Assembly: GCA_010015805.1 (NCBI GenBank) | Contig: ML978130.1 | Coordinates: 124,001-188,000 of the forward strand | DNA from: Rhizodiscina lignyota | Taxonomy: Eukaryota > Ascomycota > Dothideomycetes > Aulographales > Rhizodiscinaceae | Direction of reading: 5' to 3' | DNA: 64,000 bases | Shown here: positions 1 through 64,000 of the stretch, in pieces | How the letters are laid out: each line of letters opens with the position of its first letter | How positions within the stretch are numbered: the stretch's first letter is position 1 | The notes under the pieces: generated by a model | Told to the model about the DNA's origin: nothing | The model's input: the letters and a program-made list of their open reading frames with translations, nothing else | Database searches by the model: none | Position numbers and translations under genes: made by a program

Positions 1-1309
1 CAATTGTAGGTGCAAATGCCTCGATTCATTGATTAATCTTCACAAAGCCATGAGAAACTCCCCAAGCGCATCAATACTCTCTTCGTCAACCTCCCGCAAC
101 AAGGCAGAAGTATCAATGAAAAAGTTGAGATGGTAGCCAGCAAAAATTACGCCAGTGAAGCCCCCGAAGGAGATTCATACCAGTCCCACTCCACGTTGTG
201 CAATGTAGGCGGAACTGATAGAACGACCGTCGTGTTGATCACGGTGTTCCCAACAAGGTCTGTGAGAATTGTCAGCAAAAAGTTCGAAATTTTCGGGGGG
301 GCGAGGCAACTTGACGTACAAGTATGAGAGAAAAGAAAGCGCTTTCTGAGCGCGCGAGGGCGGCTTATAAAGAGCTGAGCGGCGAGCTTGGACCATGAGA
401 CGGGAGCTTGGGCCAATCCAAGACTACGTCACGGGTGACGCTAGGCCGCTAGAGAGTAGAGAGAAGCCGCGGCACACGCACCGACGACAAAAGAGTTGGC
501 AGCTAAGATGTAAAGCCTCCATCGTGTAGCTGACAAAGTGGATAATGCTCTGTCCCTTACTGTTACATACACTCCAAAGGACTTAGGATCGAGCTTTCGG
601 AGACACGCTCACTTATCTGCTCGCCCGACTGCTATCTATTTTTGTCACCGAGTTGTCACCGAGGCACGCTGGTAGGACAGATTAGGGCCATGGACAAGGG
701 AAATCATTTTGAAGGCGAGAATTGGATTGAAATTTGTCTGATACATCTTACACTACTGTGCCGGCATTCACCTGTAAAGGCGGTGACCAAGGCTTCTCTT
801 CTTATGCCCAAGTCGTACTCTGAAAAGTCCGAGATATCAGCGACACTCGAGCTTCAAGCCAACAGCAGCACCTACATCAAGCTACACGAACAACTGGGCA
901 TTTCTCTGAGTATCACGATATAAGCGGAATACGTTATCGGAGTTCCATAATAGTCGAATGGGACCCTTTATTCGCTTAGTGAACAAGCACTCACCTCCTC
1001 CGCTGCATTCGTGTGTGGCTAGGAAGTGCATCACCGAGCGAGCCGAGGAATACCGCCATCTCGGTTTGCGGGGCCTTATACAGCTCACATTTCTTCAACA
1101 GCATCAACATCTCTCTTGCATGACCTTGAATCCGCTTTAAAGCGGCCGCTCTTCTCTAAAACACGTCCATGTGATACATTTGCCGTGCAAATTATCTACT
1201 GCTGCATCCGAGCAAGTCGTCATCAATCTCACGCGACCTCCGAGCTCTCCTTCATCTCTCTACACGAACACATTTCCTTACCTTCCACTGATATCAGGAA
1301 CTCGCAAAA
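1..1309. other. gene-poor left edge and upstream region of the isomerase gene
   Basis: I find no convincing complete gene here. A minus-strand open stretch from about 165 down to a TGA at 42-40 has protein-like composition (ending SIDALGEFLMAL) and could be the last exon of a gene read toward the left edge. I cannot connect it to any upstream exon or family. The rest looks non-coding, and the last few hundred bases are presumably promoter and 5' leader of the gene starting at 1310. Confidence 0.4.
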
Positions 1310-2430
1310 ATGGTCGGCAAATATTCAGATATCATCTGCGAGGTCAAGGGCCAGATAGGCATCATCAAGGTCTCTTCTCCTCTTTATCTCGCCATCTCCA
1401 TTCCTGACAAAGCGCAGTTCAACCGCCCAAAGGCGCTCAACTCCTTCGGCGGCAACTTGATCCCAGAAGCCGTCGCCGCGTTTCGAGAACTCAATGATCA
1501 CCCCGATACCGTCTTTACCGTCCTGACTGGTGAAGGCCGATTCTTCTCCGCCGGTGCCGATGTTAAGGGCAAGTCTGACGCCCCACCCGTGATTGAACAC
1601 ACCTTACTAACTTTAAGGTGAAGCTGTCTCTTCGGAAAAGACTGCGAATTTCCCAAATGATGGAGAGAAGAAGATTGCATTTGTATCTCGCTATTCCATC
1701 GGTGCGTACTGTAGATCATTTACGCTGACTTCTTTCCTTTCCAGCTTCGAAGCGGTATCATCATGCCCGGTATCACGTTCCTGTCTCGTTTATCTCACTC
1801 TGTCAACTGGCTTCTCCTTTTCTTCAGTCCTCGCTCGTATAGCCTCTCGTTTAGAGAACATTGAACTAATACGAAATAACTACAGCACAAGAGCTTCTCC
1901 GCTCCATAATCGACCACAAAAAGGTTGTCGTCCTCGCGCTCAACGGCCCCGCCGTCGGTGGTGGCGCTGCCTGGTTCGAAGGCATGTCCGACATCGTTGT
2001 CGCGGCTGAGGGCGCCTGGCTGCAAATCACCTTCTCCGCGCTTGGCCTCGTGCCGGAGTACGGCTCGGCGATCGGCTTCGCTCAGAACGTCGGCGTGCAC
2101 CGCGCCAACGAGATGCTGATGTTTGGGCGCAGGGTGAACGTCGAGGAGCTGATGGAGTGGGGCATGGTGAATCACATCTTCCCCAAGGAGGGCTTCCACG
2201 ACAAGGTGATTAGCTGGCTGGAGGAGCAGCTGAGCGTGAATGATGGCAAGAGCATGATGGAGGTGAAGCGGCTGCAGAATGCGCCAATTCGTGATGCGCG
2301 GATGATGGCGGTGGTAAATGCGGTGGATGCGTTGGCGGAGAGATTTGTCGAGGATGCGCCGAAGAAGAGGTTTGAGGCGAAGAGGAAGGAGTTGGAGGAG
2401 AAGAGTAAGAACAGGGCCTCGAAGATCTGA
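1310..2430 (+). CDS. peroxisomal enoyl-CoA isomerase/hydratase (crotonase family, ECI-like)
   Basis: The product is a crotonase-fold enzyme of the delta3,delta2-enoyl-CoA isomerase type, which shifts double bases of unsaturated fatty acyl-CoAs so that they can enter beta-oxidation. The best model joins 1310-1369, 1418-1568, 1618-1701 and 1886-2430, giving about 279 aa, normal for the family. The oxyanion-hole segments are GRFFSAGADVKG and LNGPAVGGGAAW. GLVPEYGSA carries a glutamate where ECI enzymes have their catalytic acid. The C-terminus RASKI ends in SKI, a PTS1-like tripeptide, so import into peroxisomes is expected. Intron 2 (1569-1617) uses a GC donor (G|GCAAGT) and has a good TACTAAC branch point. 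Intron 3 (1702-1885) is long at 184 nt and may hide a micro-exon, but removing it whole keeps the frame. Isomerase versus hydratase cannot be settled from sequence alone. Confidence 0.85.
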
Positions 2431-2684
2431 ATGATGGATACCTTGAATAGATCCCTCGGGCCTCGGGTGATCCGAAGTTATGGTTTTGGAAGTTCACGCT
2501 GCATTGAAGACTGATTCTGTCAGTTGTGCAGTTCCAATACCTAGGTATATACTTAAAAACACTGATATTTGGGCGAATCAACTTCAGTCAGCGAGCCGCA
2601 AAGGACTGGGAGGCTCCGTGTGCATAACTATGGCTAATCAACCTTAGTCAAGGGACTATGCCAATCAATTATTAGACGGCAAGA

Positions 2685-3153
2685 TTGACAGAGACGTTCG
2701 GTGCAATGGGGTTCGTAAAACAAAGCTCCCCAATGAGCCCACAACTGCCGCAGGCAACTCCACCACAAATTTCCCACGAGGTAACAGACTTTTTAATTTT
2801 CGGAGTGAGTATTTATATTCTACCAAGCTGCTCTGCCAAGCTTCTTTACCAGTATCAGACCCACTCCAACGTATCACTTGGCATCTTTCAGTTCCTCATT
2901 AACTTTTTCAAGGCCAAGAAGGGGAAGCTCATCCCGAATGCATTCAATCTCGGGGTTGTGATTGCTGTTGCAATTGGGAGCACAGCATGCAGATATGTGG
3001 TATGGCAGTGATTGGAAGCACCAATGTCTCTTGAGTATCTCAACGCAACATTTGGCGATGAGGTTGCGGTTCATTACTTTGGCGCCGACGAAGCGGAAAA
3101 GCGCAATATGCCCAAGCCATCGCGGATGAAGAGGAAATCAAGTTGAAAGGACC
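2685..3153 (+). CDS. possible small gene or gene remnant, unknown function
   Basis: An open frame at 2685-3011 has a hydrophobic stretch (FNLGVVIAVAIGSTA) and contains a GTGAGT donor near 2814 and a plausible CAG acceptor near 2852. A second short frame starting at ATG 3023 (MSLEYLNATFGDE, ending in a basic KPSRMKRKSS tail) follows at once. The first frame opens on TTG rather than ATG. The pieces could be exons of one small membrane-associated protein or the remains of one. I recognise no family. Confidence 0.25.
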
Positions 3154-3402
3154 GAATAGAGCGGTAATTTAGCATATGAGGGAAAGGATTAGGATGAGAT
3201 ATTTTCCAAAGTGAGTGTACTGTATATCGGCTGAAGTGACTTATGGTGGCGATAAGCTATATATTTGCTGTGTTACTAGGTAAACCTTGGATATGCACGA
3301 GGCACGTCCGGTCACAATTCGTACTCTATCACTGATCAACGATTTGCATGTACATAAGGCATCTAGCATGAACATTGATAAGATGTGAGGACATGTCACA
3401 AA

Positions 3403-4155
3403 TCAATCAGGCCCTACGGTTTTGATCCTTTCATACATCTTGAACACAGTCAACCTCGCCTCTCTTGTATGCTTCTGGGTCCAGGGACTGCCCATCGCCG
3501 CGTTAGCCTCCTTCGTTCCAACCAGGTATCCCTCGAGAGTATCGAATTCGTGTGCTGCAACAAACTTCGGCACGTCAGACAGATCACCAGAGCCGGATGC
3601 TTTCGACTGCATTACGTATCGCTGCGACCGTCGATGTCCCGTAACCTTGTGTATCATGTCCAAATGCTCCTCAGTGTACCAATTGTGATAGTCAGTTTCA
3701 TCTATTGGATCCATCTCTGCCGTCATAAAAAAGGCGGCGGAATCTTGTGAATCGTAAGCAATAAGCTGATTGTGTTTGCCGGGCCATGTCTCACACTGTC
3801 CAATGCTTTTTGGATCATAGTCTTGGATCAATTTATAGATCCTTCCATGAATTTCTCCGCATGTCTCAATTTGCTTGCCGGGTACGAATTCGGTAGCCGT
3901 TGGAACTCGCGGATACTTGAGCGACTCCAATGGCTCTTCCAAGTTCGTTTGATACAGCGCGAGGAACTTGCACGCATCTCCCTCCGAACCTCTGAAGCCT
4001 GGAGCTTTTATCTCTTTGTAGAGGCTCGCGTTGGTAGCGATGTTATGTTTAACAAAGTATGGCAAGCGTTCTTCAATATACCATTTGGTCCAAAGGTCCT
4101 CGTCAATTGATACGGGCCTAGACTTCTCCCACAAGAGATATGGAGCCGTAGGCAT
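3403..4155 (-). CDS. EthD-like tandem dimeric alpha/beta-barrel protein
   Basis: This is a single-exon gene of 250 aa. The protein has two internally related halves, each with the signature of the EthD / dimeric alpha-beta barrel superfamily: KWYIEERLPYFVKH near residue 24 and NWYTEEHLDMIHKV near residue 158. Each half therefore probably folds as one ferredoxin-like barrel, so the chain forms an intramolecular pair. Fungal relatives occur in secondary-metabolite and aromatic-degradation settings, sometimes as cyclases or decarboxylases, but many have no known reaction. There is no signal peptide or membrane segment. The neighbours do not suggest a pathway. The family call is firm; the function is open. 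Confidence 0.7.
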   Translation of the reverse strand: MPTAPYLLWEKSRPVSIDEDLWTKWYIEERLPYFVKHNIATNASLYKEIKAPGFRGSEGDACKFLALYQTNLEEPLESLKYPRVPTATEFVPGKQIETCGEIHGRIYKLIQDYDPKSIGQCETWPGKHNQLIAYDSQDSAAFFMTAEMDPIDETDYHNWYTEEHLDMIHKVTGHRRSQRYVMQSKASGSGDLSDVPKFVAAHEFDTLEGYLVGTKEANAAMGSPWTQKHTREARLTVFKMYERIKTVGPD

Positions 4156-5425
4156 GATGAGGGTGCGTATTAAAAGTAACCTCCGGACCCAGATGGGAAA
4201 GGAAGTGAGCCGGGGCAGCTTTCTAGTGCGTAGACAAGCGAGTCAGTTCCAGCACGAGGCGATTGACAATCCACAAGCGCAGTAAGCTAACCACCCCGTG
4301 AAGAAGACCTGTCACTTTATTTATCAGCGATTATCAGTGATTGTGCACCAACGCAGTTTCCAGACTTCTATGATTAAAGTGACCAAATACCTTTCCTGCG
4401 GGGTCGTTGGAGCCGTGTACGCTCGGCTCCAAGCCGGAGGTGTGGAGGACAGAAGCTTCCGACCGGGCGTATAGTGCCATGTTATCATGAAAATGGAGTA
4501 ACCCCGAGCAATAAAAAGTCCCCTCAATGGTCGGCTTGCTGTGTACTTGGTCAACCTCATTGGCCGTCTGTACAAGAAAATGTCCGACTGCATCGTATTA
4601 CCTGCGTACTCTATCTACGAGATCGTTCTGGGCTTCTTGTACATACGAAGACACTAGTCTTGAGCCTCTTGATTAAATTCTTGAATAGAACTTTAGAAGT
4701 AGATAGAAAAAATTTAGAGACATGATTCAAAAACCGGAAAAGGCTGGACAAAGTCTGAATCTAGGAAGCCTTGGACATTCGTAAGTGGCATTCAGACTAC
4801 GAGGAGTCGAAGAATCCTTTGACACATCTGGAAGAAAAGAAAACAGAAGAGTCCCGCATTGCGGAATGGTGCATTTGATAACTCCACTGTGGTGCGGCCG
4901 TCTGCCTCCTGAAGATCATGGTTAAGGAAGTCGGAATGCGGCCGCTCTCGAGCAGCCCTATGCTAGCTTGGCGATGTGGAGATGCAGGCTTAGAAAAAAG
5001 TTCCAATTCTGTCGGTGCTCAAGCTTATCAAGAGGTAGAATTTTGGATTTTTCATCGGGAAGGATGAAAGATTCCATGTTGACATCTAGCTGGAAAAGGA
5101 AGCATCTTGTTATTGTGGCTGGCGATGCACGGTCTCAAGAATCTCAGTCAAACAGGTGGTAAAAGCTTCAAGAAGAACCTTCATGGGTACCTCGCTAACT
5201 TTTAACGCAACAACCAAAGACGTGAAGAGAGAATGTTTAAATTCCGTTTTATTCACTAACTCATCGTTTCACAGTATTCCGCCCCGACTGTTACGGTTCA
5301 CCTCACATGCTCAAATATATGTACACTCCATGTTGCCCTAGTTACCTCCCTTTTCCTATCGACAATCTTTCTCAATGTTTCTGAGGTGTTTCAATTAAAA
5401 ATATAAAATAGCAGTTTGCAACAAA
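4156..5425. other. intergenic, no gene seen
   Basis: Open frames here are short and lack splice support or domain-like sequence. The stretch presumably contains the promoter of the EthD-like gene on its left side. I see no repeat or RNA gene. Confidence 0.5.
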
Positions 5426-6140
5426 ATGGCCGCGACCCAGGGGGGAAAGGTGCCATTGGAGGCACTCAATCTGAGCATGCCATGAACTGGCAATATCTCC
5501 ATGAAGGCGGCATTTGAAAAACTTGGTCTTCCGACATATCACGGTTTTGATTTCATCGAACGCCAAAATCACCAGTTCTATGGGAGAAGGCGGTCGACGC
5601 AAAATGGTACGGCAAGGGCAAACCGTTCGGCCGCAAGGAGTTCGATGCTTTCCTCGGCGAGTGGGCCGTGATATGCGACTTCCCTGCAATATGCTTCAAA
5701 GAAGACCTCTTGAAGATATATCTAGATGGGGGTCCATTTTCACGGCCCTCATCTACATCGAGCCATTCACGCGTGCACGCCCTGCGACATTGCTGCAGGA
5801 AGAATCGTACGCTTGGTTCCGCTGCGAGGATACAGAAGACCATCGTGCAAGAGCCAAAGACATGTACCGAGAGCACTATGCTAATGTCCGACGGCTGGTA
5901 CCAAAGGAGCGCCTCCCGGAATACAGGCTGTGCAGTGGCTGAGAGCCGTTGTGCGAATTCTTGGGAAGGATGGTTCCAGAAGGAAAGTTTCAAAATCTGA
6001 GCGAGGAAAAAAAGTTTGCGGTGTGGATGCAAAATATCCAGTGGAGGGAGATGAGAAGGGGATTGACGTATCTGATGAGATATCTGGCGCTACCAGGGGC
6101 TATGGTTGGAATGGCCTGGTTTTTGAGCAGGATTCTTTAA
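5426..6140 (+). pseudogene. decayed sulfotransferase-like (P-loop, fungal Sulfotransfer-type) gene
   Basis: Pieces in more than one frame match the fungal sulfotransferase-like P-loop family in order. They are KAAFEKLGLPTYHGFDFIE, then WEKAVDAKWYGKGKPFGR and EFDAFLGEWAVICDFPA in another frame, later MYREHYANVRRLVPKERLP, then EPLCEFLGRMVPEGKF, and a hydrophobic tail ending at 6140. The ATG at 5426 is followed at 5483 by TGA where the family has Arg (CGA to TGA). A TGA at 5940 sits where the family has Trp (TGG to TGA). One base is missing near 5579, and the segment after DLLKIYLD no longer resembles the family. Both stops are C:G to T:A changes, as expected from RIP or deamination. I conclude it is a dead copy. 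An active multi-exon gene is unlikely because the breaks do not fall at splice signals. Confidence 0.75.
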
Positions 6141-6311
6141 GGAAATTTCAGAAGAAAAGAAATTTGGACATGAGATGTGAATGTTAACGTCTAAATCGGC
6201 CAGGCCAAACAATTGAAGAGATAAAAGAGCATAGAAAGGGCATAGACCGAAATAAAGTTGCTGAAGAAGAAAATTCTTAGCTCGACCATCGCTTTGCCCA
6301 TTAGGGTTCTA

Positions 6312-7470
6312 TTACGAACTGAGCTTCTTCTCCAATTCCAAAATCCTCCGGGCTGCATCTCCAAATGTCTCCTCCATGCTCCTCAATTTTCCATCGAGGC
6401 CAAGGACTTTGTTTCCTTCTTCAGTCTCCATCCTGGCAAACGTCACGTTGCTCGCTTCGTCGCTAGGCTCTGGCAAACGGCCGTTCAGTGCTGGAATGCC
6501 ATTCTCACTGAGCTTCCTCAGCGTATCCACGATAGCCGAGTAAGTCATGTCCTTGCCGCCGATGAGAAATCGCTTGTTTGCTGCTTCTGGAATTGTCAGG
6601 GCTCGCACATGCGCAGTGGCAAGATCACGGACATCGATGTAGCTGGGGAAAGTCGTGGCAGGAACAGCGGGATATGTATCATTCCAGAGGCTGTAAAAGA
6701 CGCCGGTGGAATAGTTGAGACTTTTCAGGCTCTTCACTGGGTGAATAGGAGGACCAAATATGAGGGCCGGGAGGAGGACAGTCACAGCGAAGTCCGGGTT
6801 CTCTTCTTTGACAAACTTCCAGATCGCGAGCTCGGCTTCTTTCTTGCTGGAGCAATAGGAAATGTATGCGTTTTGCATCTCGCGGGCTTGATCCGGAGTG
6901 ATGCTGTTCCAGAAGGTATTGGTCAGTATATTGGCCTTTAATTCGTCCGGCGAGCCTGTGGTCAAGGAGTTGACTGATCCGGTGAAGGCAATGGACTTGA
7001 GTGCTGTGCCGTACATTTTGGCTGAACGGAGAAGCGACAGGTTACTGGCAAAGGTTATACATGAGGAATGAGAAGGGGTTCATCTGAATGATACGACTCA
7101 CCCTTCTACGTTTGGTCTGAAGTAGTCGCGGTTGTAGTCAGTATCAGCCGGATTATTGAGCGGTGCCGCTACATGAACGATCTGAGGGTGATCAATTAGC
7201 ATCCACAAGGGAGCAGCTTCTCATCTTTTGAGCTCTTACGTAGTCGATCTGGCGGTGACTGAACACGTCGTCCCACGCTCCTGCTTCGGCGTAGTCTTCG
7301 ATAAGAACAAAATCCAACTTTCCTTTCCATTCTGGATGTTCTCCAAGCAGCTCATCTCCAGATACAGCACGACGGATACTGCCAGTGACGGTATGGCCCT
7401 CATCCATGAGCTGCTCGATGATATGCGCAGCAACAAAGCCATTGGCTCCTGTCACAAGAGTGTGAGGCAT
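6312..7470 (-). CDS. NAD(P)-dependent epimerase/ketoreductase (extended SDR, dihydroflavonol-reductase-like)
   Basis: The model is complement of 6312-7044, 7102-7181 and 7240-7470, giving 347 aa. The N-terminus LVTGANGFVAAHIIEQL carries the TGxxGxxG dinucleotide-binding motif. Exon 2 supplies IVHVAAPLNNPADTDYN, and exon 3 holds SIAFTGSVNSL and the catalytic YxxxK-type segment YCSSKKEAE. The C-terminal half has FPSYIDVRDLATAHVRAL, typical of the DFR / cinnamoyl-CoA reductase / Gre2 group. Such enzymes reduce aldehydes and ketones, often 2-oxo or methylglyoxal-type substrates, with NADPH in the cytosol. The introns are 57 and 58 nt with GT-AG ends, and all phases match. In the active-site motif the position usually occupied by Tyr reads Y-C-S-S-K, consistent with activity. 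The substrate cannot be predicted. Confidence 0.85.
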
Positions 7471-8811
7471 AATGAAATGATGAGCGGTTGAGTGGAATCA
7501 AAAATATATATACGAAGGAGATATTGATCGTCGGTTCCAAAGGTAAACTTACGTGATGAGATGTATTGCGATGAAGGCCCTCAACTGGAGCTGAATAGCG
7601 GGGCATCTTTATACCATTCATCTTCCCATCGGTCTTCATCGATGCAACGAGTACATAGATTGGAAACGACTGCTTACAACAGCTTGGGCTACGCTTTGGT
7701 TGGAGCCAAGCTTGTGCGAGCGAAAAGCGAGAAGCAGACCTGTGCATGATCCGGACGAAGTACACGGATTGGATCATTTAGTTTAATAATCGACGCGTTT
7801 GATTGATTGCCAAGGCCTTAGCAATCAAATTGACTGTCTGGCTACCTGAAGTATAACCGGGTTGATAGAATTTTAGGGCTTTATACATCGGTGGAAATTG
7901 CGCCTTTTCAGGATACGCTAGCACTAAAATCTCATACGACCTGGACACGACGAGTTTAAGGCATCAGAAGACGATGCCGAAATGCCCTTCCGATGCTGCA
8001 TGGCTGCTTGTTACTGTACAATTCCAAGACAAAGTTGGTAAGCGATTGGGTTGCGGCAGATTCGGTCGATCTTGAGGTAGTGCAGGAACGGGGAAGGAAC
8101 TAGGGAGTGGAATTGAGTTTGGCAGCTGACTAACATGGAGCTGAAAGTCTTCCATGCAGCCAAGGCTCTTGTCCTTCCATCACCAACTGCATCCTGATGT
8201 TACGAGCCAGCTCGCTATCTCATACTCTATTGCTCTGTTGCGTTGGTTGAATCGTCTTCTTGCCAATCATACCTCGGAAGATACATTCTGCTCAACGCAT
8301 GGCTGCGTACGTCCCTGACGGCGTCGCGCAACATAACCTTGTCCGTTGCCATCATAGAACTGACAAGCTTTGCGCAAAACGTTGTATTTGCAACATTTTC
8401 CGTTGACTCGCCGTCGTGTGCTGTTATCTCCACGGCGTGGACACCATACACTTCGACCAACGGCTCCAAAACGTACTGGCGGCTTGGAAAGCGTACAATT
8501 GGAGGCAATTCTAATATTCGCGGTGCGGATGTCGTCGTTATTCTTAATATCGATCGGACAGTTACAGAGGAGTAGCCCCTGAGATGCTCAGACAACATGA
8601 ATCTCATAAGTGTCCATGTAAACACATGCATGAAGTATTGCTTATGTAATAACCACCTACCGCACCGCGGCTCAAGCTCCGCAACCGCGGGGCGATCCTC
8701 GAAAATCTGGGGTAGAACCGAGGCGACAGTTCTGACCGCGTCTCTCCTCAGCGCGAGCTTCTTTTGCTCGATGAATTTGCCGAATCCTGCATCGCTCCCT
8801 ATGCTCTCACA
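7471..8811. other. intergenic, no supported gene
   Basis: This stretch separates the minus-strand ketoreductase from the plus-strand acyl-CoA dehydrogenase, so both promoters should lie here. A minus-strand frame at 8227-8952 is open for 241 codons, but it overlaps the dehydrogenase first exon antisense and matches no family I know. Confidence 0.45.
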
Positions 8812-10233
8812 ATGGCATCGTCGAAGAAAGAGACCGAAGCCGGCGTAGCCGCTGCGTCTGCTGCAGCCTCCAAGACCTTTGGGAACATCGCTCCTTGGGG
8901 GGAGCCGGCTTGGTCCAATTCCCTCGCCTCTCCATATTACAATGATACGCATCGACGGTTACGGGACTACGTACGGAATTATGTAGACTCGAACGTACTG
9001 CCAAACAATCTTCAATGGGAAGAGGACGGGGGTGCTCCTCGATCTGAGGCCAAGAGATGGGCTGCCAGCGGAATACCATTTGTATGTGGAGCTTAGTCTG
9101 CCAATCAACATCTCCTATATCATCCCAAGTGAGTGCAAAGTTACTAACTCATTGGTAAGGCTGATGTACCTCCTCCATACCGCCCTTCCAATATCCCGCA
9201 ACCAGCTGGAATTCCTGTCGACGATTACGACGTCTTCCACCTCATGATCCAGACAGACGAGACGTCTCGAACTGAAGGCGGCGTTATGACAAGCCTGGGG
9301 GGCGGTAGCGTCATTGGAGTTCCGCCGATATTGTACCATGGAACAGAAGAGCAGAAGAGGAGATGGCTTCCTGGTCTCTTCTCATGGGACACCAGCTTCT
9401 GCCTTGCCATCACAGAACCTTCAGGAGGAAGCGACGTCGGTGCGATCAAGACGACCGCGAAGAAAACAGAAGACGGGAAATACTACATCGTGAACGGTAC
9501 CAAGAAATGGATAACCGGGGCGCCTTGGGCAACGCACATGACGACGGCCGTCCGCACTGGCGGCCCTGGAATGGGAGGGATATCAGTGCTGGTGATCTCA
9601 ACGTCTAGCCCCGGTTGGTCTCATCGAAGAATCCCCAATAGCGGCCAGAAAGCTGGTGGTGCATCGATGATCACGCTCGACAACGTCAAGGTTCCGGTGG
9701 ATCATCTGATTGGAAAGGAGAATCAAGGGTTCAAGATCATCATGACGAACTTCACGAAAGAGAGATTCATCATGGCTGTTGGCTGCAACAGGAAAGCGCG
9801 GACATGCTTGTCTGTTGCATTTGAATATGCGCACACGAGAGAGACGTTTGGCAAGCCACTCATCTCGCATCAGATTATTCGGCACAAGCTTACGACAATC
9901 GCGAGGGAGGTGGAGAGTCACTGGGCATGGCTCGAGCAATTGGCATACCATATTCAGAATGCGCCGCTAAAGTGGCAAGCACCAGATATCGCCGGGAAGG
10001 TCGCGCTCGCGAAAGTGAGCGGTGGCCGCATATTAGAACTCGCCGCGAGAGAAGCACAGCAGGTCCTGGGTGGTGTCGGATACCAGCGAGGGAATCACCC
10101 AGGCGGCATTGTTGAACAGATCTCGAGGGATCTGCGGATGATGGTCGTGGGTGGCGGTAGTGAGGAGATTATCGCAGACCTAGCCATACGGCAAGAAACA
10201 GGGGTGGCGGCAAGGAGAGGATGGAGATTGTAG
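8812..10233 (+). CDS. acyl-CoA dehydrogenase family flavoprotein
   Basis: This is an FAD-dependent acyl-CoA dehydrogenase, oxidising an acyl-CoA to the 2-enoyl-CoA. Exons are 8812-9081 and 9160-10233 (447 aa), with a 78-nt intron carrying a TTACTAAC branch point. The signature SFCLAITEPSGGSDVGA (flavin-binding mid-domain), YIVNGTKKWITGAPWA, and the C-terminal helices LGGVGYQRGN and MMVVGGGSEEI are all present. The N-terminus is an Ala/Ser-rich lead and the C-terminus (GWRL) is not a PTS1, so the compartment is unclear. Fungal proteins of this subclass include AidB-like and peroxisomal or mitochondrial enzymes. I chose the start at 8812 (MASSKKE) because an upstream in-frame ATG at 8764 would add an atypical leader. 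The next gene, a GST, is on the same strand 463 bp downstream. Confidence 0.87.
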
Positions 10234-10696
10234 CGCTATCCTCGAATTTCATGTAAGCGTTGTTCAGATCAATGTCGATCTGTCTTTGCCTCCCGCAAAT
10301 AGTGGCAGGCATTAATTGCGCGTCTTTGAAGTGAAATACACGACCACTGTCATATGCGCCGACGATTAAGTAAGAAGCTGCGAAGTCGGGCCGAGCATTC
10401 GGGACGACGAATTTCCAACATCCGACTGATTGATCAGCCATCGCCGGCTTAGCCAAAAGGAGCCGTGGAGCGATGCCTTTTCCAGTTCCATCACGCCGCA
10501 GAAGAGGATTAGTAGGTGAATGCGGAATTATTGCGAAATCAATGTTGTACTTATAGGCTCCAGGGTCGAAGTCGCCCTTCCATCGACTCGTTCAGACTGT
10601 GCACTTCGCTGAAATCCGGAACAGTGCTGCCACTACGTCAATTCGGAGAGTTCTTCATTTCAAGGTACAGCTTCCTACTCTCCAGCGAAACCCACA
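10234..10696. other. intergenic spacer between acyl-CoA dehydrogenase and GST
   Basis: This spacer has no supported gene. It should hold the dehydrogenase 3' end and the GST promoter. Confidence 0.5.
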
Positions 10697-11719
10697 ATGT
10701 CCGGAGTGGACCACTACAAAATCACAACCAAAGATGGCACGTTTAAACGCCCAGACTCAACTTTCAGAAACTCGATCTCGTCAAAACCAGGTGCACAATT
10801 CCCACCTGAGAAAGACAGATACGTCCTGTACATCGTCTGGGGATGTCCATGGGCGCATCGGACGAACATAGTGCGCACATTGAAAGGCCTTGAGGATATC
10901 ATACCGCTTATCGCCTTCGACGCGACGATGGGCCCGGAGGGGTTTGAGTTCATCAATGAGGATGACACACCGGCAACGGAACCACTATATGGCTTCAGCA
11001 AGATGAGGCAATTGTACCAGAAAGCTGACCCTGGATTCGCTGGCCGTTGCACTGTACCGACTCTGTGGGACAAGAAGATGGAGACGATCGTCAGCAATGA
11101 GAGCTCTGAGATCATTCGAATGTTCTACAGCGAGTTCGACGACCTGCTTCCTGCTGAATTGCGGGAAGCCAACAAACCAAATGGGGGATATTTACCGGCC
11201 GACTTGAAAGACCAGATTGACGAGCAGAACGAATGGGTGTATCACAACATCAACAATGGTGTCTACAAGAGCGGCTTTGCTACCTCTCAGGAGGCGTATG
11301 AGCAAAACGTCACAACTCTGTTCGAGAGCCTCGATCGCATGGAGAAGATATTGGCCGAGAGCAAGGGCCCATATATCTGGGGCGAATATCTGACAGAATC
11401 CGATATTAGATTATACACGACAATTGTACGGTTCGATGTTGGGTATCACCCTTCGTTTCGCTGCAACCTGAAAATGATTCGTCACGACTATCCCCACATA
11501 CAGCGATGGCTACAGCACATCTACTTTGATGTAGATGAGAAACAAACAAAGGGAGCGTTTAGGAATACCACGAAGTTTAATGGTGTAAGTACTCCCTCCA
11601 ACCGTACCGAGTACATCGTACTGATTTATCCGCAGATCAGAAAAGGGTACGCGAGCGCCGGTGGTCAGCGAACTGTTCCTCTTGGGCCAATACCCTTGAT
11701 GGTACCAATTAAGTCATAA
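10697..11719 (+). CDS. omega-class-like GST, glutathionyl-hydroquinone reductase (ECM4/GTO/YqjG type)
   Basis: The protein (323 aa; exons 10697-11584 and 11636-11719, intron 51 nt) belongs to the Ecm4/Gto/YqjG group, which removes glutathione from glutathionyl-quinones using a catalytic Cys. The active-site segment is [12 protein letters not shown] with Cys50. The thioredoxin-like part continues with [12 protein letters not shown] and the [12 protein letters not shown] segment that contacts glutathione. The helical domain carries [17 protein letters not shown] and the [13 protein letters not shown] stretch. The intron falls just before the family's C-terminal extension ([10 protein letters not shown]...). 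The intron is a multiple of three, so an unspliced read-through would also be open, but splicing gives the better ending. The enzyme is expected in cytosol or mitochondria, in quinone and xenobiotic detoxification. Confidence 0.9.
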
Positions 11720-12875
11720 CGTGGCAAGCCTAACTCTACAATCATTTGCTCAAGTGCTATCTGCGGAGTTGAGGAGATGCAGCTCGGAATTGTACTGTAG
11801 CTAAGAAATTAATGCGATTACCGCTGGAGCGTGCTCCATCGAGACAATTCACTTCCTGGAAATTCAACGTCATCTGTCAAGCTGGATGGTGCGGCTGTCA
11901 ATAGTGTATCATTGGATCTTGTTTGCTAGTACCGTACGTCCGGCCTAATGAGCGCCTCTAGGTTAACGCGCACTGGACATACCGTCATGAGGATGACAAA
12001 GTAGTTTGCTGCCCCCTAAATTGAAATGCTAAAGAGGGCGTAGTTCTCGTTCTCCAATGTAAGTCAGTGTGCTTTTGAAAGCGTAGCTTCACGTTCGTTG
12101 GAGTGGAGGTAGAGGGAAGCGAGAATATCTATATTCTTTATAGTGTTTGGAACGGTGGTGTACTGTGATAAACACTATACGCTTCATTTAGTACGAAGGC
12201 TATACGTCACATGTGTTTGACATCTAGAAGTCTATAGCTTACCCTTCCACCACCTAGGGCGTGACGAATACCCCGAGTCGAACACGAGCAGCAGGAATAA
12301 GTTATTATTCTCCGATACGAATGGGAGTATCACTGAAGACCTCATTGCATATTGAGAATCAGAACCAAAAAGCCACCACTTCGTCTCTCAGGGCCCTTCC
12401 TCGAACGTGAGATTGGTGTCAAGCGTACATGGCATCGCCTCCGTGATCGCGTCAACCGAAAGGTCGCTCTGTTTTCTCAAAGATTTATACCGTGTACTCT
12501 ACTTTCTCCAACCCTTGTATGTTTGGATATGTTGCATAGAGTATGCTAACTACTTTTGATATAGCCGTAGTATTCGCTGCAGTTGTCTCTGGCGTGGATT
12601 GAGATGTTGACGATTCTCAAGAATTTAGATGCGTCGTAGCAGATATACGCTAGAGGAACTGGAGCTAGTTGCAGCGGAACCACAGCATTGTCGTGGAATC
12701 GATCCACCAATGTGCCTCCCGGGAAGCAAAGACGCAGCGCTCCGAAATAGTCGAATCTACCATAAGCGCATCTTTGTTCTAGAAGACACTCTCTTTCGGT
12801 TCAAGAATTCGTGTCAGAGATTCCCAATCAAGATCTGGGGCCATCAGTGACTTTTCGTTCAACAGTAGTTCGATA
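11720..12875. other. gene-poor stretch with a small hairpin
   Basis: I find no gene. Perfect 10-nt inverted arms (12139-12148 and 12170-12179) form a short hairpin, and the surroundings are AT-rich with many stops in all frames. This fits old, decayed non-coding or transposon-derived sequence, but no family is recognisable. Confidence 0.4.
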
Positions 12876-13238
12876 ATGAGTCCCGAACCCGCCCAGCACC
12901 TGAAGCAAAAGTTAGCAATCACGCCGAAGACCGCGGGTCTGCTTATTGAGGTTGGCTTCAGGGACTATCGGGATCTTCGCAGTTCGTCCCCAGGGCTCGT
13001 GGTCGAGCAGCTCAAGGAGCTGGCGACTGTGACAGCTGCGCAAGCGGAGGGATACCGCCGCGGCTTGCGTAGAATGGTTTGGCTCGCCACCCAAGACGAG
13101 CCGGAAGAGCAGGCCAAGCTCAATCTAGATTGGACGCAAAAGGCTCTGAAAGCTAGAGGCATCTGGTCTGACGATTTCGATACGCTTACAGGGGAAGAGA
13201 TCAACCAGCGCATACAGGCTCGAGCGAGCAGCGTGTAG
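12876..13238 (+). CDS. small helical protein, tentatively Cdd1/helix-hairpin-helix like
   Basis: This is a single-exon 120-aa soluble protein. It opens with SPEPAQHLKQKLAITPKTAG and has GFRDYRDLRSSSPGLVVEQL, which reads like a helix-hairpin-helix module followed by a second helix. The middle and end (GLRRMVWLATQDEPEEQAK and ARGIWSDDFDTLTGEEI) are well-formed coding sequence without low complexity. Arrangement and length suggest the Cdd1 ('pathogenicity locus') family, whose biochemical role is unknown. There is no signal peptide or membrane segment. The gene converges with the ferric-reductase-type gene, whose stop lies 180 bp away. I am confident it is a real gene and less so of the family. 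Confidence 0.6.
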   Translation: MSPEPAQHLKQKLAITPKTAGLLIEVGFRDYRDLRSSSPGLVVEQLKELATVTAAQAEGYRRGLRRMVWLATQDEPEEQAKLNLDWTQKALKARGIWSDDFDTLTGEEINQRIQARASSV

Positions 13239-13418
13239 AAAGCATGGGAGCTGTCAACGGGGTACGGGCTTCTTTCACTCCTAGACGAATTTCAGACAAA
13301 ATCTCACTCAATTCAGGCAATTCAAACAGTTTTTCGACTTCAGGCTTACGTGGATGATGGAGAGTCTAAAATACGAGATGAGGAATCAGAGGTCCTGAGT
13401 TAGAGAACGAATACAGCT

Positions 13419-15448
13419 CTACATGCCAAATTCCTCAGTGTGCAGAAACAATCCTTGCGCCCCTGTTCCTTTATGCACCGCTCTCTCATCCGACAAACAC
13501 GCAACATAATTCCTCACATGCGATGTGAGGGCCTTTCCTCCGCATACAACGATGCATGTCTCGCCTCGAGCAGCCTCCACCGGCGGACGAATAACATTGT
13601 CCATGTCTGGTCGCGAGTAGCAGAAGGCCAATCCCTCCGCGTCGTGCTTTTCGTCTTCATCAGTCAAGGAATCGTCATCCATACTATGCTTTGAAGCTTC
13701 TACGTTCTTGTGATCATGCTGCTGAGAACACTCAGTACCTTGCAAGAGTGGAGTACTTGGTATACACACGGCACTCACCGCGCAGTCACACGTCTTGCCC
13801 TCTGCATGAAGTGCACAGCATGGTGCTGTGAGTTCCACTGGAGGCGCATCTGCAATAGCATCATCCTCGCCACTGTCTCTTGTTATGGCAATGCGAATGT
13901 GAGCCTCTAGCCCTTTCGATCTAGCTATGCTGGCCAACTTTCTCAAATGGAAGAGGTAGCAGTTGCAGTGCGACTTGGTCCTCACTAGAAGAAGAAATTC
14001 TAATCTCCTGACACAACACCGATCATTGATGATACTGTCGAGAATCGGCAGCGTAAATGATGTGCCAGTCGATGCTGATATGAGAATTACTGTATCAAAA
14101 GTATTCCAAGAGACGTTCGATCCAAATGGTCCTTGTACGAAGACACGTGCAGTGGCAGCCTGACCACGTCTTGCGTGGCGTGATGCAAACTTATGAAGAC
14201 GGCTGGTAAAGCCCGAGTGGGAGCGGATGGTTAACTCTGCGGTATTGACGGTCTTCGATGTGTCTGAAACATAGTTATGATTATTGGATATCGTAAAGGG
14301 ATGTGATTCGATGTACCCGATTCGTGGAAACCAGAGATAAATGTGGGCGCCGGGATGCCAGCGGAAAGGAATGTCTTTAATTGAAACGTGCGCGATGCCT
14401 CCCGAAAAGGCTGTTAACTCTGCGGTGTATCCAAATCTAAGTCGTCTTGGTGCATGGATAGACCCTACGGAGTTTGTCCAGATGAGCCATAGCGTACGAA
14501 CTGTTCGATCGAGTGCCACAAATGAGATTGCCAGCCACACATATTGCATTGCGTAGCTCGGAACATGTTTGTAGAGAAGCCAAAGAAAAGCACCTATCGA
14601 TGCAAGGTGCAGAAGGAAGAAGATCTCGTAAGCCAGTCGACGGATAGGAGCAAGCCCAGTCAAGTTCATGAACAGCAGAGTGCCGCCTGCTGCCATCCCA
14701 TACTTGACCATGGGCATCATCTCCAGCTCCAGGGACACAAAGTCCGCTCTGGCCCACTCAGCCAGGAAGAAAGATGCATGGACCGTCACCGTGATAAGCA
14801 ATACTCTTGCTACCCATCGATGTAGCCAATTAATCCGTTCATATGATGATCCGACGACAAGCCCAATGAGGCTAACTTTGCCGCCGAGAAGTACGATGAA
14901 CGGTACTTGCATCACAGACATCCAGGCTGCTCGGAATCCGACCCGCTCGAAGTAGTACGCATCGTGAATAACAGAGTTTGTGAATGTCATGGCAATCAGT
15001 GTGACGATGTAAGCGATCAGGATGAGCGAGCGGCCGAGAGGTGGGGGTGTGAGCCATGCGAACCATTTGTTCTTGATGTAGAAGCCTTGCGGATAGGATA
15101 TTTCTCTCCAAAGGGCAGTGAGAGTTGCATAGGTACGCAAGAGATAACTACAAGGCCTTGCTGGGAATGAGGATGGATATGCTCGCTGTTGCCATTTCCT
15201 GCTCATGAGGAGAGGAGTTAGCGGTGTGTCTCGACCCGTCACAACTTCACTTTGCGTGAAAGGACGAACCTCTGCTGCGATATGACTTTACGACAGACGT
15301 TGGCGATAAAGCCCACTCCAATGCCAGCTCCGATGAGAGACCAGTATATTTTCGCAATATGGCTGTTCGTGGGCTCAAACATGCCTTGGGATGTGCTGTC
15401 CATGCCCATGCCGGACATGTCCATTCCGGACATATCCATTCCATCCAT
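13419..15448 (-). CDS. ferric/cupric reductase-type transmembrane metalloreductase (FRE/NOX family)
   Basis: The model is complement of 13419-15198 and 15270-15448, giving 652 aa, typical for the family. These proteins pass electrons from NADPH through FAD and two hemes across the membrane to reduce Fe(III) or Cu(II). The N-terminus has seven Met in 17 residues (M at 1, 4, 6, 9, 11, 14, 16), then a first membrane helix. The ferric-reductase core follows, with His-bearing helices (WLHRWVARVLLITVTVHAS and FFLLHLASIGAFL). The FAD motif is SHPFTISNN. A GPFG loop follows, and CIVVCGGKAL near the end is the nucleotide-binding part. Between FAD and NAD halves sits an insert at residues 520-556 with six Cys and three His. 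The Met-rich tail and Cys/His insert suggest direct metal handling. The intron is 71 nt. Substrate preference is inferred, not shown. Confidence 0.88.
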
Positions 15449-16741
15449 CTTCAGATTGGTCCTTTGCCGTTGATGCTAAGTCTTAGGTTAATAAGGGGAA
15501 CATAAAAGAGCTAAAAAGCTGAAAAAGAAAGAGCTCCTATGATACAAGCTAGTCATTCATTCCCTCAGCCTGCGAGAGTGGACATTGTATTGTGAACGAT
15601 GCGACAGACAAAATAGAAGAAGCGAAACTAGCACAAGCATATGTCGGATAGGGGATGAAGTGAGATCAGTAGCTCGGAAAACTGTTCATGGACGTACAGG
15701 CGACTGCAGCAAATGAGCAAGATGTTGGGTAACGAGCCATGTGGTGGGAAGGGCCGCTGCAGTGAGCGTGCAAGCGCGGGCAGAACGCCATGGAAATTTG
15801 CGCACGCCCACTGGGATAGCAAGACAAGCTTTGGTCAAGCAAAGCTAAGCTCAGAGTAATGAAGGATGGCTGTTGCTTGTGTGGTGCTTGTATGTAGTTG
15901 AGCAGATTTTCTTTCCATTTTCGTCAAGTCTCCCCGGGGTCGTACCATCTTGGCCAATGAAAACTAGCGCAACACTTCACCACTTTCTGCAGCCGAATTG
16001 AGAACGCGGAACACGATGATATGAAAGCCCGCTCGGCTCACCTGTCTATCTGAGGAAAGCAGAGACTCTCCTTAATTCTGCCGCCGCCTATCTTCTCCCC
16101 CATCACAGCAACTTGATAAGCAAGCCCGCAACGACGCCAGTGACTGCCAGCAATGACCAGACGCCGTCGATTGAGAAGGTAACCATCGCATCAGAGCCCG
16201 ATGAAGAAGCGCTGGGAGATACACTTGAAGTTAAAGAACCAGTTGCTGATGGAGATGCTGCTGCTGTGTCGAGCTCGTCGAAGGCTGGTACGGCAAGTAC
16301 TGCCTCCTCAGCAGCATCTGGCTCTGCTTCGGCCGCGTCCTCTAGTTTGACAGGAGATCCAATCAGTGCAACGCATGTGTAAATTTCTGTGCTGCCATCC
16401 TCGATGGTCTACAAGCGTTGACGATACACAGGAGTGTGGTGGGTCTCGTCATCGCAGATGCTTGCTTTTCCCGGTATGTAAGGTGTATACAGGAGGTTTC
16501 GCCTAATGTTGAGAGGACCTAGAACGCTGGTCTCCGGGTCTGTAACTAATTCCTTGTTAATTGTGATGTGTTATAGAATGCGGTCGAGCCATAGGTATCT
16601 TACACTTGCACCGGACTTCAGAGACCAGAGTAGACATAAACTGTCCCTGCTTCCCAGCTAAGGCGCCTGCCAAAATGTTCACATTTGTGAGGAGGGCGGC
16701 GAGGGTTCGAATAGATCTTTGACTCTGGTGGAATCAGATGA
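15449..16741. other. intergenic, upstream of metalloreductase; Ser/Ala-rich open frame inside
   Basis: This stretch holds the promoter of the minus-strand reductase. A plus-strand frame at 16113-16382 encodes a Ser/Ala-rich tail resembling the linker of fungal cell-wall proteins, but it lacks an ATG and no upstream exon could be joined to it. It is noted as possible coding debris only. Confidence 0.35.
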
Positions 16742-18862
16742 TCAAACAAGCACCACCCGACCACATACTTTCTCGTCAAATAGCTCGCCATACATTGCGC
16801 CGTGGATATAGCAATCGCCGACGAGCTCGAACTCGTTGGCCCTCACTGTCTTGCGCAGCACTAGCGGAACTCTGCATCCCTGAATTAGCCACACTTGGTC
16901 ATCTCTTTCAAGCTTCTTCGGTCCCAGTCCAAGGTAGCCCTTTTCGGTCCAAAACAATCTTCTCAACTTTGTTTCTTGAAGCACACCCAAGAACGCTTGA
17001 TTCTGCTGTTTGTTTGGAATCATTGTGCTCATGGAGCTAATAAACTGGTGTGCCGCGGGAGCCTTGTCAATCTTTGCCTTCCGTAGCAGTCTCTGTGCCC
17101 AACGCTCTTTTCGCCACGCACGGAACGCCTCTAACGCAAACTCCTGTCCTGCTGGCATGAAGTCTATGCATACAGTGCGCATGTATGCAACTTCCCGAGT
17201 TTCGTGAGTGAGTGAATATGAAGTTTGCAAATCGCAGTCGTCGGAACCGAAGACGAGATTGTCCCATGTAACTAACGTGTCCAGCTGATTAGAGACGTCG
17301 CCCAGCCATCCGTACGCGTACTTGTAGAGTTCGCGAAATCCTCGACCCGTTATAAGAAAATTATCGGTCTTTTCTTGGAAGACATCAACTTCCAAGGCGG
17401 CTTCAGGCAAGCTTTCGCCGAAAATTGTAACGCGATCGAGAAAGTATCCACGAAGAACCAAGCGGTTCTTCGGTTCGAAAATTGGTACAGGCACGGTTGA
17501 GTATCCAGACGCGTTGAAAGGTTTGGTGGGGAACTCGTCGTTTCCGTTATCTTCACGGTCATCGAATAGAGAGTCCTCCAACGTTGAGGTTTCGGTCCAG
17601 TCCGGGACCCATGATGGCAGTGAATAGGAAAGTTTTGTCGAGCTGCACGGGACGCTCAGTATATCAAGAGTATCGCAGGTCCTGAGGATCGCTTTGGCCA
17701 GGTCTATGTAAAGAGATTCGGTCGGTGTGCGATAATTCGGTGCCAGATGGAGCTCCTTGATCGGTGTAGTTGTGAGGCCAAACAGAGCATAAACTTTGTC
17801 TCGAGGATCTGTCGCATGGCACACGCGAAAGCTGCACAAGAGTTTGAGGAGTTCTAACTCGGGCGACTCGTCGGTGTCCTGCGCAGCGCCTAAACGGGCG
17901 GAATTGAGTTTGGACAGGGTGAGAAAGACTGTGCTGGTGCCATTACCTCCAACGTGGTATCCGACAACAAATGACGATATCGTGCCAATGAAGAAGTCCT
18001 CCCAGTCCATCTCTTGGCCTCCACAAGTTACGAGCACCTTTTTCGCTAGAGCCACCTCCTGAATTACCCAGACTCGCTCGAACCAGGGAAATCGTAGCAT
18101 CTTCCAGAGGGCCGCATTTTCGTCGTCCGTCGGCAAGACAATTTGCTCATCTACTACAGTATGGTCTCCCTGCCAGAGCAGAGCATTGATATTGAGTGTA
18201 CCATCAGTCAGCTTCGAGCCGACCGTCTCTACCATCCTTCGTAACATCATGAAAGCCTTTTCATCGCCAACAAAACCGTCACCAAGCCAAACAACTGTTC
18301 GTACACCACTCCGATAGATCTTTCCCATAATATTGACTTGCTCCTCGCGCTCCTGAAGGTCCTCTTGGTTGATCGAGATAGCATCGATCCACAGTACCCG
18401 GGGGGAATGAGGCCGACGCAAGTCTCTTAGAGCCGACTTTAAATTTTTCGTGACGTACAGACGTTTGCCATTACAGGTGATTGGTGACTTGGCCGATACA
18501 TCGCCCCAGCAATAGGAAAGAGTCTCATATTCGACGTCTAAAGTGGATACGTCGAAGACTACCTCGAGTGGTTCCCAGTCGCTTCCAGGAAGGATCTGTA
18601 CGAGCCGGACAACGGGTCCATCTAGCCAGGGTAGAGGTTCGTACTGAAGCTCCTCCAAATCGTCGTCTTCGAATTTCGGAACGAGCCATGCGTCCAGGAG
18701 TTGCTTTCGTCTCGTTTCCAATTTGACGAGTGCAGCCAATTCCGGGTTTGAGCTTTGCATCTCTTTCAGGTAGGCTTCGTACATGTCGTCCATGTAGTGC
18801 TGCCATGATGCTGAGGCCTTTTGAGTCAGTCTTGACCATGATGAAGACTTTGCTTGGGCCAT
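16742..18862 (-). CDS. HET-domain (heterokaryon incompatibility) protein
   Basis: This is a single-exon gene of 706 aa starting at the ATG at 18862. The frame stays open upstream, but the upstream part is low-quality, so I prefer MAQAKSS as start. The HET domain spans roughly residues 108-260 and contains the three family blocks: YETLSYCWGD, VLWIDAISINQEDLQER and RTVVWLGDG, followed by FPWFERVWVIQEVALAKKV. The C-terminus carries the block usual for these proteins, FELVGDCYIHGAMYGELF. HET proteins are TIR-like cell-death effectors involved in non-self recognition after hyphal fusion, though many genomic copies have no assigned partner. There is no NLR-like or ankyrin extension. A TCACGTGA palindrome lies about 465 bp upstream. 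The family call is strong; the allorecognition role is inference. Confidence 0.9.
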   Translation of the reverse strand: MAQAKSSSWSRLTQKASASWQHYMDDMYEAYLKEMQSSNPELAALVKLETRRKQLLDAWLVPKFEDDDLEELQYEPLPWLDGPVVRLVQILPGSDWEPLEVVFDVSTLDVEYETLSYCWGDVSAKSPITCNGKRLYVTKNLKSALRDLRRPHSPRVLWIDAISINQEDLQEREEQVNIMGKIYRSGVRTVVWLGDGFVGDEKAFMMLRRMVETVGSKLTDGTLNINALLWQGDHTVVDEQIVLPTDDENAALWKMLRFPWFERVWVIQEVALAKKVLVTCGGQEMDWEDFFIGTISSFVVGYHVGGNGTSTVFLTLSKLNSARLGAAQDTDESPELELLKLLCSFRVCHATDPRDKVYALFGLTTTPIKELHLAPNYRTPTESLYIDLAKAILRTCDTLDILSVPCSSTKLSYSLPSWVPDWTETSTLEDSLFDDREDNGNDEFPTKPFNASGYSTVPVPIFEPKNRLVLRGYFLDRVTIFGESLPEAALEVDVFQEKTDNFLITGRGFRELYKYAYGWLGDVSNQLDTLVTWDNLVFGSDDCDLQTSYSLTHETREVAYMRTVCIDFMPAGQEFALEAFRAWRKERWAQRLLRKAKIDKAPAAHQFISSMSTMIPNKQQNQAFLGVLQETKLRRLFWTEKGYLGLGPKKLERDDQVWLIQGCRVPLVLRKTVRANEFELVGDCYIHGAMYGELFDEKVCGRVVLV

Positions 18863-21676
18863 ATCGCAAGACGAGTCGCCAATTTGCTGGTAAAAGCAAT
18901 GCCGGTTCGCGCACGAAGCTGTCCTAACAAGGACCTTTCTGCATTGGAATTCGCAAAGGATTCTTGTGGAAAACTGCCCAGCAAATGTCCTGAGAGCTCT
19001 GAAGATAAATAGGAGTAGATCGAGAAGCCAGTTCTGGACTTGGCTCCATTTCAACGATGGCTGCGGTGCCCCCCCCAATCCAACCGCCCGCAACCCGAAC
19101 CCGAGCCCCCTTGCAAAATTGTCGCTTTCCAGAGTCACCCATAGCGCAGTATGGATCCCAACTATTGAAAAGGAGAGAGAAACTGATCTAACGCAAAAGT
19201 GGCGCGTTGGCGCTGAGCCAGGGGCTCAGGAGGATTTCAACCATCGACGTTTGATTTCCGCTCAGCTTTGGCCTTACCTGATAGGGAAATCGGGTCTTAA
19301 GGACGTGCGTGCATATCCCGTTACTTTCACGTGACTCCGATGACAGTGACGTTGATGGAATTTGGAAGATTAAGTGATGTAGCATAGGGCGGGTTTACGG
19401 CTGTCTGGTGTTGGTAATTACTTCAATTATGCGATAACATTTTGAAGTACATGAGCTGTTGTTATTCATGCGTGTGCTCCGTAGCAACAGTCCCGCATGG
19501 GAAATGCTTTAGACCGCGCCGCTGAACAAGACCATAGAAATTCACAATTAACACGTGCTTCATATACGCTAAAACATTTCAACTCACATTGTGTGGCAGT
19601 GGTAGAATGAAATGGTCTCTAGCGAGGAGCAAATCGACAGCTGTATACTGCCGCCCTGCTGACCCAGTAATAACAAGGCCACGAGGATGACCATATACCA
19701 ATTACGAGTTAGGAAGTTAAGTGCATGTGAGAAGATTCTCAACCCCAGAACAAGACGACGTGGTGCAATGTATACAGAAGCTCGGCGTGGAATACGGCGC
19801 TTTAACCCGGGCAAATCGTAAACTTGAACCAATCACATATCAAACAGAATCCGACGATAACCGAATAGGTGGAATTTTCATTTAGCATGGAGTGAATATT
19901 AAATACTGTGTAACGTGGCTCGGTCGTACGATGCACACAGTCAACTGTGCTCTTCATGAGAATAGCAGTGAAAAGATACTCTAGAAAGCAATCAGAATTG
20001 GAATTGAAACAACCCAAACTTGTAGATCGGATAGAAGTGCAAATATATGCGAACAGTCGATGTGCCAGATATGGGTTATTATATTACTCGGCATGTCCCC
20101 GCGACTGTCAAGCGTCGCTGCACTTGCTATCCTTGCGACAACGGAGACGACTGTAAGACTCGAAAAATTACTTATTGCAGTGCTTTTACTCTCTCCGCCA
20201 CGTTGTTCCACTGAATGTCAACTCTCGAGCGTTGTCTGCCCGACTCACTGCTGGAAGTCAGCCGTGCTTCGACGCTCCAGCGTTACATGAGACTCATGGA
20301 CCTCTTATTCGCATCCAGCGGAGGAAAATACACATGGACACCAATGAGGTTACGTTGCTCTCGCTGAACACTGGATTGATGTGCTTTTGACGACGATGCA
20401 GAGGTAAGCTGCTGCAGCGCAACTCAGCAATGGTGGAGATCGGCCAAATTCGCGATCAGCGGCCGTACTTAACCTACCAGAACACGGCATGGAACAGAGG
20501 TGCATTTAAAAGAATTTCGAGGCGAAACTCGGTCGCCGGAACGGTCGATGACCCAACCAGGTGGGCTAACAGGTGGTGACAGCTTCCGCCGCATGCATTG
20601 TTTGCCAGCGCATCAACGCGACGTGCAGGCAAGCTCCGCATTCCAGCCACTGGTCGAGCGCAACGTCAGGCGTTTGAAACCGACCTGCCTGAAGCGCTGC
20701 GTCTGCTTCATGTACCTTTTTCGACTCAACATGCGAGGGGCGAAGAGTGCTCTGCCATGGTCCGTGGGTCTGACGCCTCGCGCTGAGGCCGCAGAAGCGG
20801 TCGCATCTGGCAGATCATCGAGCCTCAGCGAGTGGCTGCTGCCCGTCACGCGAGAGATCTTGCAGATTGGCAGCTGACAGGCGCGGAATCTGCGAGGCTC
20901 GATCCCAAGCGACGCATCTCTGGCGCTGGAGAGTGAACGGAGCAGTGGGAACGCGGAGATGCGGCAGAGCCTGGAGCTCAGCACGCTGCATGGCTAGTCG
21001 CCCATGGGCAGCAGGAGCAACAGAAGAAGCCTTTCGGAGTCGAGGCGGGACCTGCAGGTGGATGAATGCGGTTCTCTTGCATGGAGAAGCGTGGCCTCTC
21101 ACACGCCCAACTGTCAGCGAGCTGTTGCGCATCCTTGCACGAACAGCCAGGCGCGCGCTGCGCTGCTGATTCGCCTTGCCACTGCCTGGGGCTGGCCGTG
21201 ATGTGCTGGCTGCCTGCAAGTCATCCTTTTGGGCGGCATGCGATGTTTTTGCCCGCGTCGAAGCAGAATGGACGGCGGCGCCCATCGCTCTCTTCTTCCC
21301 ATCCGTTCTCACGAGCACAGGGAGCAAGCTGTCTGTGTCTCTCTCGGCGCGCGCGCACTGGTCTGCTATAAGACGAAGATATAAGCCGGGATTTCCCAGC
21401 CTTCCCACTCGCCCTCCAGCTGACTCGAGACTTCGCGCGCGCCAATCAGGTGCCGCGCTCCGCTCTCTATCGATAAGGGCCGCCAGCACATCCACGCCTC
21501 CGCCAGCTCGCTGCTATACATCGCCCTCGAACCCGTCCTGATCGTCTCGAACGCTGCTCGACGATCTGCTCCCTTCAAGCTGCTCGTTTCGACTCCGAGG
21601 CCGCTGAGCATCGCTGCTCGGGATGGCCAGTTGACGGTCACGGACGCCCTCCACAGAGCGTCCAGCATATGGCACA
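18863..21676. other. long gene-poor stretch between HET gene and large GAP-like gene
   Basis: Nothing here reads as a gene. 18863-19400 should contain the HET promoter. 19400-20450 is ordinary AT-leaning spacer. 20500-21676 is clearly GC-richer and has long open frames on both strands, but their translations are Arg/Ala/Ser-rich and without domains, as expected from composition alone. The last ~350 bp probably form promoter and 5' leader of the gene at 21677. Confidence 0.45.
19327..19334. promoter_or_regulatory. TCACGTGA palindrome upstream of the HET gene
   Basis: This is a perfect 8-nt palindrome with the CACGTG E-box core recognised by bHLH factors such as Cbf1. It lies about 465 bp upstream of the HET start. 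It is a sequence match only. Confidence 0.3.
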
Positions 21677-24600
21677 ATGAGCCTCAGTCGACCAAGCTCA
21701 CCGGCCGTCGCCGTGTCGAGTCCTCGCTGTACGTCCTTCGATGGTGAACTTTCAGGTATAGCAAGAAATGCTGTAGTGCATTCTCTTGGATAGACTGCCA
21801 TTGCAAATCATTCGAGGCCCATGACAGCGCTAACAGTCGTCTGCAGCTCCATCGCCAACCCTTCCTCAACCTCCGAATGATGCCCAGCCGACACCTCACA
21901 AACATCATGGCGGTCCGGCAGAGTCTCTTCGCCGGTCCACAAGCATAGCACAATCTCTCAAGTCCGATGTGGAAGCATCCGATACCGGCGCACGTCCCAG
22001 GAGGACAGCCGTGTCTGAAGACGAGCATGCGAAGACTTCCAACAGGAGACGCGTCAAATCCTCTACTGGCTATAAACTGCCACGGCTACTCCCGTATGAC
22101 AAGTCTTTCTACTCGGAAGAATCTCTTCCCACCGCAGCCCTCACCACATCTTCCACGACACTGGCAGAACTCGCACACCTGATCCGTCTGCAGGGCTACC
22201 AAGAGAGGAAGAGGTCTCATGCTCGAGTGCGCTTGCATAGATGGCTTGTCTCCAACGCGCTCTCCTCGAGGCTGGTCCACTGCGGAGAGTTGTCCAAACA
22301 TCCTCTGATGGATGCATATCGAGCCGACGACAAGAGGGCCTTTGCCACCCTCTACAACGCAATCCATGACGTCCGCAATTCTTGCGACGCCACGCGACGC
22401 TTTTCGCTTCTTGAGCCTGATTTGGAATTTTCGAAATCACCCACCACCCAAGGTTCTGAAAAGCCGTATTCTGATAAGACGTTTCTGCATGAGATACCCT
22501 CCAAGACTCGAGAAGAGTTGCTTGCGTTTCTTTCTGCTTTACGCACAGATCCTGAATTTCTAGTTCAACGCCTCATATCTCTTACTGGTCCAGAAATTGA
22601 GACGCTTGCAAGCTTTCGTCCTGTCGTGGACACCTTTGCTGTCATGGCCCGTCCTGCAGCAAGAGGTAAGGTTCTGGGAGCCGGTGTAACTCAAAAGCCG
22701 CTATCCGGGCCAAGTTCAGTTGAGCGTCTCTTGTCTTTTCAACGCCATGATCCTTTGTCTGCGTTGTTCTATACTATTTTCGCAACTTCTTCTGGTCCAG
22801 ATTCAACCGAGGATTTGCGCCGGACTGAAGTATGGAGTACTGTCTGTGCCAAGTTGGTGGCCGATCCCAAACCCGGGAGTGAGAGGCTCATGCACTGCGT
22901 ACTTGATGCCTTTGCGGAGATGCGGGAGTGGCCTGGCAAGCAATCTTTGGAGCTCTACCTCATGCAGGTCCTGCAGGATGGCCAATTCATCCTGGAGAGG
23001 AGACAGGAACTGATGTTGCGGAGCAGACTTGAGCCTGATCCACAGGATGCCAAATTTGTTATCCGTCAAGACGACTTTTTCGAAGCGGTCGTTCATCGTT
23101 TGTTTGAAATCATTGACGACGAGCCATCTGCTGGTGGTATTCCAGAAGGCGTATTAGAGATTGGGACCGCAATTAATCGCAAAATCACGGAGAAGAAGCA
23201 TCGAGCAGTCTTGCACCGTTTTATCGTTCATCGTTGGTTTTTCGCAAAGCATTTAACGAACGCAATTGTTTATCCCGAGGTACTTGTGGAATCTTTCCGA
23301 TTTGCTAATTTTCATCATCATAAGCTAACCATCACCAGCACTACGGCATCATGATAGGTTATTACATAAGCGAATCTGCACGTAAGGCGATTTTGGAACC
23401 CATCGCAATTAAGGCTCAAAAGCATGTTCTTGATATGACTTACAACTGGTACGCGTTCATGAATTTCACTGTCCAAACGGTGGCTAATATCCAAAAGGCA
23501 ACAAAACGTCCCTGTGCCACAGGAGATACGTACCCACATTGATAGTGTTCTTGCCCGCTTCAAGCAAAGCCGGAGTTTGGCAAAACCAGTGCTTCTTCCT
23601 GCCAAAGCAATAACATCACCGCGAGAGACTGTTGATGTTCAGCCATTCATTGTTCTTTGTCCGTCAGACATCGTTACTCTCGTTAATGGATTATTCCCTG
23701 AACGCCGGCCCCCTTCAGGCCAGTTCGAGAAAGGCTTTCCGTTCATTCGTGGGGGGTTGGCCTCTGCAGGTTCGTCCATATCTGGGTTATCTGCTCCCTT
23801 CCCTCCAGCGTCTACTCCGGGTGATGGGAGCTCTGTTCTTAGTATGAGCGTGTCTTCGGTAACCAGTGACACAACCTCACGTGCTCCTTTACTTGACGAA
23901 TCTGACAAAGGGGCGTCACAAACATCGCTTGAGCTGGTACGAGGATCTGACCGAGCCAATCGCCCTTCGCCAACAGATGAATACGGTCAACGCTTACGTA
24001 TTGCATGCTCTGAGATGACACGTGTTCTCGGCAGCGAAGCAATGGCTGGAAATTGTCATCCTTGTGCTGAACGTTGGGCAGTGTTGTATGTCTCTCGAGA
24101 TGGCAAACAACTGCATCTCCGAGCTCGAAAGGATTATGAGGAGGATGACGATCCTGAGGATGATACTACCAGTAGCGATAGTGAGGAAGAGGGTGTCGGG
24201 GAAAGAATCGACCTCGCGAATGATTACCACCAGCTGAAACAGGCGATTGCTAAGCTCGTCGAAGAATATGAGATTCCAAAGGAGCTGGCACCCGAGAGCG
24301 AGAGCAAAGAATTCAGCAACCGGACTTCCATACACAGGAGCGAGAAGCTGTCACCAAGGAAGAGGGCAAGAGCTCAAGAAATCCCTGCTCGCGCTCCTTC
24401 CCCTCCTCCTTCAGCCCCTCCTGCAGAATCACAAACGGTGTCGCAGTCTAAAAATCCATACCTCAACGGAACTCAAAGTGTCATCACGAAGCTTCTTGCG
24501 CAAGCCAATCAACAACCTCCTTCCCGACCCGAGGAGCCAACCCGACCACCCCATGCTCGTACCAACAGCGACCCAGAGCAGCCTTCCCAAGCACCAGCGC

Positions 24601-27227
24601 CTGCGCAGAAAAGCAGACTATCACCCCTCGTCACGATGCTAGAGGCAGCTGTTCATCAATGCCAATCCCGGTCTGATTACGTTTCCGCGCAGCTTTACCA
24701 CCGCACGTTGCAACAACTGCGCAACATCTCAGCACCCAGCCTGACACGTAACGGATACGCTCCCCTCCTGAACTATTTCAGTCGTGGGCCGCGGGACTCT
24801 CTTGCGAAATGCGCCAGTGCAATTGAAGAGTTTGAGGCCTGGTTTGTCTGGCTCAAGCAAGCCCAAGAGCGATCCGATACGGTTGTAGAATCTTTAATGG
24901 GAGGCTTGAAGTCGTTCAGAGACAAAATGTGGTACACAACAGATGTCTGCCACAGTGCTGCTTACGAGGAGGCCAAGAATGTTGCAATGGCGCTGCGGAC
25001 CATGGGTCTCCCTCCCAAATCACAAGACTCCAAACAACAGCAAGCCAAGTCAAAGATTAACAAGACAACATCTAGCACATTCTTGCTCAAGCAAGAGGGA
25101 CAAGTCTTGGAGTTGATGGCCGCGTCAAACGACACGGCTGGACCGAATAAGCTTACCGATGAACAAAGCGAAAGAACCGCCAAATGGCTGTTGCAGTACG
25201 GCATTGAGAATTTCTGCAAGGGCGAAGAACGAATCCACCGGTTCTGCTTAGAGGTCGATCAGTGTGTCAACAAGCTTGTGGGAGACGGAATACTCGACGG
25301 ACCGGTCCTGTGGTCCAGCGAGCTATACCGCCGTGACAAGGACATCTTAGACAGCGGTCGAGAAAAGGGCGACTTGCTCCTAACTGGAATCGGATCTCTC
25401 AGTATCGCTGGTGAGGATGATGTGAAGCCGCAATCAAGGGCGCTGGATTTTGCAGCTCGGCCTAGCATGACTAATCTTCGCTCTGTAGCCGCACGCAACC
25501 CATCTCAGCAGAGCTTCGAGTCCGGAAAGTGGAGCTCTGGGAAGCCAACCGACTTGTTGGACTCCCAAGACTATTTTGGGACCTTGAGTCCAGTGCTGGC
25601 CATCGACTCAAGTGTGACTTTCTGGTCGCCTTATCAGGGCCAGACACCAACGCAATCTCTCAGCGCCGTCACCTCACCGACCATGCGACCTCGTACGAGC
25701 TCTTCGGCAAGGAGCTCAGTGATCATCCCTCCGGCCAACAAGAATAGCGATGACAAGAAGCGATTCCTCCTAGACTTGAAGCAGACATTGACCGGACTGC
25801 TTCTGAGCGATCTCGGAAATGTAGTCTTCAACAATGGTTGTGAGACTGACGCTTGGTTCTCTGGAGAGCTTGGGCAAGAGTGCATGTCTCGGAAAGAAGC
25901 TGATGATCGGCGACGTAAACGTATTGCTCGGAAGAAGAGTATGAAGGGTCTGAAGAGCGCCAAGGCAGCTGCAGAACGAGACCACGGAGAGAGCGCTGGA
26001 TCTGGAGTGGAGCCATCCACTGCTGAACTTTCGGCTTCTACCTCCAGTGATGCGACTGCTCGGAAGTCGGGTCTGACTGGTGCAAAGAAGCCTGTGCTTG
26101 AGTTTCCGTACAGCAGTGCATTCCAACGACTGCTGCATAAGTTTACCACCAATCCTAACCCGTTCTCTAAACTCCACGCACTCTATGAGTTAGAGCTTCT
26201 CATAGTCGCATCCCTGTCGACAAAGTCAAACAATCGCAATTACAGCAGCGGACTTTCTCGCCTTCCACCTGTACCGCAGAGCCCGACGCTAGGCGCCGTT
26301 CCAGAACTCAGCAACAGAGAAAGACAAACCAGTGTCCCAGTACAGCAGGCTCAGAACTTGGAAGACGTTATCGCCAATGTTGCAGAGAGACGAAGTGCCA
26401 GCATGGGCGGACACCAAGCAAATCAGGCACGCCAGAGCTCTAATCCAACGTCTCCAAGAGCTCGACCGGCTGACTCTGGGACAATGTCACTTAAGCCAGG
26501 ATCCACATCAGCTGCGCCAAGCACTGACATGATTGTTGAAGTCCTTCAAGGTCTATTCCGCGATGCTGAGATCCGGCCAAAGACACTCTTCAGGGACCTG
26601 CAGTACATTGCATCGTTTGTACCTGGGCAAATGCTTGATCGCACTCCGCGTGGCAAAGCATTCTGGGACGCAGGGCTCGCGGCCCTCGGTCTGAAGCAAG
26701 ATGTCTGTCGCGTGATGATTGAAATTGCGGACGACATTGTTGCTCTCAACACGGAAAGTCGCACCGGCCATGCTTCCACCTCTCCTCCTAAAGCGGTGGA
26801 GGATAGCGTGGCGGCTCCTTCAGGTACGGAGTCAACAGCAGTTGTGGAGGCGGTCAAGCCAAAGAAGGAATCCTCTTATGAGGCTCGCCTTGCGCAATAC
26901 TCCATGGCCGACGCCGCGAAGATGCTCATCATCACTGCCAAGGAGGGAGATGCGGTTGCGGAGCGTGAGCTGGCGATCTTCTACCTCACTCATCCAGATC
27001 TCCTCCCACGAACTCTGTTGCCATTGACAAAACCGAAGGATGTCTTTAAGGCTGAGTTGATTGCGCAACGAGAACGTGACCGGAAGAAAGGCGAGCAGGT
27101 GCTTGACCGTGCCGATCCGATGACCATGTGCGTTGCACACCACTGGATGGAATGCAGTAAGAAAGGTGGAGATCAGCTTGCGACGAAGTATTTGCGTGCA
27201 AGGGATGAGATTGAGAAGATACCTTAG
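21677..27227 (+). CDS. large conserved fungal protein, RasGAP-like fold suspected, SEL1-like C-terminus
   Basis: Exons are 21677-21755, 21847-23279, 23339-23479 and 23523-27227, giving about 1785 aa. The first intron has a GCTAAC branch and gives a Ser/Pro-rich N-terminus. Residues ~100-560 are helical, and the segment HRFIVHRWFFAKHLTNAIVY, then HYGIMIGYYISESARKAI across the second intron, recalls the core helices of Ras/Rho-GAP-type activators. I cannot point to an arginine finger with confidence. A long disordered middle (acidic DDDPEDDTTSSDSEEE, Pro-rich linkers) is followed by helical blocks. The end (AAKMLIITAKEGDAVAEREL, then MTMCVAHHWMECSKKGGDQL) looks like SEL1-type repeats. Between exons 3 and 4 the frame changes: either a 43-nt intron with a weak GTGGCT donor is removed, or a single-base indel is present near 23511. 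Likely role is cytosolic signalling or scaffolding. Gene real; function tentative. Confidence 0.75.
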
Positions 27228-28662
27228 TGCGTTGACTAAGTATCTGAGCCTCGCATCGTGGGCCGAGTCAGGTGTTTCAACGCTTTCATGTTTTTCAGTT
27301 CTCCATTGGCAGGTACCATACTGGTAGACTACCATCATGACTGGCGTATACGTTTTGTGAATAATTTACGTGTCTTTGGCGTCGGTCGCATTTACATAGC
27401 TTGATATACCCGATTGAATCTCTGAGAGACGTTTCTATGATTGATTCCAAGCTCCATGAACCTACTAATGGACTTTGGCTGTGCTTAAGGTAAGTCACCA
27501 ATCGCAAGCCCAAAATTCTTCCGCTCCTGCGATAAAAGTACAGCTCAAGCGACGACAAAGGCAGGGAGGCATTCGAGAAAATAATTGCGGACTAGAAATC
27601 GAACGACATGTCAAGAGTCGTCGAGCTGTTGGATATCAGGCTTCTATCTGCATTTAAACCTTGAATGGAGTAATTTTTCACACTCTGTTCCAACCATTGC
27701 TGATGGTGGATCCCGAGATCCGCCAGCTATGACGGTTAAAAAGATTCGAGGTATCTTCCAGATGCAATTTAAATGTGACCATCATAGCACTCATTCATCA
27801 TCGACTATGCGAACGTCCTTTTCCTTTGATCCAGTATGGATCGTGATCGTGATCGGCTTCACTACGGCTTCGGCCTGAAGCATTACATTTGCTCTCAAGC
27901 CTCCAATTCGAAACTCAACGCCTGAGCTGCCGTATATCAATCAGTCCTGTCTTCACAAGGTTCTCAAGTTGACTCACCCCACCATCGTCTTGGACCATTG
28001 TTTCAAGATGAGCAATACAATGAGGATGATAGAAACAAGGCTGAAGACTGTTTCGGCTGCCATGCTTGATATGAGTAGACTTTAATATACTGATAGAAAG
28101 GACATGCCAATCATGTGCTACAAAGCACAAGCTTCAGAAGGCTATCGCAGATATCGAGAACGACCTTTGGGCATTTTGGAACTCCTCGAAGAAACAGCTT
28201 GACTTTATCGTCTCAGCGTACTTTTACAGAAACACGGCTGGTGTTCACAATCATGTCAGCTAGCCATATTGAAATGGCCGACCAGCAGGCTGATTCCACA
28301 AATGTAACGGGAGCCATAGATCCGGACGCATGACAACTGAGTGGTTGAGCTGTACGTGTGGTTGAGAGAAGCTATTCTCTTTTGGGTGAGCCGGCCGCGA
28401 CATGGCGATATGTCGCCTTTCCGTGTGGGGCAGGCCGGCCAAAATATCTTGCAAATCCTCCCCCTTTTTGGACGACCGGCCAACTGAAAGGAACCAGCCT
28501 TGTCGCTGCGCGTCATAAAGTCACTCGACCACGTCGCTGAAAAGATGGTTTCATCTTCGGGATATTTTCATACCAGTCACCCCTCGACGATTGCCTCCAT
28601 TTGGCCCTCCTCAAGGGCACTGTGGGCTCATCGAATGCCTTTGCCCAAGTCCCACATTCGGT
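27228..28662. other. intergenic, promoter region of Zn-cluster regulator
   Basis: I see no gene. The part nearest the regulator contains three CCGGCC boxes, listed separately. Short frames on both strands have no domain content. Confidence 0.45.
28391..28481. promoter_or_regulatory. three spaced CCGGCC boxes upstream of the Zn-cluster gene
   Basis: CCGGCC occurs at 28391-28396, 28435-28440 (as the 8-nt palindrome GGCCGGCC) and 28476-28481, that is about 44 and 41 nt apart and 180-270 bp before the start codon. Zn(II)2Cys6 proteins bind CGG/CCG triplets, so autoregulation is conceivable. This is inference from motif spacing only. Confidence 0.3.
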
Positions 28663-31114
28663 ATGGACGTTTTCATGGGAGACCCGGGTACGACAGCATC
28701 CCTTACACATGAAGACCACGACGATTCCTTTATGGATATTGCCACATCCGATAACCTACCAGAATGGGATACATCGTGGACTGATGGATATGTTTCCCCG
28801 GACTTGGAATGGGCAACGAATGTGAGTACATTTAATGGCTATGCAAAATGTATCTACGAAATATCTTGGAATACAAAATTAACCTCATTCAGTCTCAAGG
28901 AAGTTTAGAGCCAATCGTAGGGATGACGAGAAATGCCGCATTTGCGGATTTCAGTGGCCATCACCATGCTTCGTATTCCGTGACCGACCTTCCGGTCGAC
29001 TGGGATATTTTCTTTGAGGGGCCATTTCATCGGCGAGAAGCTACTAAGGTGGCTGATTCAGGTGAACACATGCTACGGCCCTTGTTAAACATTTCCCATG
29101 AGAAAGGACAACAGCTTGGGATACTTAGAGAGCATTTCTCAATGCACTCGCACGGAGGAACATTGGAACGGCAACCTTTCAAACCAACCTTAGATTTCGC
29201 ACCCCCGCTGAAGGAAGAGCATTGTCCTGTGCCATCGGTTGTGCATCAGCACATCTCTAGCATGCTAAATCCTATTACCAGCAGTGCTAACATGCTTTCT
29301 CCGACCTCGAATGAACTCCAGTCCGGGCTCAGTGCTTCGCAAAAGGACGAAGTATTTTTCAACAAGCCTGCGGTCAGTAGCCCACCCATACGTCAGTCTA
29401 AGAAACTATCTATGCGGAGGCGGACCTCCGAACGACCTCCTGCAAAATCATTCCTCAACACTAGAGGATGCCCTCGGCATCTGCGCGAGCAACAAATACC
29501 AGGCTATCGATGTTTTGATCAGTGGAATGTGTCCCCTACAGTGACAGCGCCCTTGAAGCGGCGTCGGATGACGACGACGCAGAGAGATCGTACGCGAGGA
29601 GTGAAGAAGAAAGGTCCTTGTTTGCGCTGCCGATTGTACAACCTCAGCGTGAGTATTGGAAATGCATTCATGTTTTGAAAGATACGATACTGACCAGCTT
29701 AATTTGCAGTGCTCTGTGGGTAGGCCGTGTTCAACGTGTGCGGAACTAATCGCACACACAGACAGGAGCCGTAACTTACAATGGGCGGAATGCATCTCCT
29801 CATCTCTGGAAGACGTGAATATCTTTACACAGTGTGAGTGAAGATTGTTGCATTATCATAGTATTTGAATAACTAACGCAGGCGATTCAAGGTCTTACTA
29901 TTGCTGGAGAAGTCCAAGTGTCCGAGACTGTGCCCCTTTGCGGGGATGATCAGGTTTTACGTGATTGCATGCCATTACTGCGCTGTCTGGTCGAACAAAA
30001 TAGCTGGTGGAGTCCGAATTTATCGGTAATCTTTGATGGGCCTCTACGTCAGCATTTGGCATTGAATCCATACCTTGTGCTCGCGGACGACAAGCTCTTC
30101 TTCGTGATGGAGAAAAGCTTCTTCTCACACGAAGCAAAGTCCGTCAACGTATCAAGCATTTGTTACATTTCGAAAGGACCGTTCACGATTACGGAGGAAT
30201 TGGCAAAGCATTACGAAGCTTCCGGTGCTGCCGCGCGCCTTCGAGGCCTGAAGACTCTTTGGAGGTCATGGTGTGCGCATATCGGCTTCGTGGCTATTCA
30301 AAAGGCACTCAGACGGCGAACCCTCCAGCGACTCTCCAGATCACACCGGATCAGATTATTGGTCTGCCTCATCAGCCTGTTAAAGACTGTTCACGAGCTA
30401 AAGTCTGATCTCGGGAATCGATGGGCCTTCATAAATCCGCTGACAGCTAAGTTCTTGTCACCTTATCAGCAAAGGTTTGAAAGCATGCGAGCTCATCTTG
30501 TCAAGATGCTATCATATTACGCTCGCTATCTCGCTTCTCAATCCTTTTCATCCGAGTCTCCAATCCACAACTGCTTCGTAGGTTCGAACGCTGGAATGTC
30601 GGTATCTTTTTCGATCTTCTCCGCATTAGACAAGGAAATAGGTCGACTCCTAGAAGATGAGAACAGGGCTTTGTCAAAAGAAGCGTACCATGCAGCAAAT
30701 TTTGCGACGCTGAAGATTATTTTTGCCGATACAACACCACAATACGATATGCCAGGTATGAGGGACCCCTCAGTGTCGGCAGGACATCAGCGCTCACAAG
30801 AGGACTTTACTCATCTAGAGTATAGCCATCAAGTGGAGAGATTGTCCATCGCACTCGCAGGATGCTCCCTTGATGACACTGCCAAAGAAGAGCCACTTCC
30901 GCTGTACGAGACCTTAAAATATTGCGATGGTAAGATAGCTCCTGCATGTAAGATCCTCGCACCGACTTCGCAAGACCAACGCTCCAACATATCAACTACG
31001 TATGACGCGATCAGCAACGATCAGTGTTTGAATAGCACAACCGCACAGTCCATGGGCGCCGTTGAAAAGGTCATACCTGGAATATTATCTTGGGTCAAGG
31101 CGAACGCATCATGA
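28663..31114 (+). CDS. transcription factor with internal Zn(II)2Cys6 cluster
   Basis: The model joins 28663-28821, 28893-29648, 29710-29833 and 29913-31114, giving about 746 aa. Unlike most family members, the binuclear cluster is internal: Cys296-X2-Cys299-X6-Cys306-X5-Cys312-X2-Cys315-X17-Cys333, preceded by a basic stretch (KRRRMTTTQRDRTRGVKKK). The long last spacing and the flanking LQWAEC fit a known fungal subclass in which a KGPCLRC-type cluster sits mid-protein. The second intron cuts the cluster directly before its third Cys. For intron 3 the obvious acceptor at 29881 breaks the frame, and using the AG at 29912 restores it. The C-terminal half is helical and probably regulatory. It converges with the GQTDW precursor gene (416 bp between them) and could regulate it, but that is a positional guess. 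Confidence 0.75.
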
Positions 31115-31530
31115 CACGACAGCACAGCATTTTAAGCGAATCGGTGCAGATAATAAACGGAATCGCATTTGACTCAATAAAGACGTCCCAGGGTCGATCA
31201 GCAGAGACACGAAGCTTGGCCAACTGGTTAGTGCAGGGAGCACACAGCGTGTGGATGGTGAATTGTAGGCGATTGAGCCCACTTTACTATCCGACATCAT
31301 GAGTACACATACTTCGACCGAGTCCATACGATAACGAGCGTCTGATATATGCTCTTGCCCCATATCCATGCAGACATTGATAGCTTTGATTGGTACACTA
31401 GACGAATCGACTAAGGATTTGAGCCCCATACTACCGTGCGGCATCAATCGACTCTGAACAAGTTTTAGCAATGCTATGTGATATCGAGTACTGGTGGCCT
31501 AGAACTTACGCTACTGGATGGCTCTTGCAA
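31115..31530. other. convergent intergenic region
   Basis: This holds the 3' ends of the Zn-cluster gene and the repeat-precursor gene. No gene or strong repeat is seen. Confidence 0.5.
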
Positions 31531-31887
31531 CTACCAGTCGGTCTGACCGCGCCTCCAGTCCGTTTGGCCGCGCTTCTCTTCCACTTCACGCTTCCAATCT
31601 GTCTGTCCTCGCTTCTCATCCTCCACTTCACGCCTCCAGTCAGTCTGGCCACGTCTCCAATCTGTCTGGCCTCGTTTCCAGTCTGTCTGACCTCGCTTCA
31701 CATCTGTCTCAGGATTGCGCTTCCAGTCTGTTTGACCACGCTCAACCAGCTCGGCAGCATGGTTATTAAAGCTCGGAAATTCGACTTTCCTTGTGCCCAT
31801 AGAGAGAGAGTCAAGCTCTGACACTGGGACTCCGTTGGCTGCAGTAACGAAAAATGCCACGACCACAGAAGCGATGATGAACCGCAT
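31531..31887 (-). CDS. secreted repeat precursor, seven GQTDW cores with kexin sites (RiPP/pheromone-like)
   Basis: This is a single-exon gene of 118 aa. Residues 1-19 (MRFIIASVVVAFFVTAANG) form a signal peptide. After a pro-region with no repeats come seven identical pentapeptides GQTDW at 51-55, 66-70, 73-77, 80-84, 94-98, 107-111 and 114-118. Six copies are preceded by KR or RR and the first by ER. Every copy but the last is followed by KR or RR, and the last Trp is the final residue before the stop. Acidic spacers (NPETDVKR, EVEDEKR, EVEEKR) separate some units. This is the layout of kexin-processed fungal precursors, which include alpha-type pheromones and dikaritin-type RiPPs (ustiloxin, asperipin, phomopsin). 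The core contains no Cys, unlike many filamentous-ascomycete alpha pheromones, and no Tyr. I know no product with this core, and no UstY/DUF3328 modifying gene is in this window. Processing in the Golgi by Kex2 and a carboxypeptidase would release the peptides. Gene confident; product class inferred. Confidence 0.85.
   Translation of the reverse strand: MRFIIASVVVAFFVTAANGVPVSELDSLSMGTRKVEFPSFNNHAAELVERGQTDWKRNPETDVKRGQTDWKRGQTDWRRGQTDWRREVEDEKRGQTDWKREVEEKRGQTDWRRGQTDW
31534..31737 (-). repeat. coding tandem repeat: seven GQTDW units
   Basis: Seven 15-nt core units, separated by 6 to 30 nt of linker, encode the same pentapeptide, but no two share the same codon spelling; Thr alone uses ACA, ACC, ACG and ACT. 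Trp is TGG throughout. The repeat is thus old at DNA level yet identical at protein level. Confidence 0.9.
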
Positions 31888-32616
31888 CTTGAATTTGTAT
31901 TAATCAACAGTGGCGGTGAGCTTGGCAATTGAGGAATTAAGTTGAACGATAGAACCCGAGAAGAATAGAGCTGTGAGAAAAGTCTTTGTTCCGCGGCCTG
32001 TGAAGAGCGCAACCTCAACCTCATATAGTTTTCCAACTCTAAGATCTGAGTCTCCTTTTACTTCAAACTTTCATGTTTTCTAGTGTGTGTAATCAAGTTG
32101 TCCATTTCCCAAGGAGCTTATCGCAAGACTGAGTAATATGATTATTCTCTTTTCCATCAGGATCGATCAACCCAACACAAAGCCCTGTCGTTTTATATCT
32201 GATGCCAGGAAATCATGCAGTCTGATCTCTCATCGGATCGGGGTGCTACCACCGAGGGGTCTTCCGCAGCAGAACCGTTGGTCATGAATTGAATAGTGGA
32301 GATAAAGGTAGCTTTTTGACTATCGCATTCGCGTGTCGGGTGTCTTTCATGAGTGTGGAGTTATGGAGCTTTATCCACTCATCCTTACAGATCCATTTGC
32401 GGCTCGAATGGGTATTAGTGGATCCGAAGGATTAAGTCTGATAATACAAATATACTGTCGCGTCTCATAGCAAGGAGTTTCATCAGGAGGAAGGTAAAAA
32501 AACGGCTGGCTTAATCGGCTCCACCTGAATCCAAATATTCTAGACGTGAACCAACATAATCGATCTAAAAATACGGTCTATTTGCTTTCAGCGCAGTTCA
32601 GTCGAGCGGCCTCGTA
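31888..32616. promoter_or_regulatory. promoter region of the repeat precursor
   Basis: The stretch lies upstream of the precursor and downstream of the minus-strand aldo-keto reductase. A TATA-like CATATAG lies near 32023, about 135 bp before the precursor ATG, and a palindromic CCGCGG lies near 31990. No other gene is seen. Confidence 0.4.
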
Positions 32617-33621
32617 TCAATAATCTGGTTTGCGAGCGGATCCGACACTCTCACCCTTTGCCAACCTTCCCCGGTTCAGGTCAAAGTTGTCCTTTGGCGC
32701 TTCGTGCTCCACGCTCTTCCACATCTCATCAATAAGCTGCACACTCTTCTCGCTCAGCGGCCCCTTCTTGATCTGTTCGAGCGTCTCCCGCAGCTGAGCT
32801 GGACTGGTCGAGCCGATGATGATGCCATCGCCAAATTCGTTCTTCAGCGCGGAACTGCATGCAACCCAGCGATTTGCCAGCTCCGCCTTGGAACATCCTT
32901 CGTTCTCAGCGATGTTTTCCCATTTCTCAAGAGCAGCGATCATTGATGGCTTCATGTAGAGGCCGGAATACAACTCGCTCAAGCCGATGGCAGTATTAAA
33001 GCGGCCAGCGCCTTGTAGCACTTGGTCCTTCGTTTTGGTAAGAAAACCCCCGCCCAATGGGCTGTAACCATAGAATGACATATTGAATTCTCTAAGCATC
33101 GGAAGCAAATCCGTCTCGATGTGGCGCGCAATCGCACTGTATGTGCCCTGGTAGACGCTCGGAAGGACGTAGCCGTGTTGTTTGCAATGATCATATACCT
33201 CTCGGACTTCCTCCGGAGTGTGATTTGAAACACCGAAGCGCTTGAATACGCCTTCCTGGTAGAGTTGATTGACAACTTTCAATGATGCATCCAACGGGAC
33301 GGAGGCGTCGGGTGCGTGGAAGTACATGACCTCTATTTGCTTTGTGTTGAGCTTCTGTAGAGATTCTTTCGCTGATTCTACCATGGCACCTGCTTCGAGC
33401 GAACCCGGTGTCCATCCGCCAGGCCATTTTGTGTCGATGGCGAATCGTGATGCTGCGTTCTCTCTGCCGAGAATCTCCTCGCTCTTGCCGTACAGCTGAG
33501 CGGTGTCGATCGTGCCAACTCCGTACTCTTGGAGAATTTTGAACCTTTCTTGCACAATCTCCGTAGACGTGTCTTTCAGAAAGGCTCCACCGCCGCCCAT
33601 AATGATCTTAATGTGAGACAT
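32617..33621 (-). CDS. aldo-keto reductase (AKR7-like, aflatoxin-aldehyde-reductase type)
   Basis: This is a single-exon gene of 334 aa from the ATG at 33621 (MSHIKIIMGGGG). An in-frame ATG ten codons earlier exists but gives a poorer start. It is a TIM-barrel NADPH-dependent reductase of aldehydes and ketones. The catalytic tetrad is visible: Asp and Tyr in GTIDTAQLYGKSEE, Lys in IDTKWPGGW and His in VMYFHAPDASVP. The cofactor-binding end shows GDGIIIGSTSPAQLRETLEQ. The sequence FKRFGVSNHTPEEVREV and the length match the AKR7 group, which reduces dialdehydes. No transit signal. It lies between the repeat precursor and the sugar transporter. A role in modifying a metabolite is possible but there is no direct evidence. 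Confidence 0.88.
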   Translation of the reverse strand: MSHIKIIMGGGGAFLKDTSTEIVQERFKILQEYGVGTIDTAQLYGKSEEILGRENAASRFAIDTKWPGGWTPGSLEAGAMVESAKESLQKLNTKQIEVMYFHAPDASVPLDASLKVVNQLYQEGVFKRFGVSNHTPEEVREVYDHCKQHGYVLPSVYQGTYSAIARHIETDLLPMLREFNMSFYGYSPLGGGFLTKTKDQVLQGAGRFNTAIGLSELYSGLYMKPSMIAALEKWENIAENEGCSKAELANRWVACSSALKNEFGDGIIIGSTSPAQLRETLEQIKKGPLSEKSVQLIDEMWKSVEHEAPKDNFDLNRGRLAKGESVGSARKPDY

Positions 33622-35723
33622 GCTGTTGGTGTGGTTAAGCGACGATAGCAAACGGGGCGGAAGGATTCAGTGCCTGCGATACAACCAGACGCTGTTGGAT
33701 GAATACAAAAGTCGACTGACTGGTGCTGGGATGTTCACTCGCTCTCTTAACTTTCGGGATCTTATTTTCAGTCTGCTGAAGAAAATTCGGAGCAAGCGAC
33801 ATTGCCCGTTCGGGAGTCACGTAGCCGTCGGGCGTGTCGAAATGCGGAAACATATGCTCCGACCGTCGGAGCGGGACATAGTATCTACCTAACCTCCATG
33901 ATGCACCCGGTCCTATTTATTCAGTGAGTTCAAGCTATTTTACGAAAGAAAAAGTATAGTTCTCTGAAGAGTGGACAAGATGAACGGTGTTTCACCTCCA
34001 AAGATCGCGCCCGTCGTATCATGGAATTCTTGCAGTGGAGGCCCGATGAAAGCCCGGATATTAAGTCATCTAACACACTACGGAGCACCAGCGATATGAT
34101 ATTGAAATCATTTAAGGGGGCAATATTGAGACCTCTTTCTCTTTCACTCGGATATATGCTTGGTGGCTCAAGTAGGATGCCACCTTCAAACAATCGTGGC
34201 CTTTGCGAGAAGCCTCAAAATTCTGGTACTAGTGAGTTTTCCAGGACAGAGTCTGAGATGCAGCTACGCGACAAAATGGGTTTGATTATACGTGGAGTCT
34301 GCTTGTTCATTTCCTCTGACTTGGACAATTTCGTATATGCTCTTCTCATAGCTTCTTCATTGTGGATTTTGTCACTTTCTGTTCTTGGACGAACGTACCG
34401 CACACAGAACCATTTCCGGCTTTAGTTTCCATATATCTTTGTGTCTCATCATTCTAGCCGCTGCTGCACTATCGTTACTCAGACATACAATAGCCTACTC
34501 GTGGTGCTTCACTCATTTTAGCGACTTCTCACAGTCCACGCGAGTCATGCATCATCTGCTAATAACTCCGAGATCACGCAAATGTATCAAGCTCCTGCAT
34601 ATTTCGTACTCAGTGGCGATCCGCTGCTGTATAAGGGTAGATGAGACTAATGTTAATTCTAGGATCACGCTAATCACTACTGTACTCAATAGGGCAGCAA
34701 AAGGTGAAGGTTCAGGCCATTGAGCAGCGAGGATAACCACCCCCTTGACCCTCTGCCATAAACCCTTAATCAGGTTGTCAAAGGTTTGTATTCTCGTCGA
34801 ATACAATCACAAGAACATATCGCAGAACTTCTAAGCAATGTCTTGATTACCTTGAAGAGTAAGAAACCCTTATCCTGAAGCATTACATACCGATTCACTC
34901 ACCCAATTACCCCGTCGCAGCCAGGCTCGGAACCACCTCCTTCTCAACTCCCCGAGGATTAGCATTTCCGCAATACCGACAAATTATCGGGCTGATGATT
35001 CTCGCCATTTAGCCCTTAAGTCAGGAAGTGTCGTAGTTGCGGAGAGTTTTGGGCCGATTCTGAGAAGCGCGGCCTTTGTGCCGTGGCAATTATTAACCAC
35101 ATCACCCTTCAAAACTGTGGCGCCCAACGACGCTCAAGCGTGAGCAAAATGTCGCGCAATAGCTGCTCAGACTGCTAGGATGTATATGCTCTTCAATGAA
35201 TAAAGGCTAAGTTTAACAAGCTGCTCATTCTGAACAATCACACCCCGAGACACGTCGAGCCAGACTTCCAAGGGTGCTCCCGCTTGCCTCGAAGAGCAAA
35301 TCGCATTGACGCCACTCTCTTGAGCGCCGTGGAGATCAACTATTCTGCCAACGAGATTCTCGAGGCAGCAATTTCTTTTTCTAGACCATCTGCCGACATG
35401 TAACGCGCATTTTGAGTTTATCCTAATTACCGCGTGGTGATCGAGCAGTTTGGATAGGACCCACTCAATTTAGCCTGAGGGCAGCTGTGCATTGCATTGG
35501 CGACCCCAGCTTCCCCAGATTCTCCACGCAGGGTATGGCAAGTTCCACTTGAGGCCCCGCAAGCTCCCCGGTGTTGGTACATAAGGAGGAGATATGTATA
35601 TCTCCCGAAACAATTGCAATCCAATGGCACGCTTCTAATCTGATATATCTGCGTTTCCACAATTTCAAACATACATTGGATTCTGATTTCTTCGAATCTT
35701 CCTTTCAGAGAGTACCAGCCACG
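33622..35723. other. 2.1-kb gene-poor stretch
   Basis: No supported gene. It contains the promoter of the aldo-keto reductase (left) and of the sugar transporter (right). Short frames on both strands have no domain features, and no clear repeat is seen. Confidence 0.45.
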
Positions 35724-37334
35724 ATGGCACCGCCACAGAATCAGATTATTGCAGGAACCAGTAGGGGAGATACTACCATCGACGTCCAGAAGCTCCTGGA
35801 CCGGCCATGGTACCGCTACAAGCATCTGCGAAACCTGTACGCCTGGCTCAGCGTCGTCCTCCTTGTCCAAGCCACCAATGGACTTGACGGTAGCATCATG
35901 AACGGGATGCAGACACTCACGTACTGGCAATCATACTTCCATCATCCGACCGGTGCGCAGTTGGGAATCTTCAACGGAACTCAGGGACTTGGAGCAGTGG
36001 CTGCTCAGTTCTTCTTGTGGTGGCTGGTTGACAAGATTGGTCGAAAATTCACAATCATAGCCGGCGCTGTCATTATCATTGTCGGCGTCTTCCTCCAATC
36101 GTTTGCTCGCGGCATCGCCATGTTCGCGGTAGCTCGCACGATTATCGGTATGGGTCTCAGCTTCGAGTATACCGCAGCGCCAATGCTTGTTTCGGAGCTC
36201 AGCCATCCGACTCATCGAGCGCAATTGTCCACTTTGCTTAACACCCTCTATTATTTTGGCGCTACGTTGGCGGCATGGATAACGCTCGGAACGCTGACAA
36301 TAAAAAGCGATTGGAGCTGGCGTGCTGTATCCCTCATCCAGATGTTCCCATCATTGGTTTCCATTTCACTGACGTGGTGGGTGCCGGAATCTCCACGCTG
36401 GCTCATCTCCAAAGGCCGGAACGAAGAGGCGTATAAAATCCTTGTGGACCACCACTGTGGTGGAGATGAGAATGATAGACTTGCGTCTTTCGAGTTCCAT
36501 GAGATCCAGCAGACTCTTGCTTTTGAGAAGGAGAACGGCGATGGCGGCTGGTTGAACCTCTTCCGCACGCGTGGTAACCGCTACAGAACCTACATTGTCT
36601 TTTCCTGCTCGGTTGCTAGTCAAGCATCAGGTCAAACAATCATCGGCTACTATCTCGTCCTTATCCTCACCGGTGTTGGAATAACCAATCCACAAACGCA
36701 ATCGATTATCAACGGGTGCCTCACAATGTGGAACATGGGCTGGGCCTTCTGGGGGGCCTCGGTCATTGACAAGTACGGAAGGCGTCCGATGATGTTGACG
36801 TCGCTAAGCGGAATGCTGATCGTTGGAATCGTTCCTTGGACAATTTGTAGCGCCCTGTACACCGAACATGGTGCCAAAGGGGCTGGTATTGCCATCATTC
36901 CCTTCATCTTCATCTTCAATGCCTTCTACGCGTCGACCTGGAACGGTATCTTGACAGGGTACACGGTGGAGTGCATGAGCTTTGACATCCGTTCGAAGCT
37001 CATTTGCACTCAGAACTTCTTGGTGCAAGCAACGATAACAGGCTTCAACTACCTCAACCCAGTGGCATTGAAGAATATCGGATGGAAGTATTACGTTGTG
37101 ATCGACATCATCATTGTCCTCGAGATTCTGATGGTATATTTCACATACCCGGAGACATCCAAGATCACACTTGAGGAAGTCAGCATCATCTTCGATGGAA
37201 AGAAGGCCGTCAAAAACCAACTTCTTGAGAAACAGGAGATTGACGTGGGCGAAGAACACGCGCAAGGAAAGACGGAGAAGAACGAGAAGGACCTGGATCT
37301 CGGAATCTCTCATCGAGAAGTCATTGAGAAGTAA
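35724..37334 (+). CDS. MFS sugar transporter (lactose-permease/hexose-transporter-like)
   Basis: This is a single-exon gene of 536 aa with the 12-helix sugar-porter architecture. The start at 35724 (MAPPQNQ) is followed by a soluble N-terminus and helix 1 (LYAWLSVVLLVQATNGLDGS). Sugar-porter landmarks are LVDKIGRKFTIIAGA after helix 2, ARTIIGMGLSFEYTAAPM, VPESPRWLISKGRNEEA before the central loop, SGQTIIGYYLVLILTGVGI in helix 7, and TYPETSKITLEEVS after helix 12. The tail is charged and cytosolic. Proteins of this set include fungal lactose, cellobiose and hexose permeases; the substrate here is undetermined. It is located in the plasma membrane by family. Confidence 0.9.
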   Translation: MAPPQNQIIAGTSRGDTTIDVQKLLDRPWYRYKHLRNLYAWLSVVLLVQATNGLDGSIMNGMQTLTYWQSYFHHPTGAQLGIFNGTQGLGAVAAQFFLWWLVDKIGRKFTIIAGAVIIIVGVFLQSFARGIAMFAVARTIIGMGLSFEYTAAPMLVSELSHPTHRAQLSTLLNTLYYFGATLAAWITLGTLTIKSDWSWRAVSLIQMFPSLVSISLTWWVPESPRWLISKGRNEEAYKILVDHHCGGDENDRLASFEFHEIQQTLAFEKENGDGGWLNLFRTRGNRYRTYIVFSCSVASQASGQTIIGYYLVLILTGVGITNPQTQSIINGCLTMWNMGWAFWGASVIDKYGRRPMMLTSLSGMLIVGIVPWTICSALYTEHGAKGAGIAIIPFIFIFNAFYASTWNGILTGYTVECMSFDIRSKLICTQNFLVQATITGFNYLNPVALKNIGWKYYVVIDIIIVLEILMVYFTYPETSKITLEEVSIIFDGKKAVKNQLLEKQEIDVGEEHAQGKTEKNEKDLDLGISHREVIEK

Positions 37335-37780
37335 GCGGGTATGAAGTAAATCTGCATTCGTGGCGCCAGCAATCCGCTAGTTACGCGGGTGAGGAGTATT
37401 ACGAGTGACACACTGTTCCAATGTGTAAAGTTATTCTTCAGCAGACGTATCTTTGAGGTTTCAGCCCAGGGGAGCTGATGTTGGTGGCGGAGAAGCGAGT
37501 GCCAAGGCTCGGGAGTTGCTGTGGAGATGAGACAGGCGCAGACGACAACAACACCCATCAGCGCGAATTCGCGTTGGGCACCAACAATTCCATCTCAATT
37601 CATACATCCACCTCTATCTACGCGTGTTTGAACTCATCCTTCCGCATTGAAAGCTTTCTGCTATCACTGACCGATGCGCCGCTAAACAATCATTCTTACA
37701 CCCATGTCTGCCCCGCAAACACTGCGCGTCGACGAAACGAAGCCGACTTGAAGTCACTACTGCAAACTACTGCAATAATC
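37335..37780. other. intergenic, promoter of the Cyk3-like gene
   Basis: The region between transporter and Cyk3-like gene contains only non-coding sequence as far as I can see. Confidence 0.5.
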
Positions 37781-40700
37781 ATGGCACCAGCAGCACCAGC
37801 GCTTCCTATACGATTTCCCTGTTGGTGTAAAGCTGTATATTCTTGGGGTGGGGAGGTGAGTGCTGCATGATAAACTAGGCAGTTCTTATACTAATGGATA
37901 CTGCAATCCAGACCAAACGAGACCTCGGATTCATCGAAGGCGATCTGATAGAATGTCTAAATGCAGGAGATGGATCTTGGTGGATGGGACGTCTCAAGAG
38001 AGACAGGCGCATGGTCGGACTGTTTCCTTCGAACTTCGTCGAAGTCCTACCTAATTACCGACCGACGAGTCCGATGCCTCCAGCGCGATCGGGTGGAGGA
38101 AGCATTTCGCGCGCAGCAAGTCCAAATCCACAGCCTCCGAAAGAAAAGTCGAAGAGTGTCTTCAGAAAACCATTTCAGGCATACGCTGCTGCTGGAAGTC
38201 CAAATCCTGAAGCAGCCCGTCGGGAGAGCTTGCAGCGAGGTGGAAGTACGCTGAGCACACCCACGGGGAGCGTCTCTCGTCACAAACCATACTCCTCCAT
38301 GAAACGCTCATCAGATCAGAGAGCATCTAATGACAGTTTCCCAAAATCACCTTTAATTCCGTCGCGACAGGGCAGCAATCTTTCGTCGTTCCGCGCCGTG
38401 TCACCGGCCCCTCCACGGCCAATATCTCGCGCCGTATCACCGGCTCCGCCACGACCAAGCTCTCGCGCGCCATCCCCAAATCCATACGCGCAGAACACTA
38501 TACAGTCTCGCGCTCCTTCTCCCCTTCCTGCTGCCTACGCAGATCCCGATTTCCATATGCGCGCTCCGTCTCCTGCTGCCTTTCCTGACGTTGGATCGCC
38601 TCCTCCGCCTGCGCCTCCACCACATCGCGTCGCGTATCAACCAAGCCGAGCTCCATCTCCACAACCTTTCCATGATGACGGATATGCCGAGAGTTACGCG
38701 CCACGTACTCCAGACCCAGTTTCGCCAGGCCGTAGCAACTGTACTCCTTCACCGCTTACACATGCTATGAACGATGTCATGTCCAGTCTGCAAGACATGA
38801 CTGTAGCTGGCCAGAGGACGCCTCCAGGGGAGGAGGGGGAAGAAGAAGACGAAGAAGAAGAGCCTCAGGGAATATGGAGCCCAGAAGCATTTGACAAGAT
38901 ATATGCATCTTCAGCAAAGAAGGCAAGGCCAGCGACAAGTGTAGGGTTCGGGATGAAACATCAAGACTCTGGCTATGGCAGTGTAGACGATCTAGAAGGA
39001 GATACGGGGCCACCACAATTGAGCAACTACGTGCAGCGCATGGAAAGCAGATTGCGGCAAATGCAACAGCAGCAGGAAGAAGAGGAGGAAGAAATGGCTC
39101 CACCTCCACCACGAAAGAACTCTCCTTATGAACCCAGACACCGTGCAAACTCATCCGTCGGGAATCACGCACCCGAACCACGACCACAATCTCGTAATAA
39201 ACTCCGCTCTCGAAAATCGGCATACGAGCTTGGCCGAGCAGCTCTAAATCGCACATTCACAAATAAATCATCTTCGACGAACGCAACAAACTCAACAAAC
39301 GCGACGAACAGTACCCAGCGGAGCCTCATGTCAGGTGCCTCTGCTACAGCGTTCAGCGCGACATCTGCTGGAAGTCTTGCGCGTCGCAAATTCGGATTCG
39401 GTGATAATGATAGTGAAGCATCCGGCGGCGGTAAGAGCAAGTCGAGGCCTCTAAGTGCGATGAACTGGCGCGATACCAATGCTTCTACTCTTGGGCTTGG
39501 TGTATTAAACGGGCACGCAGAACAGAATTCGAGTGCATCAGGGATATCGTACCACTCATCCCATGATTCCTCAAGAGCAGGTGCAGCGAGCGTTGCTGGC
39601 TTCTCATCAGGTGCTGCATACAGTGCAGAGAGCGGTCCTGGAATTCTTGGTGGCCTGTCCGCGCCGACACCCAAAAAGAGGGGCTTCTTCAAGAAACTCG
39701 TCGACACCGCAAAGACAGGCGCAGCTAGCGCTCGCAGCACCATTTCTTCAGCGTCTGGTCCTGGCAGTTTGAGCAGGCCGCAAAGTCGAGCGCAGAGTGC
39801 AATGGGAAAGTCAAGCGTGCTGCCGAATGGTATAACAGCTATCGCTGGCGGTACTGCGGTGCGACCTGGGTCCTCTTCTACTGGGGGCGATGCAGCAAGA
39901 GATATGGGCCTCGGCGGCGGCATGGACTGGGTGCAAGTCAGGCGAGATGTCAATCGCAGCAACACGGTATCCCGAAATGAACGTGCCGAGCGTCTCGAGC
40001 GAGCTCAGATGATGGAACAGCCTGCTCTTGCGCCGGTGGACTTGCTTGAGGCAGATGCCGAAGGCGACGAAGGCCTCGATGGGTTGGCCATATCTGATCC
40101 GACCGATTTCATAACTAGCTGCAATCTGCAACTCGTGGATAAGAGTGCTAGATTCATCGCCAATTTACCGCCGACCATCAACGTTGCTGCTTTGGCTCAA
40201 GGATACGTTTGCCGTCCTTATCGTAGCGACGTTCAACGACTTCGTGCAATCTTCACTTGGGTGAGCGAACGGATCGCGTGGGAAGAGGACTTTGAGCTTC
40301 CAAGTGTTGTTGATACGAGAAGAATTATTCAAACGAAACGAGGATGCTCACAAGAGATTGCTGCGCTTGTTGCGGAAATGTGCGACGCCGTGGGCCTGTG
40401 TGCGGAAGTTGTTCGAGGGTATCTGAAGACGCCAGGCGAAGAGCTTGCAGAAAGTCTCGAGAATGGATTCAGTCGCCCGAACCACTGGTGGAATGCTGTG
40501 ATTGTGGACGGAGAGTGGCGCATCATGGATGCGGCACTTGCAAGCCCAACAAATGCAAAGCGAGGACTGTACTCATCCTGTCCTGGAACGCAAGCAGAAG
40601 GATGGTACTTCCTTACTCGGCCAATGGAGGCATGCTATACGCATATCCCATACCACGATGAGCAGCAACACATTGTTCCATCCATGGAAAAGGATGTGTT

Positions 40701-41698
40701 ATTGACGCTACCCGCAACTTGTCCGCCGTACTTCAAACATGGCCTCCGATTGATTGATTTTGACACAAGTGGTCTGTTCCTAGAGAATCTTGAGATGGTC
40801 CAAGTGCAAGTAGAGGCACCAGAAGACGTGGAGTGTGTAGCGGAGATTGAGGTTAGAGAGTTTGCAAGGGATGTCGACGGCGACTTCTTTGAAAGTGGAG
40901 AGATGGTCAAACGACCTGCATTGTGTCAAGCTGAGTGGTTTGGTGGGAGAAAGAGATGGATGGTGAAAGGTGTATTACCAGGTGATGAGGGGAGAGGAGT
41001 GCTGAAAATATATGGGGGGAAAAGAGGATTGATGGTAAGTCCAAGGCATACACCTCAGCATTAGCCTCGCAGAAACATTACTGACGTGTTCTCAGCATTC
41101 GATCAAGTCCAATCCCCATCCCCTTGTTCTTGCTCTCCCTCTCGCACATACTGGTAACAACCCACCTTACAATTTCTTCACTCGCCATCCAACTCCGCAC
41201 GCCCAACGACATGATCTCTATGTTGCTCAACCACAATGTGGGCGCCTGGCCATGAATAATACCTTTGTCTTCACGATACGTCAGCATCCATCTAGCCTTT
41301 CAGGTACACCCGCATTAGCATCCGGTGGCTTTGGCGTCCCTCGGCCAGCATCCGCCATGGGTAATTCGATTATCCGACCAACCAGCGCAATGAGCATGGC
41401 AAGCGTAAGCGTGTCAGGCAGCGCGTACTCGAACCCAAGCGCTGTGTCAAATTCCTCCGCCGGAAGTGGATTCGGTAGTCAGAAGCCAGCGAAGCTCGCA
41501 ATTCAAAGTCCGAGTGGAAAGATCCTGCGGGTTACGAGGAAGAATGATGCTAATGTGGGCTCTGGAAGAGAAGCCGAAGGAGACGGCTCCACTTGGGAGA
41601 CGATCATAAAAGTTGGAGAACGGGGGATATGGAGAGGTCTTGTACTCGCAGATCGGAGTGCTAGATGGTGCGTTTTTGGCGAATGGGAATGTTTCTGA
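37781..41698 (+). CDS. cyk3: Cyk3-like cytokinesis protein: SH3 plus transglutaminase-like domain
   Basis: Exons are 37781-37855, 37912-41034 and 41096-41698, giving about 1266 aa. The SH3 domain covers residues ~10-65 (KAVYSWGGE, then TKRDLGFIEGDLIECLNAG, WWMGRLKRD and GLFPSNFVEVLP), with an intron inside it. A long Pro/Ser-rich disordered region follows, with repeated SRAVSPAPPRP/SRAPSP units likely to bind other SH3 proteins. The transglutaminase-like domain at ~755-930 shows RGCSQEIAALVAEMCDAVG, NHWWNAVIVDGEWRIMDAAL and YFLTRPMEACYTHIPY. The Cys, His and Asp positions of a papain-like triad are all occupied, so it may not be a dead enzyme. In yeasts Cyk3 acts at the bud neck or division site with Hof1 and Inn1 to build the septum. 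The fungal C-terminal extension has further Ser/Gly-rich sequence. The call is well supported. Confidence 0.88.
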
Positions 41699-42457
41699 GT
41701 CCTGATAAAATCATTGGCTGGGGTGTTTGTTCTTACTGCATAATCTGGCGATGTTGGTGCCATGGCCGTCTATTCAGGAAGACGGCAAAAGTGGGAGCAT
41801 GATGGGTGCGACGGCGTCTATGGTATACACGAACTGATTACGTCTGTACAAATATTGGTACCGATAATTGACCTCTAGACTGGTCAGCTGAATGATATGA
41901 CATGTTGTTTGATCTGTTCTTCTTCCTTCATTTAGAAGTCATTGGAGGGCAGCGACACGCAATACTTCCGGCCAAACGTCCGCAAATGCTCCTCTTCATA
42001 AAGGCTCCATTTCCTGCACTGCCTCTGCCCAGCTGGAGGCTGAAGCGTCTCACTTGACCGCTTGTCGTTGAAAGTACGTAGTTAGGTATGATGTTGGGGT
42101 TGGAGCTTTTCGGAAATGGGCTCGCGGGCTCGCCGAGCGAGCGGTATCGGGAAATTCTGGGAGGAGCACAGCCCCTTTTCCTGTGCCATCATTTGCATTT
42201 CTCAGCCACTCCCACATCTCACAGGCTGCTGGCATGCTCGGCCAAACAGCATGAGCGACATGGCCTCACAGGGCGACCGCATCTCCCCTTGAGTAGCACT
42301 TCGAGAGCTTTCGATCGATTCGGGGGTTTGCGCAAATCATTTTGAACGAGCTTCCGACTACGAGACGCATAAAAAGGAGCTTCTCTAGGTCCTGGAGTTT
42401 GTAATGTTCTCCATGAGACATGCACTCACGCGCAATTGAATCGAGTAATAGGTCACG
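41699..42457. other. intergenic, promoter of second Zn-cluster gene
   Basis: No gene recognised. Open frames on both strands are short and lack domains. Confidence 0.5.
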
Positions 42458-43867
42458 ATGGCGAGTTCCGGCAGTGCGGGCATGAAGAAACTTCCTCCCA
42501 AGTTCGGACACAAGAAGTCTCGCACTGGATGCCAGCGATGCAAAGCGCGGAGGGTAAAGGTTAGCTTTGAATCCCATTCGCAATCGCACTTACTTCGGCA
42601 CGCCCCAGAGCGCAGATCGAGTGTCTTGCATAGATAGCCGTTTATGCTTGGCAGGCGTGATAAGGGCCGTCACTGACGAGTCTTTACATAGTGCGACGAA
42701 GCAAAGCCTGTTTGTGGTGGCTGCAGAAAGCAAGAACTGCCATGCGTATACGAAAATTCGCCGCGGGTCACGACAGAACCTGAGCAGATTCCGCCATTCT
42801 TCTCGGCGTCTTCATCGACGCCAGTACCCACACTCAGCCAATCCCCATCTAGAATTCCGACAATTCCACCGCTTCAGTTCGGCGACGCTGGGCAACTGTT
42901 CAACGAGCCTGCAATTACAGATCTCCCGGAGAGCAAAGAGCGGCGCCTCCTCGAGCTCCGGCTATGGAAAAACTATGTCGAAGTCGTCAGCCAGCCATTC
43001 GTACTCCCGCAGAGTACAGGAGTGAGATCTGGTTGGGAGAAAGATCTCCCGAATCTGGCACTTGATCACGAGAACCTCCTCTATGCCATGTTCTCGGTCT
43101 CAGCAACCAGTTTGCTTCGATCTGATCCGCGAAATGCGGCGCTTCTCTCCGCTCGCCAAAACTACCTCGTCCTTGCCTTTCGCGCCCAAAGAATGGCAGT
43201 TGAGTCGCTTACGTCGCAGTCCGTGGACGCCACATGTTTTACTTCGTTACTGATTCTCATCAATTCGTTTGCTATGCTGCATGACCGGTCACACGAGCCT
43301 TTCTACTTGCCTCCAATGGCATGGCTAGAGATGGGCAAAGGTGCTGGTACTATCATTCAGCACCTTCTTCGAGGCGATAGCGGAATCGATGCATCAGGAG
43401 TGAAGAGAGTCCTCCTATCTTCCCCATATATCTGGGACAATCCCACCATCCCTTCCGAAAGCAACAGGAGCGCCTTCAATGGAATCCTCAGCCAGTCGAT
43501 ACCAACAGATGAAATGTGGGACGACGATACCAGCGAAGTTTACGAAAAGACACTCAGCTATATTGGTTCTATGCAAAAAGCCCTGCAGGACGGCGAGCCG
43601 GCATTCGCAGTCTGTCGAAGGGTCCAGTGCTTTCCGATGTGGATTCCGCCTCGATTCATTGACTTTGTGCAGGAGCAACGGCCGCGTGCCTTGGTTGTTC
43701 TTGCCCATTTCTTTGCTGTTGTGACGCAAGTGAAGGGGGCATGGTGGCTCGGGCGCGCTGGTGAACGCGAGGTTCGAGCGATTCAAGGGGTATTGCCACA
43801 GGAATGGCGTGGACAGATGATTTGGCCGCTGGCTATGGCGGAATCTGCTTCTTACGAGGATGATTGA
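42458..43867 (+). CDS. Zn(II)2Cys6 transcription factor (N-terminal cluster)
   Basis: Exons are 42458-42559 and 42692-43867, giving 425 aa. The cluster is canonical: Cys25-X2-Cys28-X6-Cys35-X6-Cys42-X2-Cys45-X6-Cys52, with SRTGCQRCKARRVK before the intron and CDEAKPVCGGCRKQELPC after it. A Pro/Ser-rich linker follows. The rest (LLELRLWKNYVEVVSQPFVL, LALDHENLLYAMFSVSATSL) belongs to the short fungal-specific-domain class often seen in C6 regulators of sterol uptake (Upc2-like). The 132-nt intron lies directly before the third Cys. DNA binding as dimer to CGG-type sites is expected; the regulated genes are unknown. No neighbouring pathway genes point to a target. Confidence 0.9.
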
Positions 43868-44711
43868 CTTCCAGAGCCCAGCGAAATGTACATTAACGAA
43901 TTGTGTTATAGTCTAGACCAAACACTGTTTATACCCCATGCTCAGCCCGCAGGCAAAATAACTCTTGGACTCAGAGTGGAACGTTTAGTTTGATTTTAAT
44001 GTGATTGAAAGCTGAGGCAGCTGAACCGTTCGGAATCATGGATGTGAAGATTGTCGCGAGGTTTAACATGAGATTGAAAGAAATCCGAAATGCCGGCTCT
44101 AACCTCGTTTGCAATATTCGGGACGTCAATACCCGTGGAATATTTTAGACCCAGTTTCCTGTGCCGAATGGTGGATTCAAGACGAACCCGACCACGAAGC
44201 ATAACGAGAACGAGAACGAGGCTGTGAGGATGCACATCCTTGCCCCTTGAACGTCGCCTCGCAATCAAAGGTCGAGCTAACAGACGAGCTTAATCGGCTA
44301 AGCTTTCGACCCTGCGTCCTCCTCCACCAACACCACAACGCCATGTCTTTGTTCAATGTTGACAGCTCTGCTAATGCACCGCCACCAGGTAAAAGCCGCA
44401 TTCGTTTGTGATGCTACTCTCGTGAAGTCGACTATTGCCTTTACCCTCGGAAGATAACCCAGGCACGCTTTTCCTGCATGCCTGCATGAACGCACGCAGC
44501 AGGCTGTCGAGCAAGGGTATTGACGCCACGAAACGGATGAAGATTCGTAGGATTCGCTCCGCTGCAAGGCGTTAATTGTTGATACACGCAGCTGCCCCGC
44601 ATCGTGCTTTACTTGTTCCGCCTTGCTACAAATATCGTGCTGCTACTCTCGAGCTCTTATCGGGAAGCTCTCTCCCAGTCCTTCCTCTCCTTTCTTCTCC
44701 CATTTAGGTCA
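43868..44711. other. intergenic spacer
   Basis: No supported gene. The 3' part is likely promoter and leader of the gene starting at 44712, with a CT-rich run just before it. Confidence 0.5.
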
Positions 44712-46511
44712 ATGGCATTCGTTATTCAGAAGGCAGTTCAAGGCGTGGCCGCCGGTATTGGCCTGGCGTCCGAGAGCTACCATCACCACAAAGATAAGAA
44801 AGCTGCTGAAAAGGCCATCCGTGATGCGCCTCCAGAGTCTCAAGTCTCGCCGCTGAACCGTGGTGAACATCACGAGGCTGCTTGGGAGCTCGACGAAGCG
44901 CAAGATGAAGTCGATGGCCAGTCCCAAACTGAACCTGAACAGTTGAAAGAAGGCAAAGGCTTCGAGAATCCGATAAAGGTAGCGGATGCTTTTGTCGCGA
45001 AACACCCATCTCCGCCTCCCGTCTACAAGGACGAGTCGGGCCAGCAACATGTGCTCAATCTGCCCCTTCCAGTCGTTATACCACAGAGAAGGCCTGGAGG
45101 TCGAATGAGAGGATTCATCCGCGCCTATGCCCCTCTTCTCGAGGGCAGTAGCATTGATGAAGCGACGTTCCTCGAATTCCTTCATGACCTCAACGTCATC
45201 TGTCTTCCAAATCCTTACATCAACGCCATCAATATGGCCTCCTTCGCTACAATGGCATTGCCGACTGTGACTGGATTGATCGTATCAATAGCTATCCAGA
45301 AAGCCACACAAGCGATGAATGAAGTTCATAGCAGATCCAAGTAATACCCGCACTATAACTTATCTTCTCATCTTACTGACGTCCTTACCTTGCAGGATGA
45401 ATACATATATCGACAAGATAAATGAGGAATTTTTCCGGCCCCGCAATCTCTACTGCATCGTCATGACCTGGAACCCTGACGACCCCTCATTCGAGACCGG
45501 TGTGAACCTTGACTCGGCGATCGCCAATGATGCAGCAGCTGCGGCCGCTGGTGGACCGACTGGAAAATACGACAAGTTTAAGCACAGTATGCGGGTCTCG
45601 AGCTGCGACACGTTCGGTGAATTCGAGTTCCCAGAAACGGCTCCCCTAGTATTCCCGGCGTTGGATCAGATTGCTGTCCGTGAAGGCGAAGGCGGAAAGA
45701 AGAAGGATGGCCGGCTTAAGCGTGGAAAAGCTTTCCTCGATGACTATATGGATAAGAGGGCATGGGCAAATTGGCAGGGTCAGAACCCAGACAGCCAGTT
45801 AGCGCAGACGGTCAAGCCAGAATTCCACAGCCGCTACTCAGATCCGAATAACCCAGCCTCGAGCGGAAACCTCATTTCTCTGGTGAGCGGAGGACACGTC
45901 AATCCACCGAATTTAGCGCAGCTTCGTGGCGGTATGATGGGCGGTGGTATGATGGGCGGTGGATTTGGTGGTAGAGGCTACGGCTACGGTGGCAGGATGA
46001 TGAACCCTCTCGAGCAGCGTATGATGATGAGCCAAAACTTCTGGGCCGGCCGAGGCGGCATGATGGGCGGCGGAATGATGGGTGGAGGCATGAATCCAAT
46101 AGAGCAGCGTATGGCTATGAGCGGTGGAGGCCTTGGAGGTTTAATGGGCGTCCGAGGCCGTGGATATGGCGGGCAGTACTACGAGCAGAACGCCATGTAC
46201 TACGACGCGCGGTACAATCAGCACGCCGTCTACGCGAACCAGCGTCTAGGCGCGAACGTAGGACCTGGTATGGGCATGGGCGCTGGGATGCAAGGTGGAC
46301 CTATGGGTATTGGTCCTCTCGGATTGGGAAGCATCATCGGCGGTGCGAAGAATTTGTTTGCAAAGGTGAGTAATTTTGCGATTCTGATGGTGTGAGTCGC
46401 GCTGACGGATTCTAACAGAATATCCTCTACCTCATGGTCGTGCAGTATCCGACTGAAGAGGAGCTGGCCCAGGCGGCTTCGATTACTGCGCAGATGAAAC
46501 GTGGCTCATGA
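44712..46511 (+). CDS. conserved fungal protein with Gly/Met-rich tail, unknown function
   Basis: Exons are 44712-45340, 45396-46365 and 46419-46511, giving 563 aa. All phases agree. The N-terminus MAFVIQKAVQGVAAGIGLAS is amphipathic and may contact membranes. It is followed by an acidic linker and a helical region (GGRMRGFIRAYAPLLEGSSI, INMASFATMALPTVTGLIVS). After intron 1 comes an ordered part (KINEEFFRPRNLYCIVMTWN). The last third is low complexity: repeated MMGGG and RGG units, then Tyr/Asn-rich and GMGMG stretches, ending with NILYLMVVQYPTEEEL. I recall similar proteins across Pezizomycotina but know no function. The second half resembles condensate-forming RGG proteins, but nothing here proves that. 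Confidence 0.75.
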
Positions 46512-47899
46512 GGACAACGGATAATATGAGAGGAGAATATGGTGCTTTCGAGGGGAATGGGATACCAAGTTTCAAAGACTCTTCACTCGAGCATCAAGAG
46601 ATGAATGAAAGCAATAGAGGTAATGTGCTCGGAGCATTTGCTTATGTAAGTGCTACCTGTGCCCACTCTCCAGACCGCACTCTTTCTTACCCGCCACCTC
46701 CCTTTGCGTTGCAAACTCATCAACTGTTTCCTCGCATCAGTTTGATCTCTTCTTTCTTCGCATTGCTCCAACCCCCTGTTATGGGCCAGCAATAGCATAC
46801 GCGGCTCAATGGTGTATCTGCTTGCCACAAAGAATGTGAACCTTCAGGGGTGAAGCTCTCGTTGGACACGCAGATCAGAAGCAAACAAGTCGCGCCTAGC
46901 AAATAGCATGATTATCTTTTATGGAGCTAATTACTATGTGCGACTTGAATTTAGATCAACTGTCAGGTGCTGGTGCTTACATCTGTACGACTGTCGTGTC
47001 AATTTTTGGGGCTTCAACTCCCGTACCACACTATTGGGCTTTGAGCAAACATTTCAATTTCGACACCGCCATCGGTGCAGTCTCGATATCTTCCGAATCG
47101 CTGAGGCGCCATCTACGACTAGCCACGAGGGTGTTACATTCGAACTCTCATGCAGAGAAGCAATCGCAAACCATTAGGCTCGAAATGACTCAACAGCGCC
47201 CAAAAGCAGTGGATCGCTCTCTTCTTCTCCGTGTCCGCGTTTTGAAAGAGGACCAATGCGGGAGCAATGGATACTCCTAAAATGTGGCCAAGAGGGTTAA
47301 GAAACAGCTGTGACCAACCGAACTGGAGCTGGAATATGCGTTGCCGGACCACGGAAGCTTCCTCGGGGCCTTGGCGAGGAACGCGGCAGTCTTTCCATAG
47401 GATAGCCTTTCCTACTACTTTGCTCGGCCGGAACCGATGCCCGCGAGCAGTGTCCAGTTCCTTCAAGGATGTTCTCTCTCGGTGTCTGCGTAATGCGCGT
47501 AGTTGGGCTGCATTCTTCTCGGACGTCTTCTGCATGTCTCGCTATCGTCTTTTCATGCAGTGCTGCATATCTATGATATGCGCATGGCCTCAGGAATCCG
47601 CCACCTTCTGCTACGCGTTGATTCCCGCGAAGGGCTTGATTGTATTGTCTGCCTGCGTCAAGACCCAAGACCAGAGGCGCAGCCTGACCGCATCCGATCT
47701 GTTCATCCCACTCAAAAGCATTCATTCAAGGACCGTATCCGCCTTCGTTAATTTGACTGTGACTAGTATCTCCGCGGTCAGCTTTCTTATTGTCTGGCAC
47801 AAATTGGCTACAATCCCCAGACTCTCGAGTTTACTTCGACATTATCCAGACAGCGTTTGCAAATTTAGAGCGATGCATTTAGTAAATCTGACAAACCTC
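46512..47899. other. gene-poor stretch before a membrane-protein fragment
   Basis: Frames on both strands are open for up to ~270 codons, but most of the translation has no protein-like features. It looks like non-coding DNA or decayed sequence that leads into the fragment listed next. Confidence 0.4.
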
Positions 47900-48073
47900 G
47901 ACGTATTTCTCGAAAACGTGGGTTTCGTGCCTGAGATGGACGGTCGCGGCACTATCGGGCTCGTCCATGGATGCTTCTCAACAATTATCATCTGCACTTG
48001 GAGCGCACTCCATCTAAACCTTTCCGCGGATGGCGAGGCACGGCCAGCACGAGAAGGCTTCAAGACGAAATAG
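47900..48073 (+). pseudogene. fragment resembling the N-terminus of a fungal multi-pass membrane protein
   Basis: Within a longer frame, the sequence DGRGTIGLVHGCFSTIIICT, then WSALHLNLSADGE, matches the first block of a Pezizomycotina membrane-protein family that reads RGT-(6-8)-SC..T...C.WTA.HLN. In intact members this is followed by a charged linker and several membrane helices. Here the frame stops at 48073 after GFKTK, and I see no continuation in the next 400 bp. A GTAAGA just after the stop could be a donor, but no matching exon follows. I treat it as a broken 5' fragment. Low confidence, since the match is short. Confidence 0.35.
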
Positions 48074-48469
48074 TAAGATGAGCCTGTATTTGTTATTGAA
48101 AAGATGTAGAACTACTGGCTAGCTCGCCGCGCGAGAGAGAAGACTTCGTAGATTCACGCCTTAAGCCACGGGCAACAACAAAGGGGACAGCCCAGGCTGG
48201 AATTCGTCAGGAGGCACATCGTCTAAACAGAAAAATCCGTAACGAGTCCAGTTTACTTAGGCGATATGGCCTATCTATCATTATTCCACGGTAGTGAATC
48301 TTCCGAGTGTGCAGGGAGATCAGAAAGTCGACTTCACTTTCAGCATTTGGAGCTGGCGATGCGCGGCTCGCTCTTGGAGACCGTGTCCGTAGGCATTGAT
48401 GAGACGCCTAGCGCCAATTTATTTCGCATTTGCCAGGGTAGACAAGTCATAAGACTAGGACAAGATTGG
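48074..48469. other. intergenic
   Basis: Nothing recognisable, apart from the 3' flank of the beta-propeller gene. Confidence 0.4.
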
Positions 48470-49536
48470 CTATACAGTGACTCTGTATATCGCAGCTAGT
48501 ATAGTCGGATTGCCGCTTAGCCACTGGTCCGTCCCGCCGGCCGTAGCCACGTATAGGCTTTCGTCAGCGACTTCGTCTCGACTGTATCCATACTCGAATC
48601 CATGCCACGATCTCGTCCACCTCGCTGTCGTTGGGCCAGGCAAGCCCTTGACGATGGCGTCGTAATTCCCATCGCTCAGATCGATCTTGAGCAGCTCGTT
48701 GTCATTGCTGAAATACGCGAATCGCTCATGCCGGTCGATCTCAAAGTCGTCGGGAACCGTGAGCCCAGAGGTTATGATCGTAGCATTGCCAATCAGACAG
48801 CCGTTGCGGGGATCAATACGTATCCGAGCAAAAGTGCCGGCGCTGGGATTGTTGAAGTACAGAGTGTTGCCTCTCACGCGAATCCCGTTCACCCCATTTC
48901 CCGAATTCGTTGGGTCCAGCATGGCAGGATTTGTGAAGAGATTTGCAGTGTCTGGACGGGTAATGTCAACGCTCCAGATGCCGCCCAGGTTTTGGTCCAC
49001 CATGAGGACCGTTTGATGGTTCAATGCGGCAGCACCATTCAAGATGCTCTGCGCATTAGGACCGGTCACAAGTTTCTTAATTTTTGCAGGACCGCGTCCT
49101 CTGAGGTCAACCAGCCAGGTTATGCCGGTTCCGTTTATGCACTGTGACGATCAGTATCGAGCTTGTATTGGAAAGCGGTGGAAGGAAAATTGATGCTGCT
49201 CACGGCCAATTTGAATATGTCGCACTCCATCGTATTGATGAGGAACAGATCCTGTCCTTGCACATCGGCGATGGTCATGATGGCATTTGCGTTGCCACCC
49301 GCGCCAGTAAAATTATGGACAACTCGTTGCTCTCCGTTGGCAGGATTTAGCTCCATGAGCACGGCGGAGGTGGCTGTTGCGGGCAATATCCTTCCATTGG
49401 GTCGCACGGCTAGGTTTTCGATCCACGTCCGAGGGTACTTGTGTACGAGAGACTCTGAAGAGCCGGGCGCCGTTGTCACGTTATTGGAGGCCGCTACGAG
49501 TGTAAAGAGAAGTAGAAAGGTCCATCGCGAAGCCAT
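48470..49536 (-). CDS. secreted SMP-30/gluconolactonase-like six-bladed beta-propeller
   Basis: The model is complement of 48470-49141 and 49204-49536, giving 334 aa. The 62-nt intron starts GTGAGC and ends CACAG. Skipping it would hit a stop, while splicing gives KLACINGTGITWLVDLRG with unbroken frame. The first ~24 residues (MASRWTFLLLFTLVAASNNV) are a signal peptide. The rest has the repeated blade pattern of the SMP-30 / strictosidine-synthase-like superfamily: WIENLAVRPNGRILPATA, NGIRVRGNTLYFNNPSAGTF, PDDFEIDRHERFAYFSNDN and SLYVATAGGTDQWLSG. These enzymes hydrolyse lactones or act as metal-dependent esterases. Related fungal secreted propellers are common near secondary-metabolite genes. 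Substrate unknown. Confidence 0.82.
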
Positions 49537-51225
49537 TGCGGCGCAACGAGCTCCAGATGAGGGTAGTATGGCAGGTTTGTACTTCTCTAGGTCTATATGA
49601 ACTAATACAAGTTCTTAGACTTGTTGAAGAGAAGTAGAGAACTCGCAGGATCATTTAAAAAGGTCCTCGCTCATCCATGGCGCCGTAGGATTTAGATTGG
49701 CGGCCAGAGCGGGAAGGCCCCGGTCGCAAGGACTTCCAGCCGAGCAAGTCCCTAATTTGTATACTGTAGAATTCGACGATATTCGCTTGTCAAGCCCAAG
49801 CTCTTCGCGTCTACCAATTGACTTCAAACCTGTATCTAAAAGGGGGGCTAGGTTCCTACCGATGTACGTAGTCTCGCTCTAAAATACTCTACTCGAGCCA
49901 TATTCGAACTTTTACGCCACTTTCCTGACGGATATCTGGAACGGAGTCAGCGCTATTCTTGGCACCACTGTCTCTCGGATTAATACCAAGGTTTAACAAG
50001 GTCTTCCTGGATTGATTTCCCCAGTGCCCTCTGTTGAGTGTTGACTCCTGATAGAATCACTCAAGGGCCGTCATGGTACATGAAAGTTGTACAGATAGCC
50101 CGCGGCCACCGTCCTGGTTATGCACCGGAGAGATCGTCAACGAAATGATGCAGAGCGAAATCGGTCCAGTTTTTAGCTGTTAGTTAACTGGCTTCTCATG
50201 AGTGGGAATAGGAAGTTGTTCCGTTGCAAATAAAAGAGATTGTGTCCGCCCATGATTAGAGAAGTTTAGAGAAGTTTAGCCACCATGGTTCGGAGGTGGT
50301 TGGAGGTTTTGTTCGAACTGGGATACGCAAGTTACAAGCTAAGCTTTCTAAATGCGTCTAAGCCGCTTAGGTATACCGTGCTTTACGCCTCTTGTACGTG
50401 CACTCCGCGTTTTATACCTTGTGTTACACCTTAGAGTAATACGAACCAAGAATAGAGGTACCGTAGAAATCGGCTCAACAAGTACTATACTAGAGAGCGC
50501 CGTGGCTTGTGCCTTGTTAGCGCTCATACAAATTTGGCTAGCAATTATACGCTTGGCACCGCTCAGATCTTCGACCTTGCTACTTTTACAACACCTTTCT
50601 AAGCTATCACCGGTTAGGCTATTTTATAAATACTAACTGAATTTAAGTGAGCGCTTACGTCGTTTACGCCACGGCGCTCTCTAGCGTAGTATTCGTTGAG
50701 CCGATTCTATGTACGGTACCCACCCTATCTTCTTGGGTGGACTGCATCCACGCGGTTCAAAATAGAAAAAGATACCAAACCAATCCGGGGCATTGGTGCA
50801 TGGCTAAAATGGCCATCTCCCTTCCGGGTTCTCAGCAAGCAAGGGTGTAGTACTAAGACAACCAGACACCGATAAATCAAGGGAAAAGTCAAACACCGCA
50901 GTGTTCTAAAGCGGTTGAGATGCAAAATTGCACAAGATCCACTCACAGCGAGGCACATGCGTACACGCGCGGAATTCTGAGAGACTTCTGCATAGGCACG
51001 ATCAGATGGGGTTGTCGGCAAACTTGCCTCACTCTCACGCCCCGCAACCGACATGTAACATTGCAGATATCGAGAGCTTTAATACAAGAAAAAGCGCAAA
51101 GTATTCTCTCTTTAAGACGCTCGCTAAACGTGATGCAAACCAGCTAATAGGGTATTAACAGATCATTGAAGAAGCCATATCGTGCCATCCATGCAATGCA
51201 ATATTCCACTCTTTCTAAAAGAATT
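49537..51225. other. gene-poor stretch containing a fold-back repeat
   Basis: Apart from the inverted-repeat element at about 50445-50735 nothing is recognised. The stretch is rich in TAG/CTA trinucleotides and stops in all frames. A short direct repeat (TAGAGAAGTT units) lies near 50260. Confidence 0.45.
50445..50735. repeat. imperfect fold-back (inverted-repeat) element
   Basis: The segments 50471-50506 and 50668-50703 are inverted copies of one another: 32 of 36 positions match, including a perfect 17-nt block (50490-50506 with 50668-50684). All four differences are transitions. Similarity continues outward (CCAAGAA... and GTACCGTA on both sides) and inward (AGCGCTCA, AAATT, TTATA), so the whole ~290 bp can fold back on itself. 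No coding capacity is seen. A MITE or the decayed end structure of a DNA transposon would explain it. I did not find a clear target-site duplication. Confidence 0.65.
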
Positions 51226-53074
51226 TCACGCGCCTTCGTTGTTGGGACGGATAGCATCAGGGACGCTGCTGAACTGCTTCTTCGCTCTCCTGTTGGAACT
51301 CAAGATCGCAGTCAGGCCCCTCGGCTCGAAGAAACTACCACCCTTCTCCAAACTCACTACCCATTCCCAGGATGTCAGGAAACTCATCATTACACCAGCA
51401 ATTCCGAGGTAGAGGTCCATAGAGAGATCCTTCTTTATCGGAACGGTAAGGATCACAACGACATAGACGATTCGACCGCTCAGCCTTACGTATCTGTTGT
51501 TGACGCGGAGAGTGCCTGGCGGGTCCAAGGATTTGTCCAACAGAGCGAGACACGTCATGGAGATGAGGATGATCGACAAGGATACTGACATCGTCCACAT
51601 TGAGGAATATATGTAGTCCCTGAGATCCTCTGCAGGTACCTTCTCATCGTTCTGATCGACATTCTCTGGAAGCTGTGCGTGATTGCGGAGCATGAACATG
51701 ACAGAGGATGCCAGCGTGAGGAACGACGAGAACAAGGGGATGTGAAACCTGTGTGCATTAGTAATGCCGACAATGTGGTGGATTGGAGGAACGTACGAAA
51801 CCCATAGCAACACCCGCCAGCCTTTCCGACGCACAGCAGGGATGTAATACTTGCTTTGGTCGCGGTTGAAGTACAGAAACGAGATGATGAAGTAGATGTT
51901 CAGCGACCAAACGCTCACGGCCGCGGTTCCAGTGATCCCAACCCCCAACGGACCACGACTAATAAGCTGTAGCACGCCTTCGCCAACCGCGAGAATGAAA
52001 AAGCTCGCGAATCTGGACTGGAAGTGGCGGGGATCGAGTGCTTTACGGTACTGGTTCGGTGTAAGGCGATTGGCGACTTTGGTGTCAAGGGCGACCGGAA
52101 CGAAGTATTCCCACACCAAGGCGCAAAGTATTGGGCCGAGAGCTTTGTTACCTTTAAGTTCCATGCCTGCAATCCACAGACCGACAGCTGGGAGCATGAG
52201 AACGGTGTGGAAGACGCAAACCCATCGCAGCCAGGGGATGAAGATGGCGTAGATGGCCTCCATGGCTGCGAAGCTCGCACGGATAAAAAGATAGAGTATA
52301 ATGACATAGTGCTTATACTTCTCGATATCCTCGGGGAGATAGGCGAGCTGGTTCCCATAGAAGACGGACAGCACCAGAATCCAGAAGATGAACAGACGTT
52401 GGAGCACGTCGTCCATGTAGTAATTTGACATGAATTCCCGTAAGATGTTCCATATCCTCCATGACGCTGTGAAGGCAATGATAAAGACGCCAACGGCCAA
52501 GCCTTGGCTCTGCTCAGGGTCGAAGAAGAGGGCGGAATACACTTCGGAGAGGTTGCTGATGATTCCAACCCAAATCAGATCAATGAAGAGGTCGACGCGT
52601 TCGCGAGACTTTGCGATACCTTCTGCATTCCCAGGGTCGTGGTGGTGGTGATGGTGGGATTCCTCGCTGTCCTCCCGAGATAAGTCTGACAGCTCTGGTC
52701 GTGCACTGCGTCGAAAGGCCATCTCTTCATCGCGAACAACATTGCTTATGACTTGGTCATGGTACGTGTATTGGAGAGCTCGCGGACGCGAGACAACGAA
52801 TCTCCGAGCGATACCACGCACTTCAACCTGGGGAGAGTCAATTAAGAGAAGCGACAATGACGGTTTTCACTATGCTCACATGTTCCAATTCCTCTTCGGA
52901 GACCTCGCGATGCAGTTGATTTTTTCGATGCCCATGGTGCCCTTTTCGTTCCTTGACGTCAGGGTCCTTTTCGGTGTCGGTAGAAGTCAGCTGGACGCCG
53001 CTACTAGTTGGCTCGATGGGCGCCAACAGTACTGGCGAGAGAGACTGGTCTGGCGAGGACTCAGGCTCTGGCAT
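51226..53074 (-). CDS. LtrA-family (low temperature requirement A) multi-pass membrane protein
   Basis: The model is complement of 51226-52827 and 52880-53074, giving 598 aa, with a 52-nt intron. I start at 53074 (MPEPESSPDQS) because the longer open frame has no earlier ATG. The first ~150 residues are soluble and end with a run of six His. Then come about ten hydrophobic segments: VDLFIDLIWVGIISNLSEVY, the diagnostic LtrA opening, later ASWRIWNILREFMSNYYMDD, FFILAVGEGVLQLISRGPLG and SVSLSIILISMTCLALLDKS. LtrA proteins were named from a Listeria cold-growth locus. The fungal homologues are common, and their substrate is unknown. The His run after an acidic Ser-rich region could bind metals but may be only low complexity. 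Confidence 0.85.
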
Positions 53075-53637
53075 GATGTCGCCGGGTAGCGATGAAGAGC
53101 TGTCAAGCTTCACAAGCTTCGAGGAGTGGGGGCAGCGATATCTTAAGTCACACTGTCACAGGATTTTGGGCGGCATGGCCGACTCTTGAAAAGCTGTTGG
53201 TACAGGGATCAAGAGCGCCTGGTGAGGGGAGGATCGTCGAAGGATCGCACCATGTTATCTGTGACGCCTCGCGAAACTGTCAAATTCCCGAGGCACTGGG
53301 CAAGACACTACGGCCCGGGAGCTTGCCCACGTTTGTTGCTAACATTCAGCCGCAGAGGTAGGGCTGCGTCCGCCACTCATTTCGCTCGCACGTTGCACCG
53401 AGCTGACCGTGAAGAGCAAAATATAGATGATCCCGATCGCCGCCCCAACGTCGAAAGTGAACGCAGCCCAGCCTGCACTCGCAGTTAGTTACATAGCCTT
53501 GCAAGTTGCCAGCGGAGCATTGTCGATTCCATTCCTAACTAAGCAACAGTGATAGGATGACATCAGTAGAAGCCTCCTAGCACAAGGGCACCTAGCTGAT
53601 TACATAGCCCCTGACTACACATACTTTTGACCTCAGT
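53075..53637. other. intergenic upstream of the LtrA gene
   Basis: Promoter side of the LtrA gene; no gene seen. Confidence 0.5.
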
Positions 53638-54160
53638 TCAGACGTCTTTCCAGTGCGCCGCCCCTGTCGCGAATATTTCCTCTACGATATCTCGGTTCAG
53701 CTGCACAGCGTCCATGTCTTCATAGACCTTCCCTCGTCTTTCGTACGAGGATGGACACATGCGAATCCAAAGATCAGTTTCGTGTCTTTCATGACGGCGT
53801 CCCTCCTTTCGCGAGTGAAGAAATATGTAATCACAAACAGGATAGCGATGATCGTTCATCCCAGAACATCAGAAACATCCCATAACTGATCCCTTCAATC
53901 GTATGTGAAAAGGAATATACGACAGCAAATCGCACCAGCCACTGCCAGCATACGCAGCTCCACTTGAGGGCCCAAACACATGTTAGAAGAATATCTGCTG
54001 TAAATGGCCAGGGAATGCCGTTCCAGGAGATACCGTATAGGCTCATGTATATCAACGCACCTGCTGCATTGGCCCCCGCTCCGCGTGGCTGAAGCTTCCG
54101 CTCAGCTAAGAATATGCAGCCAGATAATACATTGGGAAGCCAGCTCAGAGATGCTTAATA
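53638..54160 (-). pseudogene. relic of the 3' half of an MFS sugar/quinate transporter
   Basis: Read on the minus strand, the sequence gives ANAAGALIYMSLYGISWNGI, PWPFTADIL and TIEGISYGMFLMFW, in the order of the last helices of quinate/sugar permeases (a SWNGxPW helix 10, then a C-terminal MFF-type helix 12). A remnant of the PETKG...LEEMD tail (GKVYEDMDAV) follows in another frame near the end. Only this C-terminal part remains, there is no upstream transporter sequence beyond about 54160, and the frame changes at least once. It is not related in orientation or frame to the intact transporter at 35.7 kb. I regard it as a truncated and frameshifted gene copy. Confidence 0.6.
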
Positions 54161-54708
54161 ACTGGCCATCAACAAAGAAATTATGGAAATTTGTGGTCAT
54201 CTTGACAGTCACATACTACGGTCGTAAGGAGGCAGACAGATGTGCTGGTAAGGTCGATTGTTATCTGAACGGTAGGCAAGTAGATGTCTATTGCGTTGAC
54301 CCTTTCCGCCAATGAGTCACTGTCATCAACATGGGTCTATTTGAAAAGGAAAAGCATCCTCTTTCTTACATATTTCTCAATCGATTCTTTGAGTATCTGC
54401 TGCCTGTTCCTTGAACTGCCAAACTGAAGCGAGTGGTGTCCGCTGGAAATGCGAACGCTCAGACTCAAAACCTGGCCCACGATATCACTTTCGTGGCATG
54501 CAACATCCGATTCCTGTTGACAACCACTCCCGATCCGAAACACAAAGCTGTCAACCGCAAACCCTGCGGTGATGAGTTCAATATTGCTTAGAATTAAACG
54601 CTACTCATATAGTCATGCTACGCGACTTAGCTAATTGTAAACTTCGTTCCAGCTCATAGTGAGTCGTCGTCCACCCTTGCCTTCATAGTTGGCGACGCAT
54701 GCCACCTA
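54161..54708. other. intergenic
   Basis: No supported gene. Confidence 0.45.
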
Positions 54709-54984
54709 CTAAGTACTGGGGAACATTCCACACTCAGTACAATTAGGGCTCTCCACCGGAGTGTTCCCGCCGCAGTACTCGCATATTTGGTAATCCTCAC
54801 CATAAGAAATGATTCCACCTGCACATGTCACTGGAGCAGTTCGCCCACTCTCATAGTTCGAGCTTTTCTTAGAGGACGGCGTGTTCTCAGGATTTGAATT
54901 GCTGCGAGCGGTGGAATTGTCGTTGAGGCCAGTCGGAGTGCCACCTTGCTCTATCGGAGCGTTGTTCGTTCCTTGTGTGGACAT
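54709..54984 (-). CDS. small zinc-ribbon-like protein, unknown function
   Basis: This is a single-exon gene of 91 aa. Residues 1-50 are Asn/Ser/Thr/Pro-rich and disordered (MSTQGTNNAPIEQGG). The C-terminus has CEYCGGNTPVESPNCTECG, two CxxC knuckles 11 residues apart, as in small zinc ribbons, plus one Cys further upstream (VTCAGGIISYG). There is no signal peptide. The start ATG lies in a good purine context (GATGTCC complement), and the frame closes at 54709 shortly after the ribbon. I recognise no named family. Such tiny ribbons often mediate protein or RNA contacts. Confidence 0.55.
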   Translation of the reverse strand: MSTQGTNNAPIEQGGTPTGLNDNSTARSNSNPENTPSSKKSSNYESGRTAPVTCAGGIISYGEDYQICEYCGGNTPVESPNCTECGMFPST

Positions 54985-56446
54985 CGTGAACGCTGATTAT
55001 CTCAAGTCTCGTGTTTCGCGGAAATATTGTTATTCCTTTGTTTTGGTTTGGTTGAGCAAGGAGAAGTGTGTATTGCAGTATGATGGACAAGGTGCGTTAT
55101 ATACTCGTCGGGCTCGGGGAATCCGTGTAACCCAAGGGTTGGTAGTTGATCAAGAAGAGCCCGAATGTGGTGTAAAACGAAACGTTTGATCTCTTGGGGT
55201 GTGCACCTGACTTCTGATATCGTGTGTTTTGCCTAGGATATACCAGAGCCGCCTCGTATTTGCAATTATGTTGGGCTACGGTGCCTTATAGAATCTCTCC
55301 CGAAATGGGTCGTCGATTGGGCAGGTTTCTCAGAGGTCCGTGGCGGTGTGTTTGAAATGGATGCCGATGTCGGCAATTTTGGCTGGCCCCGTGAGAGAGA
55401 GCCCACTGAGAGGCTAAACGTGCCGAGTAGTAGCAAAAGGTGTGTAACGTTGGGCACCTCCGGCTCCCTAATTCTGCTCCTGTGCGGAGAACTACTTCGT
55501 AACCGGCGCCTCTTTGCCTCGTGTTGGCCGTTTTGCTTAGACGAGGCTGCATGCCAATGCAACAGTAGCGAGAATTGAGATGGAAATTGCAAGAAATTGG
55601 AGACATGATGGAGGTGGGAGTTTGTGCTGCTGACATTTGTTTAGCAAAGGAGTGGCCAGCCTCAAACGGCATCCAGAAACACTACATCCAATACAGTCTA
55701 AGATTCTTGAAGACGACTGAGATACAAATGAAATTCAATAATTCACAGTGAAATGCTGTAGGGCAGATATTTTGAGGGTTAAATAACATGATGGAGAAAA
55801 TAGCTGAAGCAACACTTGAAAAGCAGTTCAGCTCCGAAGAGCAAGGCCCGAATAGCACGAAGATCGACTGTTCAAACAGAGCCATGTTCATCGCAGGTAT
55901 GCTGTTACTTCTCATTCACCATAATGCAAAAGAAAGTTCGATGTGAAAGGCTCCGAGGTCGACAGTTGAGCTGAACGTCTATCTCAGCAAAGAGCTCGAT
56001 GTTCTGCACTCAAGTACTGCAACGATAAACGCGCTGGCGGCGTCTCCGCTCATATTTGGTATTTTCTACGCCTGTTTACTTACAAATGCCCAGAATTGCC
56101 GCGGAGAACCATCGCTGGTTGGATATGAAACTGGTAAGCAAGATGTCGTTGCTCAGCGCTCCCGTCGCTAAACTCGCTCAAGCAAAGTGTTTGCGGGCGC
56201 CTCAACCCCTGGGGAAAGACGCTATGCCGATCTAGGTTAGAGCATATGGCTCCAAGGCTCGTATGCAGCGCAACATGTTCGCGCGGATTCTGTCAACCAC
56301 GAATGTACTCCGTGATGTATAACAAATGTCATGTCGGCTTGCAAAAGTGATGATGAGGTATAGTGAGTCACCGTCGCCGTCGCCGATCGTCTGGGTATTT
56401 TTGTCGTCTGCATGTGTGTATCGCAATCACCAGCAGGTTAAAAATC
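54985..56446. other. gene-poor stretch upstream of the zinc-ribbon gene and downstream of SRP54
   Basis: Open frames are short. 55266-55672 is slightly better than background on both strands, but without domains or splice logic. No repeat or RNA gene seen. Confidence 0.45.
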
Positions 56447-58075
56447 TCATCTCCTGCCTCTGCCAGCGGCCGGAGCCCCACCACCCATCCCACCCATCAT
56501 CTTCATCAATTGACCCATATCCGGCATTCCACCGCCCATACCAGGCATTCCTCCCGCACCGCCTGCACCGCCACCAAACATCTTCATCAACGAAGCCATG
56601 TCCGCGCCCCCGGGCATGCCACCACCACCCATACTTTGTAAGCGTTTTTGCATTGCTTCCATCTGTTGCTTATTGTTCTTTCCGCCAAGAGCACCCTGGG
56701 CTTTCTGCATATTGGCCATGCCACCCTTCATCTTCTTCGCCATGCCTTGCATCATCTTATGCTGTGTCAAGAGTTCTTCAACTTCGCGCACTGACGTCCC
56801 GGAACCGCGTGCAATGCGTGTCATGCGAGTGGGCTGTTCAATAAACATCTTGCCGTCTGAATCGAGTTCCTTCTTCGTCATAGAGTCGCAAATGTAGATC
56901 ATTCGTCGGAGCTTCATGCTGCCTTCTTCGTCATCCATGCCTCCCATCATGTTGCTAAGGCCGGGAATCATTCCGGCCATTTTGGATAGTGGCCCCATCT
57001 TCATGATGTTTTGGAGTTGATCGCGTAAGTCACGGATGGTGAAGACTCCTTCGGCCAAGTGTTTCATTGTCTCTTTCTGATCAAGCTTGAGGGATTGGAC
57101 ATGCTCAACGAGCCCCGCCATGTCGCCCATACCGAGCAGTTTCGACACGAACGGCTGCGGAGCGAATCGTTCCAGGTCGAGCATATGTTCTCCCGTGCCA
57201 ATGAATACGATAGGTGTGTGTGTAGCTGCGACAGCGGAGATGGCACCACCTCCCGCTGCAGCGCCATCGGTTTTCGTTATGATGATTGCTCCGAAGTCCG
57301 CCGCCTCCTTAAATGCACGCGATTGGGCTTCCGCCTGCTGGCCGATTGTCGCATCGAGTACCATTATTGTCTGATCGGGTTTCACTGCCCTCTGTATCTG
57401 CACCATCTCGTCGAACAAATCCTGTTCCTGTCTGTGTCTTCCACTAGTATCCACAATGATCACCTCAAAACGTTCCTTCTTGAACCGATCCACACCTTCT
57501 CTTGCGACCACCACAGGATCAGTCTCCGTTAAAGAACCGTAATATGGTATCTTTGCCTTGACAGCATTCTGCTTGAGTTGGTCGAAAGCACCAGCGCGGA
57601 AAGTATCAGCGCAAACAAGGCATGCCTTGAAACCACGAGCTTGGTACCATCGCGCGAGCTTTGTGCAAGTTGTCGTCTTCCCCGAACCCTGAAGACCAAC
57701 AAACATTATGACATTCGGCTTGCCTTTCTTCGGTCGGAAGGCTTCGGCGTGAGGGTCGACGAGTTTGACGAGTTCATCGAAGACAGTCTTTTGAATCAGG
57801 CGCTTTTTGTTGACGCCTGGCGCAAGTTCCTTGAAATTCACAGTTCGCTTGATCGAGTTGCGGAGGTTTGCAACGAGTTTAATGTTGACGTCGGCTTCCA
57901 CGAGGGCATTGCATATCTCTTTGATCATGCCATCGAAAGCCTATCATTACATGTCAGATAGCGGCGCAAAAGAATGATATCGAAGTGGATGGTTTGCCTT
58001 TTCGTCAAGAGTGGCAGACCTTGTCAGATCAGACACGGCCGCATTGATGCGCCGGCCAAGGTCCGACAAGACCAT
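56447..58075 (-). CDS. srp54: signal recognition particle subunit SRP54
   Basis: The model is complement of 56447-57940 and 57998-58075, giving 523 aa. SRP54 is the GTPase that binds signal sequences on ribosomes and docks them to the ER receptor. The N domain starts [20 protein letters not shown] and continues [20 protein letters not shown]. The G domain has [20 protein letters not shown] (G1), [15 protein letters not shown] (G3) and [16 protein letters not shown] (G4). The M domain ends in a Met/Gly-rich tail ([20 protein letters not shown]) typical of the signal-binding groove. The 57-nt intron has a GC donor (AAAAG|GCAAAC) and joins DEK to AFDG, as the family requires; no GT donor gives a correct N domain. 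It is divergent from RRP15, with 272 bp between start codons. Confidence 0.96.
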
Positions 58076-58347
58076 CCTGATGTTAAATGGGTCGAACTAT
58101 TAATGTGGCAGGATGGAAGTTGAAATAAGGTTGGCGCTTTGAAAGTTGCGCAAGAGAAGGTTAAATGCTGTTCGAACACTTCCAGTTCCCCACGCCGCGG
58201 AGCTTACCGAACGTGTGTTCGGCAGCGATAAGATCTTACGGGAGATGCCGCACTAATCACGTGACTACCCTAAGGCATTATTTCGAAGGAAATTCCAGAA
58301 ATTTTCAACTTGTTCATCGACGATAAACCACTCCCCACGTACTAGCG
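58076..58347. promoter_or_regulatory. bidirectional SRP54/RRP15 promoter with TCACGTGA palindrome
   Basis: The 272 bp between the two divergent start codons must serve both housekeeping genes. It contains the perfect palindrome TCACGTGA at 58257-58264, a Cbf1/bHLH-type E-box, about 84 bp from the RRP15 ATG. No TATA box is evident on either side. Co-expression is plausible since both supply the translation/secretion machinery. Confidence 0.6.
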
Positions 58348-59178
58348 ATGCAGACATCCATTCTCAAAAAGCGTTCAAGAGATGAACAATTACCCTCAAG
58401 ACCACACAAAAGACCGAAAAGGGTCAAGAAGCAGCGTGAATATCATAGCTCCAGTGAAGATGAAGCGGAGGACCCTACCGACTTCAAGCCTGTGAATCTA
58501 GCAGATTCAGAGGATGAGGAGTTGACGGACGATGATTCCAAACCGACGATAGCGAATGGACCCGATGGTATTATGGCCGACAAGCCACAAGATGCGGGCA
58601 CCGAACCGCAAAGCGACGATGAAGCGGATTCTGACGACGCTTCGGACGGTAGCCTTTCAGAAACCTCAGGAACAGGGCGACGAAAACTCAAGAAGCGTAA
58701 TGACCCAGACGCATTCGCAACGTCGATTTCCAAGATTCTCGGGTCCAAATTGTCTACTTCCAAACGAGCCGATCCTGTCCTCTCACGAAGTATATCTGCC
58801 TCGAATGCAAACCAATCTCAAACAGATGCAAAGCTAGAAGAGAAGGCGCGGCGGAAGATACGGGAGGAGAAGCGGGTAGCGAACGAGAAGGGTCGAATAC
58901 GGGATGTCCTTGGTACGGAACAGGTCGATGACGATGGCCAGAGCGCGGCAGAGACTCAAGAGCTTGAACGCCGATTGCGAAAAACAGCACAGAGAGGTGT
59001 TGTTAAGCTTTTCAATGCTGTCAGAGCTGCGCAAGTAAAAGGAGAGGAGGCAGAGAGGGAAGCCAAGATGAAGGGTGTGGTTGGTATCGGGAAGAGGGAG
59101 GAGAGGGTAAACGAGATGAGCAAGAAAGGATTCCTTGATCTCATCTCACAAGGCGGGAAGAAGGTGGTAGAGACATAA
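58348..59178 (+). CDS. rrp15: ribosomal RNA processing protein Rrp15
   Basis: This is a single-exon gene of 276 aa. It begins with a basic nuclear-localisation-rich lead (KKRSRDEQLPSRPHKRPKRV), then an acidic Ser-rich section (SSSEDEAEDP, DDEADSDDASDGS). The Rrp15 domain follows: NDPDAFATSISKILGSKL, KLEEKARRKIREEKRV, ERRLRKTAQRGVVKLFNAVR and KKGFLDLISQGGKKV at the end. In yeast Rrp15 is a nucleolar component of pre-60S particles needed for early cleavages of rRNA precursors. The order and length are as in other ascomycetes. It shares its promoter with SRP54. Confidence 0.93.
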   Translation: MQTSILKKRSRDEQLPSRPHKRPKRVKKQREYHSSSEDEAEDPTDFKPVNLADSEDEELTDDDSKPTIANGPDGIMADKPQDAGTEPQSDDEADSDDASDGSLSETSGTGRRKLKKRNDPDAFATSISKILGSKLSTSKRADPVLSRSISASNANQSQTDAKLEEKARRKIREEKRVANEKGRIRDVLGTEQVDDDGQSAAETQELERRLRKTAQRGVVKLFNAVRAAQVKGEEAEREAKMKGVVGIGKREERVNEMSKKGFLDLISQGGKKVVET

Positions 59179-59200
59179 TGGATCATGACCGATATTGAAT

Positions 59201-60283
59201 CTAATTCTGCGCTTTTTCGGCGCGTTTGATACCAATCATACCGTTGATATCCACTTTAGCGGGTTCGAGTACTCCAGCTTTTGCGAGAATATCCACTGTC
59301 TTCCGAATGACCGCTGGGTCAACGCCTCTGACGTCCTCCGCGAACTCAACGGTCTTCATCCACTCTTGCGCATCCTCAGCACTATAATCCAACGAGGTGC
59401 TGATGTACTTTACGGCCTCGTCTTTATGTTCCCAGAAGTATTTGATGCCCTCATTGATGCTCTTTGCCATTTCTTCCAATGTCTTGTCCGTAGGGTTGCG
59501 AGCAACAATCTTCCAACTTGACCAAGGTGTATATATCTCTCCAATCTTTTTCAACTCGCCATTATCATAATATCGTTTCGTCGTGAAATGTTCCCACATA
59601 AAGAAGTCTGCCGTACCGTCGTTGACTGCAGCACGAAGCTTCTTAAAATTGTCGAGCACGATGTTTTCAAAAGGTTGCTTGCCGGGCTTGAGCCAGCCGT
59701 TCTCGTCAGCGAGAACAAACGGCATTATATAACTTCCACTGTTGATTACATTAGTCTATAACTCGCAGCATCTGAGCTCTATACCCTTACCTGCCGATTC
59801 GACTAATTCCGACCTTCTTTCCCTCTAGTCCTCCCGGACCTTCAACCTCCGTAATATCATTTCTCCCAGCACCTGTACTTATTGCCCACCGCAGCGGCGT
59901 CTCCACATACGTTCCAACAATCTTATATCCCGCTTTGTCTCCCTCCTTCCCTAGACCACCGACCCACCCCTCAGTCAGGCCAATGCCCACATCGATCTCG
60001 TTCGCTTTGAGCGACTGGATCATGTGTCCTGTCCCGGATGGATACGCCTTGAGCTCTCCCGGCAAGGAGAAGTATTTCTGCGCGAAATGCAGAGGAGTAG
60101 AGAAGTGCTCTTAGTACATGTCAGCTCCTCTGGGAACTTGTTGGTCGTGTGAGAGGGTATGGTACCTGGAACGTATCCAATCCGCAAGCCATTGCGCTGT
60201 GCAGAGCTCATACTGAAGGTTCTGATACACTGCTGAGGAAATCTGGGAGGACAAGAAGTCCGTAAACGTGCAACTGACCGCAT
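59201..60283 (-). CDS. periplasmic-binding-protein-like II (Ca3427/SsuA-like) protein
   Basis: The model is complement of 59201-59738, 59791-60109 and 60166-60283, giving 324 aa; all introns are GT-AG (52 and 56 nt) with matched phases. The two-lobed fold of type-II solute-binding proteins is recognisable: LRIGYVPEHFSTPLHFAQKY, then IQSLKANEIDVGIGLTEGWV in lobe 1, KKVGISRIGSGSYIMPFVLA at the crossover, and DFFMWEHFTTKRYYDNG in lobe 2. Fungal members such as Candida Ca3427 lack an ABC partner and have unknown ligands, and are related to bacterial sulfonate/nitrate/thiamine-precursor binders. The N-terminal ~25 residues are Arg/Ser/Cys-rich and could be a mitochondrial presequence; an internal Met (MSSAQRNG) is an alternative start. 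Its stop lies 22 bp from that of RRP15. Confidence 0.85.
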
Positions 60284-63168
60284 TGTGAAGAGGAACGGCT
60301 GAAGCTACATCGTGAGGATGAGATGGGAGCTCCGACCCTCGGGAAAAGATGGAGTCGTCATGAATCTGCTTATCGATAAGGAAGTCTAAGGGGCTCAGTA
60401 ATGACTCTTCTCTATTGAGACGATCGGATTCTCATGTACTTCATTATGGCCCCTTAGCCTCTAATATCTCTAGATCCATTCGCCACTTCAAGTGCGCAGG
60501 CGAGCGTTTCTATTTCATAGGCCTTCTTTGCCCGGTTCCTATGCGAGTCCCTGAATCATTCTCTCTGACGAGATCGTCAGTCGCTTTTGCAGCAGCATTC
60601 AATAGTATATTTTCGTTACCTTCAATTGTTAAATTGATCGTCAATTAGTTATGTTCGGTCGAAATTTCCGAGATCTGGACTGCAATGGGTCGGTCAATTG
60701 ATCTTTAATTTACAAGAAGACCCGTTTTGACGATTGTATCTATCCACCTGGGCGAGTCGAGCCTCAACATATGTTTAATTAGCCTTCTTCTTTTTGTGTC
60801 AACTCTGGCATCTACATATGCTGACAGTAGTGTTGTCTCAAGTTATCTTATCACAGGTACCTTAATGAGCATCATCATCATCATATCGAGATTGCTGCGG
60901 TTAGCTTGTCGTTAGGCGACGTCGACGAGATGCAGTTCGTCCGTAACTTATCAATACGCTCAAAAGTAGCATTGCTCTTCTAGAGAGTATTAAGATCTCA
61001 TTCACGAGCTCATACGCCTTTAGCAGTCTCTGCCGGAAGTGAGACATCTCCAAATTCGCAAACCACCGAGACTGCCGAATAAAGCTATCGATAGTGGAGC
61101 AGACGGCAATGGAATGCCAAAGCACCATCTCGCATTTTCTCAAAGAATTATCGAAGTAGTATTCATCTTGATCTTTTGGAACATGTCCGCTCACCTTGCA
61201 CTTCTGGCTGATTGGAAACCTCAAACATGTCTCTCCAGGTCTGAATTTGGACGGCCATAATCCCGAGACATCTTCAGCAAGTAGAGTGGGAACTTCTTCC
61301 TATTTAAGTAAATATGTTCGAGAGAAAAGATTGGCGAGGGAATGCTAGCTTGATCAAGGATAATGCTAGAACTTCCATGACCACATGTCATCGAGATCGA
61401 GAGGATAATACCGCAGTCTTCATTTCTCTCATAGACACACATTTCCGTCTGACCAAGCCTCTCGTTACATCGGTTGTCAGTTCATTCAGGGAGCAGGTAT
61501 CACAGCATACTTGTCATTTTGCTGCACAATCACTTGCCTAAAACTGTAACCCATCTAAGAGCCCACATCACGCAAGTTCGTGATCTCAGCAAGCAATTCT
61601 CCTCATTTGCAGGCATCATGTCTCTCCAGCACGAAGTAAAGACTCTAACAAGATCATTGAGATAGACCCAAAATCTACATTCATGACTGACTTCGGACCT
61701 TGCAATGGTCGAGTGTGAGTGCAAAAGTTTGGAGCACGACAAGGACTTGGAATTTTAAAGCAAAAGGCCCAATTATACATATCACACGAAGCAGCGAATT
61801 GACGTAGAGATGTTGAGAAACATAACGAAACACATGAATGCGATGGTCCCAATGAAGGAGTTTGAATGTGCAAAAGCGCAAGACGCCGACTACTCATGAG
61901 CGACGACTCAGCCAGGTTCGGGGAAGGTCGCACCTAACGATAACAGGAAACCTCGATTATGTGCTGGAATTACCGAGCGGACACAAAGGGATTGGAAAAG
62001 ACAACGAAACGGTGTGGAAATCTGATCGCCCTGATTAAGATATGAACCCGTGATTTGCTCAGAGCTCAACAATGGGAAATACGATTGGCGACGTCGTTAT
62101 GTACCCGGCAGCCCGGAACACGTGGTGGCTGAGCACCCCCGGCCACCGTGTGAGAGCTGGAGGATTGGGTGAGCTCTCGTCCCGAGTTACGGGTTGTAGG
62201 TACGGTGCCAGTCGGTGAGCTGTGGCTGAGTTCCGATTGAGCAACATGCCAATGAGGATCTTAGTCCATTCCCAATACTAAAATAGGATCCTGAACGTGC
62301 CCTGATAAGGCGCGTTGTCGTTGGGCACAAAAGCAGCCCCAAGAGTTCAAATCTTCACCGAGATCTCGGGGCTACCATCGTTTGGTCACATTATGAGGGT
62401 GCTCTTCTCGCCATCGCCACGCAGAGTGGTAAGATTAAGGAATACAATGACGCCCGCGGCCGCCGTTACTCCGCTCTTTCATCGTGGAAAACCCGAAGAG
62501 TTTCGATATATTGCTCCGCTGACTCGGTCTTAACCGGGACCGTTCACATAGTGCTTTTTCCGCTGACGCCTTGAGCAAGTGATTGCTCACTTGCGCAGGG
62601 ACGCGGTCACGCAATACATTATACAATGCTGAGTCGTTGCGTGCAGTGCCTGTTTCCGCGCTGCTCTGTGCCTGACGCTAAAACTTCCCATTGGTTGCAC
62701 CAGTTACGCTTTGGTTACTTTCTTTGTACAAATAGGCCAGCTTACTCGGTGCCACAGAATTGAGTGCTGACACGATGGAAGTCGCCTTGAGAACATCGCC
62801 TACTCTCCCTCATATGGGGAATGCCGGAGGATCCCTCCAGCCTTAAGGCCCTCTGCTGAACAGTCTTTCAAGGTCAAGGTCAGTTCCGACGTCACTTCCA
62901 GCTCCACGGCAAACACGTCACTTCGTATCTTCAATATAAACAAGCCCCAACATTAGGTTACATGCGCAGCAAATAGCACGTTAATGTAGCATATCTGCCC
63001 ACTTCCTTTGCTCCTCTCAATGAGGTATATAATTCATCTCAACCTCGCTGATCTTCTAATTTCTTCCTCATCAACACCATCTGCCTCAGTCTTCCTCGCC
63101 CACTACGACTCATAGACCTCCTTTATCTTCCTAATTTAATTCACTCCATAATAAACAAACCCCCCAAG
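60284..63168. other. 2.9-kb gene-poor stretch
   Basis: No intact gene. The part from 60.9 to 61.95 kb has scattered short frames on the minus strand that look slightly protein-like (MSHFRQRLLKAYELVNEILI) and could be a strongly decayed gene, but I cannot assign a family. 62075-62095 and 62575-62594 hold short hairpins. The final 150 bp are the promoter of the small secreted protein gene. Confidence 0.45.
63024..63032 (+). promoter_or_regulatory. TATA-like element of the secreted-protein gene
   Basis: GGTATATAAT lies about 140 bp before the ATG at 63169, followed by a CT-rich stretch and an A-rich leader, the layout of strongly expressed fungal genes. Confidence 0.4.
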
Positions 63169-63612
63169 ATGTTCACCAAGACCTTCATCTCCCTCGCTGT
63201 GCTTGCCGCCAGTGTCGCAGCCGCTCCTCTTGAGCTCATCGAACGTCAAGATGCACCAGCTACCGTCTTCATGACTCCCTTCAAGCAAGTTGGCTGCCTC
63301 CAATCAGAGAACCCCCACTCAAGTATGTGCCTACTTCACTCTGCCCTCACTCTGCCCTCACGACTAACATCATTCACAGCCGAAAAACCGGAATCGTTCA
63401 ACGTCACCAGCGGCACATGCTTCACCCCGGACTACGCCTTCCAATCATACGTCGAGTCAACCAACTTCAACCCATCAACTACGCCGTGCGCGCTCTCCAT
63501 CTTCCCGGAGCCAAGCTGCGGCGGCGATGCGGCTGCTGCAACGCTCACCTCCTTCGGCGAGTGCGTTCCAAATCAGAGCGGTCAAAGCTTCCAGCTCAAC
63601 TGTGGTCCTTAG
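63169..63612 (+). CDS. small secreted cysteine-rich protein
   Basis: Exons are 63169-63322 and 63380-63612, giving 128 aa. The 57-nt intron (GTATGT...ACAG, CTAAC branch) is a multiple of three, so the unspliced frame stays open, but splicing removes a Leu/Thr-rich nonsense insert. Residues 1-19 (MFTKTFISLAVLAASVAAA) form a signal peptide, and LIERQ just behind could be a pro-segment. The mature chain has six Cys (VGC, GTC, TPC, PSC, GEC, NC), an even number fit for three disulfides, with EKPESFNVTSGTC and PSTTPCALSIFPEPSCGG between them. This is the profile of fungal secreted effectors or surface proteins. No family recognised. Confidence 0.78.
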   Translation: MFTKTFISLAVLAASVAAAPLELIERQDAPATVFMTPFKQVGCLQSENPHSSMCLLHSALTLPSRLTSFTAEKPESFNVTSGTCFTPDYAFQSYVESTNFNPSTTPCALSIFPEPSCGGDAAAATLTSFGECVPNQSGQSFQLNCGP

Positions 63613-63928
63613 AATGGCCGTCCAAGTGCAAGGAGATGCAGAAGTAGTAATTCGATTGTGGAAGCCATAGGTCAAAGCGGATGGCGGTGAACCGATGCGA
63701 ATAGCACTGAAACATCAAAGAAAGGAACAAACGACTTTTAATTCTTCATATCTTCGACATACATACGGTTATGACCCACGCGGTCTTTCTTCTCTCTAGA
63801 GATTTTCCTTTCTTTTATGGCTCTTATCAACGGCGTACAAGGCAAAACAAAAATGGGCGGCTGGTACTTGGTCATACAAATAATTGAGATGCAAAATCGA
63901 AATTGATCTTTCAAAACTGAAAACTTTC
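63613..63928. other. 3' flank of the secreted-protein gene
   Basis: Non-coding, AT-rich, with no further gene seen before the tandem repeat. Confidence 0.5.
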
Positions 63929-64000
63929 ATTGCATTAAACTATTTGCATTGAATCTATTTACATCGAATCTATTTGCAGTAAACTATTTGCATCGAACCT
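63929..64000. repeat. 14-15-nt degenerate tandem repeat, cut by the window edge
   Basis: About five units of the form TTTGCATTGAATCTA / TTTGCAGTAAACTA follow one another at 63929-63942, 63943-63957, 63958-63972, 63973-63986 and 63987-64000. Spacing is 14 or 15 nt, and the last unit meets the edge. Confidence 0.7.

Follow-up and report, generated by a model that had tools for sequence, protein, structure and literature searches.

The 64,000-nucleotide stretch of Rhizodiscina lignyota DNA analysed here (the window) contains a small open reading frame in which one pentapeptide, GQTDW, recurs, and it raises the question of what such a gene makes and whether its design is new. Rhizodiscina lignyota is a Dothideomycete of the order Aulographales. 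An earlier note, made from the letters of the sequence, had presented the locus as a candidate novel system producing either a linear signal or a new class of RiPP. Our analysis points to the linear product: the gene is probably a Kex2-processed repeat protein (KEP), and what it makes would be linear, secreted GQTDW with a free C-terminal Trp. In our view it is a KEP not described before, with a core of the DW[K/R]R type and a design already described for fungi.

A precursor with seven identical cores

The earlier note had placed the gene correctly at 31531-31887 and had given no strand, which is minus (Table 1). As had been described, the seven identical pentapeptides and a stop straight after the last Trp are seen in the translation, where DWKR or DWRR occurs six times together with one terminal DW. 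Across the six frames of the window, this precursor was the sole frame with at least three identical KR- or RR-bounded fragments of 3-12 residues. The array is not a chance pattern. By protein search the precursor is present at one place only in the 33.4-Mb assembly, and a Pfam scan of the precursor found no domain. Upstream of the gene there is one TATAAA, and no TGAAACA motif was found there; neither observation enters the argument.

Table 1 Features of the GQTDW locus, numbered by position in the window.
Feature	Residues and context	Position	Strand	Basis
Precursor gene	single exon, 118 aa + TAG	31531..31887	minus	translation
Predicted signal peptide	about residues 1-19, MRFIIASVVVAFFVTAANG	31831..31887	minus	hydropathy; cleavage site by inspection
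Pro-region	residues 20-50, VER at its end ahead of core 1	31738..31830	minus	translation
GQTDW core 1	residues 51-55; N-side monobasic ER, C-side KR	31723..31737	minus	
GQTDW core 2	residues 66-70; KR on both sides	31678..31692	minus	
GQTDW core 3	residues 73-77; N-side KR, C-side RR	31657..31671	minus	
GQTDW core 4	residues 80-84; RR on both sides	31636..31650	minus	
GQTDW core 5	residues 94-98; KR on both sides; spacer EVEDE ahead	31594..31608	minus	
GQTDW core 6	residues 107-111; N-side KR, C-side RR; spacer EVEE ahead	31555..31569	minus	
GQTDW core 7	residues 114-118; N-side RR, then TAG right after Trp	31534..31548	minus	
Aldo-keto reductase gene	end 729 bp upstream of the GQTDW gene ATG	32617-33651	minus	
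Convergent gene with Zn2Cys6-like stretch	416 bp between stops	28663-31114	plus	

The layout of the precursor has several telling features. First, the N-terminus is hydrophobic, with a mean Kyte-Doolittle value of 3.11 over residues 4-14 and values of at most -0.15 in all windows starting after residue 25, which agrees with the signal peptide proposed earlier and predicted here from hydropathy and from the sequence by eye. Second, dibasic KR or RR pairs stand on the N-side of six of the seven cores and on the C-side of all six non-terminal cores, so that the KR/RR flanks previously claimed hold everywhere except ahead of core 1, where VER is found. Because ER, and not a dibasic pair, lies on the N-side of core 1, its release can be expected with less confidence than for the remaining six. 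Third, three spacers (NPETDV, EVEDE and EVEE) separate some of the cores, and since the stop follows the last Trp directly, Trp would be the mature C-terminal end. As a sequence design, this layout supports the earlier proposal of a secreted precursor arranged by Kex2 logic for multiple copies of a five-residue peptide.

Selection on the core

Counting states minus one in each column, the seven copies are separated by a minimum of seven base changes, every one of which is silent. Under a simple neutral model such an all-silent pattern has a p of 6e-6 to 5e-5, the range being set by transition bias. From this comparison of copies, the better reading is that the GQTDW peptide is under selection, which we favour over homogenisation because homogenised repeats would also show uniform silent sites. 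Recent tandem duplication of the units is ruled out, since the cores differ at these sites. It is very unlikely that the gene is silent or decaying and makes no peptide: the precursor is an orphan in the protein searches run and its first spacer may have arisen from a core by decay, but the frame is open, the seven cores are intact and their changes are silent only. In that spacer, NPETDV (31696-31713, minus), PETDV and the GQTDW copy most like it disagree at 6 of 15 bases, and 2.5% of shuffles come as close.

Assignment to the KEP class and proposed processing

Proteins of this kind already form a named class, common across fungi, and the novelty claimed for the system is not supported. KEPs were defined in PMC6339444 (Le Marquer 2019), which reported 1193 of them with repeats of 3-352 aa, and PMC7329392 (Umemura 2020), where repeats of at least 8 aa were required, reported 7878, including 2560 without homologues. 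The GQTDW precursor has the N-terminal signal peptide of this class, as judged by hydropathy, and more than the three repeats parted by KR, RR or KK, namely seven cores of which six have a dibasic pair ahead. What it has in common with linear KEPs is the signal peptide, at least three identical KR/RR-bounded repeats, the form of a small secreted protein and the absence of a DUF3328/UstYa gene nearby. Its 5-aa core falls below the 8-aa minimum that only the Umemura survey applied; it lies inside the range of Le Marquer, whose pipeline has no such minimum and takes cores from 3 aa. If GQTDW is made, short-core KEPs may be undercounted. The string GQTDW was not found in the literature text searched, and supplementary tables, outside that search, may list it.

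Cleavage, secretion and the unmodified state of the peptide are what we infer from this design. The signal peptide would bring the precursor into the secretory pathway, where Kex2 would cleave after the KR and RR pairs; one Kex2-type P-domain was found in the genome, in a frame of 864 aa. A putative Kex1-type carboxypeptidase would then remove the basic residues from the GQTDW ends. The expected output is six, perhaps seven, linear copies with a free C-terminal Trp, plus acidic spacers; the calculated [M+H]+ of GQTDW is 606.252. Mushroom KEP peptides have been observed in linear form by mass spectrometry (PMC9769878). If made, GQTDW would be a candidate for a secreted signal of ribosomal origin and very small size, open to direct synthesis and testing.

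Linear or modified product

Dikaritins (ustiloxin, phomopsin and asperipin type) have their precursor layout and Kex2 logic in common with the GQTDW gene, whereas the UstYa/DUF3328 gene that adjoins a dikaritin precursor was not found near this one and the core has no Tyr. The genome-wide search gave 76 pieces of UstYa matches, and the closest of them on the GQTDW contig is at a distance of 135,242 bp; six other KEP-like frames of the genome, by contrast, are 898-1233 bp from such a piece. Since UstYa matches are absent within 135 kb of the gene and these six frames have one at 0.9-1.2 kb, a linear GQTDW peptide is likelier than a new RiPP class. The new class was rejected: it has no enzyme support in the genome-wide UstYa search or in the window, where none of the 28 Pfam-scanned frames suggested a RiPP enzyme (introns were ignored, and split genes may be missed).

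The earlier note had also argued from the lack of Tyr. This argument is weak, as repeats in three of the six UstYa-adjacent KEP-like frames, a sample chosen by eye and not random, contain Trp and no Tyr; lack of Tyr is thus not enough in itself to argue against modification. Together with the richness of the genome in UstYa matches, such repeats speak for a modified, for example cyclised, RiPP in which Trp is the modified residue and whose enzyme genes are at other places in the genome. We nevertheless consider such a product improbable, given the distances above, the result for the 28 window frames, and the average of 3.09 genes between DUF3328 genes and KEPs in PMC7329392. According to the same survey, 22% of KEPs are near a DUF3328 gene and 6120 of 7878 have none nearby, and Trp is present in about one quarter of the repeats from KEPs without a DUF3328 neighbour. 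The linear secreted peptide, which the earlier note also named, is the reading that survives.

Comparison with alpha-pheromones

Ascomycete alpha-pheromone precursors share their layout and Kex2 logic with the GQTDW precursor, and some alpha-pheromones end in GQPCW, which the GQ..W of the core resembles. STE2 is present in the genome, and scans for WC..G[QE]xC and PYGxPxG turned up no multi-copy precursor, which leaves room for GQTDW as a much shortened alpha-type sexual pheromone of R. lignyota. This idea is, however, extremely unlikely. The residues after the Kex2 sites are GQ, NP (once) and EV, so that the lone NP is the only XP and STE13 dipeptides (XA/XP) are absent. The core contains neither two conserved Cys nor PYG[L/M]P[I/V]G, the features given for alpha-pheromones in PMC6339444, and its 5 aa compare with 9-24 aa for known pheromones in that source. 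A better candidate is the KEP at G000:C4:732624-733265, whose repeats each carry two Cys and whose KR sites are followed by EPVP-type dipeptides, yet it is 3.2 kb from a UstYa match.

The scans gave the following counts. WC..G[QE]xC had 40 matches, all of them more than 1 kb apart, against 20 for the reversed pattern; the loci covered 30 of the 40, and none of the 17 in-frame contexts inspected was a repeat precursor. PYGxPxG had one match, which is not a precursor, against one in the control. For KR-[ED][AP][ED][AP], 43 matches were obtained against 28 in the control. Five of the 43 cluster at C2:1462311-1462723 and two at C14:635085-635273, and eight loci were inspected in context. The looser CxxxG[QE]xC gave 412 against 217 in the control (the first part of the matches being listed), and the scan for paired W[K/R]R sites, which does not enter the conclusions, had 354 matches against 205 in the control (listed in part, without loci). 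A MAT-alpha search had no match in the genome or in any control genome and is hence uninformative.

Similar proteins with cores ending in DW and possible role

Using the whole precursor as query, a protein search of 5.8 billion sequences yielded 628 candidates, of which the precursor alone reached E <= 1; the search is limited to proteins of about 65-206 aa sharing five-residue words. The searched collection includes the NCBI proteins of R. lignyota; the gene neighbouring the precursor is NA57DRAFT_78599. With a bait consisting of the repeat region and variant cores, which itself contains the DW-KR motif, scoring covered the 7999 candidates with the most words in common, and three proteins were found at E <= 10. 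The first, from the mushroom Stygiomarasmius scandens (Agaricales; P0006), matched at E 1.8e-3 and contains VFRSADW five times, single copies of FRPDW, GTFSADW, VIRPAAW and QIRNASW, and GPDW at its end. The second, from a 934-bp metagenome contig (P0007), matched at E 0.21 and has cores such as GSGTQDW. Both have ...DW cores followed by KR. The third (P0008, E 9.5) was judged unrelated by inspection.

Direct BLASTP against the GQTDW precursor gave 3e-10 for P0006 and 6e-12 for P0007, with layout-keeping permutations reaching at least the observed score in 79 of 3000 and 19 of 3000 cases, respectively; for the N-terminal parts alone, this happened in 36 of 2000 and 1544 of 2000. On the same score, six KEP-like frames of the R. 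lignyota genome reached 26-58, compared with 138 (P0006) and 128 (P0007). When P0006 was used as query in the genome, the GQTDW gene was the best match (E 1.6e-6; next 0.36). P0007 found another KEP first (E 0.005, mainly through the signal-peptide part) and the GQTDW gene second (0.031). Convergence may account for the likeness of GQTDW to both proteins, because the bait held the DW-KR motif and permutations reach the scores.

The GQTDW precursor has repeated DW[K/R]R at its Kex2 sites, and in the Agaricomycete DW[K/R]R-type KEPs (MiSSP8, the XSDW repeat of Le Marquer, and P0006) the core likewise ends in DW right before KR or RR. P0006 resembles it further in its acidic spacers, in ER ahead of its first core and in the DW end, and differs in also having cores ending in ASW and AAW. 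Unlike these proteins, the present gene has the core GQTDW instead of XSDW or VFRSADW and a Dothideomycete host, and MiSSP8 is likened to it by motif only. The XSDW repeat was reported in Basidiomycota (PMC6339444). Laccaria bicolor MiSSP8, with its DW[K/R]R motif, has a proposed role in hyphal aggregation and is required for ectomycorrhiza formation (PMC10106355). Its motif occurs also in saprotrophs, and a fruiting role was suggested (PMC7105643), and it is among the transcripts up in both mycorrhiza and fruiting bodies (PMC8708209).

The likeliest role for GQTDW would be that of a self-directed developmental or cell-surface signal, comparable to the Laccaria MiSSP8 proposal, and we put this forward tentatively, as a somewhat doubtful suggestion whose sole basis is motif resemblance. 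The need for MiSSP8 in ectomycorrhiza formation would fit a secreted effector acting on the plant or on other microbes, but the saprotroph motif and the fruiting-body transcripts count against such an effector, which seems quite unlikely. As a broader idea, GQTDW could be an ascomycete member of a Dikarya-wide group of short ...DW peptide hormones for hyphal aggregation or fruiting with a common receptor; this is rather unlikely, and if it is true, short-core members would have been missed by the survey requiring repeats of at least 8 residues. A point against the signal reading is that kep knockouts of Coprinopsis cinerea had no phenotype in axenic culture (PMC9769878). If GQTDW is made, a Dothideomycete would have a DW[K/R]R core, a motif described from mushrooms and from an effector of mycorrhiza, and such a core in an ascomycete is a point of some interest.

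Other KEP-like frames and neighbouring genes

A KEP scan of 59 loci and the window gave 23 rows, many being long unrelated proteins or the same DNA read in another frame. Among the 12 best of the 76 UstYa pieces, taken with 1.5-kb flanks (L002-L013), four have a KEP-like frame (L003, L004, L009 and L012), those of L004 and L009 being cut by the locus end, and none was found within 1.5 kb at the other eight. L053 and L055, the other two of the six, were taken in owing to their STE13 pattern match and not from these 12. A signal peptide is visible in the same frame only in L053, L055 and L009; L012 has one in another frame. Among the repeats of the UstYa-adjacent frames, QSPDLGTYVYF and EEDPFKWD occur seven times each, and MAMNPTQWQNADEVNF three times, once in altered form. 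These frames look dikaritin-like, and the GQTDW gene is not in such a place.

Several of these loci deserve separate mention. In L053 (G000:C2:1462065-1462736, plus), the seven QSPDLGTYVYF cores alternate with STE13-like spacers (EAEA, EPEP), and this KEP, 1.1 kb from a UstYa match with several UstYa pieces around, forms a dikaritin-like cluster. L012 (G000:C14:523529-523825, plus) has its EEDPFKWD repeats, with Trp and no Tyr, at 1.0 kb from such a match and is possibly a Trp-modified dikaritin. L009 (G000:C3:336764-337075, minus; NVDSTSQAEWDGGGDFAPD repeats) and L056 (G000:C3:2661509-2662063, minus; ATPPPDEFGPWDSEVDEFGSWVD repeats) are KEP-like, with Trp and no Tyr, each about 1 kb from a UstYa match. 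The pheromone candidate mentioned above (L060, minus) is apparently spliced, with QIECGFGDDEPWCKE repeats followed by KR and the dipeptides, and is a seventh KEP-like frame near UstYa, the distance to the piece being 3,244 bp; near it is another KEP-like frame with ELYQNPSE repeats (C4:727339-727605). Within L054 (G000:C14:634500-635400, minus), there is a secreted repeat protein rich in His, Asp and Lys; it has KREAEP sites, and its gene apparently consists of several exons.

Around the GQTDW gene, the 28 Pfam-scanned frames showed, as farther neighbours, a sugar transporter, CYK3, a fungal transcription factor, a HET protein, a ferric reductase, a GST and an acyl-CoA dehydrogenase. In the convergent gene, the Zn2Cys6-like stretch scored 18.8 bits against Pfam Zn_clus, below the cut-off of 21. 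The NCBI protein for this gene (P0004, 716 aa) omits the stretch, an alternative splice gives the Zn2Cys6-like cluster GPCLRCRLYNLSCSVGRPCSTC, and an error in the public gene model is possible.
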